Source: Candidatus Gastranaerophilales bacterium (GTDB taxonomy: Bacteria > Cyanobacteriota > Vampirovibrionia > Gastranaerophilales > Gastranaerophilaceae). From it: 53,070 nucleotides of DNA. The stretch spans positions 1-53,070 of the forward strand of contig CALVCQ010000014.1 in assembly GCA_944326115.1 (NCBI GenBank), written 5' to 3'. Under the pieces are notes generated by a model that saw nothing but the letters and a program-made list of their open reading frames with translations, was not told the DNA's origin and did no database searches. Positions 1 to 53,070 of the stretch are shown in pieces. A program made the position numbers and the translations under genes. How positions within the stretch are numbered: the first letter of the stretch is position 1; every line of letters starts with the position of its first letter.

Positions 1-111
1 CCTTGTGAACTTGTCTCCGAAGCGAAGCGTAGGAAAAAATGAACAGGCGCAGCGAAGCGAGCCTTGTGAACTTGTCTTCGAAGCGAAGCGTAGGAAAAAA
101 TGAACAGGCGC
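1..111. repeat. 61-nt tandem repeat, nearly two copies
   Basis: Positions 1-61 and 62-111 are the same unit with a period of 61 nt. The second copy differs by a single visible change (clccg versus cttcg type, near positions 17 and 78) and breaks off after the shared ggcgca. The unit is richer in G+C than the flanking DNA and contains repeated gcgaagcg blocks. The window starts inside it, so more copies may lie upstream. It is directly downstream of the M15 peptidase gene. It has no spacer-repeat alternation, so it is not a CRISPR array. Confidence 0.85.
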
Positions 112-123
112 ACTGGATATAAA

Positions 124-897
124 TTATGCATGACCTAAATCGAAATGCCATCTTTCTTTGACTTTGCTGAAATCTCCGCCCCAGCGCATACCTATTGATT
201 TTGCATAGTCACCCAGTTTTTTATAATCCTCGTCAGTGCCGTTTGCAATGTTTATATCAATAGCTTTTCCCTGACAGTGCAATGAATTTTTGGCAGCATA
301 TTGCGGTCTTGTCCTGAGCAGCTCTTCTTGTTGAGCTTGTGTTCTGAAGCCGCTTGTTATAGTTACATCAAGTCCCTGTGATTTTGCATAACTAAGTAAA
401 CTTTGTACTTTTAATTGCATTTGCGGATTAAGTTTTGCAATCATATCGTCATTATTTTGGTTTCCTGTGTTGATATTTGTTGCAGGCGGCTTTAGCATTC
501 CTATTAATTGATTTATTTTATTTTGATTTGCTGTAATTGAAGTTGTAAAGCTTTCGTATAATTTATCAACAGCCACAGACAGATTCGAATTATTTGTAAA
601 TATATTATTCATATTAAACTGGCTGAAATCTAAATTCGACATGTTAAAACTGTATATATTGCTATATCCGTTGAAATCGTAAGGATTGTTTATTTGCAGA
701 TTATTAAATGTCGGCTGCAATCCGAAAGCATCTAATCCTGAATTATAATTCAAGTCTGTGGCGTTTGTTTCTGTAAACAGCGGGGAAGTATAACCCGTAT
801 TTTGGTTACTTATTCCATTACTATTTTCGGTGTTACGTGGAAGCAATCCGCTTGAAAAATATGACATATAAACATTATTTAACCCTGCTGATGTCAA
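124..897 (-). CDS. M15-family peptidoglycan peptidase (L-Ala-D-Glu / D-Ala-D-Ala type)
   Basis: 257 residues. The C-terminal half (about 155-257) is a peptidase M15 domain, zinc enzymes that cut the peptide stems of peptidoglycan. The SxHxxGxAxDI motif gives zinc ligands H207 and D214, and the final WHFD motif gives H251; the closing GGDF..WHFD arrangement resembles endolysin-type L-alanyl-D-glutamate peptidases. The first 150 residues are rich in Asn, Ser and Phe and have no recognisable fold or clear signal peptide, so the route to the wall is unclear. The start is a TTG preceded by AGGAG at good spacing; a downstream ATG at residue 11 has no such site. The gene is alone on this strand, ends just before the tandem repeat, and is divergent from the barrel gene. 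Family assignment is firm; the precise bond cut is not. Confidence 0.8.
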   Translation of the reverse strand: MTSAGLNNVYMSYFSSGLLPRNTENSNGISNQNTGYTSPLFTETNATDLNYNSGLDAFGLQPTFNNLQINNPYDFNGYSNIYSFNMSNLDFSQFNMNNIFTNNSNLSVAVDKLYESFTTSITANQNKINQLIGMLKPPATNINTGNQNNDDMIAKLNPQMQLKVQSLLSYAKSQGLDVTITSGFRTQAQQEELLRTRPQYAAKNSLHCQGKAIDINIANGTDEDYKKLGDYAKSIGMRWGGDFSKVKERWHFDLGHA

Positions 898-1043
898 TGT
901 ATTCTCCTAATTCCAAAAGTTATAATATCCCTTATATTTATAAAGCGAATTTTTTTTAATAAATTGTCTGAAATGATATAATTATTAATAAATGTAAAGA
1001 TTATTTTTTTGAAAAAATTATTTGATTGATTAAAAATGTTTAT

Positions 1044-2042
1044 ATGAAAAGAATTGCGCCAAATAAAGCAATATTGATTTTATTAATTTTGAGTATTTGT
1101 CATCCGGTGTGCTCTGAAAATAGTTTTTCGACAAATACTTTAGGTCAAACTGCTACTGTTGAAATGACTTCTGCGAATAATCCTACAGCAAAAACAGATG
1201 ATATGTTTGCTCCTATAGAGCTTGATTTGACTGACTATACATATATGAATAAAAAGAATAAGAAGTTCGAATTATCTGCAGAAAAAGAGGGTAAACCTGC
1301 TTATGTAAAAAATACAGGTCAAATTTGGGATGAAGATATGTTGTTCAGAAGAACATTTTATTCAGATGACACAAATCTTCGGGTTCTGCCGAGCTATGGC
1401 TCCTTAAACAGTTATGTATCACGTCCGCTCGATGAAAATACAAGTGTCATGATTGGTCAGGACGGAATTTCTTCTATTAACGGAAACACTGTTAATTTTG
1501 CTTATGAGCATTATTCATATTACAGCAGCGGAGCTCGTATAGACGGAAAAACCGATAATTTTGATTATTCACTTGGTGCATTTAATGAAACTGATACATT
1601 GAATCAGGAGCTTGGCGCAATAGTGTCTACAAAGCCAACAAGCATTTTGAATTCAAAAGGCAAATTTAATGTCGGAGGCGGTGTTTTTACCACTCTTATG
1701 AATGATGTTGATTTTAATACAACAGGACTTTTTGCCCAGTATAATAATGATAAGTTTTCATTCGGCGCTCAAATAGCTGATTCTTCTTATTCAAAATCCG
1801 GGTACAATGGATACAGAAAAGCACACTTTCTGACACAGTATAAAGTTAATGATCAGCTTTCATTAAAAAATAAAATAGTAAAAAATTTTGACGTTGATGA
1901 GCTGCAAGGTGAAGTTGGTGTTGTCTATACCCCGCTTAAGGATACAGACCGTCTTCAACTAGAAGTAACCGCTGCAAATTATCAGTCGCAAAATGCAATA
2001 ACACGCCAGCGTTTGAAATTTTCAACCTCGTTTAGATTTTAA
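1044..2042 (+). CDS. Predicted outer-membrane beta-barrel protein
   Basis: 332 residues from the ATG at 1044; an in-frame TTG at 1026 would add six residues, and neither start has a visible Shine-Dalgarno site. The ATG places a signal peptide right at the N-terminus (KRIAPNKA, then a hydrophobic stretch ending near HPVCSE). The mature protein is rich in alternating polar and aromatic residues, Asn, Ser and Tyr, with many short strands separated by Gly/Asn/Asp turns, and ends in the SFRF C-terminal phenylalanine signature used by the BAM machinery. This indicates an outer-membrane barrel, but I do not recognise a specific porin or transporter family. It converges on hisS with an 11-nt overlap of coding ends and has its own 128-nt upstream region. 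Confidence 0.6.
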   Translation: MKRIAPNKAILILLILSICHPVCSENSFSTNTLGQTATVEMTSANNPTAKTDDMFAPIELDLTDYTYMNKKNKKFELSAEKEGKPAYVKNTGQIWDEDMLFRRTFYSDDTNLRVLPSYGSLNSYVSRPLDENTSVMIGQDGISSINGNTVNFAYEHYSYYSSGARIDGKTDNFDYSLGAFNETDTLNQELGAIVSTKPTSILNSKGKFNVGGGVFTTLMNDVDFNTTGLFAQYNNDKFSFGAQIADSSYSKSGYNGYRKAHFLTQYKVNDQLSLKNKIVKNFDVDELQGEVGVVYTPLKDTDRLQLEVTAANYQSQNAITRQRLKFSTSFRF

Positions 2043-3264
2043 TAGATTTCAGATAATCTTTTCTTGATACATTTACCTGTTGAGCAGTATCAAGATTTTT
2101 TATTGTCACAGTATTTGTTTTTATTTCGTCATCCATTAAAATAAGTGCGTATTTTGCTGTTTTTGCAGCTTTATCCAGCTGTTTTTTAAATTTCCTGCAA
2201 GCATAATCAAAATCTGCACAGAATCCGGCGTTTCTTAATTCTTCAATAATCTTAAAGGCTTCTTTTGTATTTTCTGAGATAACAAAGACGTCCAATTTCT
2301 GTTCTGCTGTTTTTTGGGTCAGAGCATTAAGTCTTTCCATTCCCATTGCCCAGCCTACAGCCGGAGTTGCTGGTCCGCCGAGTGTTTCAACGAGGGAATC
2401 GTATCTTCCGCCACCGCAAACGGCATTTTGCGAACCAAGATTGTTTGATTTGATTTCAAATACTGTTCTGTTGTAATAATCCAGTCCTCTTACAAGAAGT
2501 TTATTTTCTTTAAAAGGTATATTTAGTGCATTTAAATATTCTTTTACTTTGTCATAATGTTCTTTGCATTCAGCACATATAAAATCACCGAGTATGACTT
2601 TTTGTATTTCTTCTTTTTCGAATATATTTTTGCAGGATTCAACTTTGCAATCCAGTATTCTTAAAGGATTTTTTTGATATCTGAAATTACAATCTTCACA
2701 CAAGTCTTTTAAGTAAGGTTTTAAAATATCTTTTATCGCATCTCTGTATTTTTTTCTGCATTCAGGACATCCCAGAGAATTAATTTCTATATCCAGGTCA
2801 TTTAAACCAAGTTCATTCAAATATTTGACAGCAAGATTTATTACTTCTGCATCGGCAGAAGCTTCAGCACAGCCAAACATTTCAACACCTACCTGATGGA
2901 ACTGTCTTTGTCTGCCCGCCTGAGGTCTTTCATATCTAAACATCGGTCCTTTGTACCACAATTTTACAGGTTGGGGCTGTCTTGAAAAGCCGTGTTCTAT
3001 GTATGCTCTTACTACTCCTGCTGTATTTTCCGGCCGCAGAGTAAGTGAACGTTCACTTTTTTCAAAAGTATACATTTCTTTGTTAACTATATCAGTTGAG
3101 TCGCCTACTCCTCTGGCAAAAAGCTCTGTTGCTTCAAAAATCGGAGTCCTGATTTCTGTGAAATTAGCTTTCGAAAATACTTCATAAGCTGTCTTTTCCA
3201 TTTTTTGCCAGTTTGTAATTTCTTCCGGCAGTATATCTTTTGTCCCTTTTTGTGCTTGTATCAC
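2032..3264 (-). CDS. hisS: Histidine--tRNA ligase
   Basis: Class II aminoacyl-tRNA synthetase that charges tRNA-His with histidine in the cytoplasm. The KGTKDILPEE start block, motif 2 (FRYERPQAGRQRQFHQ), the histidine-binding LVRGLDYYNRT segment and motif 3 (GWAMGMERL) are all visible, with a C-terminal anticodon-binding domain. Length of about 410 residues is normal. Two GTG starts are possible, at 3276 and 3264. I chose 3264 because GAGGT lies five bases before it and the protein then begins VIQAQKGTKD as in relatives; the other start lacks a site. A CxxC pair near residues 165-168 and further Cys pairs (CEDC, CAEC) sit in the insertion region and may bind metal. Its 3' end overlaps the converging barrel gene by 11 nt. 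Confidence 0.96.
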   Translation of the reverse strand: MIQAQKGTKDILPEEITNWQKMEKTAYEVFSKANFTEIRTPIFEATELFARGVGDSTDIVNKEMYTFEKSERSLTLRPENTAGVVRAYIEHGFSRQPQPVKLWYKGPMFRYERPQAGRQRQFHQVGVEMFGCAEASADAEVINLAVKYLNELGLNDLDIEINSLGCPECRKKYRDAIKDILKPYLKDLCEDCNFRYQKNPLRILDCKVESCKNIFEKEEIQKVILGDFICAECKEHYDKVKEYLNALNIPFKENKLLVRGLDYYNRTVFEIKSNNLGSQNAVCGGGRYDSLVETLGGPATPAVGWAMGMERLNALTQKTAEQKLDVFVISENTKEAFKIIEELRNAGFCADFDYACRKFKKQLDKAAKTAKYALILMDDEIKTNTVTIKNLDTAQQVNVSRKDYLKSIKI

Positions 3265-3377
3265 TTTATACCTCACTATCTGTCTATCTTATTATATATA
3301 AAAAACGGCTATTTCAATATGTCAAAATTTATAGTAAAATCATCTGGTAAATAATTATATTTTAAAGAGGCAGCCTT

Positions 3378-4412
3378 ATGGATTTTAAAAATTCTTTTAC
3401 TGTTAAAAATGTAAGCTTTTTTATTCTTATATTATTAATACTGTTTTTTATTATAAAAATGCCCGATATCACGCTGCTGTTATTCTGCGGTTATGTTATA
3501 GCCTGCGCAATAAATCCATTTGTAGACAAAATGTCTGAAAAAATTCCGAGATCAGCAGCAGTAACACTGATGATTACAATTATTACTATTGTTACTCTAG
3601 GTGTTTTTATTCCTATTTTTGTTATGGCGTTTAACGAAATAAGAGATTTTGTCAATCAGCTTCCACAACAAATTCAAAATATTCAGCATTTTTTTGATAC
3701 ATTTAAAATCGGCGGGCAGGATATTTCGCAGTATTTAAATATTGATGCTGTATTGAATAATTCGACAATGATTGCAAAGGAAGTTATAGACCGATCAATA
3801 AATATTACAATAGGGATTGTCGGTGTAATTACATTACTGGTTACTTTGAGCATTATAGTTTTCTTCATTTCAAATGACAGAGATAAAATAAAAGATTTTA
3901 CTTTGAAATTATTTCCTGTTTCTATTAGAAACAAAACTGCTTGCGTAATAGATGAACTGGAACTAAAAGTCGGAGGATATATAACCGCACAGTTATTGTC
4001 TATTACTATTGTAGGTATAGTTGTTGCACTGACTCTATTGGTGCTAAAAGTTGAATATGCTGTATTTTTAGGCTTTATATCCGCAGTTCTTGACCTTGTG
4101 CCAATAGTCGGACCGATTATTTCCGGCGTATTAATACTCCTAATTGCATTTCCAAAAGGTTGGCTTATTACTATAATTGCAATTGCTTCTCTATTATTAG
4201 GACAGTTTATTGAAAATAACTGGGCAAAGCCTTATTTCTTTTCAAAATATATGGATCTGCATCCTTTAGTGGTGATATTTTCATTTGTTATTGCTGCTAA
4301 ATTTCTGGGTGTAATTGGTGTCCTTATTGCTCCGGCAATTGCTGCAGTTATCGTTACTCTTTTTGATGAAATATATGTAAAAACAATGAATGATGCTGAA
4401 AGTGAAGATTGA
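3378..4412 (+). CDS. AI-2E family (PerM/UPF0118-like) membrane protein
   Basis: 344 residues with about seven or eight hydrophobic segments in the usual AI-2E transporter layout: two N-terminal helices, a central polar stretch around residues 85-145, a helix at about 147-165, and a C-terminal group including the DLVPIVGPIISG loop and the PLVVIFSFVIAAKFLGVIGVL block typical of the family. Members export small molecules or ions; the substrate here cannot be read from sequence, and the family name does not establish autoinducer transport. The ATG at 3378 is preceded by AAAGAGG at eight bases. The stop codon overlaps the start of the radical SAM gene (TGATG), so the two are probably co-translated. 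Lysine- and acid-rich residues close the C-terminus. Confidence 0.85.
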   Translation: MDFKNSFTVKNVSFFILILLILFFIIKMPDITLLLFCGYVIACAINPFVDKMSEKIPRSAAVTLMITIITIVTLGVFIPIFVMAFNEIRDFVNQLPQQIQNIQHFFDTFKIGGQDISQYLNIDAVLNNSTMIAKEVIDRSINITIGIVGVITLLVTLSIIVFFISNDRDKIKDFTLKLFPVSIRNKTACVIDELELKVGGYITAQLLSITIVGIVVALTLLVLKVEYAVFLGFISAVLDLVPIVGPIISGVLILLIAFPKGWLITIIAIASLLLGQFIENNWAKPYFFSKYMDLHPLVVIFSFVIAAKFLGVIGVLIAPAIAAVIVTLFDEIYVKTMNDAESED

Positions 4413-6004
4413 TGACAGATATAACTTTATATAATATTCCTGATAAAAATCCGGAAATAAATATCTGGATGGCATTTCCGTCAATGATGTCTTTTGGCAT
4501 GTCGTCATTAGGTTATATGTCTATAGTAAAGACTCTTGATATGAGAGCAGATTACTTTGTTGAAAAAATATTTACAGATACTGTTTCAACAAAACTTATG
4601 CCTGCTGGTGTCGATGTCATGGGTTTTTCTGTTTCTTTTGAAATTGATTTTTTAGGCATTTTCAGTATTTTAGAAAAATATTCAATACCGTTAAAATCTT
4701 GTGACAGAGATGATAATTCCCCTCTTGTTTTTGGAGGCGGACCTGTTTTGACGGCAAATCCCGAGCCTTACAGTGCTTTTTTTGACTTTATTATAATTGG
4801 AGATGCTGAAAAAATTGATTCTGAAATTATAGATGTAATAAAAATCAACAAACATTTACCCAAAAGTGAATTATTAGAAATTTTATCAAAAGTTCAGGGT
4901 ATATATGTTCCTTGTTTTACAAATTATGCCCCTCTAAAAGGTGTAACCGTCAAAAATGGTGCAACTTATACGGTTGAAAAACTAACTTGTTCTTTAAATA
5001 AGTGTATAACTACTCCTGTGCTTGCTGAAAAAAGTTTCTTTTCAAATACTTACGTTATAGAAGTAGTCAGAGGCTGTCCTCAAAGATGCGGATTCTGCAT
5101 TGCTTCATATTTAAATTTGCCGTATCGCTTTTGCAGCTATGATGAAATTATAAAAAGTATTGATACCGGATTGAAATACACAAATAAAATAGCCTTATTG
5201 GGTGCGTTAATTACAGCGCATCCTGATTTTGACAGAATATGTGAGTATATTTTGCAAAAGAAACAGCAGGTGCAGGATCTGGAATTGTCTGTATCTTCTT
5301 TAAGAGCTGACTCAATTTCACCTGTTGTTATAAAAACTCTTGTTGAGTGCGGTCAAAAACATTCAACTATTGCTATTGAAGCAGGTTCAGAAAGATTGAG
5401 AAAACTAATAAATAAAAATTTATCGGAAAAGCAAATATTTGATACAGTTAAAACCGCTTATCAAAATGGACTGAAAGGTCTGAAAATTTATGCAATGATT
5501 GGATTGCCTACAGAAACACAGCAAGATATTGATGAAATGGTTATGCTTGCACAAAGGTTAAAATCTTCTTTTAAAGATTTTGATTTTACTTTTTCTTTTT
5601 CTACATTTGTTCCAAAAGCACACACGCCTTTCCAATTTTGCGAAAGGGAATCTACAAAAATTCTTGAAAAAAAATATGAGTATCTCAAAAAAGAGTTTCA
5701 TAAGCTTGGCATGAAAATAAGAACTTCCAGTGTGAAATGGGATTATTGGCAGGCTCTTTTATCACGTGGAGACAGAAGGCTGGCAGATTATCTTGTCGAT
5801 GTTTATAAGTCAGGAGCAAATCTCGGTGCTTTCAAACAATGTTATAAGAAATTTGTTGATTCAAAAAATCTTCCCTCTTCCGACGATTATGCGCTAAATA
5901 ATCATGACCCGAATGAAATACTGGCATGGGATTTTATCTCTATCACTCCGGATAAGAATTCTTTAATAGCCGAATATAAAAGGCTTTTACCTGATATTAA
6001 GTAA
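4412..6004 (+). CDS. B12-binding-domain radical SAM protein
   Basis: 530 residues. A radical SAM core is marked by CPQRCGFC (C222, C226, C229 ligate the 4Fe-4S cluster), and the N-terminal 150 residues carry the FGGGPVLTANPEP and DFIIIGDAE blocks typical of cobalamin-binding-type N-terminal domains in this superfamily. The C-terminal region (SSVKWDYWQALLSRGDRRLADYLV) resembles the TIGR03960-like group that often accompanies a DUF2344 partner; no such partner is adjacent. The reaction is unknown. I chose the ATG at 4412, which overlaps the stop of the preceding gene; an in-frame TTG lies just before it. About 350 nt without a protein gene follow. Confidence 0.85.
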   Translation: MTDITLYNIPDKNPEINIWMAFPSMMSFGMSSLGYMSIVKTLDMRADYFVEKIFTDTVSTKLMPAGVDVMGFSVSFEIDFLGIFSILEKYSIPLKSCDRDDNSPLVFGGGPVLTANPEPYSAFFDFIIIGDAEKIDSEIIDVIKINKHLPKSELLEILSKVQGIYVPCFTNYAPLKGVTVKNGATYTVEKLTCSLNKCITTPVLAEKSFFSNTYVIEVVRGCPQRCGFCIASYLNLPYRFCSYDEIIKSIDTGLKYTNKIALLGALITAHPDFDRICEYILQKKQQVQDLELSVSSLRADSISPVVIKTLVECGQKHSTIAIEAGSERLRKLINKNLSEKQIFDTVKTAYQNGLKGLKIYAMIGLPTETQQDIDEMVMLAQRLKSSFKDFDFTFSFSTFVPKAHTPFQFCERESTKILEKKYEYLKKEFHKLGMKIRTSSVKWDYWQALLSRGDRRLADYLVDVYKSGANLGAFKQCYKKFVDSKNLPSSDDYALNNHDPNEILAWDFISITPDKNSLIAEYKRLLPDIK

Positions 6005-6040
6005 TGTAAAACTTCAATTATATTTTTATGTTTAAAAGGG

Positions 6041-6068
6041 TTGACATAAATTTTCTTGATGTCATAAT
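6041..6068 (+). promoter_or_regulatory. Sigma70-type promoter for a small transcript
   Basis: A perfect TTGACA lies at 6041-6046 and CATAAT (five of six bases of TATAAT) at 6063-6068, with a 16-bp spacer. Transcription would begin near 6075. No protein gene starts before the terminator at 6195, so this promoter most simply drives the small RNA described next. Confidence 0.65.
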
Positions 6069-6074
6069 AATAAT

Positions 6075-6220
6075 GTAAGGTTTAAGTGTAGTCGAAACAC
6101 TAAATAACATTTATTTTTTAACATTAATAACCCCGAACACATATAAACTCCTAAATAATAAACACAAAAGAGACCATTAGGATGCAGAAAACAAACCACT
6201 CTATTGAGTGGTCTTTTTTT
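6075..6220 (+). ncRNA. Putative small RNA of about 145 nt, unidentified
   Basis: The gene-free stretch 6005-6362 contains a good promoter and, about 125 nt downstream of the predicted start, an intrinsic terminator. A hairpin close to the 5' end (6081-6089 pairing with 6097-6104, with one bulged A) is followed by a long unstructured, A-rich segment containing ACTCCT (6147-6152), complementary to a ribosome binding site, and then the terminator. A 5' hairpin, single-stranded anti-SD core and terminator recall cyanobacterial Yfr1 in layout, but the sequence is not Yfr1. It might instead be a terminated leader of the fumarase gene 140 nt further on. I recognise no Rfam family. Confidence 0.5.
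6195..6220 (+). terminator. Intrinsic terminator of the small RNA
   Basis: Seven-pair stem ACCACTC/GAGTGGT with loop TATT (6202-6205), followed by a run of Ts at 6214-6220. A GACCA at about 6172-6176 could pair with the 3' arm TGGTC instead, so an alternative fold that disrupts the terminator is possible. Confidence 0.8.
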
Positions 6221-6362
6221 ATACATTTTGATTAAAATTTCAATAATTTTATATTTTATGATGTATTTTTGATATCAATTTATATATTTTTACCAAATTA
6301 AGTGTATTCGTGACAATTAATAACGATTTGCTTTTAAATCGTGAAAATATTATCATGTTTAA

Positions 6363-7727
6363 ATGTCTATTGTTGATACAAATTTAATAGAAACAGCAGT
6401 CGGTAATTTATGTTTAAAAGCAAACACCGAATATAATGCTGAGTTATATAAAGTGTTGTTGAATAAATATGAAACCGCAGATAATTTTGATAAAAAAAAT
6501 AAACTTGAAAACATACTAATCAATATAAAATCAGCGTATACTTCAAAACGTCCTTTATGTCAGGACACAGGTCAGGTTTTATTGTTTGTTGAAATAGGTC
6601 AGGATGTAAAATTAACCGGCAGACCTTTAAATGAGGCAATTAATTCGGGTGTGCGATCTGCTTACATTTCTTATTTATTTAGAAAATCAGTGGTTAAGAA
6701 TGCAATTTTTGACAGGTCAAATACAGAAACTAATACTCCTGCAATAATATATACAGATATAGTAAATGGTGATTCGATCAATATAAAACTGATGGTCAAA
6801 GGTGCAGGCTCTGAAAATTATTCATGTGTAAAAATGTTTAATCCTTCTGCTAGTGAAGAAAATATTTTTGATTTTATAAAAAACGCCGTTATTACATCTG
6901 GCGAAAAAAGTTGTCCGCCGCTTGTTCTTGGTATAGGTATCGGCGGTACTATGGATACTGCTGCAGTCATGTCTAAGAAAGCATTTTTCAAAAAAATAAA
7001 TAATGTGAGAGAAAATGAATTTAAAAACAAATTGCTAAGCTATCTATCTGATGTGTCTGATAATATTATTGATATAAAACTAATGACGTCACAAACCCAT
7101 ATAGCAAGTTTACCTGTAGCAATAACCATAAATTGCCATAGCTGCAGACACTGTGAATGTACAATTTCTAATTCGAAAATTTTTTATACGGAAAATCCCT
7201 GTGAATATAAAGAAATTCCGGTCACATCCAAATCTTTAATTAAAATAAATTCTGATGATATTGATAAAATCTTATCTTTAAAAAAAGGCGACAGAATACT
7301 TTTGTCCGGAGAAATTTATACAGCAAGAGATGCTGCACACAAATTGATTGCTGAATTTTATGAGAAGAATGAAGCTTTTCCTTTTGAGATTAATAAAAAG
7401 ATAATTTTTTATGCCGGTCCCTGTCCGGCAGCAGACGCTGAAATAATTGGTCCTATAGGACCGACTACGTCAACTAGAATGGATAAGTATTGTAAGTTAT
7501 TATATTCAAACGGTCTGCTGGCTACAATCGGCAAAGGTGAGCGTTCTCTATCGTGTGAAAAAGATATTTTAAAATATGGTGGCAGATACTTTAGTGCACA
7601 GGGCGGTATAGCGTGCTTATTATCAAAATGTGTAAAAAAATCACAGGTGATTGCATTTGAACACCTTGGAACAGAAGCTGTAAGAAAGTTATATGTGGAG
7701 GATATGCCTTTAACAGTTGAAATTTAG
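6363..7727 (+). CDS. Class I fumarate hydratase, alpha and beta parts fused
   Basis: 454 residues. Catalyses reversible hydration of fumarate to malate using an oxygen-sensitive 4Fe-4S cluster. The alpha part (1 to about 285) has CQDTGQ (C66), SCPPLVLGIGIGGT (C184) and INCHSCRH (C258); these three cysteines are the probable cluster ligands. The beta part (about 290-454) has GDRILLSGEIYTARDAAH, the FYAGPCPA loop and GPIGPTTSTRMD. Two-gene versions total about the same length, so this is a simple fusion, shorter than E. coli FumA. Tartrate dehydratase is the main alternative because the two families share these motifs. There is no Shine-Dalgarno site before the ATG; a 7-bp hairpin (6323-6342) sits 20 nt upstream. 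A bidirectional terminator follows. Confidence 0.88.
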   Translation: MSIVDTNLIETAVGNLCLKANTEYNAELYKVLLNKYETADNFDKKNKLENILINIKSAYTSKRPLCQDTGQVLLFVEIGQDVKLTGRPLNEAINSGVRSAYISYLFRKSVVKNAIFDRSNTETNTPAIIYTDIVNGDSINIKLMVKGAGSENYSCVKMFNPSASEENIFDFIKNAVITSGEKSCPPLVLGIGIGGTMDTAAVMSKKAFFKKINNVRENEFKNKLLSYLSDVSDNIIDIKLMTSQTHIASLPVAITINCHSCRHCECTISNSKIFYTENPCEYKEIPVTSKSLIKINSDDIDKILSLKKGDRILLSGEIYTARDAAHKLIAEFYEKNEAFPFEINKKIIFYAGPCPAADAEIIGPIGPTTSTRMDKYCKLLYSNGLLATIGKGERSLSCEKDILKYGGRYFSAQGGIACLLSKCVKKSQVIAFEHLGTEAVRKLYVEDMPLTVEI

Positions 7728-7730
7728 CCT

Positions 7731-7760
7731 AAAAAAAGACTCCTTAATGGAGTCTTTTTT
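7731..7760. terminator. Bidirectional terminator between fumarase and rpaB
   Basis: An 11-pair stem (7733-7743 with 7749-7759, core GACTCC/GGAGTC) and a TTAAT loop. It has an A-run on the left and a T-run on the right, so it can end transcription from the plus-strand fumarase gene and from the converging rpaB gene. Confidence 0.9.
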
Positions 7761-7762
7761 AT

Positions 7763-8512
7763 TTAATTAATTCTTTGAAACATATATCCTATTCCACGTG
7801 CTGTTAGAATCAATTCCGGATTAGCGGGATCTGTTTCGAGTTTTGAGCGTAATCTTGAAATATGTACATCAACAACTCTTGTATCGATGCGATGATCCGG
7901 CGGATACGCCCACACGTATTGAAGAATTTCGTTTCTTGAATATGCTTGTCCCGAGTTATTAACAAGCAGCTCAAGAAGGCTGAATTCCATACCTGTTAAT
8001 CTGATACGTTCATTCTTTCTGAATACCTGTCTTCTTGCTGTATCAATTTTTATATTACCGGTTGTAATCACATTTTTTGTAACCTTACCGGTTGATGGAG
8101 CTATTTCTCTGTTTGTTGCACGTCTCAAAACAGATTTTACACGGGCTTCCAATTCTTTAGGGCTGAACGGTTTTACTACATAATCATCTGCACCGAGTTC
8201 AAGACCTGTAATTCTTTCAGAAACATCACCCAGTGCTGTTAATATAATAATCGGGACATCAGATGTTCTTCTTATTTCCCTGCAAACACCGTAACCGTCC
8301 ATTTTTGGCATCATAACATCCAAAACAACCAGATCCGGATTTTCTTTATTAAAAGCTGCAACTGCCTCTTCTCCGTCAGCAGCTGTAACAACATCATAAC
8401 CGATCATACTTAATCTTGTTTCAAGAATCCTTCTGATACTTGCTTCATCATCAGCAATTAAAATCTTTTGCTTTGCTTCTGCCTGTTCATTAGCTTCAGT
8501 ATTTGGACACAT
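7763..8512 (-). CDS. rpaB: OmpR-family response regulator, RpaB-like
   Basis: 249 residues. Receiver domain at about 16-130 with the acidic pair D21/D22, phosphoacceptor D65, T92 and K114; DNA-binding winged-helix domain at about 145-249. The receiver (KILIADDEASIRRIL, LDVMMPKMDGYGVCREIR) matches cyanobacterial RpaB very closely, as I recall it. In cyanobacteria RpaB works with the kinase NblS and controls stress and light-responsive genes; what it controls in a non-photosynthetic relative is unknown. No kinase gene is adjacent. The ATG is preceded by GATAGG at moderate distance. The gene reads away from thrS, with a large palindrome in the shared upstream region. Confidence 0.9.
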   Translation of the reverse strand: MCPNTEANEQAEAKQKILIADDEASIRRILETRLSMIGYDVVTAADGEEAVAAFNKENPDLVVLDVMMPKMDGYGVCREIRRTSDVPIIILTALGDVSERITGLELGADDYVVKPFSPKELEARVKSVLRRATNREIAPSTGKVTKNVITTGNIKIDTARRQVFRKNERIRLTGMEFSLLELLVNNSGQAYSRNEILQYVWAYPPDHRIDTRVVDVHISRLRSKLETDPANPELILTARGIGYMFQRIN

Positions 8513-8563
8513 GTTAAAAACCTATCTTTCTTTACCCTTGTCATTAACCACATATTAAATAAA

Positions 8564-8598
8564 AATATTTTGTAATATTAACAATATTACAAAATATT
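8564..8598. promoter_or_regulatory. 16-bp perfect inverted repeat in the rpaB/thrS divergent region
   Basis: 8564-8579 and 8583-8598 are perfect reverse complements (AATATTTTGTAATATT and its complement) with a 3-nt centre. Each arm carries TTACAAAA, and another TTACAA occurs at about 8617. TTACA(A/T)(A/T) is half of the cyanobacterial HLR1 consensus bound by RpaB, so autoregulation is plausible. A T-run follows on the plus strand, but no plus-strand gene ends here, so a terminator is less likely. Confidence 0.55.
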
Positions 8599-8663
8599 GA
8601 TTTTTTTTAAATTATATTACAACTTCTTTACTTAGTCAACTCGGCTATCTCTGGATTTAGCAT

Positions 8664-8669
8664 TATAAT
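8664..8669 (+). promoter_or_regulatory. Probable -10 element of the thrS operon
   Basis: A perfect TATAAT sits 60 nt before the thrS start. No good -35 box is present at standard spacing, which suggests activator dependence or a weak promoter. An upstream in-frame ATG that would begin at 8669 overlaps this box and is unlikely to be used. Confidence 0.45.
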
Positions 8670-8728
8670 TGCATTACATTTTTGCCGGTGGTATAAATTT
8701 ATTATGTATAGAAAGAGAGGTTACAATA

Positions 8729-10678
8729 ATGTCTAAAATTGAGGTATTTTTACCTGATGATTCAAAAATTTCTTTAGAAGAAGGCTCTAATGGTTTTTCA
8801 CTTGCAAAGAAAATCAGTGACAGTCTTGCAAAAAATGCAATAGCATTGGAAATTAACGGAGAAGTTAAAGACATTCGAACATCACTTTCTAATAATGATA
8901 AAGTTAAAATATTGACATCTAAAGATGCGGAAACACTTGCTATATTGAGACATTCAACTTCGCATATTATGGCTCAGGCTGTTATTGCTTTATTCCCACA
9001 GGCAAAACTAGCAATAGGTCCCGCTATTGAAAACGGTTTTTACTATGACTTTGATTTGGAAGGTCACACTTTTACAGAAGAAGATTTATCAAAAATTGAA
9101 GACAAAATGAAAGAAATTGTAAAAGAAAACCTTACATTTGAAAAATATTTTGTACCTGATGTAGATGCGCAAATAAAAGAATTTAAAGACGAAGGCGAAA
9201 TTTATAAAGCGGAATTGCTCGAAGAACACAGAAATCATAAACCGACATTATATTTGACAAAGGACAAAGACGGAAATTCTCTATTTAATGATTTATGTGC
9301 AGGTCCGCATCTGCCGGATACTTCTTTTATAAAAGCATTTAAATTAATGAAAGTTGCTGGAGCATACTGGAGAGGCGATGCAAAAAATAAGATGCTGCAA
9401 AGAATTTATGCTACAGCTTTTTGGACAAAAGAAGACTTAAAAGCATATTTAACTATGCTTGAAGAAGCTGAAAAGCGTGATCACAGAAAACTCGGTGCAA
9501 AACTTGATCTGTTTTCTACAAGAGAAGAACTCGGCGCAGGGCTTGTATTGTGGCACCCGAACCTTGCAGTAGTAAGAGAAGAAATTGAAAATTACTGGCG
9601 AACAGAACATAGAAAAAGAGGTTATGTAATTGTAAATACTCCTCATATAGCTAAATCAAAACTGTGGGAAATCTCAGGTCACGCTGATCACTACAGAGAA
9701 AATATGTTCTTTATTCAAAAAGAAGATGAGTCTGATGATCAGTATATTTTAAAACCAATGAACTGTCCGTTCCATATTCTTATTTATCAGGCGAACAGAC
9801 ATTCATACCGTTCACTGCCTTTAAGAATGGCAGAACTAGGAACGGTTTACAGAAGAGAACACTCCGGTGCACTTGGCGGTTTGACACGTGTTCAAGGATT
9901 TACGCAAGATGATGCTCACATCTTCTGCACACCCGAACAGCTGGTTGATGAAATCAATGAAATTATAGATTTTGTGGCTGATACAATGGCTATTTTCAAA
10001 ATGGACTTTGACGTTGAACTTTCTACCCGTCCTGAAAGTTATATCGGTGAAATTGAAAACTGGAATAAAGCGGAAGAAGGTCTCAAAGCCGCAATGGATA
10101 AAAGAGGCATGAAGTATGACATAAATGAGGGTGACGGCGCTTTTTACGGACCTAAAATAGACTTCAAAGTAAAAGATGCTATCGGCAGAACATGGCAATG
10201 TGCAACTATTCAATTAGATTTTAATTTGCCAGCACGTTTTGATTTGAAATACCAGGATAAAGACGGACAGCTTAAAACACCTCTTATGCTGCACAGAGTT
10301 GTATTCGGTTCAATGGAAAGATTCCATGGTATATTGATAGAGCACTATGCGGGTGCTTTCCCTCTCTGGCTTGCTCCTACTCAGGTTGAAATTGTTCCGA
10401 TTTCTAACGATAAGCATACAGATTATGCTGAAAAAGTCTATAAAGCACTTAGAAACGCAAATATAAGAGCAAATCTTGATGACAGATCTGAATCAATGAA
10501 CTACAAAATCAGAGAATCTTTACAGGATAAGAAAATTCCTTATGTTGTAGTAGTCGGTGACAAAGAAATGGCTGACGGCACAGTTGCTATCAGAAAAAGA
10601 GGCAAAGGTCCCATCGGTTCATTGAAGATAGATGAATTTGTTTCAGGATTACAGGAAGAAATAAAAAGCAGAGCATAG
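8729..10678 (+). CDS. thrS: Threonine--tRNA ligase
   Basis: 649 residues from the ATG at 8729, which has AGAGG eight bases upstream; an in-frame ATG at 8669 would add a non-conserved 20-residue tail. Charges tRNA-Thr and edits mischarged serine. Domains in order: TGS (about 1-62), editing domain with the HxxxH block RHSTSHIMAQ and the CAGPHLPDT zinc motif, class II catalytic core with MNCPFHILIY, ELGTVYRREHSGALGGL and TRVQGFTQDDAH, and a C-terminal anticodon domain ending in VVVVGDKEMADGTVAIRKR. No T-box elements were seen in the leader. First gene of a plus-strand run, with tsaD starting 5 nt after its stop. Confidence 0.97.
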   Translation: MSKIEVFLPDDSKISLEEGSNGFSLAKKISDSLAKNAIALEINGEVKDIRTSLSNNDKVKILTSKDAETLAILRHSTSHIMAQAVIALFPQAKLAIGPAIENGFYYDFDLEGHTFTEEDLSKIEDKMKEIVKENLTFEKYFVPDVDAQIKEFKDEGEIYKAELLEEHRNHKPTLYLTKDKDGNSLFNDLCAGPHLPDTSFIKAFKLMKVAGAYWRGDAKNKMLQRIYATAFWTKEDLKAYLTMLEEAEKRDHRKLGAKLDLFSTREELGAGLVLWHPNLAVVREEIENYWRTEHRKRGYVIVNTPHIAKSKLWEISGHADHYRENMFFIQKEDESDDQYILKPMNCPFHILIYQANRHSYRSLPLRMAELGTVYRREHSGALGGLTRVQGFTQDDAHIFCTPEQLVDEINEIIDFVADTMAIFKMDFDVELSTRPESYIGEIENWNKAEEGLKAAMDKRGMKYDINEGDGAFYGPKIDFKVKDAIGRTWQCATIQLDFNLPARFDLKYQDKDGQLKTPLMLHRVVFGSMERFHGILIEHYAGAFPLWLAPTQVEIVPISNDKHTDYAEKVYKALRNANIRANLDDRSESMNYKIRESLQDKKIPYVVVVGDKEMADGTVAIRKRGKGPIGSLKIDEFVSGLQEEIKSRA

Positions 10679-10683
10679 ATTTT

Positions 10684-11736
10684 ATGTTGGTTAAAGAATT
10701 TAAAAAGCCTTTGTCTCAGGATGTTGTATTAATCGGTCCTGATGTTAAGGATGATATTATTATAATGGCGCTGGAATCAAGTTGTGATGAAACAGCATGT
10801 GCGATAGTCAAAAACGGTCGAGAGGTGCTTGCTAATGTTGTTGCTTCTCAGATAAAAACCCATCAAGAATTTGGCGGAGTTGTTCCGGAAATTGCTGCAC
10901 GGGAGCATCTTGATGCAGTAAATTTGATAATTGCTCAGGCTTTTGAACAATCCGGACTAAAACCCGATGACATAACCGCATTTGCTGCTACTGTCGGTCC
11001 GGGGCTTGTTGGTTCACTTCTTGTCGGATTAAACGCAGCTAAAGCGCTTTCTATTACTTATGATAAACCTTTTATCGGTGTAAATCATTTAAATGCGCAT
11101 GTATGCGCTAATTATATTGACACTGATTTAAAACCGCCAATGATTGCATTGCTTGTAAGCGGCGGTCATACTCAAATTATTAAAGTTGATGATTACCTTA
11201 ACCAGAAAATAATAGGGGAAACCATTGATGATGCAACAGGCGAGGCTTACGATAAAGTTGCCAGACTGCTGGGACTGCCTTACCCCGGAGGATTAAATCT
11301 TGACAGAATGGCTCCAAGCGGAAATCCGCATGCATACAAACTGCCGGAGGCAAAAGTTCAGGGTGAATTTGATTTTAGTTTTTCCGGCTTAAAAACAGCT
11401 GTGCTAAATCTAACGAGAAAACTTGAAGATGAACTCGGGTATATTCCAAAAGAAGATGTTGCTGCAAGTTTTCAGGAATGTATAACATCAACCCTTTTCA
11501 AAAAGACACTTAAGGCAGCTGAAAAATACAATATTAAACAAATTGTCTTAGGCGGAGGCGTAGCTGCAAATTCTGAAATCAGGAAAAAATTCTTTTCTCT
11601 TCAAGATAAAGGATACAAGATATTTGCACCTGCTATGAAATATTGTACGGATAATGCATCAATGATAGCTAGTTCAGCTTATTTTCTTGCAAATACAATG
11701 GATTCATTGGAACAAGAAGTATTTTCAAGATGCTGA
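10684..11736 (+). CDS. tsaD: tRNA N6-threonylcarbamoyladenosine (t6A) transferase
   Basis: 350 residues. Transfers the threonylcarbamoyl group from TC-AMP to A37 of ANN-decoding tRNAs, together with TsaB and TsaE. The ASKHA fold motifs are present: MALESSCDETA, the metal-binding VNHLNAHVC (H135 and H139), LLVSGGHTQI, LLGLPYPGG and LGGGVAANSEIR. The protein carries about 27 residues before the usual start block. A second in-frame ATG at 10765 begins exactly at the conserved ALESSCDET, but neither start has a Shine-Dalgarno site, so the long form is kept with reservation. It follows thrS by 5 nt, and its last codons overlap the next gene (ATGCTGA). Pairing with thrS fits a tRNA-threonine theme. 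Confidence 0.95.
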   Translation: MLVKEFKKPLSQDVVLIGPDVKDDIIIMALESSCDETACAIVKNGREVLANVVASQIKTHQEFGGVVPEIAAREHLDAVNLIIAQAFEQSGLKPDDITAFAATVGPGLVGSLLVGLNAAKALSITYDKPFIGVNHLNAHVCANYIDTDLKPPMIALLVSGGHTQIIKVDDYLNQKIIGETIDDATGEAYDKVARLLGLPYPGGLNLDRMAPSGNPHAYKLPEAKVQGEFDFSFSGLKTAVLNLTRKLEDELGYIPKEDVAASFQECITSTLFKKTLKAAEKYNIKQIVLGGGVAANSEIRKKFFSLQDKGYKIFAPAMKYCTDNASMIASSAYFLANTMDSLEQEVFSRC

Positions 11737-12188
11737 AAAAAACTGTAATTATTATCTGTTTAATAGTCTTGTCTGCACCTGTTTTTGCAAGAACAAATTC
11801 ACAAATAGGGGCACAGTTGTATGCTGTTTCAAGACAGGCAGATAAACAAAGTAAATCAAAAGGTGACATGATGAGAGACAACATTGCCTCTTTTCTAATA
11901 GATGCTAATATGCTAAATTTTTACGAAGACAATGCTATATGGCGAAAATTACCTTCCGGATGGTTTTATGATTCCCGCAGTGTCCAGCATTTGTATTTAA
12001 GACATTTAGGTGTTTATAAATCTCCTGACGGCAAAGTTATGGGCGTTTTTGACGTTAATTGTGAAGATATAAATGATGTGCAGGAACGCTTCTATGGATA
12101 TGTAAAAACTACTGAAGTGTATTTTGATATAAATTATCGTACAAAAAGAGGTCGCTCTTTGGGATTTGTGCAAACATTTTGCAAATAA
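11730..12188 (+). CDS. Small exported protein of unknown function
   Basis: 152 residues. The N-terminus is a typical signal peptide (MLKKTVIIICLIVLSAPVFA, cleavage after FARA-like VFA). The mature part is about 130 residues, mixed charged and aromatic, with two Cys (in VNCED and FCK at the end) that could form a disulfide. The WRKLPSGWFYD and RHLGVYKSPDGKVMGVFDVN blocks look like a compact alpha/beta fold that I do not recognise. The ATG overlaps the tsaD stop by ATGCTGA, indicating translational coupling, though no functional link to tRNA modification is evident. Probably periplasmic. Confidence 0.7.
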   Translation: MLKKTVIIICLIVLSAPVFARTNSQIGAQLYAVSRQADKQSKSKGDMMRDNIASFLIDANMLNFYEDNAIWRKLPSGWFYDSRSVQHLYLRHLGVYKSPDGKVMGVFDVNCEDINDVQERFYGYVKTTEVYFDINYRTKRGRSLGFVQTFCK

Positions 12189-12240
12189 TTTCTTGCAACT
12201 TATTGTTTAAAATGCTATATTTGAATGGCTGTAGTAGATA

Positions 12241-13011
12241 ATGGGATATGGTATGGGTTTTAGCAATACAAATTTATCAGCCAGAGACAGAATTGTTCTT
12301 GCTTTGGATACGGATTCACTGGAAGAAGTTGAACGACTGGTTACTTTGTTAAAAGATTATGTGGGATGTTTTAAAGTCGGTCCCCAGTTATTTACGTCAT
12401 GTGCCTATGAAGCTATAGATTTAATAAAAAGACTCGGCGGTAATGTGTATTTTGACGGCAAATTTCATGATATACCGTCTACGGTTGCAAAAGCCGGTTC
12501 AAATTTGATAAAACGAGGAGTTACTATATTTAGCGCCCACCTTGCCGGCGGTTCCAAAATGCTTACAACAACAGTAAAGGTTGCCAGAGAAACCGCAAAG
12601 AAATTTAATATGCCAAAACCGACAATTCTTGGTGTAACACTTCTTTCGAGTTTCGGGCAAAGAACTTTAACAGAAGAATTAAATGTGAAAATGAATATAG
12701 ATGAGTATGTCTCTCATCTTACGTATCTTGCACAGGAGTCAAAAATCGACGGAGTAATTGCCAGCGCTTCGGAAGCTAAAAGAATCAGAAAAGAATTCAG
12801 CGATGAATTTATTATTTTATGTCCTGCTATACGTCCTACCTGGTCAGTTGTTAATGATCAGATTAGAGTGGTCACGCCTACTGATGCAATTAGAGCAGGT
12901 GTTGACTATATGGTTATTGGCAGACCTATTACTGCAGCTGATGATCCGATTGCGGCGGCAAATATGATAATTGAGGAAATAGAAGAAGCATCAAATTCAG
13001 TTCAAATTTAA
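12241..13011 (+). CDS. pyrF: Orotidine 5'-phosphate decarboxylase
   Basis: 256 residues. Last step of UMP synthesis, decarboxylating OMP. The TIM barrel carries the catalytic Asp/Lys block (YFDGKFHDIPSTVAKA), an early LALDTDS strand, LGVTLLSS, and the phosphate-binding end VTPTDAIRAGVDYMVIGRPI. The first 8-12 residues are not conserved; the ATG at 12241 and another at 12253 are both possible, and neither has a clear ribosome binding site. It lies 52 nt after the exported protein and 50 nt before ald in the same direction. Confidence 0.95.
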   Translation: MGYGMGFSNTNLSARDRIVLALDTDSLEEVERLVTLLKDYVGCFKVGPQLFTSCAYEAIDLIKRLGGNVYFDGKFHDIPSTVAKAGSNLIKRGVTIFSAHLAGGSKMLTTTVKVARETAKKFNMPKPTILGVTLLSSFGQRTLTEELNVKMNIDEYVSHLTYLAQESKIDGVIASASEAKRIRKEFSDEFIILCPAIRPTWSVVNDQIRVVTPTDAIRAGVDYMVIGRPITAADDPIAAANMIIEEIEEASNSVQI

Positions 13012-13061
13012 ATATTTTTATTATTGTGTGTTTATTATTTATAAATTGACAGTAGGAGACA

Positions 13062-14186
13062 ATGATGATTATAGGCGTTCCTAAGGAAATTAAAAACTGC
13101 GAAAACAGGGTTTCGTTAATACCATCGTCAGTAAAAACCTTAATTGAAAATGATAATACTGTATATGTCGAATCAGGTGCCGGTGTAAAAATCGGGTTTA
13201 CGGATGAACTGTATAAAGAAGCAGGTGCCACAATCATTGATACTGCACAGGAATTGTATGCAAAATCTGAGATTATTGTTAAGGTCAAAGAATTGCAGAA
13301 AGAAGAATATTCTTATTTGAAAAATGGACAAACTGTGCTGTCTTATGCACATCTGGCAATTGAACCTGATTTATTAGACGTACTTATAAAAAAGAAAGTT
13401 ACAACTATAGATTATGAAACAATTCAAATGCCTGACGGAAAATTACCTTTATTGATGCCGGTCAGTGAAATAGCTGGAAGAGTTTCCATTCAAATAGGCG
13501 CCAGACTTTTAGAAAATACATACGGCGGTGTCGGAAAGCTCCTGGGCGGAGTCCCCGGAGTTTATCCAAGCGAGGTTTTGATTATAGGTGCAGGTGTAGT
13601 TGGAATACATGCTGCAAAAGTTGCTCTTGGAATGGGGGCTATCGTTACTATGCTTGATATATCTCCCGATAAACTCAGAGAAGCTGCAAAAATGTTTCAA
13701 GGCAGAGTTAATACTGCAATGTCAAATAAATATAACATTGAAAAATATATAAAAACAGCAGATCTTGTTATCGGTGCAGTTTTATTGGTGGGAGAGGTTA
13801 CACCTAAAATAATAACGGAAAATATGGTTAAAACGATGAGAAAAGGTTCTGTTATCATTGATGTTTCAATTGATCAAGGAGGAATTGTGGAAACTATAAA
13901 AGAGCCTACTTCGTTTGAAAATCCGACTTTTGAAAAATACGGCATAATTCACTGTGCTATACCGAATATCCCGAGCTGTGTTGCAAGAACAGCAACAGTC
14001 TCGTTTAATAATTATGTATTGCCTTATATCTTAAGGCTTTCCACAAAAGGTTTTATCGCAGCAGTAAAATCTATGCCGGAGCTATATAAAGGTGTAAGTA
14101 CATTTCAGGGTAAGCTGACCGATCCTGTTATAGCAAAATCTCTAGGACGACAGTATTCTGAACTTTCTATGTTAATTGGGTTTTAA
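13062..14186 (+). CDS. ald: Alanine dehydrogenase
   Basis: 374 residues, the normal length. NAD-dependent interconversion of L-alanine with pyruvate and ammonia. The N-terminal catalytic domain has IGVPKEIKNCENRVSL, IVKVKELQ and LSYAHLA (substrate Lys and His); the Rossmann domain has VLIIGAGVVGIHAAKVALGMGA; SVIIDVSIDQGG and HCAIPNIPSCVARTAT are also family signatures. AGGAGA lies just upstream of a double ATG (13062 and 13065); the second has slightly better spacing. A possible promoter for the next gene overlaps its 3' end. Confidence 0.96.
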   Translation: MMIIGVPKEIKNCENRVSLIPSSVKTLIENDNTVYVESGAGVKIGFTDELYKEAGATIIDTAQELYAKSEIIVKVKELQKEEYSYLKNGQTVLSYAHLAIEPDLLDVLIKKKVTTIDYETIQMPDGKLPLLMPVSEIAGRVSIQIGARLLENTYGGVGKLLGGVPGVYPSEVLIIGAGVVGIHAAKVALGMGAIVTMLDISPDKLREAAKMFQGRVNTAMSNKYNIEKYIKTADLVIGAVLLVGEVTPKIITENMVKTMRKGSVIIDVSIDQGGIVETIKEPTSFENPTFEKYGIIHCAIPNIPSCVARTATVSFNNYVLPYILRLSTKGFIAAVKSMPELYKGVSTFQGKLTDPVIAKSLGRQYSELSMLIGF

Positions 14187-14204
14187 TCTTTAATATGATA
14201 TAAT
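14176..14204 (+). promoter_or_regulatory. Extended -10 promoter for the vWA gene
   Basis: TGATATAAT (perfect -10 at 14199-14204 with an extended TG) lies 17 bp after a weak TTGGGT (14176-14181). Transcription would start near 14211, leaving only about a dozen nucleotides, mostly the AAAGGAGAT ribosome binding site, before the ATG at 14223. The vWA gene therefore probably has its own promoter. Confidence 0.6.
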
Positions 14205-14222
14205 CCTTTTAAAGGAGATACT

Positions 14223-15143
14223 ATGAAAAGAATTATACTGGCTTTTTTGATAACAGCGTTTTTTTCGGCTGCTGCTTTTGCTGCTAAATATAAAGTAAAT
14301 ACAAGCGGCAGAGTAACTTCTCCGGAAGGTAAAGTTCAGCAAAATAGTGTTTTAAACAATCAGACAAATTTATACAAAAATTATTATGCACCACAGTATG
14401 TGAATTCGCAAAAAGTTCTTTCAGGTCCGGTTGGAACAATAGATATAGTAATGGATTACTCAGGAAGTATGCTGTACTGGATTCAGGAAGCACAAAGAAC
14501 TATGTCTCAAATAATTGCACAACTGCCTGCGTCAACAAGTATCGGTTTCAGAGTATTCGGGCAGAACGGAGGAAATAATCCTTACACACCTAATCTCGCC
14601 AAGGTTAAAGAGATTGTAAAAACTGCCGGCGGCAAATACAAAGTCACAACAGCTAATGATAGTTATTTGGGAAATACATCAGGTTCTTGTTCTGCAACAA
14701 AACAGGTGGTTCCTATTTCATCAAATAATATACAAGCATTGTCTGCAGGAATGGGTTCAGTTAACATAGGCGGATCTACACCTCTGACTTTCGGTTTACA
14801 TCAGGCAGTAACACAAGATTTTGGAAGTATGTCACAATCTTTCCCTAAAAAAATTGTACTTATAACGGACGGTGGTGAGAATTGCGGAGGAGATCCATGT
14901 GAATTTGCCAGAGAGCTTATGCGAAAAAGAAATGATATACATATAGATGTTGTACTCGTATCATCTTCATCCCAGATGCTTAAATGTCTGGCTGATACAA
15001 CCGGCGGACATTTTTATACAACAAGCGATATATCAAGCTTTTCTGACGTTTTAATACAGTCGATGAAAACTCCGCCAAATCAGGTACAGACCACTGTGCC
15101 ACAGCAACAACCTGCTCAGCAGTATGAATATATTGACTACTAA
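14223..15143 (+). CDS. Secreted von Willebrand factor A domain protein
   Basis: 306 residues with a clear signal peptide (cleavage near AAAFAAK). A vWA domain spans about 70-285: the MIDAS DxSxS is intact (D78, S80, S82 in IVMDYSGSM), followed by the threonine loop GGSTPLT and the LITDGGEN aspartate. Four cysteines in the domain (in GSCSA, ENCGGDPC and LKCLAD) may form disulfides, fitting an exported protein. The closing 20 residues are Gln/Pro-rich. vWA domains bind metal and protein partners; the partner is not shown here. The gene converges with a 4-nt overlap on the minus-strand envelope operon that contains a second vWA-like protein, so a shared pathway is likely but unproven. Confidence 0.85.
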   Translation: MKRIILAFLITAFFSAAAFAAKYKVNTSGRVTSPEGKVQQNSVLNNQTNLYKNYYAPQYVNSQKVLSGPVGTIDIVMDYSGSMLYWIQEAQRTMSQIIAQLPASTSIGFRVFGQNGGNNPYTPNLAKVKEIVKTAGGKYKVTTANDSYLGNTSGSCSATKQVVPISSNNIQALSAGMGSVNIGGSTPLTFGLHQAVTQDFGSMSQSFPKKIVLITDGGENCGGDPCEFARELMRKRNDIHIDVVLVSSSSQMLKCLADTTGGHFYTTSDISSFSDVLIQSMKTPPNQVQTTVPQQQPAQQYEYIDY

Positions 15144-16156
15144 TTTAGGTCAACTTCAAAACTTCCGCCGTACATTTTTACTGATAATTTTAGTGTCTGA
15201 TTTTTGTATGCTGCCGGAGGCGTACGATAGCTAGGTGTCTGCATCATTGCGGAATAGACAGCATCATTTAAACTGTCATTATTTGATTGTTGTGAAAATG
15301 CACGGTTAATTAAGTTACCAGATGAATCTAATTTAAATGAAATAACGCAGTTGCCGTCACCGGTTACTGTCGCAAAATTTATATTAGACGCAATTTTATT
15401 TCTTAAACCTATTTTGTAATTTGCATACTCTTTTTGTTGAGCAGCCGTGTTAATTTTAGGTTTAGCTGTTGTTTTGGGAGTTGATGCCGTTTGCTTTTTT
15501 TCTGTAGCCTTTGGTACAGGTACAGTTTTTACGGAAGTTACAGGTTTGCTTACAGGTTTTGATGTCGCTTTTTGTGTATTATAGGTTTTGGGTTTATATT
15601 TAGAGACAGATTGTTCGGAGACTTTTTGAGGTGCAGCTGTTCTGTTTGCTGCGCCGTAATTTGTAACAATATTTCCTGCTGTGTTTGTTGCGTGTCTTGT
15701 TGCATTTGTATAGCTGTCTACAACTTTTGTGACAATAGGAAATGATGTTTTTTGTTTGTTATCGTCAGAAATCGTTTTTGCTGACTGTTTTCTTTGTTTT
15801 GATTCAATCCATATATCGTCAATATCCGGAATACTTTTTGCCGCAAGAACAGGTTGTTTTTTTTCTGCAGTTTTATCAGTACTATTTTTATTGCTGTCAC
15901 TGCTTCCCGGAAAAAATATTGTAATAAATGATAGTATTATACAAATAATAAAAAATGCAATAGATTTTCTGTCAACAGGACTGTAATTTATCGCATCACA
16001 GGTATCATAGTCTTTATTTTCATCATTGTATTCATAATCAGTATTATTGTAATAAAATTCTTCACTTTCATTTTCTATTTCAAATATATCATTGCCGCAT
16101 TCGCAATAATCTGGTTTAATATTATATTCATGTCCGCATTCAGTGCATTTGTACAT
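15140..16156 (-). CDS. Zinc-ribbon, membrane-anchored protein with TonB/TolA-like C-terminus
   Basis: 338 residues. A cytoplasmic zinc-ribbon-like knuckle (C4, C7, C18, C20) is followed by an acidic Tyr/Asn-rich stretch, one transmembrane helix at about 65-84, a long Lys/Thr/Pro/Ala linker (about 90-235) and a C-terminal domain (about 245-338) with the WRxxI-like start NYKIGLRNKIASNI and VISFKLDSSGNLINRAF, as in TonB/TolA C-terminal domains. This layout could connect the cytoplasm to the outer envelope. It is the last gene of the six-gene operon, starting 4 nt after its neighbour, with AAGGA overlapping that stop codon. A zinc ribbon on a TonB-like protein is unusual. Confidence 0.65.
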   Translation of the reverse strand: MYKCTECGHEYNIKPDYCECGNDIFEIENESEEFYYNNTDYEYNDENKDYDTCDAINYSPVDRKSIAFFIICIILSFITIFFPGSSDSNKNSTDKTAEKKQPVLAAKSIPDIDDIWIESKQRKQSAKTISDDNKQKTSFPIVTKVVDSYTNATRHATNTAGNIVTNYGAANRTAAPQKVSEQSVSKYKPKTYNTQKATSKPVSKPVTSVKTVPVPKATEKKQTASTPKTTAKPKINTAAQQKEYANYKIGLRNKIASNINFATVTGDGNCVISFKLDSSGNLINRAFSQQSNNDSLNDAVYSAMMQTPSYRTPPAAYKNQTLKLSVKMYGGSFEVDLN

Positions 16157-16160
16157 GATA

Positions 16161-17006
16161 TTAATTCCTTACTTTTTCTATATCTTTAAAGTCAGACGGA
16201 GTGCTGTATTTTGTAGTATTAGAAATTTTCCAGCCGCCTTCAACAGTTGTGGCAATTCTGTTTGATCCCTGCGGAAAATTGAGAATAGAACGACCCTGAT
16301 AACTTTTTATTACAGGTGCTATGTATTGAATTGCAAAAGGAGTAAATGATGCATTAGTTGACCAGGTTTGGATGTTTGTAACTTTTCCGTATTTATCCAC
16401 ATCAAATTGAAATTTAAAAACAGTACCCTGAGGAACAATGGGAAGCCTTACATCTTTCATCAACTGATTCTGAATATCCGAACGCCATTTGTTCCATTTT
16501 ATAAGTTCTGTTTGTTCAGCGGATTGTTGTGTCTGTGCAGCTGTTTTTGCCGGTGTCGCAGGCTTTGATACAGTAGTGTTTTTTTGTTTAGCCACTGTTT
16601 TTGTTTTAGCTGCGGGTTTTGATTTTACTGTATTTGTTTTAACCTGTTTTGTTTGTACAGGCTTTGTTGTTTTTACAACTTTTGTACTGACCTGCTGTTT
16701 TTGTGAAGATGTTTTTGTGACCGCTGTTGTGGTTTTCTTTGCGGTTTGAATCTTTTCTGTTTCTTTTGTTACCGGCTGTATTTTGTTAATGTTATTAATT
16801 TTTTCCCGTACTATTTTTTTGTCGGTTTTGACAGCGGAAGTAGTAGGCAGTTCTTTTGTTTCAGTTGATACTTTATCTGCCTGTACAATTGTATATGCAG
16901 AATCGTATATCAAAACCTCTTTGTGCATTTCCGGTTTTAATATGACTACCAGCAAGGTAGAAACTACTATAAAAGCTATAATTACAATTGAAAATATTCT
17001 GTACAA
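16161..17006 (-). CDS. TonB/TolA-like membrane-anchored protein
   Basis: 281 residues. One N-terminal transmembrane helix (about 4-23) is followed by KPEMHKE (24-30), a long low-complexity linker of Lys, Thr, Val and Gln (about 50-165), and a C-terminal domain (about 168-255) with WNKWRSDIQNQLMKD and FQFDVDKYGKVTNIQTW, the pattern of TonB/TolA C-terminal domains. It is probably inner-membrane anchored and spans the periplasm. Its start is a TTG with AAGG seven bases upstream. The juxtamembrane PxMHK motif recurs in the first gene of the same operon. No ExbB/ExbD-type motor is recognisable nearby, so it is not assigned as a classical TonB. Confidence 0.65.
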   Translation of the reverse strand: MYRIFSIVIIAFIVVSTLLVVILKPEMHKEVLIYDSAYTIVQADKVSTETKELPTTSAVKTDKKIVREKINNINKIQPVTKETEKIQTAKKTTTAVTKTSSQKQQVSTKVVKTTKPVQTKQVKTNTVKSKPAAKTKTVAKQKNTTVSKPATPAKTAAQTQQSAEQTELIKWNKWRSDIQNQLMKDVRLPIVPQGTVFKFQFDVDKYGKVTNIQTWSTNASFTPFAIQYIAPVIKSYQGRSILNFPQGSNRIATTVEGGWKISNTTKYSTPSDFKDIEKVRN

Positions 17007-17022
17007 AAGCTGCCTTCTCTTC

Positions 17023-18618
17023 TTATCGGTCTAATTTTGCAATTAATTCATCACAAGTGTAAATTTCGAATTTTGTCTGGCTTAGCATATATGTTTCAGC
17101 CAGGAGCAAAGCTGTCGGAACAAGTGCTGCTACGGAACTTAAAAACATACCGCTTATATCACCGCCCATTTCTTGCATAAAGTATGAAATATTCATTGAA
17201 AATTCAATAAATATTATACAAATGCCTATAATAAATGAGCGTCTCATTTCAGTGTCCAGTTTTTTTACGCCCTGTAATCCGTATATATCAACTCCATGCT
17301 GAAGATAGTTGCTGTATCCGTCATTTTTTAATACATTTGAAGCCTGAATCTTTTTATTGCAGAAAAAAGCATTAACAAAAGCAAAGAATGCAAATATTAT
17401 CAAGAATGACGCAAGTACCAGAAAGACAGGACTGAATCTCAAACCTGAAATTCTTATCCAGCCGGCTGCTTCGGGAAAACACATTGCAAGTGTATTGGAT
17501 ACTCCGTATGCCAGGAATGGTGCTGTTAAAATACCAAGAATTGTTTCACCTGCTGATTTTAATTGTAAATTGAATAATCTGTCTTTTATGTTTCTGATTT
17601 TTGGTGCACTTAAGTTGTTAATAAAGTGTTCAATCCATTGCTGGTATTCACGCATAACTTTTTCAAAATCTTCTCTGTATTCATATTTATCAAGTTCTTT
17701 TGAAAGAATTGTACTGTTGTGTTTAAAATATCCGCATGATACTGCAAGAGCAATACACCCTGCTGTAAAGAACAGTGACATAAATATAGCAAAAAACGGC
17801 ATTGATTTCGGAGTCATATAATATAGAAGATTTATAACATAAACGCCCGCAAAGAATATCAATGGCGAAACTATCATGAATTTTTCGGCTGCTGCATTAG
17901 AGGAATACTCTGTATTTACCTTATTTTGTAAAAATAAAAATATACCCTGCTTCAAGGTCAAACCTATTGCATAAATTATTATCGAATAAATTACTACAAG
18001 TCTCATATTAACAGGCATCTGTATCACAGTAGCTGCGTCTTTTAACGGTAACCCGGTTAGATAATTTGCAACACCGAATGCCAGTACTATTGATGCTGCG
18101 AACAGACCGATATGCAGGAATATTCCTGCCTTTGAGTTCATTGATATTTTGTTTTTTAAATCATTAATCTGAAATCCAACCTGTTTAATTATGGAAACAC
18201 GTGCCTGCTCAATACAGGATTTTTTTTCTTCTATTCTCATTTTAGCTGTTGAATTATTGTTGTTGGAAGATGACTGAGGTTGTTCTAATCTTGTTTGAAA
18301 AGGCTTTTCTATAACATTGGAGGTTTGTCCTGCAGAGTATTTTATCGTGATAAATTCGTCAGAATCTTTTACCATTAATTTACACATATTGTCAAATTCC
18401 AATTTTTGCGCTAAAGGTACACCTTTAAATAAAAAATTATTACAGTTAAGCGGATTTAAAATGCAACATTTGCCTGTATTTTTGTCGTACTGAACAGTCA
18501 GCACATAATCAAAACCAAAGTTTATACAGCAATTGCCGCCTGCCTTAGATGAAATATTTATCAAATCCTCTGATTCAAATGTATTTTGTGTATTTCTGGT
18601 AATTATAGTAAAAGCCAT
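17023..18618 (-). CDS. Polytopic membrane protein of unknown function
   Basis: 531 residues. The first 150 or so are soluble and contain a Cys-containing segment (GGNCCINFGFDYVLTV, GKCCILNPLNC) of predicted beta character, then a Ser/Asn spacer. From about 165 on there are about eight hydrophobic helices in two groups separated by a charged stretch (residues 310-360, EDFEKVMREYQQWIEHF) that resembles the cytoplasmic linker of proton-channel-type proteins only loosely. The central polar region and the late ISYFMQEMGGDISGMF loop are the most distinctive parts. I do not recognise the family. The ATG has TAGGA six bases upstream, overlapping the end of the vWA-like gene, and the gene sits between it and the TonB-like genes. 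Confidence 0.6.
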   Translation of the reverse strand: MAFTIITRNTQNTFESEDLINISSKAGGNCCINFGFDYVLTVQYDKNTGKCCILNPLNCNNFLFKGVPLAQKLEFDNMCKLMVKDSDEFITIKYSAGQTSNVIEKPFQTRLEQPQSSSNNNNSTAKMRIEEKKSCIEQARVSIIKQVGFQINDLKNKISMNSKAGIFLHIGLFAASIVLAFGVANYLTGLPLKDAATVIQMPVNMRLVVIYSIIIYAIGLTLKQGIFLFLQNKVNTEYSSNAAAEKFMIVSPLIFFAGVYVINLLYYMTPKSMPFFAIFMSLFFTAGCIALAVSCGYFKHNSTILSKELDKYEYREDFEKVMREYQQWIEHFINNLSAPKIRNIKDRLFNLQLKSAGETILGILTAPFLAYGVSNTLAMCFPEAAGWIRISGLRFSPVFLVLASFLIIFAFFAFVNAFFCNKKIQASNVLKNDGYSNYLQHGVDIYGLQGVKKLDTEMRRSFIIGICIIFIEFSMNISYFMQEMGGDISGMFLSSVAALVPTALLLAETYMLSQTKFEIYTCDELIAKLDR

Positions 18619-18626
18619 TTGTCATC

Positions 18627-19295
18627 CTACCTTCCGATTGCTTCTAAAAGTCTTCTTTGTGATTTATTAACAGTATGTTCATTAACAACGATTAATTTTT
18701 TTTCTCCAAGTACCGGATTGAGCTTTGTTTTTACATAATCTAATTTTTCAGGATCAGCATAAGCAAATAGCATTGATATTTCCGGAATATATTTTTTTAT
18801 GTTTTTTACATTCTCTGGCAAAGTTTCCCAGTCTATTTGTTTGTTTATATCTCCATTTTCTTCCAAAGCTCCTATTACGACAATAGAGGGACGAAATCCT
18901 TCTTTTTTCATATTTAAACTGTGCTCAAATGCTTTTTTTATTGCAATGCCGTATGATGTGTTATATTCTTTTGTATCAGATTTTGTAAATTCTTCCAGTG
19001 CATTGGTTATTGCTGCACCATCAGTAGGTGCACCTTCATATATTAAATATGAAGTATCTGTTACTGTCAGAATTTTTATACTATCCTCAGGGTCGAGAAT
19101 AGCACAGACTGATTTCAGGTATTTTATTTCTTCATCAAGTTTTTGTTGATTGTATGCTGATGAATCTACAACAAAAATAACAGCAGCCGGTTTAAAATCA
19201 TCTAGCTCAATATTCTGTATTGCACAAAAAATTAATTTGCAAACTATAGAACAAATCAGTATTAATATTCCTATTGTAATTAATTTTTTGTTCAC
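18627..19295 (-). CDS. Membrane-anchored, degenerate vWA-like protein
   Basis: 222 residues. One N-terminal transmembrane helix (about 5-25), then an alpha/beta domain of vWA type: AVIFVVDSSAYNQ at 38-50 sits where the MIDAS motif is expected, but the DxSxS reads D44-S-S46-A-Y48, so its last serine is lost. GAPTDGAAITNALEEF may supply the threonine loop and SIVVIGALEENGD the later strand. Metal binding may therefore be weak or absent. It starts with GTG, preceded by GAGGA. It is the third gene of the operon and complements the intact vWA protein encoded at 14223-15143. Confidence 0.6.
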   Translation of the reverse strand: MNKKLITIGILILICSIVCKLIFCAIQNIELDDFKPAAVIFVVDSSAYNQQKLDEEIKYLKSVCAILDPEDSIKILTVTDTSYLIYEGAPTDGAAITNALEEFTKSDTKEYNTSYGIAIKKAFEHSLNMKKEGFRPSIVVIGALEENGDINKQIDWETLPENVKNIKKYIPEISMLFAYADPEKLDYVKTKLNPVLGEKKLIVVNEHTVNKSQRRLLEAIGR

Positions 19296-19306
19296 GAGAT
19301 CCTCTG

Positions 19307-20356
19307 CTAATAATTCAATACCACATTTAAGGGCTGTTCTAGAATGACTTCTATATCAGTATATGCTGGTATTTCAGCATCTACACCTTTTTCAGCAACA
19401 TTTGTTGCCAGTGCGGTTCCGCCTGTTACACTTGCCCCTATTATTGCCCCTCGGGCAAGATCTGAGGTGTCACCAGTAAGTGCAGCAAAAGCAAGACCGA
19501 CAATAGCTCCTATTGCGGCATAGACAAGAGTGTTTGTTAAAACTTTTTTGACCTTACCCTCATTTGTTACTTTAAAATCTATATCTTGCGTAACGAGATT
19601 ATATGTTTTACCTTTAGGTGTTACCAGTTTATTAAAGGACATTTTTACGGATCCGTTTCTTGAACCCAGCTTTGCGTGATTAGCATCTGTCAGAGTTCCG
19701 TATAAAAGACTGCCTTGCTGTGCTACAATACAATTTTTGTATATCCAATCGCTCTTTAAAACAGCTGTTATAGAATCTCCTTTTTTTGCAATGGCAGTAT
19801 TAACACCAGATTGCAAATATGCATCAATTTTTGTGCCTTTGGGAATATTACCGACAAACCCTTTAAGAGATGTACTCTTATTTTTGTTCTGTTTTTCTGT
19901 TTTTGTTTGTTGTACTGATGTTTTAGGTTCTTCAAAAGAATATTTTTTAGTCTGACCGGTTATAGTTGTTTGCACTACTTTGGCAAAATTGCTCAAATGC
20001 ATGGCGTTTTCAGATTTTTGGTATTCAATATCCTGTTTTTTTATTTTTTTTATAATTTTTTTATGTATTTTTTTACTGGAATCATCGGATTCAAAATAAT
20101 AAAATAAATTTGATCCGCTTTGCTGCAATACAACAGAGATATGCCTTTCCGGTTTTTTCGTTGAGACTGAATATGATGAATATACAGAATTTTTCTTTTT
20201 TATTTCATAAGAATTCTCAGCTAAAACACTTTCTACCTGCGGTATTAAAACACTTTTATCGATGTTTTTTAAATAATTAAGTTCGCTGAAAGCAAAACAG
20301 ATGTTTGTTGAAAAGAAATATAATATGCATAATAATAATGCTGTAAACTTTTTCAT
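19307..20356 (-). CDS. Exported protein with TrbI/VirB10-like domain
   Basis: 349 residues with a signal peptide (MKKFTALLLCILYFF, cleavage near CFA). The middle (about 165-260) has GNIPKGTKIDAYLQSGVNTAI, VAQQGSLLYGTLTDANHAKLG and a KGKTYNL block similar to the beta-rich TrbI/VirB10 domain, followed by a glycine-zipper helix (about 270-320, AAIGAIVGLAFAAL, GAIIGASVTGGTALA) and a C-terminal DIEVILEQPLNV strand, as in outer-membrane-spanning VirB10-like proteins. No other type IV secretion genes are present, so it is probably a structural envelope component of this operon. The ATG has AAGGA upstream overlapping the previous stop. Confidence 0.6.
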   Translation of the reverse strand: MKKFTALLLCILYFFSTNICFAFSELNYLKNIDKSVLIPQVESVLAENSYEIKKKNSVYSSYSVSTKKPERHISVVLQQSGSNLFYYFESDDSSKKIHKKIIKKIKKQDIEYQKSENAMHLSNFAKVVQTTITGQTKKYSFEEPKTSVQQTKTEKQNKNKSTSLKGFVGNIPKGTKIDAYLQSGVNTAIAKKGDSITAVLKSDWIYKNCIVAQQGSLLYGTLTDANHAKLGSRNGSVKMSFNKLVTPKGKTYNLVTQDIDFKVTNEGKVKKVLTNTLVYAAIGAIVGLAFAALTGDTSDLARGAIIGASVTGGTALATNVAEKGVDAEIPAYTDIEVILEQPLNVVLNY

Positions 20357-20359
20357 ATA

Positions 20360-20566
20360 CTACTTATCCTTAATTTTTGTCGTTGTAATTTCTCTGGTAA
20401 CTGTTGTATCACCATTTGAGTCAATTTTGATTATATGTTTTATTATACTGATTTCAAACTGTTTATGCATTTTGGGCTGTAAAATACATAATAACAGGGT
20501 TATTAGTGCAATACCTGTTATAAGCAATGTTAGGGGTGTTTTTATATTTAATTTATTAATATTCAT
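20360..20566 (-). CDS. Small single-pass membrane protein
   Basis: 68 residues from the ATG at 20566, which has TGGAG at nine bases; an upstream in-frame ATG at 20581 overlaps that site and is less likely. One helix at about 12-29 is followed by QPKMHKQF, nearly the same juxtamembrane motif as in the TonB-like protein at 16161-17006, then a short polar tail rich in Thr, Lys and Asp. It is the first gene of the six-gene minus-strand operon, 3 nt before the next start, and its function is unknown. Confidence 0.6.
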   Translation of the reverse strand: MNINKLNIKTPLTLLITGIALITLLLCILQPKMHKQFEISIIKHIIKIDSNGDTTVTREITTTKIKDK

Positions 20567-20589
20567 TATATTAAACTCCATTTAAAGAA

Positions 20590-20595
20590 ATTATA
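20590..20595 (-). promoter_or_regulatory. -10 box of the six-gene envelope operon
   Basis: On the minus strand TATAAT lies 24 nt before the first start codon, so the leader would be very short and consist mainly of the ribosome binding site. No convincing -35 element is seen at 16-18 bp. Confidence 0.4.
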
Positions 20596-20667
20596 CTATA
20601 ATTTCATATTTCTATCTATTATAAAACATTTTTTGTAATATAAAAAATTGGGTTTTATTGAATCATA

Positions 20668-20697
20668 CTGACAATGTGATTAATACAACTGTATAAA
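20668..20697 (+). promoter_or_regulatory. Promoter of the autotransporter gene
   Basis: CTGACA at 20668-20673 and TATAAA at 20692-20697, with an 18-bp spacer, place transcription start near 20704. The transcript would contain AGGAG at 20711-20715, 37 nt before the ATG, too far for a normal ribosome binding site, and nothing suitable closer. Confidence 0.5.
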
Positions 20698-20752
20698 ATA
20701 TATGTTCAACAGGAGAATAGAAAATATATATTAAAAATTTAATATTTGTTTT

Positions 20753-23365
20753 ATGAATAAATCAATATTTTTATTATTTTTTATACTACAAGTATTTTTT
20801 CAAAATGTATGTTTAGCAGCTACTGTTGATATTAATTCATTTAATGAACTTATGAATTCAGTATTAAATAACGGTGATACTTATAACTTTACAAATAATC
20901 TTGAATCAACTGAATCTATAGACAGACATTTTTTTAACTACGATATCAATTTTGACGGTAATATGTATTATATAGACGGAAAGCAGACCTTTGGCGGGTT
21001 TATACTAAGCAGAGATAATTCATTTGATGAAATTGTTATCCAGAATTGTGCAGGACAGATGTATCAGAACTCAAATTTTGCCGGTGCAGTTTTTAATTTT
21101 GGCGGACAAACCGAAATCTCCGGCTCTGATTTTAAAAATAATTTTGCTGATTCAAGTAATAACAATTTTGGTATTGGCGGTGCAGTTTATAATTTGCAAG
21201 GCGGCGGGATAATTGTTAATAATACAAATTTTGAAAACAATTATACTCTTGGAGCAGGTTCAATTGGCGGTGCAGTATCCAACGGCTATAATGATAATGG
21301 TACAGCAAAATTAGATTTAAATAATGTTAATTTTACTAATAATCATGCTTCCGGTTATACATTTATTGAAGGCGGAGCCTTATACAATACCGGAATTGCA
21401 ACTCTTAACAATACAAACTTTATTTCAAACTATGCAGAGTCTCTGGAAGAACAGCGTCCGCAGCAGAGTTTTGTGTATGGCGGTGCATTAAATAATATAG
21501 GCACAATAACAATAAATAATTCTGATTTTAACGGAAATTATATAAAATCTACTGATAATTCAATATCTTACGGCGGTGCTATCTTTAACGGCGGTAAGTT
21601 CAACGGCGAAAATATAGAAGTAAGCAATAATACTATAGATTCTGCTTTGTATGGAGACGGCGGTGCTATTTACAATAGTTCAACAGGAGTAATGACTCTT
21701 AGTAATTCCCTGATAGAAAACAATAAAATTTCATCTGATATTCAATACGGCAACGGCGGAGGCGTATATAATGCCGGTACATTAGACTTAAATAATACAG
21801 CTATGCGCAATAATTATGACAGAAATAACACCCCCAACGACATTTATAACACAGGTGTTGTGAATTTTAACGGCAACGGTACAAATTTAATTCAAAGCGG
21901 AATTACAGGCTCTGGCACAATTAATAAGAACGACGGGGGGGTGATTGAACTCGGAGGGGAAAATCAAAATTATACAGGAAATTTTAATTTAAATGCAGGT
22001 ACCTTGACCCTTCTTCAAAATGCTCAATATTTCAATGCGGTAAATACAACTTTCGGAAATAATGTCAATTTCAATATAATAAATAATGAAATTAATAATA
22101 TTAATTTTGGCAATTTAAATCTGGACGGAACTGCAAATATTTTTGCAGATGTAAATCTTACAGGATCAGTCATGGACAAAATAAGCGCTGATTCTGTATC
22201 AGGTGGCGGGAACTTATTTGTTGCCGGTCTAAATTTGTCAGGGACTCCAAAAGCAGCTGAGATATCTATTCCTTTTGCTGATAATGTTTTAAAAGATCGT
22301 GTATCATATAACTCCGTCAATATTCGCACACCAATATACAACTATAATGTCAGTTATAATTCCTCTAACGGAAATTTTCAATTCATAAGAGGCGGATTTG
22401 ATTCTTCGATACTGGCAGCACAGGTAGCAACACAGCTTGCCGGTTATTTAACCCAGATAGACACATACCGCAATGTGTTTGCAAACCTTGATATGGTAAT
22501 GATAATGCCGCCTGAAATAAAAACAGGCTTTAGCACGGTAAATAAGACTGCATCAGCCGAGAATTTCATCTTTTCGCCTTTCATCATGCCCGAGACACAT
22601 AATGGTATATGGTTTAAACCTTATTCAACATTTGAATCAGTTGGACTTAAAAACGGTCCGAGCGTATCAAATGTAAGCTACGGGAGCCTTGTCGGGGTTG
22701 AAAGCGGATTAAAAAGGCTCAGAAATGATTGGTATTCTCTATACGGTGTATATTTGTCATACAACGGATCACATCAGGCTTATGACGGCAACAGTATTTA
22801 TAACAACGGCGGTCTTGGCGGAATTTATTCTGCATTTTATAAAGGGAATTTTTTTACTGCCTGGACTGTTGATGCAGGTGCAAATTCAGCAGAAGCAGCT
22901 ACGTACTTCGGGCAAACAAATTTTAATATGTTTAATACAGGTATTGCACAAATGACTGGATATAATATACATACATTTAATAAGCATTTTGTAATACAGC
23001 CTTCTGTTTTAACTTCATATTCATTTGTTAATACTTTTAACCACAATGCCTATCAAAATATACAAATAAATACAGAGCCTTTACATGCACTTCAAATTGT
23101 ACCGGGTATTAAATTAATAGGAAATTTTAAAAATTATTTTCAACCTTATCTCGCAGTTTCTATGGTTTGGAACATAATAGACCATGCAAAGTTTAAGGCA
23201 GATGATATTTATTTACCAAATCTTTCAATAAAACCTTTTGTACAATACGGCGCAGGTGTTCAAAAAAGATGGGGTGAAAGATTAACAGGATTTTTTGAAA
23301 CAATGCTTAGAAACGGCGGCAGAAACGGTGTTGTTCTGCAATTCGGATTTAGGATTAGTATATAA
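20753..23365 (+). CDS. Autotransporter with Pmp-like GGA(I/V/L) repeat passenger
   Basis: 870 residues. Signal peptide MNKSIFLLFFILQVFF..CLA. The passenger (about 25-560) has eight spaced GGAxxN-type motifs (GGAVFN, GGAVYN, GGAVSN, GGALYN, GGALNN, GGAIFN, GGAIYN, GGGVYN) alternating with FxxN elements such as NFENN and DFKNN, the repeat signature of chlamydial polymorphic membrane proteins, consistent with a right-handed beta helix. An autotransporter beta-barrel occupies about 600-870, with KPFVQYGAGVQKRWGERL and ending VVLQFGFRISI. It is therefore surface-displayed and probably an adhesin. The ATG has no close Shine-Dalgarno site. The stop directly abuts that of the converging mlaE gene. 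Confidence 0.85.
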   Translation: MNKSIFLLFFILQVFFQNVCLAATVDINSFNELMNSVLNNGDTYNFTNNLESTESIDRHFFNYDINFDGNMYYIDGKQTFGGFILSRDNSFDEIVIQNCAGQMYQNSNFAGAVFNFGGQTEISGSDFKNNFADSSNNNFGIGGAVYNLQGGGIIVNNTNFENNYTLGAGSIGGAVSNGYNDNGTAKLDLNNVNFTNNHASGYTFIEGGALYNTGIATLNNTNFISNYAESLEEQRPQQSFVYGGALNNIGTITINNSDFNGNYIKSTDNSISYGGAIFNGGKFNGENIEVSNNTIDSALYGDGGAIYNSSTGVMTLSNSLIENNKISSDIQYGNGGGVYNAGTLDLNNTAMRNNYDRNNTPNDIYNTGVVNFNGNGTNLIQSGITGSGTINKNDGGVIELGGENQNYTGNFNLNAGTLTLLQNAQYFNAVNTTFGNNVNFNIINNEINNINFGNLNLDGTANIFADVNLTGSVMDKISADSVSGGGNLFVAGLNLSGTPKAAEISIPFADNVLKDRVSYNSVNIRTPIYNYNVSYNSSNGNFQFIRGGFDSSILAAQVATQLAGYLTQIDTYRNVFANLDMVMIMPPEIKTGFSTVNKTASAENFIFSPFIMPETHNGIWFKPYSTFESVGLKNGPSVSNVSYGSLVGVESGLKRLRNDWYSLYGVYLSYNGSHQAYDGNSIYNNGGLGGIYSAFYKGNFFTAWTVDAGANSAEAATYFGQTNFNMFNTGIAQMTGYNIHTFNKHFVIQPSVLTSYSFVNTFNHNAYQNIQINTEPLHALQIVPGIKLIGNFKNYFQPYLAVSMVWNIIDHAKFKADDIYLPNLSIKPFVQYGAGVQKRWGERLTGFFETMLRNGGRNGVVLQFGFRISI

Positions 23366-24109
23366 CTAAATACCAACATGTACATAGAAAATAATGTTCA
23401 CGATAAAATCAGCCGCTAAAAGATAAAATGTAGAGAGTATTGCCGATTTTGTAGTCGAAATACCTACATCCTTAGCCCCTCCACGGGTTTTGTACCCCTG
23501 TGTAGCACATACAAGTGTAATTAAGACTCCGAAAATAAATGCTTTGAAGATACTTATATATATATCTTTTGCTTCTAGTAAAAGCCATACCGTATTCATA
23601 AAACGATTGGGATGCAGCCCTATTGCAAAATAAGCAACCATCATACCGCCTACAATTCCGATAAACTCGGCAAGTATTACAACCATCGGGACAGTCAAAG
23701 CCGATGCGATCAGTCTCGGTGCAAAATAGTAACCCACCGGATCAACACCTAATGTTTTTATTGCATCTACCTGTTCAGTAACTCTCATATTGGCTACTTC
23801 CGCACATATTGCAGTGCCTGCTCTTGCACCGATAGCAAGTGCTGCAAAGCCGGGAGCTATTTCTCTTACCAGTGCAACTGCAATAAATCCTCCTACATAA
23901 CTTTCGGCTCCGCTCATAAGAAACTGTTTTGATACCTGTAAGGAAATAACTGCTGCAGCTATGAAAACAATTGTCAGAGAAATAGACAATGAATCATAAC
24001 TAATCATAGCTGCCTGAGATATAACGGAACTTAACTTTGTCTGTCCGTTAAAAATATATTTTATAGTTCGTATGAGATTCTGGACACACTGCCCTAAAAA
24101 TTTAATCAT
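23366..24109 (-). CDS. mlaE: MlaE-family lipid ABC transporter permease
   Basis: 247 residues with about five membrane helices and the MlaE/YrbE/TGD1 signature ALAIGARAGTAICAEVANMRV, then TEQVDAIKTLGVDPVGYYFAPRLIASAL. In this family the permease works with an ATPase (MlaF) and an MCE-domain lipid-binding protein (MlaD) to move phospholipids between membranes. Neither partner is adjacent, so they are presumably encoded elsewhere. The ATG at 24109 has no obvious ribosome binding site. It converges directly on the autotransporter gene and runs in the same direction as ilvE, with the ilvE terminator between. Confidence 0.92.
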   Translation of the reverse strand: MIKFLGQCVQNLIRTIKYIFNGQTKLSSVISQAAMISYDSLSISLTIVFIAAAVISLQVSKQFLMSGAESYVGGFIAVALVREIAPGFAALAIGARAGTAICAEVANMRVTEQVDAIKTLGVDPVGYYFAPRLIASALTVPMVVILAEFIGIVGGMMVAYFAIGLHPNRFMNTVWLLLEAKDIYISIFKAFIFGVLITLVCATQGYKTRGGAKDVGISTTKSAILSTFYLLAADFIVNIIFYVHVGI

Positions 24110-24140
24110 GTTTTATGTATACCGGTAATTTCTAAGTATC

Positions 24141-24177
24141 AAAAAATAAAAAGCACATGCCGGCAAAAAAGCCGGCA
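24141..24177 (-). terminator. Intrinsic terminator of ilvE
   Basis: On the minus strand, stem TGCCGGC/GCCGGCA (24171-24177 with 24158-24164) with a six-T loop, followed by a T-rich tail (24141-24155). It is 16 nt past the ilvE stop and separates ilvE from mlaE. Confidence 0.85.
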
Positions 24178-24192
24178 CTTTGCAATAAATAT

Positions 24193-25113
24193 TTAATCAT
24201 ATATCGGTGTACACCATTTTTTGTATTTTTCAACTTTGCCTTTTACAACATCAAAGTAAAGTTTTTGAAGTTCTTTTGTGTGTTCACCGACAGCTCCTGT
24301 ACCTATAGGTCTGTTATCAATAGATGTTATCGGACTGATTTGAGCGCCTGTACCGCAGTAGAATGCTTCATCAGCAACATACAACTCTGTTCTGGAAATT
24401 TCTCTTTCACAAGTTTTTAATCCGAGTACATTTTTGCCGAGTTCAAGAACTGTATTTCTTGTTACACCTACGAGAATGTTATCCGTTGTTTGCGTCGTAA
24501 CAAGAGTATCGCCTTCGACCAGGAACAGATTCATTGCGGAACCTTCTGTTACTTTTCCAGCCTGATCAAGTACTATTGCATCATCAAATCCGGCAAGTCT
24601 TGCATCTGTTACTATCAATGCTGTATTGGCATAAGAACCTGAAACTTTTGCTCTCGGGGGGATAGCATTGTCGTCATTTCTTCTCCAGTTAGAGACACAA
24701 ACTTTTAATCCTTTTGTCAAATCAATATAATCACCCATTGCAAAAGAAAAGATTAACACGGCATCCGGATTATCTATCAAGCCGGGACCGATTTTTAATG
24801 CGTTTTTGTATACCTGAGGTCTTATATAGGCGTCTGTTTTATAGCCGTTTTTCTTTAATAATTCTTTTGTTAATTTACAATACTCTTCTACTGTAAACTT
24901 TGGATCCATATGCATAATTTTGCAGCTGTTAATTAATCTTTCAAAATGCTCTTCCATTCTGAAAGCATAGAGCTGGTCTTCTTCTTTATTGTAATATGCT
25001 CTTATTCCTTCAAAAACCGATGTACCGTACAAAAAAGCATGATTTCTTACAGGGATTGAAGCTGTTTTTGCATCTGCAAATTCACCGTTTAAATAGACAT
25101 ATTCGGTTGTCAT
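24193..25113 (-). CDS. ilvE: Branched-chain amino acid aminotransferase
   Basis: 306 residues. PLP enzyme of fold type IV that transfers the amino group to the keto acids of Val, Leu and Ile. HAFLYGTSVFEGIRAY, RPQVYKNALKIGPG, the probable PLP lysine in RAKVSGSYAN, and LDQAGKVTEGSAMNLF are all family signatures. An in-frame start at 25239 would add 42 lysine-rich residues that relatives lack. The ATG at 25113 is preceded by AAAGGAG at seven bases and matches the usual N-terminus (MTTEYVYLNGEF). It is divergent from malQ. Confidence 0.95.
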   Translation of the reverse strand: MTTEYVYLNGEFADAKTASIPVRNHAFLYGTSVFEGIRAYYNKEEDQLYAFRMEEHFERLINSCKIMHMDPKFTVEEYCKLTKELLKKNGYKTDAYIRPQVYKNALKIGPGLIDNPDAVLIFSFAMGDYIDLTKGLKVCVSNWRRNDDNAIPPRAKVSGSYANTALIVTDARLAGFDDAIVLDQAGKVTEGSAMNLFLVEGDTLVTTQTTDNILVGVTRNTVLELGKNVLGLKTCEREISRTELYVADEAFYCGTGAQISPITSIDNRPIGTGAVGEHTKELQKLYFDVVKGKVEKYKKWCTPIYD

Positions 25114-25336
25114 TATATTTCTCCTTTTCAGCTGCCTCTTTAAGAACTTTAAGTTACTTTTATTATCGTGATTTTTTAGTTGTTTTGCAAGATTTTTATA
25201 AATTCTTAATTCTGATTTGGTAAAGAAATGTAAAAACACTTATAAATTATGCGCCTTAACTATATAAAAATAATATACTAAATGATAGGATAATTTTGGA
25301 TATGATTATTAAGTAGTTAAGAAGGGGTGTAAATTT

Positions 25337-27253
25337 ATGATTTGTTGCGAAGACAAAGCAAAAACAAAAGATATGAAGAAATTCAAAAAGGTTTGCCACA
25401 AAGCGCTTAGAGAACTCGGAAAGAAAAATTTTGCGCTGATTGTGCACGGCAACAGCTTCCCTTCTATTTCAGGCAAAAACACCGGTTTTGGTACCCCGAA
25501 CTCTGAAGCAGGTAAAAAGCTTATGGATTTTGCTTCTGGTTTATTCAACGCTATACAGCTTGGACCACAGGGGAAAACAAAAGCATGTGATTCATCTCCT
25601 TATACTGGTACCATTTTTTCAATAAACCCTTTGTTTATTGATCTGGAACAATTGACTACAAAGGAGTGGGGTAATATTTTATCGCTCGAAACATTTGAAA
25701 GAGTTTGCAATGAAAATCCTAATAAAAATATAAATAAGACAGCTTATTCTTACATATACAAAGCTCAGGATGAAGCTTTACAAGAAGCTTATATGAATTT
25801 TAAAGAGTGGAACTGTAAGAAATTAAATAAAGAATTTGAAAAATTCAAAGATGAAAATGATTTCTGGCTTTCTAAAGATGCTTTATATGAAGCACTTTCA
25901 ATAGAAAACAATAATGACTATTGGCCTCTTTGGAATAATAAGACAGATCGAAACATGTTCAATCCTAAAAATGACGAAGATAAAAAAGCCGCATTTTTAA
26001 GAGAAAAAGAAATCAGACTAAAATACGCAGATACTATTAATTATTATAGTTTCTGTCAGTTTGTTGCCGCTAAACAGAATGAAGCAACAAGAAAATATGC
26101 AAAAAAAGATGATTTAAAAATGATTGCAGACAGACAGGTTGCATTCTCTGACAGGGACAGCTGGGCTTATCAGTCATTATTTTTAGAAGGCTGGATGCTC
26201 GGATGCCCGCCGGATTATTTTTCAAAAAGCGGTCAGGCATGGGGTTTCCCTGTTGTCGACCCCAAGAAAATGTTTAACGAAGACGGTTCTTTAGGCGAAG
26301 CCGGTCAGCTGTTAAAGCATCTTTATAAAAAAATGTTTAAGGAAAACCCGGGTGGTGTGAGAATCGACCATATTGTAGGGCTTATCGACCCATGGGTATA
26401 CAAAGCAGGCAAAACACCTATGCCAAAAGACGGTGCAGGCAGGTTATATTCTTCACCGGAGCATCCTGAATTATCTCAATATGCAATTGCAACTATGGAT
26501 GATTTGAATCTTGAACTTGAAAACGACAAAGAAAAAAGAGTTAAAAAATTAACGAAAGAACAAATCAAAAAATACGGTGCAATGATAGAAAAAGTTGTTA
26601 TTGCAGCTGCAAAAGAAGAAGGTCTTAATAAAGACGCAATTGTTTGCGAAGATTTGGGCACACTTACCTTCCCCGTAGAATCTGTAATGAAAGAATATGA
26701 TCTGCAGGGGATGAGACTTACACAGTTTGTAAAACATGAAGACCCTGAACATCCTTACAGATGCTGCAATATTGTCCCGAGATGCTGGGCAATGGTAGGC
26801 ACGCACGATAATGAGCCTATTTCTATGTGGGCTGATGAAATGATTAACACTCACGAAGGATATCTTAATGTTGTAAATCTCGTTGATGATATGTACTCGG
26901 AGCTTCAGGGTAAAGAAAGAGATGATCTTATTGTTAAACTTACAACTGAGGCAAAAGCTTTGATGAATGTTAAACTTGCCGAGATTTTTGCATCCAAAGC
27001 AGAAAATATTCAGGTATTCTTTACCGATTTCTTCGGAATCAAAGATACATATAATAAACCCGGCACATCAGGTGACAGCAACTGGTCTTTAAGATTGCCG
27101 GATAACTTTGAAGAAGTTTATTTGAATAACATTTCAGAAAAAGGTCTGGCTTTGAATCTTCCTTTAATATTAAAAATGGCTATCGAAGCCAGAGGCAGTA
27201 AATATGCATCCAAGCATAAAGGATTGTTGAAAGATTTGGAAGAACTTATATAA
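25337..27253 (+). CDS. malQ: 4-alpha-glucanotransferase (amylomaltase type)
   Basis: 638 residues, GH77. Transfers alpha-1,4-glucan segments in maltodextrin or glycogen metabolism. The catalytic motifs are retained: RIDHIVGL (nucleophile Asp), CEDLGT (acid/base Glu) and GTHDNEP (transition-state Asp), with AWGFPVVDPKKMF near the active site. It is longer and more divergent than E. coli MalQ in the region of about 120-270. The ATG at 25337 has AAGGGG at eight bases. A nagA-like gene follows after 8 nt, suggesting a carbohydrate operon. The symbol is by family only. Confidence 0.85.
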   Translation: MICCEDKAKTKDMKKFKKVCHKALRELGKKNFALIVHGNSFPSISGKNTGFGTPNSEAGKKLMDFASGLFNAIQLGPQGKTKACDSSPYTGTIFSINPLFIDLEQLTTKEWGNILSLETFERVCNENPNKNINKTAYSYIYKAQDEALQEAYMNFKEWNCKKLNKEFEKFKDENDFWLSKDALYEALSIENNNDYWPLWNNKTDRNMFNPKNDEDKKAAFLREKEIRLKYADTINYYSFCQFVAAKQNEATRKYAKKDDLKMIADRQVAFSDRDSWAYQSLFLEGWMLGCPPDYFSKSGQAWGFPVVDPKKMFNEDGSLGEAGQLLKHLYKKMFKENPGGVRIDHIVGLIDPWVYKAGKTPMPKDGAGRLYSSPEHPELSQYAIATMDDLNLELENDKEKRVKKLTKEQIKKYGAMIEKVVIAAAKEEGLNKDAIVCEDLGTLTFPVESVMKEYDLQGMRLTQFVKHEDPEHPYRCCNIVPRCWAMVGTHDNEPISMWADEMINTHEGYLNVVNLVDDMYSELQGKERDDLIVKLTTEAKALMNVKLAEIFASKAENIQVFFTDFFGIKDTYNKPGTSGDSNWSLRLPDNFEEVYLNNISEKGLALNLPLILKMAIEARGSKYASKHKGLLKDLEELI

Positions 27254-27261
27254 TATAAGTT

Positions 27262-28233
27262 ATGAGCAAATTTTTAGATAATTTAACAGAAACAAATGCC
27301 CTCATTGAACAACACATTCATGGGGGCTTTGGCATAGATTTTGCAAAATGCAGTGCAGCTGATTTTATTGTATTTTCAAAAAGAATTATAAGATACGGCG
27401 TATGCGCTTTCTTTCCTACTCTTGCAACAAACAGCACAGATAATCTAAAAAGACAGATTGCTGAAATAAAAAAAGCAATTAAAATGCAAAAATCCGATAA
27501 TGACTCTATGGCAGTAATTGCAGGCGTACATCTGGAAGCTTGCTTTATAAATCCTGCCAAAAAGGGAATTCATGATGAAAAACAACTGTTGACTCCCAGC
27601 ATAGAAAACTATGCACAACTTGAAGATGATATTATAAAAATAGTAACCCTTGCACCGGAACTGGATACAAATAACGACCTTTGTAAATATTTAAAAAGCA
27701 AGGGGGTAAGAGTTTCTGCAGGTCATTGTATATCATCTGATTTGAGTAATGTAGATCAGGTTACACATTTGTACAATGCAATGGGTGAATTTTCTCACAG
27801 AAATACCTCAACGACCGTTGCTGCACTGGCTAATGACAGGATAGCTGTCGAACTTATTGCGGATTTTAAACATGTGCAAAAAGATGTATTAAAAATAACT
27901 TTCAGAATAAAACCATTAAGCAAAATTATACTTATAAGTGATGCTTTGCCTATTACTCACAGCAACATCGAGTCTATGGAATTTTGCAGCAAAACCGTAT
28001 TTATGAAAGACGGCAAAGCAGTAGATGCAAACGGAACAATGGCAGGAAGCACAACATTTGTTGCGGACATAATCAAAGGACTCGTTCAAGACAAACTCCT
28101 TGATTTAGAAACAGCTGTATCTATGGCATCGACAAATATTACATATATAAACAATCAAAATTCTAAAGTTTACTGGGATAAAAATTACAATATTCAGGCA
28201 ATAAATCTTAATGGAATTTTGACTACTTTTTAA
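27262..28233 (+). CDS. Short NagA-like amidohydrolase (N-acetylglucosamine-6-phosphate deacetylase family)
   Basis: 323 residues versus about 380 for typical NagA. The protein begins just before the HIHGGFGIDF metal-loop block, so the N-terminal beta-sandwich strand region is missing. Catalytic and metal residues remain: E92 in HLEACFINPAKKGIH (usually HLEGPF), H155 in SAGHC, H169 in VTHLYNAM and catalytic D227 in ISDAL. MAGSTTFVADIIKGL near the end is also typical. The activity would be deacetylation of GlcNAc-6-P to glucosamine-6-P, but the Gly-Pro to Ala-Cys change at the active site and the shortened N-terminus make the substrate uncertain. It is 8 nt after malQ with a weak ribosome binding site. 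Confidence 0.8.
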   Translation: MSKFLDNLTETNALIEQHIHGGFGIDFAKCSAADFIVFSKRIIRYGVCAFFPTLATNSTDNLKRQIAEIKKAIKMQKSDNDSMAVIAGVHLEACFINPAKKGIHDEKQLLTPSIENYAQLEDDIIKIVTLAPELDTNNDLCKYLKSKGVRVSAGHCISSDLSNVDQVTHLYNAMGEFSHRNTSTTVAALANDRIAVELIADFKHVQKDVLKITFRIKPLSKIILISDALPITHSNIESMEFCSKTVFMKDGKAVDANGTMAGSTTFVADIIKGLVQDKLLDLETAVSMASTNITYINNQNSKVYWDKNYNIQAINLNGILTTF

Positions 28234-28237
28234 AAAT

Positions 28238-28405
28238 GTCTGGACGAAACATCGCTTGCACACGGGAGCATCCTGATACGTACGGCGCATGTTAATCATT
28301 ATACTGCACACAGTAAGTGCGTCTCCGGCTTAGCTATTCTCATAAAAGCAACAGTTAGTTTCTTATATCAGGCAGTGTCTCTATCTCAAATTGACATTTA
28401 GTCAA
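28238..28405 (+). repeat. Copy A of a degenerate ~170-nt element (inverted relative to 47143-47314)
   Basis: This gene-free DNA is related to the reverse complement of 47143-47314. Shared blocks in order are acatcgcttgca, tgttaatcattata followed by gcacac, tcataaaagcaaca, and finally attgacattt.gtcaa, whose TTGAC...GTCAA ends are a short palindrome (28391-28405). Small insertions and substitutions separate the blocks. It is richer in G+C than the neighbours and lies 75 nt beyond the end of the TpsB gene, with nagA on its other side. Positions 28406-28479, between the element and the TpsB stop, show no further structure that I trust. Confidence 0.7.
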
Positions 28406-28479
28406 TTCTCTACAGCGTTCTTGTCTCAAGCTGGGAGTGGTACACCTCTGCCGATAAATATGCAGACGGCACCTCAAAA

Positions 28480-30513
28480 CTACAAATCTTCTTTAGACTT
28501 TTGTTTCTCTTTCAGATTCCGGCGCAATTCAAGTATCCTGTCAAAGTCAGGAGCCAGTGATAATTCAAAGCTGAATCTTGGGTTCCTTCTGTAAACCTCG
28601 TGATTGTTGTGCATTAACGGAATACCCCAGTATAATCTGGCAGAAGCATCAGCAGGAAGTGCAATTCTTATACCGAAACCGCAGCTGACTATATAATCAT
28701 CAGAGTTGTAGCTTCTTGCTCCCGGGCCTTCGCCTTTAAACGGATAAATACCGGCGTGGTCGATAAATAGAACACCTTTTATGTATTTGCCGAGGAAAGT
28801 AACCTTTCTTTTTTCTCCGTTATTTTTGTTTTTCAGCGTAATAGACTGCGGCGCAAGAGGAAAAACAAGCTCTCCGCTTATGATGTAACCGGAACGGCCT
28901 ATTAACAAACCTTCAGAGTAACCCCTGATTGTAGCCAGACCGCCTGCTTGAAACTGGTCTATGTAAGGCATGACATCGGTAGGTGAATATTGGTATGAAG
29001 CTCTGAATTGACCTACGATTCCATGGCTGAAATCATGCAGCCTGATTAAGCTTCCTGTGTATTTAAAATATTTTGAATTGTCATCAAATATAGGAAATGC
29101 GTGGTATACACCCTGATTTAAGTACCAAATGCCTCTTTTGGAATCATATCTTGCGCTTAACGCTGTTTCCGCACTGGCTATTTTGTCTGTGTAAAGGCTG
29201 AAATCACCGAATCTTGTATTTGCCTGCTTGTAGTTGATTGCGGTGTAGCTGGTCAATTCAAAGTTCGGTTTTCTAATAAGCGGGTGTGTATAGTACAAAG
29301 AATATGTGTATGAACGGCTTTTGATATCAAATATTTCATAAGGGCCTTCGCCGATATTTGCAAAGCTGGATGAAAATGTAAACCCGACCCTGCCGTCATA
29401 CTTGTTTACGGGAATATTGTAATCAGCAAAAGGCGTCACGGAGTATCTGCTTACATAGCTGCCTATTGACAATCTGTCACGCTGCCCGAATAAGCTGTCT
29501 GCTGCCAGCATCAGCCCGCCTCTGAGCTCTCCTATAGTTTTTCTTCCGGCATTGTCCATCAATGCCACTACATGGAAAGGATTTTTTTCTTTAGCCTGAA
29601 GGTTTATATCTGTTGTTGCTGTTTCTTTACCCTTTGCAAGGTTTGCTTTTAACTTAATTCTGTCATTATATCGGTTAAATTTTAAAATATCCTGCTCTAA
29701 AAGTGATATTTCAAATAATTCACCCGACTTTGCAGAAATTCTGTTTTTTATATAACTGTCTTTAGTCCATTTGTTGCCTTCAACGGTAATATCGCCTACT
29801 GTACCTTCCACAAGGTTTATTCTTACAATACCGTCTTCTATTGTTTGCGGGGGCAAAAATGCTCTGGCTGTAACATAACCTTTCAGCGCATAAGCGTAGT
29901 TAAAATCATTTACAAGCATCTGTAAATCTTCAAAGGTTACATACTTGCCTATGACACAATCTGTCAGTTCTTGAATCTCTTCGTCCGTAAAAATTTTGGA
30001 GTTTGTAACACCTACTGCCTGTATGTATACAGTATCAGACCTCGCCATTGCTTTTTGTGCTGCTGCTCTGATTGTGGTTGTAGTACCGTCTTTTTCTACT
30101 GTAGAATCCGTTGATTCTTCAGTTTCGGTTTCTTGTTCAATTTCTTTTTCTTTTTTATTCCAGAAGTGTTTTTTTTTATTTTTTTTTAGGTTTTCTTGTT
30201 CCAGCTTTTTTTCTTGAATAATCTTTGATGTTTCTTTGTTGTAAATTTTTTCGCCGGTATCGGGGTTTCCTTCTATAACATCTTCTTTGTGCTCATCTTT
30301 TTTGTCTTTACGCTCCTGAAAATTTTCCAGATCTTCTTTTTCCTGCTCAAGCCTCATTTTTTCTCTTAACATCATCATGTCATGAGAGTTTATAGCACCG
30401 CCATAGCCGCCTATGTTCGCAGGAATATCAGCTGCCGGTACGGAATATGCCGGAAAACAAATACCTGCGCCCAGCATTGCTGTGAGTATGAGTTTGTTTT
30501 TAATCTTTTTCAT
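28480..30513 (-). CDS. TpsB-type outer-membrane transporter (FhaC/ShlB family)
   Basis: 677 residues. Signal peptide (MKKIKNKLILTAML, cleavage near YSVPA), a highly charged Lys/Glu-rich low-complexity region (50-142), two POTRA-type domains (about 155-310, with VEGTVGDITVEGN and LKANLAKGKETATTDI), and a 16-strand barrel (about 311-650) whose L6 loop carries IRGYSEG (R530), the conserved RGY tip of the Omp85/TpsB superfamily. It ends RFSFELSL plus about 22 charged residues beyond the last strand, an extension most members lack. It should secrete its divergent neighbour, the giant TpsA, across the outer membrane. The gene is divergent from tpsA with a 186-nt AT-rich shared upstream region. The ATG has GAGAG upstream. 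Confidence 0.92.
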   Translation of the reverse strand: MKKIKNKLILTAMLGAGICFPAYSVPAADIPANIGGYGGAINSHDMMMLREKMRLEQEKEDLENFQERKDKKDEHKEDVIEGNPDTGEKIYNKETSKIIQEKKLEQENLKKNKKKHFWNKKEKEIEQETETEESTDSTVEKDGTTTTIRAAAQKAMARSDTVYIQAVGVTNSKIFTDEEIQELTDCVIGKYVTFEDLQMLVNDFNYAYALKGYVTARAFLPPQTIEDGIVRINLVEGTVGDITVEGNKWTKDSYIKNRISAKSGELFEISLLEQDILKFNRYNDRIKLKANLAKGKETATTDINLQAKEKNPFHVVALMDNAGRKTIGELRGGLMLAADSLFGQRDRLSIGSYVSRYSVTPFADYNIPVNKYDGRVGFTFSSSFANIGEGPYEIFDIKSRSYTYSLYYTHPLIRKPNFELTSYTAINYKQANTRFGDFSLYTDKIASAETALSARYDSKRGIWYLNQGVYHAFPIFDDNSKYFKYTGSLIRLHDFSHGIVGQFRASYQYSPTDVMPYIDQFQAGGLATIRGYSEGLLIGRSGYIISGELVFPLAPQSITLKNKNNGEKRKVTFLGKYIKGVLFIDHAGIYPFKGEGPGARSYNSDDYIVSCGFGIRIALPADASARLYWGIPLMHNNHEVYRRNPRFSFELSLAPDFDRILELRRNLKEKQKSKEDL

Positions 30514-30699
30514 TTAATACTCTCAATTTAAACAGCACAAATTAGATTTCAATATAACACAGAATCTTTATTATTTAAAATAAACTCATACATAAATTAA
30601 TAAAACATTAAAGAATTGTGACAAATATTTTGTATAAGTTACATATTACAGCAGCTTTAATTTAAAATAATAAAATAGCTTTTAGAATAGGGCGAGAAG

Positions 30700-33600
30700 A
30701 TGAATATAAAACGATTGCCGGCATGTCTTAATTATAAAAAATTAATATCTGCAGTATTGTGTGTTTTGTTTTTAGCACAACAAACCATGTTTGTTCCCGT
30801 AATTGCTTCTGAAATCACGGGTGTTGAAGGAACTCCGATAGAAGGCGGCAATCAGCAGTTTGATATTCGTCCGGAATTTAACCACGGTGATACAGGATTC
30901 AGACATTACAACGACTTCAAGCTTGATCAGGGCGATATAGCCAACCTTATTTTTGCTTTAAAAAACGGCGGAGATATTTCAAAGTTTGTAAACCTTGTTG
31001 ATTCACAAATTATAATCAACGGTATTGTAAATTCTGTATTAAATAATGGTGATTTTAATCCCGGCGGGCATGTTATATTTGTTTCTCCAAACGGTATGGT
31101 TGTCGGTGCGTCAGGTGTATTAAATGTCGGCGCTTTGACAGCAATTGCTCCTACCCAGTCATCTTTTGATGCGGTGAAGGAGATTTATACGCCAAACTGG
31201 GAAACTCATCGTGAACCGGCGAGCCCTGTTCTTTCAATTATAAACGGTAATCATATCAATGAAGACGGTACACTTGGCGCTCAGCGTACTGATAATGAGC
31301 AGGTTGATTTTGATATAAACTCTTTAAAACTTGCCGATCAAACAGGCGATGTAACTGTCAACGGCAAGATTTTTGCAAGAGATGGTGTGGAAATTACGGC
31401 AAGACATATCAAAGTTGCACAGGACAAAACTGTTCCAAATTCAGACAAAGCAGCAATCTTTGCCGGCATAAGTAAAGATGAAGCTGATAAAAATATGAAA
31501 ATTGCATCAGCTCAGCAGGCAAAACAGTTATTTAATGCACTTGTTAATAATAATATAGAAAATGGTGCAGGATTTGCCAATGAAAACGGCAAAATAGTTA
31601 TCAAGGCTCAATCAGTAAAAAATCTGACTAATGAAGGCGGTTCAATTACAGAACTTTTGCCGTTACCTGATGAAAGCGGTTCACAGGATGTCCCTCAAGA
31701 TGACCCGCATTACGGTGATTATATAGATCCGGAGGCACTTGAAGCAAATTCATCTTCAGTTGTTATAGAAGATGCTGTTCTTGGCGCACACGACATAGAT
31801 ATATCAGCAACAACAAATATAATTTATAACGGAGAAAAAGGTGCACCGTCTTTAAACTATATTACAAATCCCGATGCTACGGCTATAGGACAGCTTCTTA
31901 CAAACGGATATGTTGAATTTGAAGGAGCAAGAGCAAAAGCAACGGTTACGATAGGTTCAGGGGCGGAGCTTGTTGCTTCGGGTGATGTGTTGTTGAGCTC
32001 TCTTGCTCAGGCTACTACAAATATAAAATCAAAACCTTTAAAAATTACAAAACCAGTTCAAATAGCTGATGTTGCAGAGTTGTTCTATGCTGTCGGAACA
32101 CAAACAGAATCTTCAGTAAATGTTGAATCAGGTGCAAAGATTGTTGCAGGTGAAGATTTTGTTGCAAATGCAACTTCTAAAAATACAAGCTGGGTAAAAA
32201 TTAAAAATCCGACAACAATGCTTGATCAGGCACTTTTACCAAACTGGCAGACAATAGTTGTTAATACAAATACCAGTGCTGTTACAAATGCAATTATTGC
32301 ACAGGGTGCTGATATTACAGCAGCTAATGTTGAAGTTGATGCCGTTAATGTAACAAATGATTTTACTAATATTTCATCTAAAGCCTCATATTATTACAAA
32401 TCTGAGTCTGATTCTAATTCTGATTCTGGTTCTAAGTCTAAGCCTGATTCTAGTTCTGATTCTTTACCATCTCTTGCAATAGCTGCAATCAACAGAACCG
32501 CAGATATTGAAACCAATGCCAAAATAGATACAACCATAAACACAAACTCTCAGGGTACTGTTTCCGTTAATGCGCAGAATGTACATGTGGCATCAACAGT
32601 AGCAAATGCCTCTGTCGGGGAAGCTAAAGATAAAACCTCCCACATTACAGGCATGATACCGTATATGAAGGAGCTGAAAGATGCAACTAAAGCAGTACAG
32701 AAACAAATCAGCGGTATACTCGGCACTTTCATTGCTGATGCAGCACCTAATGCAAGCGGTTCAGTTGTTATAAACAACAGTAATGTTGAAGCAAATGCTT
32801 CTCTCGGTGCTAATGCACAGATTCATGCAGATAATGTAAATGTCAATGCAAATACGGTTGATTTGACTGTTAATAATTCCACCGCAAAAGTCAAAGATGA
32901 AAAAGCAATGGCATACATGCCCGTTCCGGGTGCTGCTGTTATTGTGAATAACCAGCATAATATAACGAATGCGGTAATCGAAGACGGTACTGCTGATAAA
33001 CATGCCAATATAACGGTAAATAACGGCTTGAATGTAAATTCTACTCTTGAGCAGCCTTTGAATGAAAGAACTTTTAAATTCCTTCTTGATATTGCAAGTA
33101 CAGGTACTGATATATATGAAGCAGGCTCGGAAATGGTTGATGCTGCGTCAGGTCCCTTAGATATCACTACACTGAATGATTTTCTTATGACCGGTCAAAC
33201 AGAGTCCGCTGATATATTCTCTAATTTGAAAAATCTTAAAGTCGGCTTTAAATTAAGCGGTGCTACAAGTAATTTGGGATTAAAAGGCTTTTTCAATAAC
33301 TGGGCAGAAAGCAGTTCAGCAAGCAAAAGCGGCGGAATCGGAGTTGCAGGCTCATTTGTAATGAGTGAAGTCATAAATGACACAATTGCAAGAATAGGAG
33401 AAAATACCAATATAGACGGTTCCGGTGATGTAATTGCAAATGCTGCAAATAAAATCGTTCAAAATAACGCAGCCGGTGATGTTACAAAACTCTGGAAATT
33501 ATCAGGTGCATCGGGTGAAGGAAGCGGCCTTGGCGGTAGTGTAATTTATACTCAAAACGAAGTTAATGCAAAAGCACAAATTGCAGATAATGTCACAATA

Positions 33601-36600
33601 AACACTACGGGTGACGTCGGTATTTATTCCGCAAGCGAACAGTCTTATATAAATCTTGCGGATACGGGAGCAGCTACGCAAAATGGACTTTCTTTTGCAG
33701 GAAGTGTTGTACTTCAAGAATTACGCGGCATTACGGAAGCATCAGTAGGTAGTGCAGATATAACAGCAAATAATCTTATAGTTTCTGCAGGTAAAGGTGC
33801 AAGATTTTTGCAGACACAAAAATATTTTGACAGATTAAAAGAAGATCCTTTTGCTTCTAATGATCCGATTTATAATCCGCCTCTGGAAGAGGATGAACTC
33901 GATTTAAGCACACCGGCAATTTATGATATTGTTGATTTAAATCCTGATACAGGTCTTATTGATTTTGATACATCAGAAGATGCGCCTACAACTGTTAATG
34001 ATGGTATTTCAAACATTATGATTACGGGTGCGCTTTCGCAACAGAAAAACAAGGTGTCTGAAAGCAGCACAACAACTTCTTCTTCAGGCATGGCTGTCGG
34101 TGCGTCTGTAGGAGTTTCTGATATTCAGCGTAATGTCCGTGCTTCTATTGCAGACGGTGCACAAATTGCCGTAAACGAATCAGTCAATGTCAATTCCGAA
34201 ACATACACTCAGGGTGTAAATGTTTCTATCGCAGCTGCATTTGCCGGCGGAGTAAGTATTAAAAAAGATAAGGATAAAAATAAAGGTGCTGCAAAAGCTG
34301 ATAATGCTGCAGCAAGTGAATCAATACTTGATAAAGCTTTGACAAAAGCAGATTCCGTTAATACAAAAGTAGAAAGCGGCGCCGCAGCAACTGACTCAAA
34401 AGTTGCAAATGCTTCAGGCAAAGAGCTTAATGACAGACTTAGCAGTACTGCAAAAAATGATTTAAACAAAGCAAGCGGCGAGAGTGACGGACTCGGAAAT
34501 AAAGTTGCTGCTGACGGAAATAAAACACAAACAGGTAATGCAACAACAGCTTCAAAAAACATGTCTGCTGCTCTTGCAGGAACAGTCAATGTACAGATGA
34601 ATGAAAGTGCTGTTGAATCAACTATAGGCAGTGCAAACATTACTGTCGGAAAAGATGTAAATGTTACTGCAAAACAGGATACCGGTGTAATAAATATAGC
34701 AACTGGTGTTGCAAAAGCAGCTACAGTAGGGGCAGGGGCTGCAATTAACCTTAATGATAACAATAATACAACTTCTGCAATAATAGGTAATGACAATTCA
34801 AAAACCAGTATTATCTTTAATAAAGATAATGAGCATAATCTTAATGTTAAAGCGGAAGAATCAAATGACAATATCCATGCCGCAATAGGTGTCGGTGTAA
34901 CACAACAAAAACAGAACGACAATCAGAATTCTGTTTCCATAGGCGGTTCTTTTAATGCCGATGTTTTAGAAAACAAGGTTTCTTCCGTAATAAACAATAC
35001 TGATGTGTCAAAAATAGCAGGTGAAAATGTAGATATTGATGTTGTTGCGGACAATTATTCTTCAGCATACAAAGGAGCCGGCGGGCTTGCTGTTGATGCA
35101 ACATCTTCTTCTCAGGGAACTTCCGTAGGCGCAGGCGTTGCAGGAAACATAAACATAATAAACAAAACAACTACGGCTGCGGTTAAGAACAACTCAAATT
35201 TAAATAATGCAAACTCGGTTGATGTGCTTGCCAATTCAGATAAAACTAAAGCTACAGAAGATTTATTGTCAGTAGGCGCAGGCGGTTCTGTTATTGCCGG
35301 CGGACAAAATTCATTCTCTTTTGTCGGAGCTATAGGTGCAGATGTTATTAATAACAATCTTTCTGCTTCAATAGAAAATTCAACAATATCAGCTCTCGAA
35401 AACATTAATGTATCAGCCTTTAATAATTTAAATAATGACAACATTGCAGGTGCTTTGAGTCTGAATTTTGCAGCAAAAGGCACAAGTGCCGGCATTGGTA
35501 CTGTTGTTAATGTTATAACAACATCCGTTGATTCTGCTGTAAAAAACAGTACAATTACACAGGCAAAAGATGTATCTGTTAATGCTGAGAATAAAGAAAG
35601 CCTTGATTTTCTGGCAGTGAACCTTGGAGCGTCAAAGGCTGCTACTGATGTTCTTGTGAATGCTATAGTTAATGTTTTAAATAGCACAATTAATTCTTCA
35701 ATAGCAGATTCTTCCGTAACAAACAGCGGAAATACTTCGGTAATTGCAGGCTATGATTCTTCAATAAGAGGTATGACAGATGTTCTCGGTCTGGCGCTGG
35801 GTCAGGGTAATGCTCTAGGCGGCAATGCCGTAATAAATGTTATGGACTCAACTGTTTCCGCACAATTAAAAGGTGACGGCAAAAACGGAGAAAAGAAAAT
35901 TGCATCAGCCGGCGAGGTAAATGTCAAAGCCAATTCAAACCAGAATATAGATATAGTACCTGTCGGTGTTTCTATTTCAACAGGCGGGACTGCTGCTGTT
36001 GCAGCAAATGTCGGGGTTAATGTAATAAGCAATACAACTTCTGCAAAAGTTGAAAACGCTAATTTAGACTCCGGTTCGTTGAATGTTGAAGCAATAGACA
36101 CAACCACCTCAAAAAGCCGAGGCGGCACATTGGCTGTTTCCGGTAAAACATCCGGAGTAGGCGGTTCTGTACTTGTCGAGGTTCTTGACAAAGATGTTGA
36201 TGCATCTGTTAAAGATTCAGCGGTAAACACCGGTGATTTAACTGTAAATGCTCTTGCTGAAAACATTTTCGGGCCAAAAGAAACAACATCTATTACCGCT
36301 GATGCAATTGTAAACGCTATGGGCAGTGGTTCATTGTCTGAAGCCGGTGTTGATGACAGTGATGATAAAACAAGACTTGCCGACTGGCAGATGACTTATG
36401 ACCTGGCTGGCGGAGCAAAAGCAGGTGTCAGCGGCTCTTTAATAGCAAAAGTTTCTCAAAATCAAGTGAATGCTGCTATCACCGGCTCTGATATTACGGC
36501 GCAGGATGTAACAGTAAAAGCTGAAAACGGTATCTATACAAGAAATATCGTCGGTAACATCACAGCAGGCGGCAATGCTGCTGTCGGCGGCTCAATATTT

Positions 36601-39600
36601 GTTAATGTAAATACCGGAAACACCGATGCAAGAATTGAAGACTCTGTGATTGCATCTGACGGCGATGTTCTTGTTCAGGCTGATTCACTTCAGGACTTCA
36701 AAACCATTATGGTCGTAGGCGGTGCAGGCGGTACTGCTGCGGTTAATGGTTCAGTAAACTCCAATACCGCAAAAGATACTACAACTGCCTTGATTAAAAA
36801 TTCAGATGTAACTAAATCAAAAAGCGTTACAGTTCAGGCAAAAGCAAAAGACGATGTTGAAAGTATAAACCTTGCTGCGCAGGGTGCAGGCACTGCCTCT
36901 GTCGGCGGTATAGTTTATAACAACAATTACCTGAACACTGTAAATGCCGGTATTGAAGGCAAGAAATCCTCAGGTATTGCATCAGGAGGCAAAGTCAAGG
37001 TTGATGCAAAATCTTCAGAAAGCTTTTCTGCAAATGTTGCAATGATTGGTGCAGGCGGCACAGCTTCCGTTAACGGTGTTGCAATTGTTAATGTAATAAA
37101 TTCAAATATAAATTCTTATATTAACAATTCTGATGTGAATGCTCGCAGCATAGATGTATTTGCAAATCACAACTTTAATAAAGAAAAATACGGTGACAAG
37201 ACTAACGTTTTCACCGAATTTATGGACACAAAAGGCACAAATGCTTCCTCAGATGATGAATCCATAGCAGTGGAAGATAAAAGCGTTGACTCTGACGATT
37301 TGGCAGGAGAATTGCTTCCGACTGTTATTGTCCTCGGCGTTTCTGCTGCAGGAACTGCTGCAATAAGCGCCAATACAATAGTTGATACAATAAACGCACA
37401 GACAATTGCTTCTGTATCAGGTTCTGAAATAGCAACAGTTGACGGTTTGAACATACAGGCAACAGCTGATGAAGTATTGTATAATGCGCTGGCCGGTGTT
37501 GCTGCATCAGGCACTGTTTCAGCCGGTGCTACGGTTAATACAAATGTCCTTTCAAATACAACAAAAGCTAAACTTGCTGATTCAACAGTAAATACAGGTG
37601 ACGTAAGTGTTAATGCCGTACAAAATACAAACCTTAATACAGTCCTCTTTATGGCTTCCGGAGCCGGTTCAGGGGCAAGTGTGAACGGCGTTGTCGGCGT
37701 GAACACAATATCTAATAATACAATTGCAACAATCAATAACTCAAAAATTCTTTTGGCAGAAAACACTAAAGTTTCAGCAGAAACAAATGTTCAGGCTAAT
37801 TCTATAGGGGTTGCCGGCGGCGGAGTAGGTGTAGGCGCTTCTGTAAACGGTCTGACCCTTACGAATGTTTCAACAGGCAGTACCTTAGCTTCAATAGAGA
37901 ACAACAGTGTAATTGAACAGGGTGCAGCAAATGTCAGTTCATCTGCTGACACAACAATGTATAACCTTATAGTCGGCGGAAGTGTAGCAGGAACAGGCGG
38001 CTCCGTGGGCGTTTATGCTCCGGTTAACGTCTTAAATAACAATGTAAACGCTTATATTTCAGGTTCTAAACTAAACAATAATACTACAGGTAGCAAAGTA
38101 AGTGCTGATTCTGATGCTACACTAAAAACCCTTGTTGCTGTAGCCGGTGTTGCCGGTATAGGCGGCTCTGTAGGCGCTTCAGCTTTAGTAAATGTTATAG
38201 ACAATGATGTTCTTGCTTATGTACTTAACAGCACTATAACAGGCGGAGATTTTGCAATAAATGCTGAACAGAATTCTTCTCTTGACGGACTTGTTGCTGC
38301 TGTTCAAGCAGGCGGTATTGCAGCTGCAGCCACAGTTAATGTTGTTACAAATACATTAAATGACAGAGTAAAAGCTTATGCTGATAATCTTATTTCTACG
38401 GCAAATCTTGATATAGACGCTGTATCAACAGAAAGAATTGCCTATGATATGGCTGCATTAAGCGGTTCAGGTGTCGGTGTAACAGGTGCTGCTATAGTTA
38501 ATGTTATAAGCAATCAGCTTGAAGCTTATATAACAAACAGTGAACTTAAAGGCGGCTCTGCTGATATTGATACAAATCAAACGATTACACTTGATAATGC
38601 AATAATCGGCGGTTCAATAGGTGCGGTTGCAGTAGGCGGAGGAACTATTGTAAATACAGTTTCCAATGGAAACTCAGCATATGTAAAAGATACATATGCT
38701 GAGATATCTTCTGTAAGTGTAAATGCACAAACTACAGAAAATATTACAAGTGATAATATAATGGCATCTGTCAGCGGAACTGCAAGCGGTGCTGTAAGCG
38801 CTCTTGTAAACGTTCTTGAGGGTACAACACAGGCTTATATTGATGCCGGTTCAAACAACATTACCTCATCAGGTGCTGTTACTATCGAGGCAAAAGATAC
38901 CTTGACTCTTAACAACTTGTCAGGCTCTGCTGCTGCGTCTGTAACAGGTTCAGGTGCTGCATCAGTCAATGTAAATGTTATTAATAATGCTGTAAAAGCA
39001 GAACTTTTAAGCGCAAACGACGCAAAAATCACGGCCGGGTCAGTTGATGTAACGGCTATATCCAATATGACAAATAATGTTACAACCAGCTCTCTTGCAG
39101 GCGGTCTTACAGCCGGTGTAGCAGGAACAGTGTCTGTTACTTCTATCGGTGACAGATTCTCAGAATCTTCAACGGTTTCATCAGCCAATGCAGACGATTC
39201 CGTCAAGGAAGCTCAAAACACGGCAAATGCTGCAGGCAGCGGTTTGAAACTTGTTCAAAATGATGACGGTTCTATAACGGTCGCTGATGCAAATTCTACA
39301 GGTGCTGATTACAAAAATTACGAAACACCGGAGGTATCACTTACAAAAGGCACAGCCACTGCAAAAGAGGGTACGGTAGCTAATATTTCTGCAAATGTTG
39401 AAACAACAGGCGGTGATATAAACGTTAAAGCAGAAAATAAAGTTAATAATACCGTAAAAAATGCCACGGCTTCAGTGGGTGCAATCGGTGCCGGTGCGTC
39501 AGTAATGGTAACAGACACAAATTACAACACCTCCGCACAAATTACCGATGGCAATATAAAATCTGCAAAAAATATAAACGTTAATGCAAAAAGTGATATA

Positions 39601-42600
39601 AAAGCAACTACAGAAGCCACAAGCGCTTCTGCCGGTGCCGTATCAATCGGCGGTAATGTTGCTTACTTTAGCAACAACGCAATTACAGAGGCAATAATCG
39701 GTTCTGATAACACAGCAGGCATGACTGTTAATGCAAAAGACGTAAATATTACTGCTGAGTCCGTTGATAATATATCATCTAAAGCAATAGGCGGTTCTGC
39801 CGGTCTGGTGAGCGTTTATGCAGTAATTGCGCTTGCAGATGCTAATAATGAGATTAATGCAGCTGTTTTGGGCGACAATCTTAATCTGAAGGCAGACAAT
39901 CTTTCTGTAAAATCTATAAATACAAGTGATTTGACTTCTGAAATGGCAGCCGGCGGCGCATCACAGTATGGTGCGATTGCTCTTGTGAATGAAGCAAGTT
40001 CAAATGCAGTTTCTAATGCTATTATCAATGCGACAGGCAATATTGCATTGAACAATGATTTGAATGTTGTAACAGAAACAGGTCACATAAATACTACAGC
40101 AAAAGTTGCACTCGGTTCTATTGCTGTGATAGGCGGCAATGCAATTGAACAAAAAGCAGAGTCTGCGTCTGTATTTAATTCAAAAATAAATTCGGAAACA
40201 CAAAAGGGATTAAAAATCTCTTCCAAAAACGCTAATGTAAAAGCAGGCTTGAAAAAAGATACAAATGAAGCAGGCGACATAAATGCAAAAGTAGAGGCTG
40301 TTTCAGCAGGTATCACTCTTATTGGCGGTACTGCTACAATTATGAAAGCTGATGCTGCTGCAAATACCAATGTTGTTGTAGAAAATGCTGATATTAACGC
40401 AAATGAAAGTATATCACTAAAATCTGCTTTAGATAGAGAAGCCTCGTCTTCTTCAGAAGCATTGTCAATAGGCGGTATAACTATCGGAGTTACGACTATT
40501 CAAACAATTGCAGACGGTGATTCTGTAATAGATGCATCTTCCGGCATATTGAGCGCGGATAATGTCAATATTTCATTATCAGATACAGCTTCAACAAACG
40601 CACAGTCAGTAAGAGGTTCAATATCTCTGGCAGACGGCAGCGGAATAAAAACCGAGTCCAGTATTCAGACAGATGCAAATATAAAAACAGGCTCTATGAA
40701 TGCAAATAACATAGATGTTGTGTTAAATAATACTAAAACTGCCAAGGTTTCTGATTCAGCAACATCAGGCGGTGTTGTAATTGTCGGAGCAAGTGATATT
40801 GATACAAAAACGGCTGGAAATTCCGGTGTTGAAACATCCGGTACCATAAAAGGGTATGGAGATAACAAATCTGCCCAAAACTTTAATATAACAATTACGG
40901 ACAACTCAGAAGCCGAAAATGAAGTTTCAAACGCTAATTATGGAGTACTCGGTGTAGGTACGGTGACTATTGACAGCAATGTATCTTCTACGATTGATAA
41001 TCTTATTGCAGGTGACATACACTCAAATAATATAAGTATTCAAAGCAACCTTAACAGAACCTCGACAGCGAACGGCACAGGCAGCGCCGCAGGGCTTTCA
41101 GGTATTTCTGTAATAAATATGAACAGTACAATAGGTCAAGACAGCACTACAGCAAACGGTGCAACTACCACTATAACTGCGGCTATTGCTGATGCTGCCG
41201 GTACTGTGGATATAGATTCTAATGCTACAAACACTGCAAAAACATACGTTGCAGATTCAACAGCAGGCTTGATTGCTATTGCTCACGGAACTGCCAACAA
41301 CAATCTTAATTCTGTAAATACTTTAAATATTCAAAATGCGGACATTGATATAGACGGAACATTTGATGTTTCTGCAAAAAATACAAATAATATTGCAATG
41401 ACAAAACGTTCTTCCGGCGGCGGGTTTATCGCTGTTAAAGGCGGAGAATTAAAAAATAATATTAATTCTAATGCACAGATTAATATAAAGAACTCAAATA
41501 TAAATGCCGGAAATATGAATATTGCATCAAAAACAGAATTCGGCTCAGTCGGTACTGTTCAGTACGATGACAGCGACGGCGGCTTTATTACAGAATCAGG
41601 TGCAAAAATAAATAACACTATAAATCAAAAAAATAACGTAACAATTGATAATTCTATACTTACTGCAGAAGGTGATTTGACTGTATCACAACAGTCAGAT
41701 TCAGACTTCCATCAGGCAATAAAAGCGTCTGCTTCCGGATTTTTAACATATAAAAGGGCAGAGTCTGTCTTGAATGTTATAAATGAAAACGTGATGAATA
41801 TTACGGAAGGAACAGAAATTTCAGCAAACGATGTATTTATAGAATTAGATTCAAACAATAATTTGTCCTCAAAAACGGATGTTAGTGCAAGTCACTTTGC
41901 AGGTTATCCAAAATCTCATGCATATTTGACTCTGTCAAATAAAAACCATATGACAAATAACGGTACTATTACATCAAGCGGCAGTACAAATATTGCCTTC
42001 CTTAAAGATTCTAAAAATACCCTGACACAGGATGCATATCTGCACGCTCAGGCATCTGTTGCTGTCGGTTCGGCAGAGGGTAGTCTTACTTATAATACCG
42101 ATAACAAACTTGATATCGGCGAAAAAGGAATTATTGCATCTGACAAAGATGTAATAATAAACTTTGATAACGGAACAAATAGTTTTAATGCAAGAACCAA
42201 GTCTGTTAAAGTATCAAGATTGTTATTTGGTATACCTATTACCGATACTGATGAGAGAAGTAATATAACTAAAAATTACCAAAATGCAATGAAATTGGAT
42301 GGCGAAGTTTCAGCCGGTATCGGTTCACAAAAATACATGCAGATAGACAAAGACGGAAATATTGTTAAAGATTCATTAAAAGGCTTTAGTGATAAAGATT
42401 ATAAACAGGAACAGGCAGGAAATAAAACTTCTGCCGAAGTTACACAAGATGCAATTGACTCTATAAATGTTCAGAAGGATTATATAGAATCCCATATTAC
42501 CGCTCTCGAGGAAGATAAGGCAGCAAATCAGGAAAAAATTGAGTATTATCAAGCTCAAATTGCTGAACTTCAAGAAATTATAAAGAAATATGAAAATGCT

Positions 42601-45600
42601 GCAAAAATTTCAGAAAGCGAAGTTAACGCATCTATAGAAAACAATATAAAAAACAACCTTGTATCTGCAGCAGGCCAGGGACAAGACAATTCCTCCGTTC
42701 CGGATAGTGCATATGATACAATAAAGAATCAGCAGAATAATAATATTGCTAACGCAGAAAAAACATATAATGATATTTTGAATGATCCGAATAAAACTCA
42801 GGCAGAAAAAGATCAGGCTTATATTGATTATCAAAATGCCCTCAACAGTGCTTTAGAAAATGCTCTAAATGAATATAAGTATGAATATGAATACACATAT
42901 ACTGTAACTGATGATAAAGGCAATACAGAAACAAAAACAGAAACAAGAGAAACAGCGTTAAGTCAACAGCAAAAAGATAATATTCTTGCATTGGTTGACA
43001 AAGTACAGGAGAACTATACCTTTGATTCAAACGGTATGGCAATGTATAACGGTAAAATTGTAGAAAATGATTCTTATAATACAGCTATATCTAATGTAGA
43101 AAACCAAATAACGGATTTGAAAACCCAACAAGAAGTTTACTCGAAGGCAAATGAGCAAATCGCTGAAAAAGCATCTGCTTTGAGCGAACAAATGTCTGAT
43201 TTAGATGAACAAATAGCTCATTTAGAAGATAATCCGCTTGACGGAATGGAAATATCAAATGCGTATATTGAGTTTGATGATATTATTACCCAAACACCGA
43301 AAATAGAAATCACGGGTATCACAAAAGATAACCTGACAGGTGATGGCGAGTTTAAAATTTATCTCCCGGGATTGACTATAGACAATTATTCCAACAGTGA
43401 TTTGATTTTCAATGTTGTTAATCTTGCTGCTAGAGAAAACGGCGGATTAACAATAGGCGGAGTAAGCTTTGATTCTTATCTTGATACCGGTAAACCAATT
43501 GCTGACAATGTTCTGTATGTAACAGAAAGAAATAATGATGCGATAAAAGATAATACAATTACAATAAATAATTATTTTGACCATAACAATCCGCTAAATG
43601 CAGGTAAAAATCCGTCTGATATTATTTTTAATAATATAGTTTCAACATCTGACTTAATCGATATCTGGAATGAAAGCGGAGATATAACCTTCAAAAATGT
43701 GCTTACTTCTGACAGAAAGAGTATAATCGCAACTCAGGGCAATATTGTATATGACAATCAAAATACTGAATTTGCTCTTAATAAGGCTGATGACAGAGTT
43801 ATTGCAGGACAAAATATTACAATTAATGCCAAAAATATTAAAAACAACGGTACAATTAAGGCAGGTCGTGATGTCAGAAATATCACCATCACAGATGATA
43901 TGCTCAATAACCTTGTCTATGACCCGACAACAGGCAAGACAAATCTTATTAGCTTAGGCGGCAGTGACAAGTCTGCTTATCTCAATGACAACGGCAATAA
44001 CATAAAAGCTATCTACGAAGACGGTAAAATTAAATTGTTTGTTACCTCTCAAGACGGCGGCAATGTTGACTTAAACGGTACTGTCACAGGCAGCGGAACC
44101 GTATCTTATACTAACGGTTACAGCGAAGTTAAAGTTACCAATAATACTGATAAAACACTTGTTATAAACGATTTTAATAACAACAAAATGAACGGAACAC
44201 TGGATAACGCAGGTACTCTGACAGTAAATAAACAGGGCAAAGATTCTGCTGTTACTACAATAGTTTCCAATGGAAAAATAGAAACAGCAGGTGTTATCCA
44301 AAACGGCAAGGACGCTTTAAACAATCCGTCCAATAACAGCGTGCTTACTTTGCAGTCAGAAAACGGTGTTTTAATTAACGCACTTAATGACGGGCTTGGA
44401 AACAGAATAAATACTATTGATTCTGTCGGCTTGTTAAATGTTGTAAACAATAATGCTTCATCTGTAACAATTGACGGTACTGTTCAAAATACAGGTGATA
44501 TTAAGATACAAAATTCCGGTGCAGACGGCATTGTTATAACCAAAAATGGTGTTGTCAACAACAATGACGGAAATATAGAACTTGTAAACAACGGTAATGA
44601 AGGTATAGCCGTTTCAGGCACTGTGTATAATGCAAACGGTTCAATAAAACTTGACAACCAGAATACTCAGGCAGGAATACTTCTTGACAGCACAGGCTTT
44701 GTTCACAATGATAAAGGCGGAGATATAACCATCCAAAATACAGGCGCAAACGGTACTGTTATTCAGGGTATTGTTCAGGCAATAGTTGATAAAATTAATT
44801 TAATAAACTCTGATTCAGATATCCTCATAGGTGACGATACAACTAATGACAAATATCTGAACGCTTTAAATAATGATATAAATATAACAATAACAAACGG
44901 TGATTTATTGAACTCCGGCGTTGATAAAACGTTAATAGCTGCCGGTAAAGATTTAAATATCAGCGTTACAGACGGTGATATAGGAACAACCGACAATGCT
45001 CTTGCCGGTAAAGACCCTGGATTTGGCATAAATGCTTCAACAAGGGATAAAACTGAATCAATAAATATCAACGTAAAAGGTAAAATCACTGCAAAAGCTG
45101 AAAATAATACAAAAACGGATGACAGACTCATCAACCTTACAGCAAAAGATTCTGATATGAAACTTAATCAGATAAAGGCTGAGGGAAATGTCATTCTTAC
45201 GGCTGCCGAATGGGATACGGAAGACAGAAATCCAACACCCGGAGAATATGATTCGGAAAACTATTTTACCGGATATTCAATTATTAATGCTGCAGATGAC
45301 AAAACACAGCCGAATATTGTCGGCAAGAACATATCTCTAATTTCTAGCAATGATATAGGTTCATCGGATAATTACGTAACCTATGAACAAACAGGTACGG
45401 ACAATGATTACTTTAGCGCAGAGGCAGAAAATGACCTCTATGTACAAGGTATGGGTGATAAATCCAATATCTGGCAGCTGATATCAAAAAGAGGTAATAT
45501 TGCTTTATCATTCGACGGCGATTCCGTAATAAGAGAACTTACAAGCGGAAAAGATATTCAGATAGTAAGCAAAGGTAAAAATCTCACTATTTATGATATA

Positions 45601-46977
45601 GGCAGAGTAAGCCATATTCTTGATCCTATGGATGACATTCTCTATCCTCACGACAGAATCGAACTTTCATCTGTTGTCCCTGAAACTGTTAATATCGCAG
45701 TTTTAGATACCAAGGGCGGAGAGGATGCTTATTCAACATTAAATATATATAATGCATTTGTTAAAGGTACAAATGATGATAAAGCAGACGTTACATTAAA
45801 AGCGGATAAAATAATTGCTCATGCGGCAGAAGCAGCAGACTCGGTTATTTCAAACGCTGCAAGACCAAATGGCTTTGATGCAAGTGAGGGCAGAGATTAT
45901 CACGATGATTTGAGTGATGATACATCTGAAATCCTTTTTGCAACCGGATTTAATACGTCAGGTGACGGTGCTCAGCTTACTTTTGATGTAGGCGGGGTAT
46001 CACCGGAGCTTGTTGCTGCAGTGAATGAAGATATTAACGGCAGAGGCTACAACAGTCAGGAGGTAATTGAACCTGTATATATCTTTAACAATGAATACGG
46101 ATTTAAAGATACTGTATATAAAGCAAACGATGTTACTTTGTCATTGAATTCATCTTCCGAATCACCTGCAGATAACAGAGGTATGTATTTTGACAAACTG
46201 TATACAGACAATGCATATATTGATACAAAAGATTTGAATCTCAATTTAAAAGATGCTTTTGTTACTAATTATGCTGAGTTCAGAAACGGTAATTTGGGAG
46301 CATCGCCGGGAGGACATATTATTGGTGGAGATTACAGATGGCTCACAATTGTAGACAACGATTATCAACGAAATCTTTCATCAATATACGGAATTAATTT
46401 AACTTCACAGCTTTATACAAAGCTTACCGGTTCATTTGGCTTGCATATGGGTGATTCAATAAGCCAGCTGACAAAAGCACCTGTTGTTTATTACAATCCG
46501 TATGTTGTTGTTAATATTCCGCAGACGGAAAACAGCTTCTACAGATTGACTTACAAAGATGACAAAATCCAAAAAACTACAACAACACCGGAATTTGAAG
46601 ACATAAACAAAGATACATATAAACCGACTAAGCGCCAAAATATCAGATTCTCACTGGGCAAAGACGATAAAGAGGTGCAAATATCAAACAGACGTATTAT
46701 AAGCATTATAGATATTTCAAAAGGCGGTCTTGCTGTAGAACATGACGGTTCTTTGAAAAAAGGTGAAGAATTTGTTATCAACTTAAGTTATCATAATGTA
46801 ACAGCTTCTCCCGAAGTACGGGTAGTACGTGTATCCGGCAACAAAGCAGGATTGCAGTTTATAAATCTTGACAATGCTACAGCAAATAAAATTCTTTATA
46901 TAAACCTGTCCGCATCTCAAGAAAATACTGATATAAATTCATCAAATAAAGCGACAATGATTATTGAAAAATTGTAA
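30700..46977 (+). CDS. Giant two-partner-secretion exoprotein (TpsA-like adhesin) with C-terminal PilZ domain
   Basis: 5425 residues, one open frame. Extended signal peptide (cleavage near residue 36, VIAS), then a TPS secretion domain (about 55-240) with FNPGGHVIFVSPNGMVVGASGVLNVGAL split by the family's conserved Asn/Gly turns. A Ser/Asp-rich stretch lies at about 568-590. From about 600 to 3300 there are dozens of related Gly/Ala/Asn/Val segments of the type VNV..N...A.I..S, expected to stack as a beta helix. Residues about 3897-4173 are charged coiled coil, then more beta-helix sequence. The C-terminus (about 5300-5405) is a PilZ domain with R5312-x3-R5316 and D5338-x-S5340-x2-G5343. I saw no cysteine in the mature part. 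The ribosome binding site is a weak GAGAAG. No stalling or cleavage site was recognised. Confidence 0.93.
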   Translation: MNIKRLPACLNYKKLISAVLCVLFLAQQTMFVPVIASEITGVEGTPIEGGNQQFDIRPEFNHGDTGFRHYNDFKLDQGDIANLIFALKNGGDISKFVNLVDSQIIINGIVNSVLNNGDFNPGGHVIFVSPNGMVVGASGVLNVGALTAIAPTQSSFDAVKEIYTPNWETHREPASPVLSIINGNHINEDGTLGAQRTDNEQVDFDINSLKLADQTGDVTVNGKIFARDGVEITARHIKVAQDKTVPNSDKAAIFAGISKDEADKNMKIASAQQAKQLFNALVNNNIENGAGFANENGKIVIKAQSVKNLTNEGGSITELLPLPDESGSQDVPQDDPHYGDYIDPEALEANSSSVVIEDAVLGAHDIDISATTNIIYNGEKGAPSLNYITNPDATAIGQLLTNGYVEFEGARAKATVTIGSGAELVASGDVLLSSLAQATTNIKSKPLKITKPVQIADVAELFYAVGTQTESSVNVESGAKIVAGEDFVANATSKNTSWVKIKNPTTMLDQALLPNWQTIVVNTNTSAVTNAIIAQGADITAANVEVDAVNVTNDFTNISSKASYYYKSESDSNSDSGSKSKPDSSSDSLPSLAIAAINRTADIETNAKIDTTINTNSQGTVSVNAQNVHVASTVANASVGEAKDKTSHITGMIPYMKELKDATKAVQKQISGILGTFIADAAPNASGSVVINNSNVEANASLGANAQIHADNVNVNANTVDLTVNNSTAKVKDEKAMAYMPVPGAAVIVNNQHNITNAVIEDGTADKHANITVNNGLNVNSTLEQPLNERTFKFLLDIASTGTDIYEAGSEMVDAASGPLDITTLNDFLMTGQTESADIFSNLKNLKVGFKLSGATSNLGLKGFFNNWAESSSASKSGGIGVAGSFVMSEVINDTIARIGENTNIDGSGDVIANAANKIVQNNAAGDVTKLWKLSGASGEGSGLGGSVIYTQNEVNAKAQIADNVTINTTGDVGIYSASEQSYINLADTGAATQNGLSFAGSVVLQELRGITEASVGSADITANNLIVSAGKGARFLQTQKYFDRLKEDPFASNDPIYNPPLEEDELDLSTPAIYDIVDLNPDTGLIDFDTSEDAPTTVNDGISNIMITGALSQQKNKVSESSTTTSSSGMAVGASVGVSDIQRNVRASIADGAQIAVNESVNVNSETYTQGVNVSIAAAFAGGVSIKKDKDKNKGAAKADNAAASESILDKALTKADSVNTKVESGAAATDSKVANASGKELNDRLSSTAKNDLNKASGESDGLGNKVAADGNKTQTGNATTASKNMSAALAGTVNVQMNESAVESTIGSANITVGKDVNVTAKQDTGVINIATGVAKAATVGAGAAINLNDNNNTTSAIIGNDNSKTSIIFNKDNEHNLNVKAEESNDNIHAAIGVGVTQQKQNDNQNSVSIGGSFNADVLENKVSSVINNTDVSKIAGENVDIDVVADNYSSAYKGAGGLAVDATSSSQGTSVGAGVAGNINIINKTTTAAVKNNSNLNNANSVDVLANSDKTKATEDLLSVGAGGSVIAGGQNSFSFVGAIGADVINNNLSASIENSTISALENINVSAFNNLNNDNIAGALSLNFAAKGTSAGIGTVVNVITTSVDSAVKNSTITQAKDVSVNAENKESLDFLAVNLGASKAATDVLVNAIVNVLNSTINSSIADSSVTNSGNTSVIAGYDSSIRGMTDVLGLALGQGNALGGNAVINVMDSTVSAQLKGDGKNGEKKIASAGEVNVKANSNQNIDIVPVGVSISTGGTAAVAANVGVNVISNTTSAKVENANLDSGSLNVEAIDTTTSKSRGGTLAVSGKTSGVGGSVLVEVLDKDVDASVKDSAVNTGDLTVNALAENIFGPKETTSITADAIVNAMGSGSLSEAGVDDSDDKTRLADWQMTYDLAGGAKAGVSGSLIAKVSQNQVNAAITGSDITAQDVTVKAENGIYTRNIVGNITAGGNAAVGGSIFVNVNTGNTDARIEDSVIASDGDVLVQADSLQDFKTIMVVGGAGGTAAVNGSVNSNTAKDTTTALIKNSDVTKSKSVTVQAKAKDDVESINLAAQGAGTASVGGIVYNNNYLNTVNAGIEGKKSSGIASGGKVKVDAKSSESFSANVAMIGAGGTASVNGVAIVNVINSNINSYINNSDVNARSIDVFANHNFNKEKYGDKTNVFTEFMDTKGTNASSDDESIAVEDKSVDSDDLAGELLPTVIVLGVSAAGTAAISANTIVDTINAQTIASVSGSEIATVDGLNIQATADEVLYNALAGVAASGTVSAGATVNTNVLSNTTKAKLADSTVNTGDVSVNAVQNTNLNTVLFMASGAGSGASVNGVVGVNTISNNTIATINNSKILLAENTKVSAETNVQANSIGVAGGGVGVGASVNGLTLTNVSTGSTLASIENNSVIEQGAANVSSSADTTMYNLIVGGSVAGTGGSVGVYAPVNVLNNNVNAYISGSKLNNNTTGSKVSADSDATLKTLVAVAGVAGIGGSVGASALVNVIDNDVLAYVLNSTITGGDFAINAEQNSSLDGLVAAVQAGGIAAAATVNVVTNTLNDRVKAYADNLISTANLDIDAVSTERIAYDMAALSGSGVGVTGAAIVNVISNQLEAYITNSELKGGSADIDTNQTITLDNAIIGGSIGAVAVGGGTIVNTVSNGNSAYVKDTYAEISSVSVNAQTTENITSDNIMASVSGTASGAVSALVNVLEGTTQAYIDAGSNNITSSGAVTIEAKDTLTLNNLSGSAAASVTGSGAASVNVNVINNAVKAELLSANDAKITAGSVDVTAISNMTNNVTTSSLAGGLTAGVAGTVSVTSIGDRFSESSTVSSANADDSVKEAQNTANAAGSGLKLVQNDDGSITVADANSTGADYKNYETPEVSLTKGTATAKEGTVANISANVETTGGDINVKAENKVNNTVKNATASVGAIGAGASVMVTDTNYNTSAQITDGNIKSAKNINVNAKSDIKATTEATSASAGAVSIGGNVAYFSNNAITEAIIGSDNTAGMTVNAKDVNITAESVDNISSKAIGGSAGLVSVYAVIALADANNEINAAVLGDNLNLKADNLSVKSINTSDLTSEMAAGGASQYGAIALVNEASSNAVSNAIINATGNIALNNDLNVVTETGHINTTAKVALGSIAVIGGNAIEQKAESASVFNSKINSETQKGLKISSKNANVKAGLKKDTNEAGDINAKVEAVSAGITLIGGTATIMKADAAANTNVVVENADINANESISLKSALDREASSSSEALSIGGITIGVTTIQTIADGDSVIDASSGILSADNVNISLSDTASTNAQSVRGSISLADGSGIKTESSIQTDANIKTGSMNANNIDVVLNNTKTAKVSDSATSGGVVIVGASDIDTKTAGNSGVETSGTIKGYGDNKSAQNFNITITDNSEAENEVSNANYGVLGVGTVTIDSNVSSTIDNLIAGDIHSNNISIQSNLNRTSTANGTGSAAGLSGISVINMNSTIGQDSTTANGATTTITAAIADAAGTVDIDSNATNTAKTYVADSTAGLIAIAHGTANNNLNSVNTLNIQNADIDIDGTFDVSAKNTNNIAMTKRSSGGGFIAVKGGELKNNINSNAQINIKNSNINAGNMNIASKTEFGSVGTVQYDDSDGGFITESGAKINNTINQKNNVTIDNSILTAEGDLTVSQQSDSDFHQAIKASASGFLTYKRAESVLNVINENVMNITEGTEISANDVFIELDSNNNLSSKTDVSASHFAGYPKSHAYLTLSNKNHMTNNGTITSSGSTNIAFLKDSKNTLTQDAYLHAQASVAVGSAEGSLTYNTDNKLDIGEKGIIASDKDVIINFDNGTNSFNARTKSVKVSRLLFGIPITDTDERSNITKNYQNAMKLDGEVSAGIGSQKYMQIDKDGNIVKDSLKGFSDKDYKQEQAGNKTSAEVTQDAIDSINVQKDYIESHITALEEDKAANQEKIEYYQAQIAELQEIIKKYENAAKISESEVNASIENNIKNNLVSAAGQGQDNSSVPDSAYDTIKNQQNNNIANAEKTYNDILNDPNKTQAEKDQAYIDYQNALNSALENALNEYKYEYEYTYTVTDDKGNTETKTETRETALSQQQKDNILALVDKVQENYTFDSNGMAMYNGKIVENDSYNTAISNVENQITDLKTQQEVYSKANEQIAEKASALSEQMSDLDEQIAHLEDNPLDGMEISNAYIEFDDIITQTPKIEITGITKDNLTGDGEFKIYLPGLTIDNYSNSDLIFNVVNLAARENGGLTIGGVSFDSYLDTGKPIADNVLYVTERNNDAIKDNTITINNYFDHNNPLNAGKNPSDIIFNNIVSTSDLIDIWNESGDITFKNVLTSDRKSIIATQGNIVYDNQNTEFALNKADDRVIAGQNITINAKNIKNNGTIKAGRDVRNITITDDMLNNLVYDPTTGKTNLISLGGSDKSAYLNDNGNNIKAIYEDGKIKLFVTSQDGGNVDLNGTVTGSGTVSYTNGYSEVKVTNNTDKTLVINDFNNNKMNGTLDNAGTLTVNKQGKDSAVTTIVSNGKIETAGVIQNGKDALNNPSNNSVLTLQSENGVLINALNDGLGNRINTIDSVGLLNVVNNNASSVTIDGTVQNTGDIKIQNSGADGIVITKNGVVNNNDGNIELVNNGNEGIAVSGTVYNANGSIKLDNQNTQAGILLDSTGFVHNDKGGDITIQNTGANGTVIQGIVQAIVDKINLINSDSDILIGDDTTNDKYLNALNNDINITITNGDLLNSGVDKTLIAAGKDLNISVTDGDIGTTDNALAGKDPGFGINASTRDKTESININVKGKITAKAENNTKTDDRLINLTAKDSDMKLNQIKAEGNVILTAAEWDTEDRNPTPGEYDSENYFTGYSIINAADDKTQPNIVGKNISLISSNDIGSSDNYVTYEQTGTDNDYFSAEAENDLYVQGMGDKSNIWQLISKRGNIALSFDGDSVIRELTSGKDIQIVSKGKNLTIYDIGRVSHILDPMDDILYPHDRIELSSVVPETVNIAVLDTKGGEDAYSTLNIYNAFVKGTNDDKADVTLKADKIIAHAAEAADSVISNAARPNGFDASEGRDYHDDLSDDTSEILFATGFNTSGDGAQLTFDVGGVSPELVAAVNEDINGRGYNSQEVIEPVYIFNNEYGFKDTVYKANDVTLSLNSSSESPADNRGMYFDKLYTDNAYIDTKDLNLNLKDAFVTNYAEFRNGNLGASPGGHIIGGDYRWLTIVDNDYQRNLSSIYGINLTSQLYTKLTGSFGLHMGDSISQLTKAPVVYYNPYVVVNIPQTENSFYRLTYKDDKIQKTTTTPEFEDINKDTYKPTKRQNIRFSLGKDDKEVQISNRRIISIIDISKGGLAVEHDGSLKKGEEFVINLSYHNVTASPEVRVVRVSGNKAGLQFINLDNATANKILYINLSASQENTDINSSNKATMIIEKL

Positions 46978-47142
46978 TAATTATCTAATATAGTGTTGCT
47001 GTTGCTGCGGCTGTCTTGTAATCAGACGCAGCGAATAGACGGATGTTTCCCGTCGCAGTGCACTGTTTGGCGGTCAGTTTCCGCTCAACGCAGATAGAAA
47101 CAGCTAACCTTTGACTTCTTTTACTTCTCTACTGAACCAAAG
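46978..47142 (+). other. Gene-free, relatively G+C-rich 3' flank of tpsA with short stem-loops
   Basis: Part of a 345-nt stretch without a gene. Two short stems are visible: 47004-47009 with 47027-47032 (GCTGCG/CGCAGC) and 47038-47042 with 47050-47054 (GACGG/CCGTC). Composition is higher in G+C than the neighbours. No ORF of interest and no T-run that would make a normal terminator. It may be the proximal part of the tpsA 3' untranslated region. Confidence 0.4.
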
Positions 47143-47314
47143 TTGACGAAATGTCAATTCAAGATAGAAACTTTGCTGAATAAAGCAACTAAATGTTGCT
47201 TTTATGACAGATGCTATGTCATAAAAGCAGTTTCCGTGTGCTGTATAATGATTAACACAAGCCGTACATATCAGAAAAATGCCTCCGGATGCAAGCGATG
47301 TCGTATCAGACAAC
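47143..47314 (-). repeat. Copy B of the degenerate ~170-nt element
   Basis: Reverse complement of this segment aligns in blocks with 28238-28405. Relative to tpsA it lies downstream in the same sense as copy A lies downstream of tpsB: in both, the palindromic TTGAC...GTCAA end is nearest the gene. It contains two overlapping hairpins not kept in copy A. The reading frames that cross the two copies share the peptide patches IMIN, RTYQ and CKRC with a 3-nt difference in spacing, so a decayed gene is one possible origin. Confidence 0.7.
47182..47228 (+). terminator. Two mutually exclusive hairpins, possible tpsA terminator
   Basis: Hairpin 1 pairs 47182-47189 with 47195-47202 (AAAGCAAC/GTTGCTTT, TAAAT loop). 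Hairpin 2 pairs 47198-47209 with 47217-47228 (12 perfect pairs, GCTTTTATGACA and complement, 7-nt loop). They share 47198-47202, so only one can form. Hairpin 1 is followed by only a short T-run, so terminator activity is uncertain. Confidence 0.45.
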
Positions 47315-47322
47315 TTATTATG

Positions 47323-48018
47323 TTAAGTGTTTATTAATTCATGATCGTTACATAGTTCGTTATTTTCTTGATCTGATTCAATATAGTTATAGTTGCACAT
47401 TTCTGCTACGGTCTTTCCCCATTGCTCAATAATTTCATCCTGTGAAAGTTCATAGGATATAGGTTTGCCTATCTGAACTATTACTTTTGCACCGAAAGGA
47501 ATCCAGTTGTATTTTTCGCAGCCTGTAATCGAAACTGGTAATATATCCCATTTTGCAGCTTTGGCTATTACTGCAAATCCCTTATTAATTTTTTCAATAG
47601 TTTTGTTTCTTCTTATCCCGCCTTGAGGGAAAATACCAAGAAGCCAGTTTGTTTTATACAAATCTTTTACTGTCTTGATTGTTGATACCTCTAGTTTTTC
47701 TCTGTTTACAGCAAAGGCTCCCAGCCAGTCCATGTTAAATCTGAATAGAAAACCGTTGTCTTCAAACAACTCTTTTTTTGCCATATATGCAATAGGTTTC
47801 CTTATAGCAATAGAAACAAGAAACGGATCCAGATAAGAAATATGATTAGCCGCACAAATAAATTTTTTACCTTTCGGAATATTCTCTCTCCCTTTTATTT
47901 CAAATTTGTAAAAAAACCAGAATATCGGAATTGCAACAAAAATGCACCACAAAGTTTGGTATAGCATTCTTACTATATTAAATTCTTTAGCGTATCTTCT
48001 TGCATAATTCCTTGTCAT
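47323..48018 (-). CDS. PlsC-family acyltransferase (probable 1-acyl-glycerol-3-phosphate acyltransferase), copy 1
   Basis: 231 residues. Acyltransferase that would add the sn-2 chain during phosphatidate synthesis at the inner membrane. The HX4D motif reads NHISYLDP and the second block FPQGGIRRN corresponds to FPEGTRS. An N-terminal hydrophobic stretch (LWCIFVAIPIFWFFY, about 22-40) anchors it. The ATG has AGGGGT five bases upstream. It follows the paralogue at 48047-48685 by 28 nt, so both are probably co-transcribed. Which lysophospholipid each uses cannot be told. Confidence 0.85.
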   Translation of the reverse strand: MTRNYARRYAKEFNIVRMLYQTLWCIFVAIPIFWFFYKFEIKGRENIPKGKKFICAANHISYLDPFLVSIAIRKPIAYMAKKELFEDNGFLFRFNMDWLGAFAVNREKLEVSTIKTVKDLYKTNWLLGIFPQGGIRRNKTIEKINKGFAVIAKAAKWDILPVSITGCEKYNWIPFGAKVIVQIGKPISYELSQDEIIEQWGKTVAEMCNYNYIESDQENNELCNDHELINT

Positions 48019-48046
48019 TTATTACCCCTAATTCCAGTTAAAAAAC

Positions 48047-48685
48047 TTATTCTAATACATATTCTTTGCCGGTTAAATCCGAAATTGTACTGCACCATTG
48101 TTGCATCATATCATCAATATTGTCACTGTACGGTATCATTTTTCCAATTTTAATAGTCAGTTTTGAAGAAAAAGGCCATCTTGGCTTTTTGTCGGAACCT
48201 ATAATAGCAACAGGCAAAATTCCTGTTTTTGTTGCTTTTGCAAATGAGGCAAACCCTTTTGAAATCTTTTCCACCCTGTCACTGGCATCTCTGGTTCCTT
48301 GCGGAAAAAGACCGAGCATCCATTTTGTATTTTTTATATTTAATGCTGTTTTTATTGTGGATACCTCAACTTTATCTCTTCTTACTGCAAATGCACCGCA
48401 AAAATCCATTAGAAGTCTTGAAAAGAATCTTTCAAATAATTCTTCTTTTGCCATAAATGCAATCGGTAAATCTAAAGCAAACGGAAGTAAAAAAGGATCC
48501 CTGCCCGATATGTGGTTTGCAGCTACAATAAATTTATCTTCATCAGGAATATTCTCTTTGCCTTCAACGTGATAATTGTACATTAGTTTTATATATGCAC
48601 CAAAAAATATGTTGCAAGTTATCCATTGAAAAACAGTTCTGAATTTATTGTAAATTTTGGTATCTCTTTTTGAAAAAGTACTCAT
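48047..48685 (-). CDS. PlsC-family acyltransferase, copy 2
   Basis: 212 residues. HX4D motif NHISGRDP and FPQGTRDAS are intact; the central DFCGAFAVRRDKVEVSTIKTAL closely resembles DWLGAFAVNREKLEVSTIKTV of copy 1, so the two arose by duplication. It is shorter at the C-terminus. The ATG has GAGGA about ten bases upstream. First gene of the acyltransferase pair, downstream of thrC with 75 nt between and no clear terminator. Confidence 0.85.
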   Translation of the reverse strand: MSTFSKRDTKIYNKFRTVFQWITCNIFFGAYIKLMYNYHVEGKENIPDEDKFIVAANHISGRDPFLLPFALDLPIAFMAKEELFERFFSRLLMDFCGAFAVRRDKVEVSTIKTALNIKNTKWMLGLFPQGTRDASDRVEKISKGFASFAKATKTGILPVAIIGSDKKPRWPFSSKLTIKIGKMIPYSDNIDDMMQQWCSTISDLTGKEYVLE

Positions 48686-48760
48686 TTGTTATTTGTCCTC
48701 AACAAGTCACTTTATACTATTGTAGCAAAAATGATTTGTTTAATCCAATAAGTCAATTGT

Positions 48761-49840
48761 CTATAAGTTCATTACCTTAAGAATATCACTTAGTTGTGCT
48801 GTTGTCTTTTTAACTTCACATCCGGAGTATTTAATAGCTGAATCGGGATCTTTTAATCCGTTACCTGTTAAAATACAAACTATTTTTTTACCGTTTTCAA
48901 TAAGTCCCATCTTCATAGCTTTAATAACACCGGCTACAGAAGCGGCGCTTGCCGGTTCTGCAAGTATACCTTCCGTGGCTGCTATCAATTTATATGCGTC
49001 TATAATTTGCTCATCAGTTACAAAATTTATGATTCCTCCGGATTTATCACGTGCATTTTCTGCCTGTTTCCAGCTTGCAGGGTTGCCTATTCTTATTGCC
49101 GTAGCAATTGTTTCAGGCTTCATAATTCTTTCGCCTTTTACTATTGCCGCAGCGCCTTCTGCTTCAAATCCCATCATTTTAGGCATATGTGATATTTTCT
49201 CAATAGCAAGATATTCTTCATAGCCTTTAAAGTATGCTGTAATATTACCGGCATTTCCAACTGGAATGAAATGATAATCAGGAGCATCTCCTAAAGCATC
49301 ACAAATTTCAAATGCTCCTGTTTTCTGTCCTTCGATTCGGTAAGGGTTAACAGAGTTTACAAGCGTAACAGGATATTTCTGAGAAATTTCTATTACTCTT
49401 TCAAGTGCTTCATCAAAGTTGCCGTTAATTGCAATAATTTCCGCACCGTACATCATTGCCTGAGACAGCTTTCCCAGTGCAATATAACCGTCAGGAATAA
49501 GAACAAAAGTTTTAAGACCTGCTTTTGCTCCGTAAGCAGCTGCAGCTGCCGAGGTATTACCTGTTGAAGCACAAATAATAGCTCTTGCACCTTCTTCTTT
49601 TGCTTTTGTAACCGCCATTGTCATACCACGGTCTTTAAAACTTCCTGTGGGGTTGGCGCCTTCGAATTTTAAATAAATTTCGCATTCCAATCCGATTTTT
49701 TTTGCAAGATTATCTGCTTTTATTAATGGAGTGTTGCCTTCATTTAATGTTACAATTTCTGTTGTGTCACTTACCGGAAGGTACTCTCTGTAGCGGTTAA
49801 TCAAACCTTTGTAATGACCAATTTGTTGAAACTTTTGCAT
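48761..49840 (-). CDS. thrC: Threonine synthase
   Basis: 359 residues, the shorter class of the family. PLP enzyme converting O-phosphohomoserine to threonine, the last step of the pathway. [14 protein letters not shown] gives the PLP lysine K69; [20 protein letters not shown] is the phosphate-cradle loop; LTGNGLKDP lies near the end. It begins 5 nt after hom, so the pair is an operon. No homoserine kinase (thrB) gene is present in the window. Confidence 0.95.
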
Positions 49841-49845
49841 TTTGA

Positions 49846-51132
49846 CTACTCCATAACTCTTATTAAATTATTAATCTTTAAAATATTAGAATTTTGTTCA
49901 AGCTCACAGATTGCGGACTTGATATTACGTTCAATACAAGCTTCTGTTATGACTACAATATCAGCGGTGTTTTGTTCGTCTATACCCTTTTGTAATACAC
50001 TTGCAAGACTTATGTTATGCCTGCCGCAAATCTCACCGATACTGCCTATTACACCAGGGGTGTTTGCTGCTGTAATTGCTATATAATACTTGTTAATAGT
50101 ATCATTAATGTCAATTTGTTCTGCATCTGTATCGTGGTGACATTTCATCATAGGCAATGCTTCTTTTGTGTCAATACTTCCTGCAATGATTAGTATATCT
50201 CCTATAACAGAACTTGCAGTAGGAAACATGCCTGCACCCGGACCCGCAAACATTACTCTTCCTACCGGAAACCCTTCAAGAACAACACTGTTTGTAACCC
50301 CATTTATACTTGCAAGACAGTCTTTGATAGGAACAAGCATTGGATGTACTCTTACGTCAGTCTTGTTTTCGTTAGATAATTTAGCAAGAGCAATGAGTTT
50401 TATTTTGTAACCGAGTTCTTTTGCAAATTTCATATCTTTGGCACTGATTTTTGTAATACCTTCACGATAAATTTTGTTGATATCCACTCTTTGATTCAGT
50501 GCAATTGTAGCAAGCGTAGCAATTTTATACGCAGAGTCAAATCCTTCTACATCACCTGTCGGGTCTGCTTCTGCATAACCGAGATTTTGTGCTTCTTTGA
50601 GTACTTCTTCGTATGAAACACTGCCTTTTTCCATTTTTGTTAATATGTAATTAGTTGTTCCGTTTAGAATTGCCTCTATAGTGTGTATTTTATTACCGGC
50701 AAGAGTGGTTTTTATCGGCATAATAATAGGTATGCCTCCGGCAATTGCGGCTTCATACAAAATAACAACATTGTTTTCGTTAGCAAGATTGAAGAGCTCC
50801 TGTCCGTTTTTTGCCAGAAGTTCTTTGTTTGCTGTAACTATGTGTTTTCCGTTAGTAATTGCTGTTTTTAACAAATCATAAGCAGGATTTATTCCGCCAA
50901 TAACCTCCACGACTATGTCGATTTCCGGATTGTTAACAATATCAAACGGATTGTCAGTCAAAATAGACCGGTCAAGATTGTCTATCTCTCTTTTCTTGTG
51001 AATATCTCTTACGGCAATTTGTGTAATTTCGATATTCTGAAAATCTTTCAGTATTTTTACAACGCCCGTACCTACTGTGCCAAGACCTATTATTCCTATT
51101 TTTGTATTTTTAACAACATTACTTTTTAGCAT
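49846..51132 (-). CDS. hom: Homoserine dehydrogenase
   Basis: 428 residues. NAD(P)H reduction of aspartate semialdehyde to homoserine. Rossmann motif GLGTVGTG (G16, G18, G21), [27 protein letters not shown] and the [10 protein letters not shown] block are present, followed by a C-terminal ACT domain (about 345-428, [21 protein letters not shown]) that commonly gives threonine feedback. The GGGGAAAG ribosome binding site lies at good spacing to the ATG and can pair with an upstream segment (see regulatory entry). Upstream of thrC in an operon. Confidence 0.96.
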
Positions 51133-51134
51133 TT

Positions 51135-51188
51135 CTTTCCCCGTGTTATATATTTATATGTAATTAAAGCACAAAAACACGGAGAAAG
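51135..51188 (-). promoter_or_regulatory. Stem able to sequester the hom ribosome binding site
   Basis: 51135-51147 and 51176-51188 are complementary over 13 positions, all Watson-Crick except one mismatch that is a G-U pair in the minus-strand RNA, with a 28-nt loop. The stem includes the GGGGAAAG ribosome binding site and lies 2 nt from the ATG. No riboswitch aptamer or T-box was recognised in the 135-nt leader. Confidence 0.55.
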
Positions 51189-51267
51189 AATTAAGACTTT
51201 TTTAGAAATAATCTAAGTTGTCATACTTAATACATCTGAACAGCAGTTTGGGAAAATATTTATATTA

Positions 51268-52674
51268 TTATGAGTACTGCCATTCTTCAATATTATTTTT
51301 GTAAAACTCTTCCATTTTCGGATAAAAACTCTTTATCTCTGCGGATTTTCTTTGTATTTCTTCTTCAATCAAAGGCAGACATTCCTGTGTTTTTGTAATC
51401 TCATACTGTGCTACATGTTTATAGTTTTCCATCTTTTTGTTTTCACTATCTATTAATTTCAATCTCTTTTTAAGCGAAATAATTTCATTTTCTAATTTTA
51501 TAATTTCATCTTGATAAGGCTGTCTGTCATTCTCCGGTAAAGAATCTGCTTTTTTTGCATTAAGGTATTTCCAGGCGTTTGTGATTTTTATTGCTTCTTT
51601 GATTTCTTCTTTTGCTTTTTTGTTTTGTTCTATTTTGCCGTCATACTCTTTAATTTCACGATTTTTTTCTTCAATAATCAGACGGGCGTTAGAGGCAAGC
51701 TTTCTTTTTGAGTCTCTGTCCATAAACATAAGACCTACTTCGTCAAAAATTTTAAAAGCCTGGATTGCTTTTTGCTGTTGATATTTTGATGTATTTATTC
51801 TGTCAGAGTAATATCCTATTTTTTGTGAAAGTTCATTGTATCTTTTGTCGTTTTTATCGTAAAAATAGTCTGCTACTTCTTTGTCTCTGTCTATCGAATC
51901 AATTGACCAAGGAAATTCGTTGTGTTTTTCATCAAAATGCTGTTTATATCTTAAAGAAACTCTGTATTCGTTTTCAAAGTTTTCTTTTTCTTTTCTTAAT
52001 TTTTCCAGCTCTTTTCTGTCAGCTGCTTCAAGACGATAGTAATATTCTGCAATAGTTTTGAAATACTGTCCGTAATCTGTTGCATTATCAGTTGATTTGT
52101 ACTCTTTTGGAATATAATCAAATCCGAAATAATTCTTTTTTACTTCCTCAAGACGTGGATATTTCGGGCGGTTGTCGTATACAATATAATCGTGGTCTTT
52201 TTTTGTTTGGTCGGTTATTGTTTCTTCGGGATCAGCAAAATATACTCTGTCTGTTACATAACCCTTACGATAAGGCAATGTGTTTTCTATGGAAGAATTC
52301 GGGTAATAGTATGAAGAATGTTTGATTAAATCTGTATTTGCTTCAACCTGATTTCCTGTTCTGACCTCAATATTTTCAGTTGATAAATCTTTCTGCGGGT
52401 CAGTTAATCGTATGTGAACTGCGCCGGAAGAGCCGGAAATATAATTGGGTCTGCGATCGTCAAGAAGAATATAAGAAAGATTCTCTTTGTGTCCGCTGAA
52501 TGATATGCGGCTGAGAAAATTATTTTTTATGGCTTCTGATGCCTTTTTGTCTTCAATAGGATTTTGTGTTGCAGTACTATCTGCGCCTTTAAAATTTGTG
52601 GTAATTTTTTGTTCATCAGGATTCTGGTTTGTTTTTTTGTGTAAATATCTGTTAGATATAGCTAAAATCTTCAT
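51268..52674 (-). CDS. Coiled-coil protein with NFKG/SFSG N-terminal motifs, function unknown
   Basis: 468 residues, hydrophilic, with no membrane helix and no clear signal peptide. The N-terminus begins MKILAISNRYLHKK, with NFKG near residue 29 and ISFSG near 58, a motif style I associate from memory with proteins of unknown function in Gastranaerophilales. Residues about 60-170 look globular (YILLDDRRPNYISG, YVTDRVYFADPEE), and about 190-460 are mostly Lys/Glu-rich coiled coil. The ATG has AGAGG at five bases. A 15-bp inverted repeat lies in its upstream region. Monocistronic as far as can be seen. Confidence 0.6.
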   Translation of the reverse strand: MKILAISNRYLHKKTNQNPDEQKITTNFKGADSTATQNPIEDKKASEAIKNNFLSRISFSGHKENLSYILLDDRRPNYISGSSGAVHIRLTDPQKDLSTENIEVRTGNQVEANTDLIKHSSYYYPNSSIENTLPYRKGYVTDRVYFADPEETITDQTKKDHDYIVYDNRPKYPRLEEVKKNYFGFDYIPKEYKSTDNATDYGQYFKTIAEYYYRLEAADRKELEKLRKEKENFENEYRVSLRYKQHFDEKHNEFPWSIDSIDRDKEVADYFYDKNDKRYNELSQKIGYYSDRINTSKYQQQKAIQAFKIFDEVGLMFMDRDSKRKLASNARLIIEEKNREIKEYDGKIEQNKKAKEEIKEAIKITNAWKYLNAKKADSLPENDRQPYQDEIIKLENEIISLKKRLKLIDSENKKMENYKHVAQYEITKTQECLPLIEEEIQRKSAEIKSFYPKMEEFYKNNIEEWQYS

Positions 52675-52728
52675 ATAGACCTCTTTTCTTATTTAATTAG
52701 TCCCGTTAAATTACTTAACTAAGCATGT

Positions 52729-52770
52729 AAACTTGTATATTTGTCTTATTTAGCCCAAATATACAAGTTT
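52729..52770. repeat. 15-bp perfect inverted repeat upstream of the coiled-coil gene
   Basis: 52729-52743 and 52756-52770 are perfect reverse complements (AAACTTGTATATTTG arm) separated by 12 nt. It lies 55 nt before the minus-strand start codon, so an operator is possible. Only four Ts follow on the plus strand and none of note on the minus strand, making an intrinsic terminator unlikely. Confidence 0.6.
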
Positions 52771-52807
52771 TAACCGTTTATATGTAATATTAGGAGTAGT
52801 TATAGGG

Positions 52808-52927
52808 ATGTATTTGATTAACAATTTAATAAACACAATTGCCTCAATCTTTAAATGCATTGTACAAAAATTTTTTATTAATAAAAAGAATATTTATTTG
52901 GTATTTTACAAAATGTTACACAGGTAA
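52808..52927 (+). CDS. Possible 39-residue small hydrophobic protein
   Basis: ATG at 52808, 39 codons, stop at 52925-52927. Preceded by AGGAG about 11 nt upstream. The product is hydrophobic and basic (MYLINNLINTIASIF..., then Lys/Asn/Phe-rich). AT-rich DNA gives such frames by chance, so this is a weak call. The rest of 52675-53070 holds the inverted repeat, AT-rich DNA and the partial frame at the end. Confidence 0.2.
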   Translation: MYLINNLINTIASIFKCIVQKFFINKKNIYLVFYKMLHR

Positions 52928-52937
52928 TAAGAAATAA

Positions 52938-53070
52938 AGCTGTTTTTATCACTCAACACGCACCCATACAAGCGCAACAAAAGGAGCAGGAGTCGAAACA
53001 GGGGTAGGGAAAGCGGAAGGATTGAGCGCAGAACAGAAAGAAGAACTAAACGGAATAATAGATGAATATA
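52938..53070 (+). other. Partial reading frame without start, running off the window
   Basis: After a stop at 52935-52937 the frame is open to the end for 44 codons. It looks coding in character (THTSATKGAGVETGVG then EGLSAEQKEELNGIIDEY) and is more purine- and G-rich than the genes nearby. There is no ATG or GTG; a TTG at 53022 is the only alternative start. It could be the 5' part of a gene with an unusual start, a gene remnant, or a join to foreign DNA. Confidence 0.25.

Follow-up and report, generated by a model that had tools for sequence, protein, structure and literature searches.

A co-conserved envelope gene module with TolA/TonB-like arms and an unusual membrane hub in a family of gut Cyanobacteriota

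The gene cluster and its products

The window, a stretch of 53,070 nucleotides, belongs to a Gastranaerophilales-type genome, that is, to the non-photosynthetic Cyanobacteriota. A check of its open reading frames confirmed seven neighbouring genes (Table 1). Six of them form a minus-strand operon whose intergenic gaps were re-measured as 3, 11, 8, 16 and 4 nt, as tight a packing (3-16 nt) as had been claimed, and the gene of the zinc-ribbon arm overlaps the converging vWAx gene tail to tail by 4 nt. The original prediction also placed ribosome binding sites over the preceding stop codons; purine-rich stretches of that kind do adjoin or cross the stop in several genes, not in all. Similar packing and an identical gene order were seen again in relatives, and the packing therefore goes beyond chance. 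No Rfam family was matched across 10-26 kb of the window, and promoter and terminator scans gave no clear excess over shuffled sequence. An autotransporter-like protein is encoded near the cluster.

Table 1. Genes and domains of the cluster, in positions of the window
Feature	Position	Strand	Description	Basis
mini	20360..20566	-	68 aa, single helix then P-x-M-H-K	ORF, alignment, hhalign
TrbI-like exported protein	19307..20356	-	apparent signal peptide; C-terminal domain TrbI-like, with a glycine-zipper insertion	
vWAi	18627..19295	-	single N-terminal helix; vWA domain predicted to lie in the periplasm; MIDAS lost here	
Poly (hub)	17023..18618	-	FHA-fold domain and about 8 predicted transmembrane helices	
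FHA-fold domain of Poly	18331..18618	-	residues 1-96	structure comparison
Poly membrane region	17083..18117	-	residues 168-512; conserved E358, E472, E508	
TonB/TolA-like arm	16161..17006	-	N-terminal helix and P-x-M-H-K, low-complexity linker, C-terminal domain	
arm C-terminal domain	16212-16532	-	residues about 159-265	TolA-III/TonB fold
zinc-ribbon TonB-like arm	15140..16156	-	CxxC/CxC ribbon (1-24), one helix, linker, TonB_2 (245-319)	
vWAx, converging exported vWA	14223..15143	+	signal peptide, intact MIDAS	

Both vWA assignments were borne out, vWAx by a Pfam vWA match above the cut-off (E 1.3e-7) and vWAi by a VWA_2 match just below it (E 3.2e-5), and the MIDAS of vWAi is indeed broken in the window (S48Y and D143A). 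The pairing of an intact with a broken vWA protein is, however, no design of the system, since nearly all vWAi homologues have an intact MIDAS: of the 66 non-identical ones, 64 have Ser at position 48 and 64 have Asp at position 143. By these alignments the loss is local, confined to the window copy and a few others. The helix of vWAi contains Asp, Glu or His in none of the 66 sequences, and no relation between vWAi and vWAx was detected by profile comparison. Short segments of vWAx are conserved at its mature N-terminus (residues 22-31) and at its C-terminus (299-304), the former strongly, with a mean conservation of 0.89, compared with 0.60 in the stretch that follows and 0.74 across the vWA domain.

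The C-terminal domain of the arm has the fold of TolA domain III (1lr0: Z 8.3, rmsd 3.5, 114 residues aligned), and the best 17 rows of the structure search were all of TolA/TonB type; Foldseek E-values for the arm were weak (best 0.053). Pfam gave no match in this arm, a PDB sequence search nothing convincing, and profile comparison with the TonB family a probability of 0.4, though the folds agree. The zinc-ribbon arm matches Pfam TonB_2 at 22.5 bits (cut-off 22), as do all 17 zinc arms compared; the ribbon that had been assigned to one TonB-like protein was upheld by four Cys invariant in the same 17. Its PDB search rendered one designed protein (E 2.4e-5, no single stretch passing) and otherwise weak matches, TonB among them at E 1.2. 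The product of mini is a homologue of the arm N-terminus (hhalign to the arm family, probability 97.6, E 3e-12).

The cytoplasmic N-terminal domain of Poly has an FHA fold (Z 12.0, rmsd 2.4, 93 residues aligned to 6ccd; model pLDDT mostly 75-85). A PDB sequence search with Poly gave nothing convincing, and hhalign against three single MotA/TolQ/ExbB-type sequences gave probabilities below 1 (0.3 against ExbB). Tetraspanin matches, found for 7 of 24 Poly sequences (best E 4e-4) and below the cut-off for the window's own copy, were taken as noise of membrane composition. The combination of an FHA domain with about eight helices makes the hub, described in the original prediction only as a polytopic membrane protein, the most unusual part of the module, and it appears to be an inner-membrane hub of a kind absent from the databases searched. 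The standalone 99-aa FHA-like proteins of genus g6 share no neighbour with the module.

Conservation and distribution in relatives

The seven genes are a real, co-conserved envelope module. In each of the 18 named loci from relatives the operon reads mini, TrbI-like, vWAi, Poly, arm, zinc arm (the zinc arm being cut by a contig end in one), so the neighbourhood comparison bears out the grouping that had been predicted, and the converging vWAx is present in 15 of the 18, with one more cut by a contig end. A scan of 45 loci with a full-length Poly, two of which repeat a contig, found the gene directly upstream to be vWAi in 42 and the one directly downstream to encode a TonB/TolA-type arm in 42, each of the two being absent from three loci. 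The TrbI-like gene, mini and vWAx are missing in several other variants of the cluster.

Poly was found in 82 of the 194 genomes of the class, every one within a single family, and it is absent from 4 of 23 congeners. A comparison of the two lists by eye placed vWAi and full-length Poly in the same 78 genomes of the 194, and outside them vWAi gave only one marginal match (G056, E 8.8e-4). Within this family of gut bacteria, which has been little studied, the module is widespread. A second vWAi-Poly copy exists in the genome of the window; plasmid and phage searches for a mobile origin gave no match.

Comparison with known systems

By the features tested, the cluster does not belong to the TonB-ExbB-ExbD, Tol-Pal or type IV secretion systems. 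As in Tol-Pal and Ton, there are single-helix arms with a disordered linker and a C-terminal domain of TolA-III/TonB type, and an exported partner whose N-terminus carries a short conserved stretch. The module differs from both in that its cluster contains no TolQ/ExbB or TolR/ExbD gene, its arms lack the transmembrane His of the SHLS motif, and its hub is unrelated in the profile comparison made; hhalign of vWAi against ExbD gave a probability of 1.2. According to PMC12204202, tonB is not always adjacent to its motor genes. It can be proposed that the arms are accessory TonB proteins driven by chromosomal ExbB/ExbD, with Poly and vWAi serving some other function; ExbB/MotA-type proteins were found in 23 of 23 congeners, and the genome of the window carries a TonB-ExbB-ExbD-ExbD cluster. 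We consider this quite unlikely, in view of the helix His found in 0 of 18 arms and 0 of 17 zinc arms, against an S-x-x-x-H within the first 90 residues of 30 of 30 resident TonB proteins (inside the transmembrane helix in those printed), and of the fact that the arms travel with Poly.

PMC12204202 also describes membrane-anchored vWA proteins that adjoin TolQ-like motors. These vWA force transducers likewise tie a membrane-anchored vWA protein tightly to one polytopic membrane protein; of the classes given there, vWAi, with no Asp, Glu or His in its helix, falls neither in the SHLS nor in the transpore-Asp one, and its partner Poly is not detectably TolQ-like.

The TrbI-like protein shares a C-terminal domain with VirB10/TrbI of type IV secretion, its Pfam TrbI match (E 7.2e-5, 23.2 bits) lying below the curated cut-off of 35, and a PDB sequence search gave nothing convincing. 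It is a paralogue of the TrbI-like protein encoded beside TonB (hhalign probability 99.9). The family occurs class-wide, in 193 of 194 genomes, and so has no diagnostic value for the module. A system for the secretion or surface display of vWAx, perhaps also of the neighbouring autotransporter-like protein, in which the TrbI-like protein would be the outer part of a pore, could account for this domain, as well as for the four and two vWAx paralogues that adjoin second cluster copies (L084, L086). We hold it to be very doubtful: no ATPase, VirB7, VirB9 or other type IV gene was recognised in the cluster, vWAx carries its own signal peptide, and the TrbI-like protein looks, from its sequence, to have a cleavable signal peptide instead of the inner-membrane anchor of VirB10.

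Next to the second copy of vWAi and Poly in this genome lies a pair resembling ZorAB of Zorya; tblastn did not find that pair in the other loci L050-L100, and it was taken as a chance neighbour. PADLOC rendered no match for the module proteins. Literature searches found nothing on Melainabacteria joining von Willebrand factor and TonB, or on Tol-Pal; TonB, VirB10, TrbI and ExbB returned genome papers only. Gastranaerophilales with TonB, and Vampirovibrio with TonB-dependent, brought up only works unrelated by title, and FHA, vWF and TonB in an inner-membrane operon only what appears to be a Pseudomonas kinase/T6SS study. The original statement that the set resembles no named system therefore stands as regards membership and was too strong as regards likeness, given the TolA-III/TonB fold of the arm, the TrbI-like branch beside TonB and the vWA-TolQ-like pairs published in PMC12204202.

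A possible trans-envelope coupling module

Domains of FHA and zinc-ribbon type inside and vWA proteins outside could also be read as passive signalling or tethering, in which exported vWA proteins sense outside and the FHA domain and zinc ribbon relay inside with no input of energy. Several features make this unlikely. Pfam and the neighbourhood comparison showed no kinase, regulator or sigma factor within the conserved gene set. FHA domains bind phosphothreonine through an Arg and a Ser; in Poly, with positions placed by eye, column 24 holds Ser in 23 of 24 sequences and never Arg, and columns 36-45 contain nothing like an S-R-x-H run. Moreover, the intramembrane glutamates of Poly are conserved, E358 and E472 in 70 of 70 sequences and E508 in 69 of 70, with non-charged residues near them being equally invariant. 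Since the membrane region is badly modelled (pLDDT <50 over 334-531, too poor for a fold search), the argument for ion passage through Poly is one of conservation.

The reading that we favour, with about even chances in our judgement, is that the cluster encodes a trans-envelope coupling module confined to a single family of gut Cyanobacteriota. In such a coupling module, Poly and vWAi would form an inner-membrane platform on which the arms dock through their transmembrane helices, one arm and mini sharing a helix followed by P-x-M-H-K; disordered linkers would carry the arms across the periplasm, where their ends may bind the TrbI-like protein, vWAx or both. TolB binds TolA by strand addition, and binding here could likewise occur by strand addition at the short conserved terminal segments. 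The zinc-ribbon arm and the FHA domain might report to the cytoplasm or be anchored in it. In the least certain step, the intramembrane glutamates of Poly would carry ions and so power a pulling on the outer membrane.

The motors with which TolA and TonB are known to work belong to a single proton-driven family. A stronger proposal, which we regard as rather unlikely, is that Poly and vWAi are a new class of ion-driven inner-membrane engine, unrelated to the 5:2 motors of MotA/TolQ/ExbB, powering TolA/TonB-like arms that act on an outer partner, TrbI-like or vWA, in bacteria without TolB and mostly without TonB-dependent receptors. TolB_N was detected in 0 of 23 congeners (the control in 3 of 14 genomes) and TonB receptors in 13 of 117 genomes of the family. 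Here, arms of TolA/TonB fold that have no motor-binding His are accompanied by another membrane hub, itself highly conserved; if Poly powers them, there would be a second way to power outer-membrane work. The question is also raised of what the targets of TonB-type proteins are where TonB-dependent receptors are few, and one candidate comes from the recurrent association of TonB with an exported TrbI-like protein; a homologous TrbI-like gene adjoins TonB in 30 of the 30 loci examined.

Conservation of the gene cluster

The seven genes form one unit. An ORF check located all of them where the original prediction had placed them and upheld their tight packing, with operon gaps of 3, 11, 8, 16 and 4 nt and a 4-nt overlap between the last operon gene and the converging gene (vWAx). 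Co-conservation was likewise borne out by profile HMMs, since mini, TrbI-like, vWAi, Poly, arm and zinc arm followed one another in this order in 18 out of 18 named loci from species other than that of the window; in one of them, L010, the contig end truncates the zinc arm. A converging vWAx is present in 15 of these 18: the contig of L010 stops short of it, and it is missing from L016 and L017. In a wider scan of 47 loci, picked by us from those found by similarity, 45 carried a full Poly gene, with vWAi directly upstream in 42 (not in L084, L086 and L091) and a TonB/TolA-type arm directly downstream in 42 (not in L003, L055 and L057, the last lying near a contig end); dropping L093 and L098, whose contigs are already counted as L012 and L005, leaves 40/43 for each neighbour. 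A second, shorter form of the cluster comprises only vWAi-Poly-arm, and a third vWAi-Poly-zinc arm (L090, L092).

The draft genome holding the window (G000) amounts to 2.15 Mb, and the relatives found by similarity were mostly Candidatus Gastranaerophilales or Melainabacteria MAGs, the rest being uncultured bacteria. Pfam rendered a vWA match in vWAx, a VWA_2 match just below the cut-off in the membrane-anchored vWAi, TonB_2 in the zinc-ribbon protein and a sub-threshold TrbI match in the exported protein, with none above the cut-off for Poly or the arm; PADLOC and NCBIfam added no match above cut-off for the module proteins. A gene for an autotransporter-like protein without Pfam match, whose repeats we take to resemble those of chlamydial Pmp proteins, adjoins the module in the window as well as in L004, L008, L021 and L091.

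Coordinates of features in the window and at related loci
Feature	Location	Coordinates	Strand	Remarks
Autotransporter-like protein	window	20753-23365	+	870 aa; repeated GGA(I/V)xN-type motifs
TrbI-like beside TonB-ExbB-ExbD-ExbD	L107 (G000:C29)	2837-6481
Diverged vWAx array	L084	672-4439
Diverged vWAx array	L086	4010-5638
ZorA-like and ZorB-like short genes	L003 (G000:C39)	6342-7922		295 aa and 229 aa
Free-standing Poly FHA-like homologue	L094	6021-6320		99 aa; genus g6
Free-standing Poly FHA-like homologue	L095	6798-7097		99 aa; genus g6

The Poly hub

Residues 1-95 of Poly were modelled by AlphaFold2 as a beta-sandwich (pLDDT mostly 75-85), the membrane part having poor confidence. In this model the sandwich is an FHA fold (best Foldseek match 6ccd, E 9.7e-5, TMt 0.72; VIA Z 12.0, rmsd 2.4, 93 aligned). 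Classical FHA domains bind phosphothreonine through an Arg and a Ser; neither was seen at the matching columns of Poly, so that a docking domain is the more likely role. Hydropathy and loop charge, as we read them, suggest eight helices with both ends cytoplasmic. Among non-identical Poly sequences, E358 and E472 (the latter within a hydrophobic core) are Glu in 70/70 and E508 in 69/70, although many uncharged residues around them are equally invariant. Profile comparison of Poly with single sequences of ExbB, MotA and ZorA revealed no similarity. Short ZorA-like and ZorB-like genes adjoin a second vWAi-Poly copy, with no other Zorya genes recognised by eye among the neighbouring ORFs.

Arms and mini

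The arm was modelled as a disordered linker followed by a C-terminal domain (pLDDT about 79-95), whose first 16 Foldseek PDB matches were all TonB, TolA, HasB or FusB C-terminal domains (E 0.05-0.36). Its VIA Z of 8.3 with Pseudomonas TolA domain III (rmsd 3.5, 114 aligned) is modest, yet rows 1-17 were all TolA/TonB-type and stood above the best unrelated row (Z 4.3). Zinc arms carry TonB_2 in 17/17 and four invariant Cys at the N-terminus. A Ser-His-Leu-Ser helix motif binds the motor in TonB and TolA (PMC7391070, PMC12204202). The family of the resident TonB, that of the chromosomal TonB-ExbB-ExbD cluster, has S-x-x-x-H in 30/30; a transmembrane-helix His was found in 0/18 arms and 0/17 zinc arms. 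After the arm helix comes P-x-M-H (usually P-x-M-H-K), which is also present in mini, and profile comparison links the arm and mini families (a near-certain match, E 3e-12); together these suggest a docking site common to both.

Exported partners and the Ton/Tol setting

The TrbI-like family is class-wide and multicopy (193/194 genomes). In the best-scoring 30 loci from 97 genomes searched, 28 from the window's family and two from another, a TrbI-like relative lay directly beside TonB in all 30; ExbB was found in 21, the flank often ending there. The order in the window genome is BamA, TrbI-like, TonB, ExbB, ExbD, ExbD, BamA having been seen alongside in this genome only. The TrbI-like families of the module and of the TonB locus are homologous (profile match practically certain, E 2e-35), and thus an exported TrbI-like protein accompanies TonB/TolA-type proteins twice in the window genome. 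The lineage in which this pairing recurs has few TonB-dependent receptors. Among the 23 congeners, TonB_C and MotA/ExbB matches occurred in 23, a TonB-dependent receptor barrel in two (13/117 family genomes) and TolB_N in none, so that TonB-type proteins here are mostly without their textbook targets.

vWAx looks exported and retains an intact MIDAS start (DxSGS) in 15/15. It has a short conserved segment at residues 22-31 (mean 0.89), just after the predicted signal peptide, and a conserved C-terminal Q-x-Y-E-F/Y-I after a variable stretch. Since TolB binds TolA through an N-terminal strand (PMC7391070), residues 22-31 are hypothetically a candidate docking strand. Second copies of the cluster, which lack vWAi, are accompanied by four diverged vWAx paralogues at L084 and by two at L086, the arrays being divergent from the cluster copy.

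The broken MIDAS predicted for vWAi proved correct: the window protein has Tyr at S48 and Ala at D143. Other changes occur in copies at L063, L087 and L069, and the genomes of these four altered copies (G000, G205, G138, G156) each have a second vWAi, a pattern consistent with relaxed constraint following duplication.

Relation to known systems

Among published ideas, the nearest has vWA proteins anchored in the membrane and working with TolQ-like motors (PMC12204202). vWAi is alike in layout, but it lacks both marks of those proteins, the SHLS His and the transpore-helix Asp (none of 66 helices contains D, E or H), and its partner Poly is not detectably TolQ-like, so the module is best kept apart from Ton, Tol-Pal, type IV secretion and either vWA class. 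The module is co-conserved, has the folds described and contains neither motor genes nor motor-binding histidines; the best-supported interpretation views it as a trans-envelope coupling module that has a new hub and may work in a Tol-like manner. Hub and arms would assemble together and dock to the TrbI-like protein or vWAx; an ion-driven force is speculative.

Distribution

Poly matches were obtained in 82/194 class genomes, all listed matches lying within one family, and in 128/386 of a phylum sample, all in that same family; 19/23 genomes of the window's genus have Poly. In four of the 82 class genomes, Poly is represented solely by its N-terminal 100 residues, as a free-standing copy. vWAi matched 79/194 class genomes, which, comparing lists by eye, are the 78 with full Poly plus G056, a marginal match (E 8.8e-4). 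Plasmid and phage records rendered no match. Beyond Cyanobacteriota, the search was a pattern scan that detects close relatives, so a distant homologue may exist elsewhere. Free-standing homologues of the FHA-like domain in genus g6 adjoin a gene that we read as TolC-like outer-membrane.

What the first reader, a model, noticed from the sequence alone, without database searches (positions are those of the whole stretch)
46633..46920. A c-di-GMP-type PilZ domain at the C-terminus of a secreted 5425-residue adhesin
Seen: one continuous frame runs from a signal peptide and TPS secretion domain to a C-terminal segment with RQNIR (RxxxR) and DISKGG (DxSxxG) at the spacing of PilZ domains, then AGLQFINL, another PilZ element. 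Known: PilZ binds c-di-GMP, a cytoplasmic messenger, and exoproteins of this class leave the cell N-terminus first. Inference: the C-terminus may remain inside the cell or be the last part to cross, so c-di-GMP could arrest or permit release of the adhesin, a one-protein counterpart of LapD/LapG control. I know of no described TpsA with this end.
Basis: partly seen in the sequence, partly recalled or inferred. Interest (0 to 1): 0.85.

Follow-up and report, generated by a model that had tools for sequence, protein, structure and literature searches.

The report
Exported adhesins ending in PilZ domains
A gut relative of cyanobacteria makes giant surface adhesins whose last 110 or so residues are a signal-molecule-binding PilZ domain, a type normally found inside the cell; here this domain appears to be exported, so it may hold the adhesin on the cell or sense the signal outside.

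Summary
The 5425-residue ORF (30700-46977, +) is one unbroken frame: signal peptide, LktA-type TPS domain, a divergent TpsB gene next door, and a C-terminal PilZ domain (Pfam E 5.6e-9; predicted fold best matches c-di-GMP-bound YcgR, Z 13.8). It is not a join or a lone oddity: 123 of 192 genomes of the order hold relatives of the tail, mostly ending 1,000-6,400-residue adhesins. In 130 distinct tails RxxxR is kept in 129, and the S and G of [DN]xSxxG in all. All 192 genomes encode GGDEF proteins.

Evidence suggests the PilZ end leaves the cytoplasm: no membrane segment before it; cysteine 20-fold rarer (0.08%) than in cytosolic PilZ proteins of the same order (1.64%); and seven small proteins, mostly beside such adhesins, carry a signal peptide plus the same PilZ type. 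No LapG was found in eight genomes, and the mature adhesin has no cysteine for a disulfide hook.

Best explanation: an exported PilZ knob retains the adhesin at TpsB, its pocket binding c-di-GMP or a look-alike outside the cytoplasm. Domain, family and motif are shown; export is strongly suggested; retention and ligand are inferred.

The parts
30700..46977 (+). TpsA-type giant adhesin, 5425 aa, one frame
30700..30810 (+). signal peptide, residues 1-37 (...FVPVIAS|EITG; cut site judged by eye)
   Evidence: sequence; same kind of N-terminus in relatives
30859..31425 (+). secretion (TPS) domain, NF012204 adhes_FxxPxG, in two stretches
46612..46935 (+). PilZ domain, residues 5305-5412, barrel plus C-terminal helix
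   Evidence: Pfam; AF2; fold search
46633..46647 (+). RxxxR motif (RQNIR), R5312 and R5316
   Evidence: kept in 129 of 130 tails
46711..46728 (+). [DN]xSxxG motif (DISKGG), D5338-G5343
   Evidence: S and G in 130 of 130 tails, D or N in 129
46846..46899 (+). conserved AGxxF...ATANKILY end of the domain, residues 5383-5400
28480..30513 (-). TpsB outer-membrane partner, 677 aa, divergent
   Evidence: ShlB E 1.5e-23, POTRA_2 E 6.7e-17

Best explanation
The protein is a two-partner-secretion adhesin whose C-terminal PilZ domain is exported across the inner membrane with the rest of the chain. It most likely serves as the folded C-terminal knob that keeps the adhesin attached at its TpsB pore. That job is done by a disulfide-locked loop in HMW1, HxuA and CdrA, and this adhesin has no cysteine with which to build one. 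The conserved RxxxR/[DN]xSxxG pocket would bind c-di-GMP, or a similar nucleotide, outside the cytoplasm, so that ligand occupancy stabilises the knob (retention) or alters surface contacts. Shown: PilZ fold and motifs, their conservation, recurrence across a family, TpsB partner, no LapG found in the genomes tested. Strongly suggested: export of the PilZ end. Inferred: retention role, ligand identity and switch.
For: PilZ by HMM and fold; motif conservation over tails down to about 25% identity and in 80 of 80 loci fetched with patterns that leave the motifs out; no membrane segment in the last 700 aa; cysteine depletion against cytosolic PilZ of the same order; small exported PilZ proteins of the same clade, mostly beside the adhesin genes; DX or PG-rich stalk before PilZ in 40 of 62 adhesins of 1-3 kaa; TpsB-type proteins in 20 of 20 genomes; no LapG and no cysteine pair for a hook; known TpsA proteins held by a small periplasmic C-terminal domain (PMC5422565).
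Against: c-di-GMP is normally cytosolic (PMC8472254) and no source outside the cytoplasm is known here; no binding or localisation data; signal peptides and membrane segments were judged by hydropathy, not by a trained predictor; in the window's giant the linker before PilZ is not a low-complexity stalk; some adhesins of the same type have no PilZ end, so the tail is not needed for every member; cysteine depletion marks exported-type sequence in general and does not place the domain in the periplasm or at the surface.
Confidence: 0.4

Rival explanations
1. One reading: the PilZ end is the last part to cross SecYEG. While in the cytosol it binds c-di-GMP, folds, and arrests or delays export, so cytosolic c-di-GMP directly sets release of the adhesin.
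For: Canonical c-di-GMP motif under strong conservation; GGDEF proteins in all genomes of the order sampled; C-terminal position; no LapG found. Release of the TpsA proteins CdrA and ExlA is lowered by high c-di-GMP through indirect routes (PMC8472254).
Against: No membrane segment; cysteine depletion of exported type; the small relatives have signal peptides and no long chain to arrest.
Confidence: 0.15
2. The whole adhesin, PilZ included, is displayed or released, and PilZ binds free c-di-GMP, another ligand, or the small exported PilZ proteins at the cell surface or in the matrix.
For: Export evidence as above; small exported PilZ beside the adhesins; extracellular c-di-GMP reported to affect C. 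jejuni biofilms (PMC9608569).
Against: Most genomes with PilZ adhesins show no small exported PilZ in the searches made; a terminal domain behind a stalk is the usual place of an anchor.
Confidence: 0.22
3. PilZ is a plain structural end cap or anchor; the pocket is a relic or binds nothing relevant.
For: A few PilZ-like tails have lost RxxxR yet stay at the end of giant adhesins (L044, L068, L069, L186).
Against: 129 of 130 tails keep both arginines, and the small exported proteins keep them too; a relic would have decayed.
Confidence: 0.15
4. Chance motif, or an assembly join between an adhesin and a PilZ gene.
For: Three genomes hold the tail as a short detached ORF (G133, G174, G049).
Against: HMM and fold; the fusion recurs across MAGs from different studies.
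Confidence: 0.01

Closest known systems
CdrA/CdrB with LapG/LapD of Pseudomonas aeruginosa (PMC8472254, PMC5422565)
   Same: TpsA adhesin with a C-terminal domain that decides retention; link to c-di-GMP
   Different: CdrA has a cysteine hook cut by LapG under LapD control; here no cysteine and no LapG found, and the c-di-GMP-type receptor domain is part of the adhesin itself
HMW1/HxuA periplasmic C-terminal anchors (PMC5422565)
   Same: small globular end domain of a TpsA, proposed here to lock the chain in TpsB
   Different: disulfide loop there, PilZ barrel here
ExlA/ExlB (PMC8472254)
   Same: TpsA held at the membrane when c-di-GMP is high
   Different: ExlA's C-terminal domain has no characterised homologue; its control is described as indirect
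PilZ receptors YcgR, PP4397, Alg44 (PDB 5y6g, 3kyf, 4rt0/4rt1)
   Same: fold and c-di-GMP motif
   Different: cytoplasmic receptors by established knowledge; here at the end of an exported adhesin
LktA-type filamentous adhesin family NF012204
   Same: N-terminal secretion domain and repetitive filament
   Different: a PilZ C-terminus is, to my knowledge, not described for that family (no member from outside this order was fetched as a control)

Membership tests
PilZ (PF07238) | profile match over the curated cut-off | tested here: met
   36.7 bits against 22.5
PilZ (PF07238) | RxxxR and [DN]xSxxG | tested here: met
PilZ (PF07238) | PilZ barrel fold | tested here: met
PilZ (PF07238) | binds c-di-GMP | not testable with these tools
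   needs a binding assay; the motif only predicts it
PilZ (PF07238) | cytoplasmic location, as usual for PilZ receptors | tested here: inconclusive
   searches point to export; no direct localisation
Two-partner secretion exoprotein (TpsA) | signal peptide plus N-terminal TPS domain | tested here: met
   NF012204; signal peptide by reading
Two-partner secretion exoprotein (TpsA) | TpsB partner gene | tested here: met
   28480-30513 (-);
Two-partner secretion exoprotein (TpsA) | secretion through TpsB | not testable with these tools
   experiment needed
CdrA/LapG/LapD control | LapG protease (PF06035) in the genome | tested here: not met
   0 of 8 genomes including the own; control genome Caulobacter rings; (own genome is a MAG, 96% complete)
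CdrA / HMW1 / HxuA anchor | C-terminal disulfide loop or hook | tested here: not met
   0 cysteines in the mature adhesin; 71 of 80 relatives have none in the last 400 aa
CdrA / HMW1 / HxuA anchor | C-terminus keeps the adhesin at the cell | not testable with these tools
   needs localisation and release assays

The most novel reading that the evidence does not exclude
A clade of PilZ domains has been moved out of the cytoplasm. As adhesin ends and as small exported proteins they act as c-di-GMP (or dinucleotide) receptors in the periplasm or outside, setting retention of giant adhesins without LapD/LapG. This would be c-di-GMP read outside the cytosol by its classic receptor domain.
Probability: 0.35. 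Interest if true: 0.92.

Novelty: new variant of a known kind. Interest (0 to 1): 0.74.

Why it matters
c-di-GMP is treated as a cytosolic messenger, and its control of adhesin release is known through relays such as LapD/LapG. A family of gut bacteria carries the classic receptor domain, with its ligand motif intact, on exported adhesins and on small exported proteins. Either the messenger (or a look-alike) works outside the cytosol, or the last step of export is gated by it directly. A binding assay and a topology fusion would separate these readings.

Tried and rejected
Chance motif or assembly join: rejected by HMM, fold and recurrence. LapG-type control: no PF06035 in 8 genomes. Disulfide hook: no cysteines. 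Relatives outside the family: a class-wide profile search of 146 genomes found tails only in the window's own family; the order-wide search also gave weak hits in three genomes of other families, and the PilZ ORF looked at in one of them (L086, G007) is a small non-adhesin ORF. PDB search by sequence profile gave nothing, hence the fold search. The first AF2 job, on the last 330 aa, was poor outside the PilZ part (mean pLDDT 48.6) and was not used. The first genome-contig query (A1) was too diverse to search with. Exported GGDEF proteins as a source of outside c-di-GMP: none seen, but only 3 of the 7 GGDEF proteins of the own genome could be read by the script, a weak test. Literature searches for TPS plus PilZ, periplasmic PilZ, and PilZ in Melainabacteria found no such protein; the library holds only open-licence papers.
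Full report
OBSERVATION. The ORF 30700-46977 (+) codes for 5425 residues without a break. The last 207 residues match Pfam PilZ with E 5.6e-9, over the curated cut-off. The genome-wide search gives two PilZ places in the own genome: this one and a cytosolic-type 214-aa protein (the latter has a weak match to the YcgR N-terminal family). The N-terminus carries a signal peptide (by reading) and the NF012204 secretion domain. The divergent neighbour 28480-30513 (-) is a TpsB. The finding's coordinates and motifs are right.

STRUCTURE. With 62 aligned tails AlphaFold gives a PilZ barrel plus C-terminal helix (mean pLDDT 76; 81-97 over most of the barrel). Foldseek and VIA-align rank c-di-GMP-bound PilZ domains at the top: YcgR 5y6g Z 13.8, PP4397 3kyf Z 12.1, Alg44 4rt1 Z 11.8. 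Unrelated folds (ATPase subunits) appear only at Z below 6.

A FAMILY, NOT AN ODDITY. In 192 genomes of the order, 123 hold a relative of the tail. Two groups of adhesin carry it. One is giants of about 4,750-6,440 aa with a TpsB-like gene next door and divergent. The other is adhesins of about 950-3,000 aa, often at a conserved place after a RimO-like and a flippase-like gene (names from reading, not tested), sometimes in tandem rows of two to four. A scan of GTDB contigs with two patterns that include neither RxxxR nor DxSxxG brought 80 loci, nearly all labelled Gastranaerophilales and from several studies. All 80 keep both motifs, and those whose frame is complete begin like this adhesin family, apart from a few frames broken upstream. 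In a class-wide search no hit came from outside the family. Not every adhesin of this type has the tail: of 91 distinct full adhesins in hand, a sample biased towards tails, 78 have it intact, 3 have a decayed version and 10 have none.

THE MOTIF IS UNDER SELECTION. In 130 distinct tails R5312 and R5316 are arginine in 129, S5340 and G5343 are kept in 130, and 5338 is D or N in 129. The tails were collected by a C-terminal signature, so badly decayed tails were partly left out; these are treated separately. Four tails that lost RxxxR still look PilZ-like: L044, L068, L069, and L186 from a second adhesin of the own genome. By Pfam only L044 passes the cut-off; L068 and L069 are below it and L186 has no PilZ hit, so for these the PilZ shape rests on similarity to the tail profile and on reading. 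They suggest that the fold does not need the arginines, so their conservation elsewhere points to a bound ligand.

WHERE IS THE PILZ END? Four lines suggest that it is exported. (1) No hydrophobic stretch able to span a membrane is seen in the last 700 aa of the PilZ adhesins examined (maximum Kyte-Doolittle about 1). (2) Cysteine is 8 of 10,125 residues in non-redundant tails, 41 of 2,500 in the C-terminal 125 aa of 20 cytosolic PilZ proteins of the same order, 1.67% in other window ORFs, and 0 of 5,388 in the mature adhesin. (3) Seven distinct small proteins (about 150-220 aa from the first Met) combine a signal peptide with this PilZ type and an intact RxxxR: L026, L142, L150, L161, L184, L193, L061. 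Six come from one genus (g7); the genus of L150 is not known. Six lie directly beside a PilZ adhesin gene; the L184/L190 one lies about 3 kb away. Their signal peptides were judged by hydropathy and reading. (4) In a tree of 96 PilZ domains the tails and these small proteins lie together, separated from 20 cytosolic PilZ by a branch with 100/100 support. Placement inside that half is poorly resolved, the root is a midpoint, and two small proteins also entered the tail set.

MECHANISM. Known TPS adhesins can be kept on the cell by a small globular periplasmic C-terminal domain closed by a disulfide (HMW1, HxuA), and CdrA is freed by LapG under c-di-GMP control (PMC5422565; PMC8472254). The present adhesin has no cysteine for such a loop and LapG was not found. 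A PilZ barrel at the C-end, in the smaller adhesins often after a DT/DS/PG stalk (40 of 62), could do the same job. POTRA_2 proteins of TpsB type are present in all 20 genomes tested, though some of the weaker matches may be BamA-like and one adhesin-free genome has only such a weak match. The retention role is an inference. The ligand is inferred from the motif: all 192 genomes sampled encode GGDEF proteins, but how c-di-GMP would reach an exported domain is unknown. Extracellular c-di-GMP has been reported to play a role in C. jejuni biofilms (PMC9608569), another gut organism.

VERDICT. The PilZ end is real, canonical, conserved across a bacterial family, and most likely exported. No description of such a protein was found in the open-licence library.

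Noticed in passing
L190 4661-5341; L051 5298-5993; L142 961-1614; L161 953-1609; L150 5978-6628; L193; L061: Small proteins with a signal peptide and a PilZ domain with intact RxxxR, mostly right beside a PilZ adhesin gene; stand-alone exported PilZ domains.
   Followed up: yes
L066 (G000:C12) and L186 (G000:C38): The own genome has a second giant adhesin with its own TpsB, apparently split over two contigs (not proven to be one gene); the C38 piece ends in a PilZ-like tail without RxxxR.
   Followed up: partly
L187 8421-9685; L188 2171-2896; L189 2665-3684: In three genomes the PilZ tail is a short ORF without the adhesin in front; in L187 it sits next to a TpsB C-terminal fragment, as if the middle was deleted or lost in assembly.
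   Followed up: partly
L083, L085, L051 11172-11825, L058 9913-10626: Contigs end inside long DT/DS/DA repeats before the PilZ domain, so many of these adhesin genes are probably cut in assemblies.
   Followed up: no
L157 (record named Fusobacterium sp. CAG:439), L180 (record named Muribaculaceae bacterium): Tail-bearing contigs under other organism names; probably misnamed or misbinned Gastranaerophilales sequence.
   Followed up: no
L059 (G072:C16), L060 (G051:C20), L075 (G040:C5): Tandem rows of adhesin genes; in L075 one has the PilZ end and two do not, a natural comparison.
   Followed up: partly
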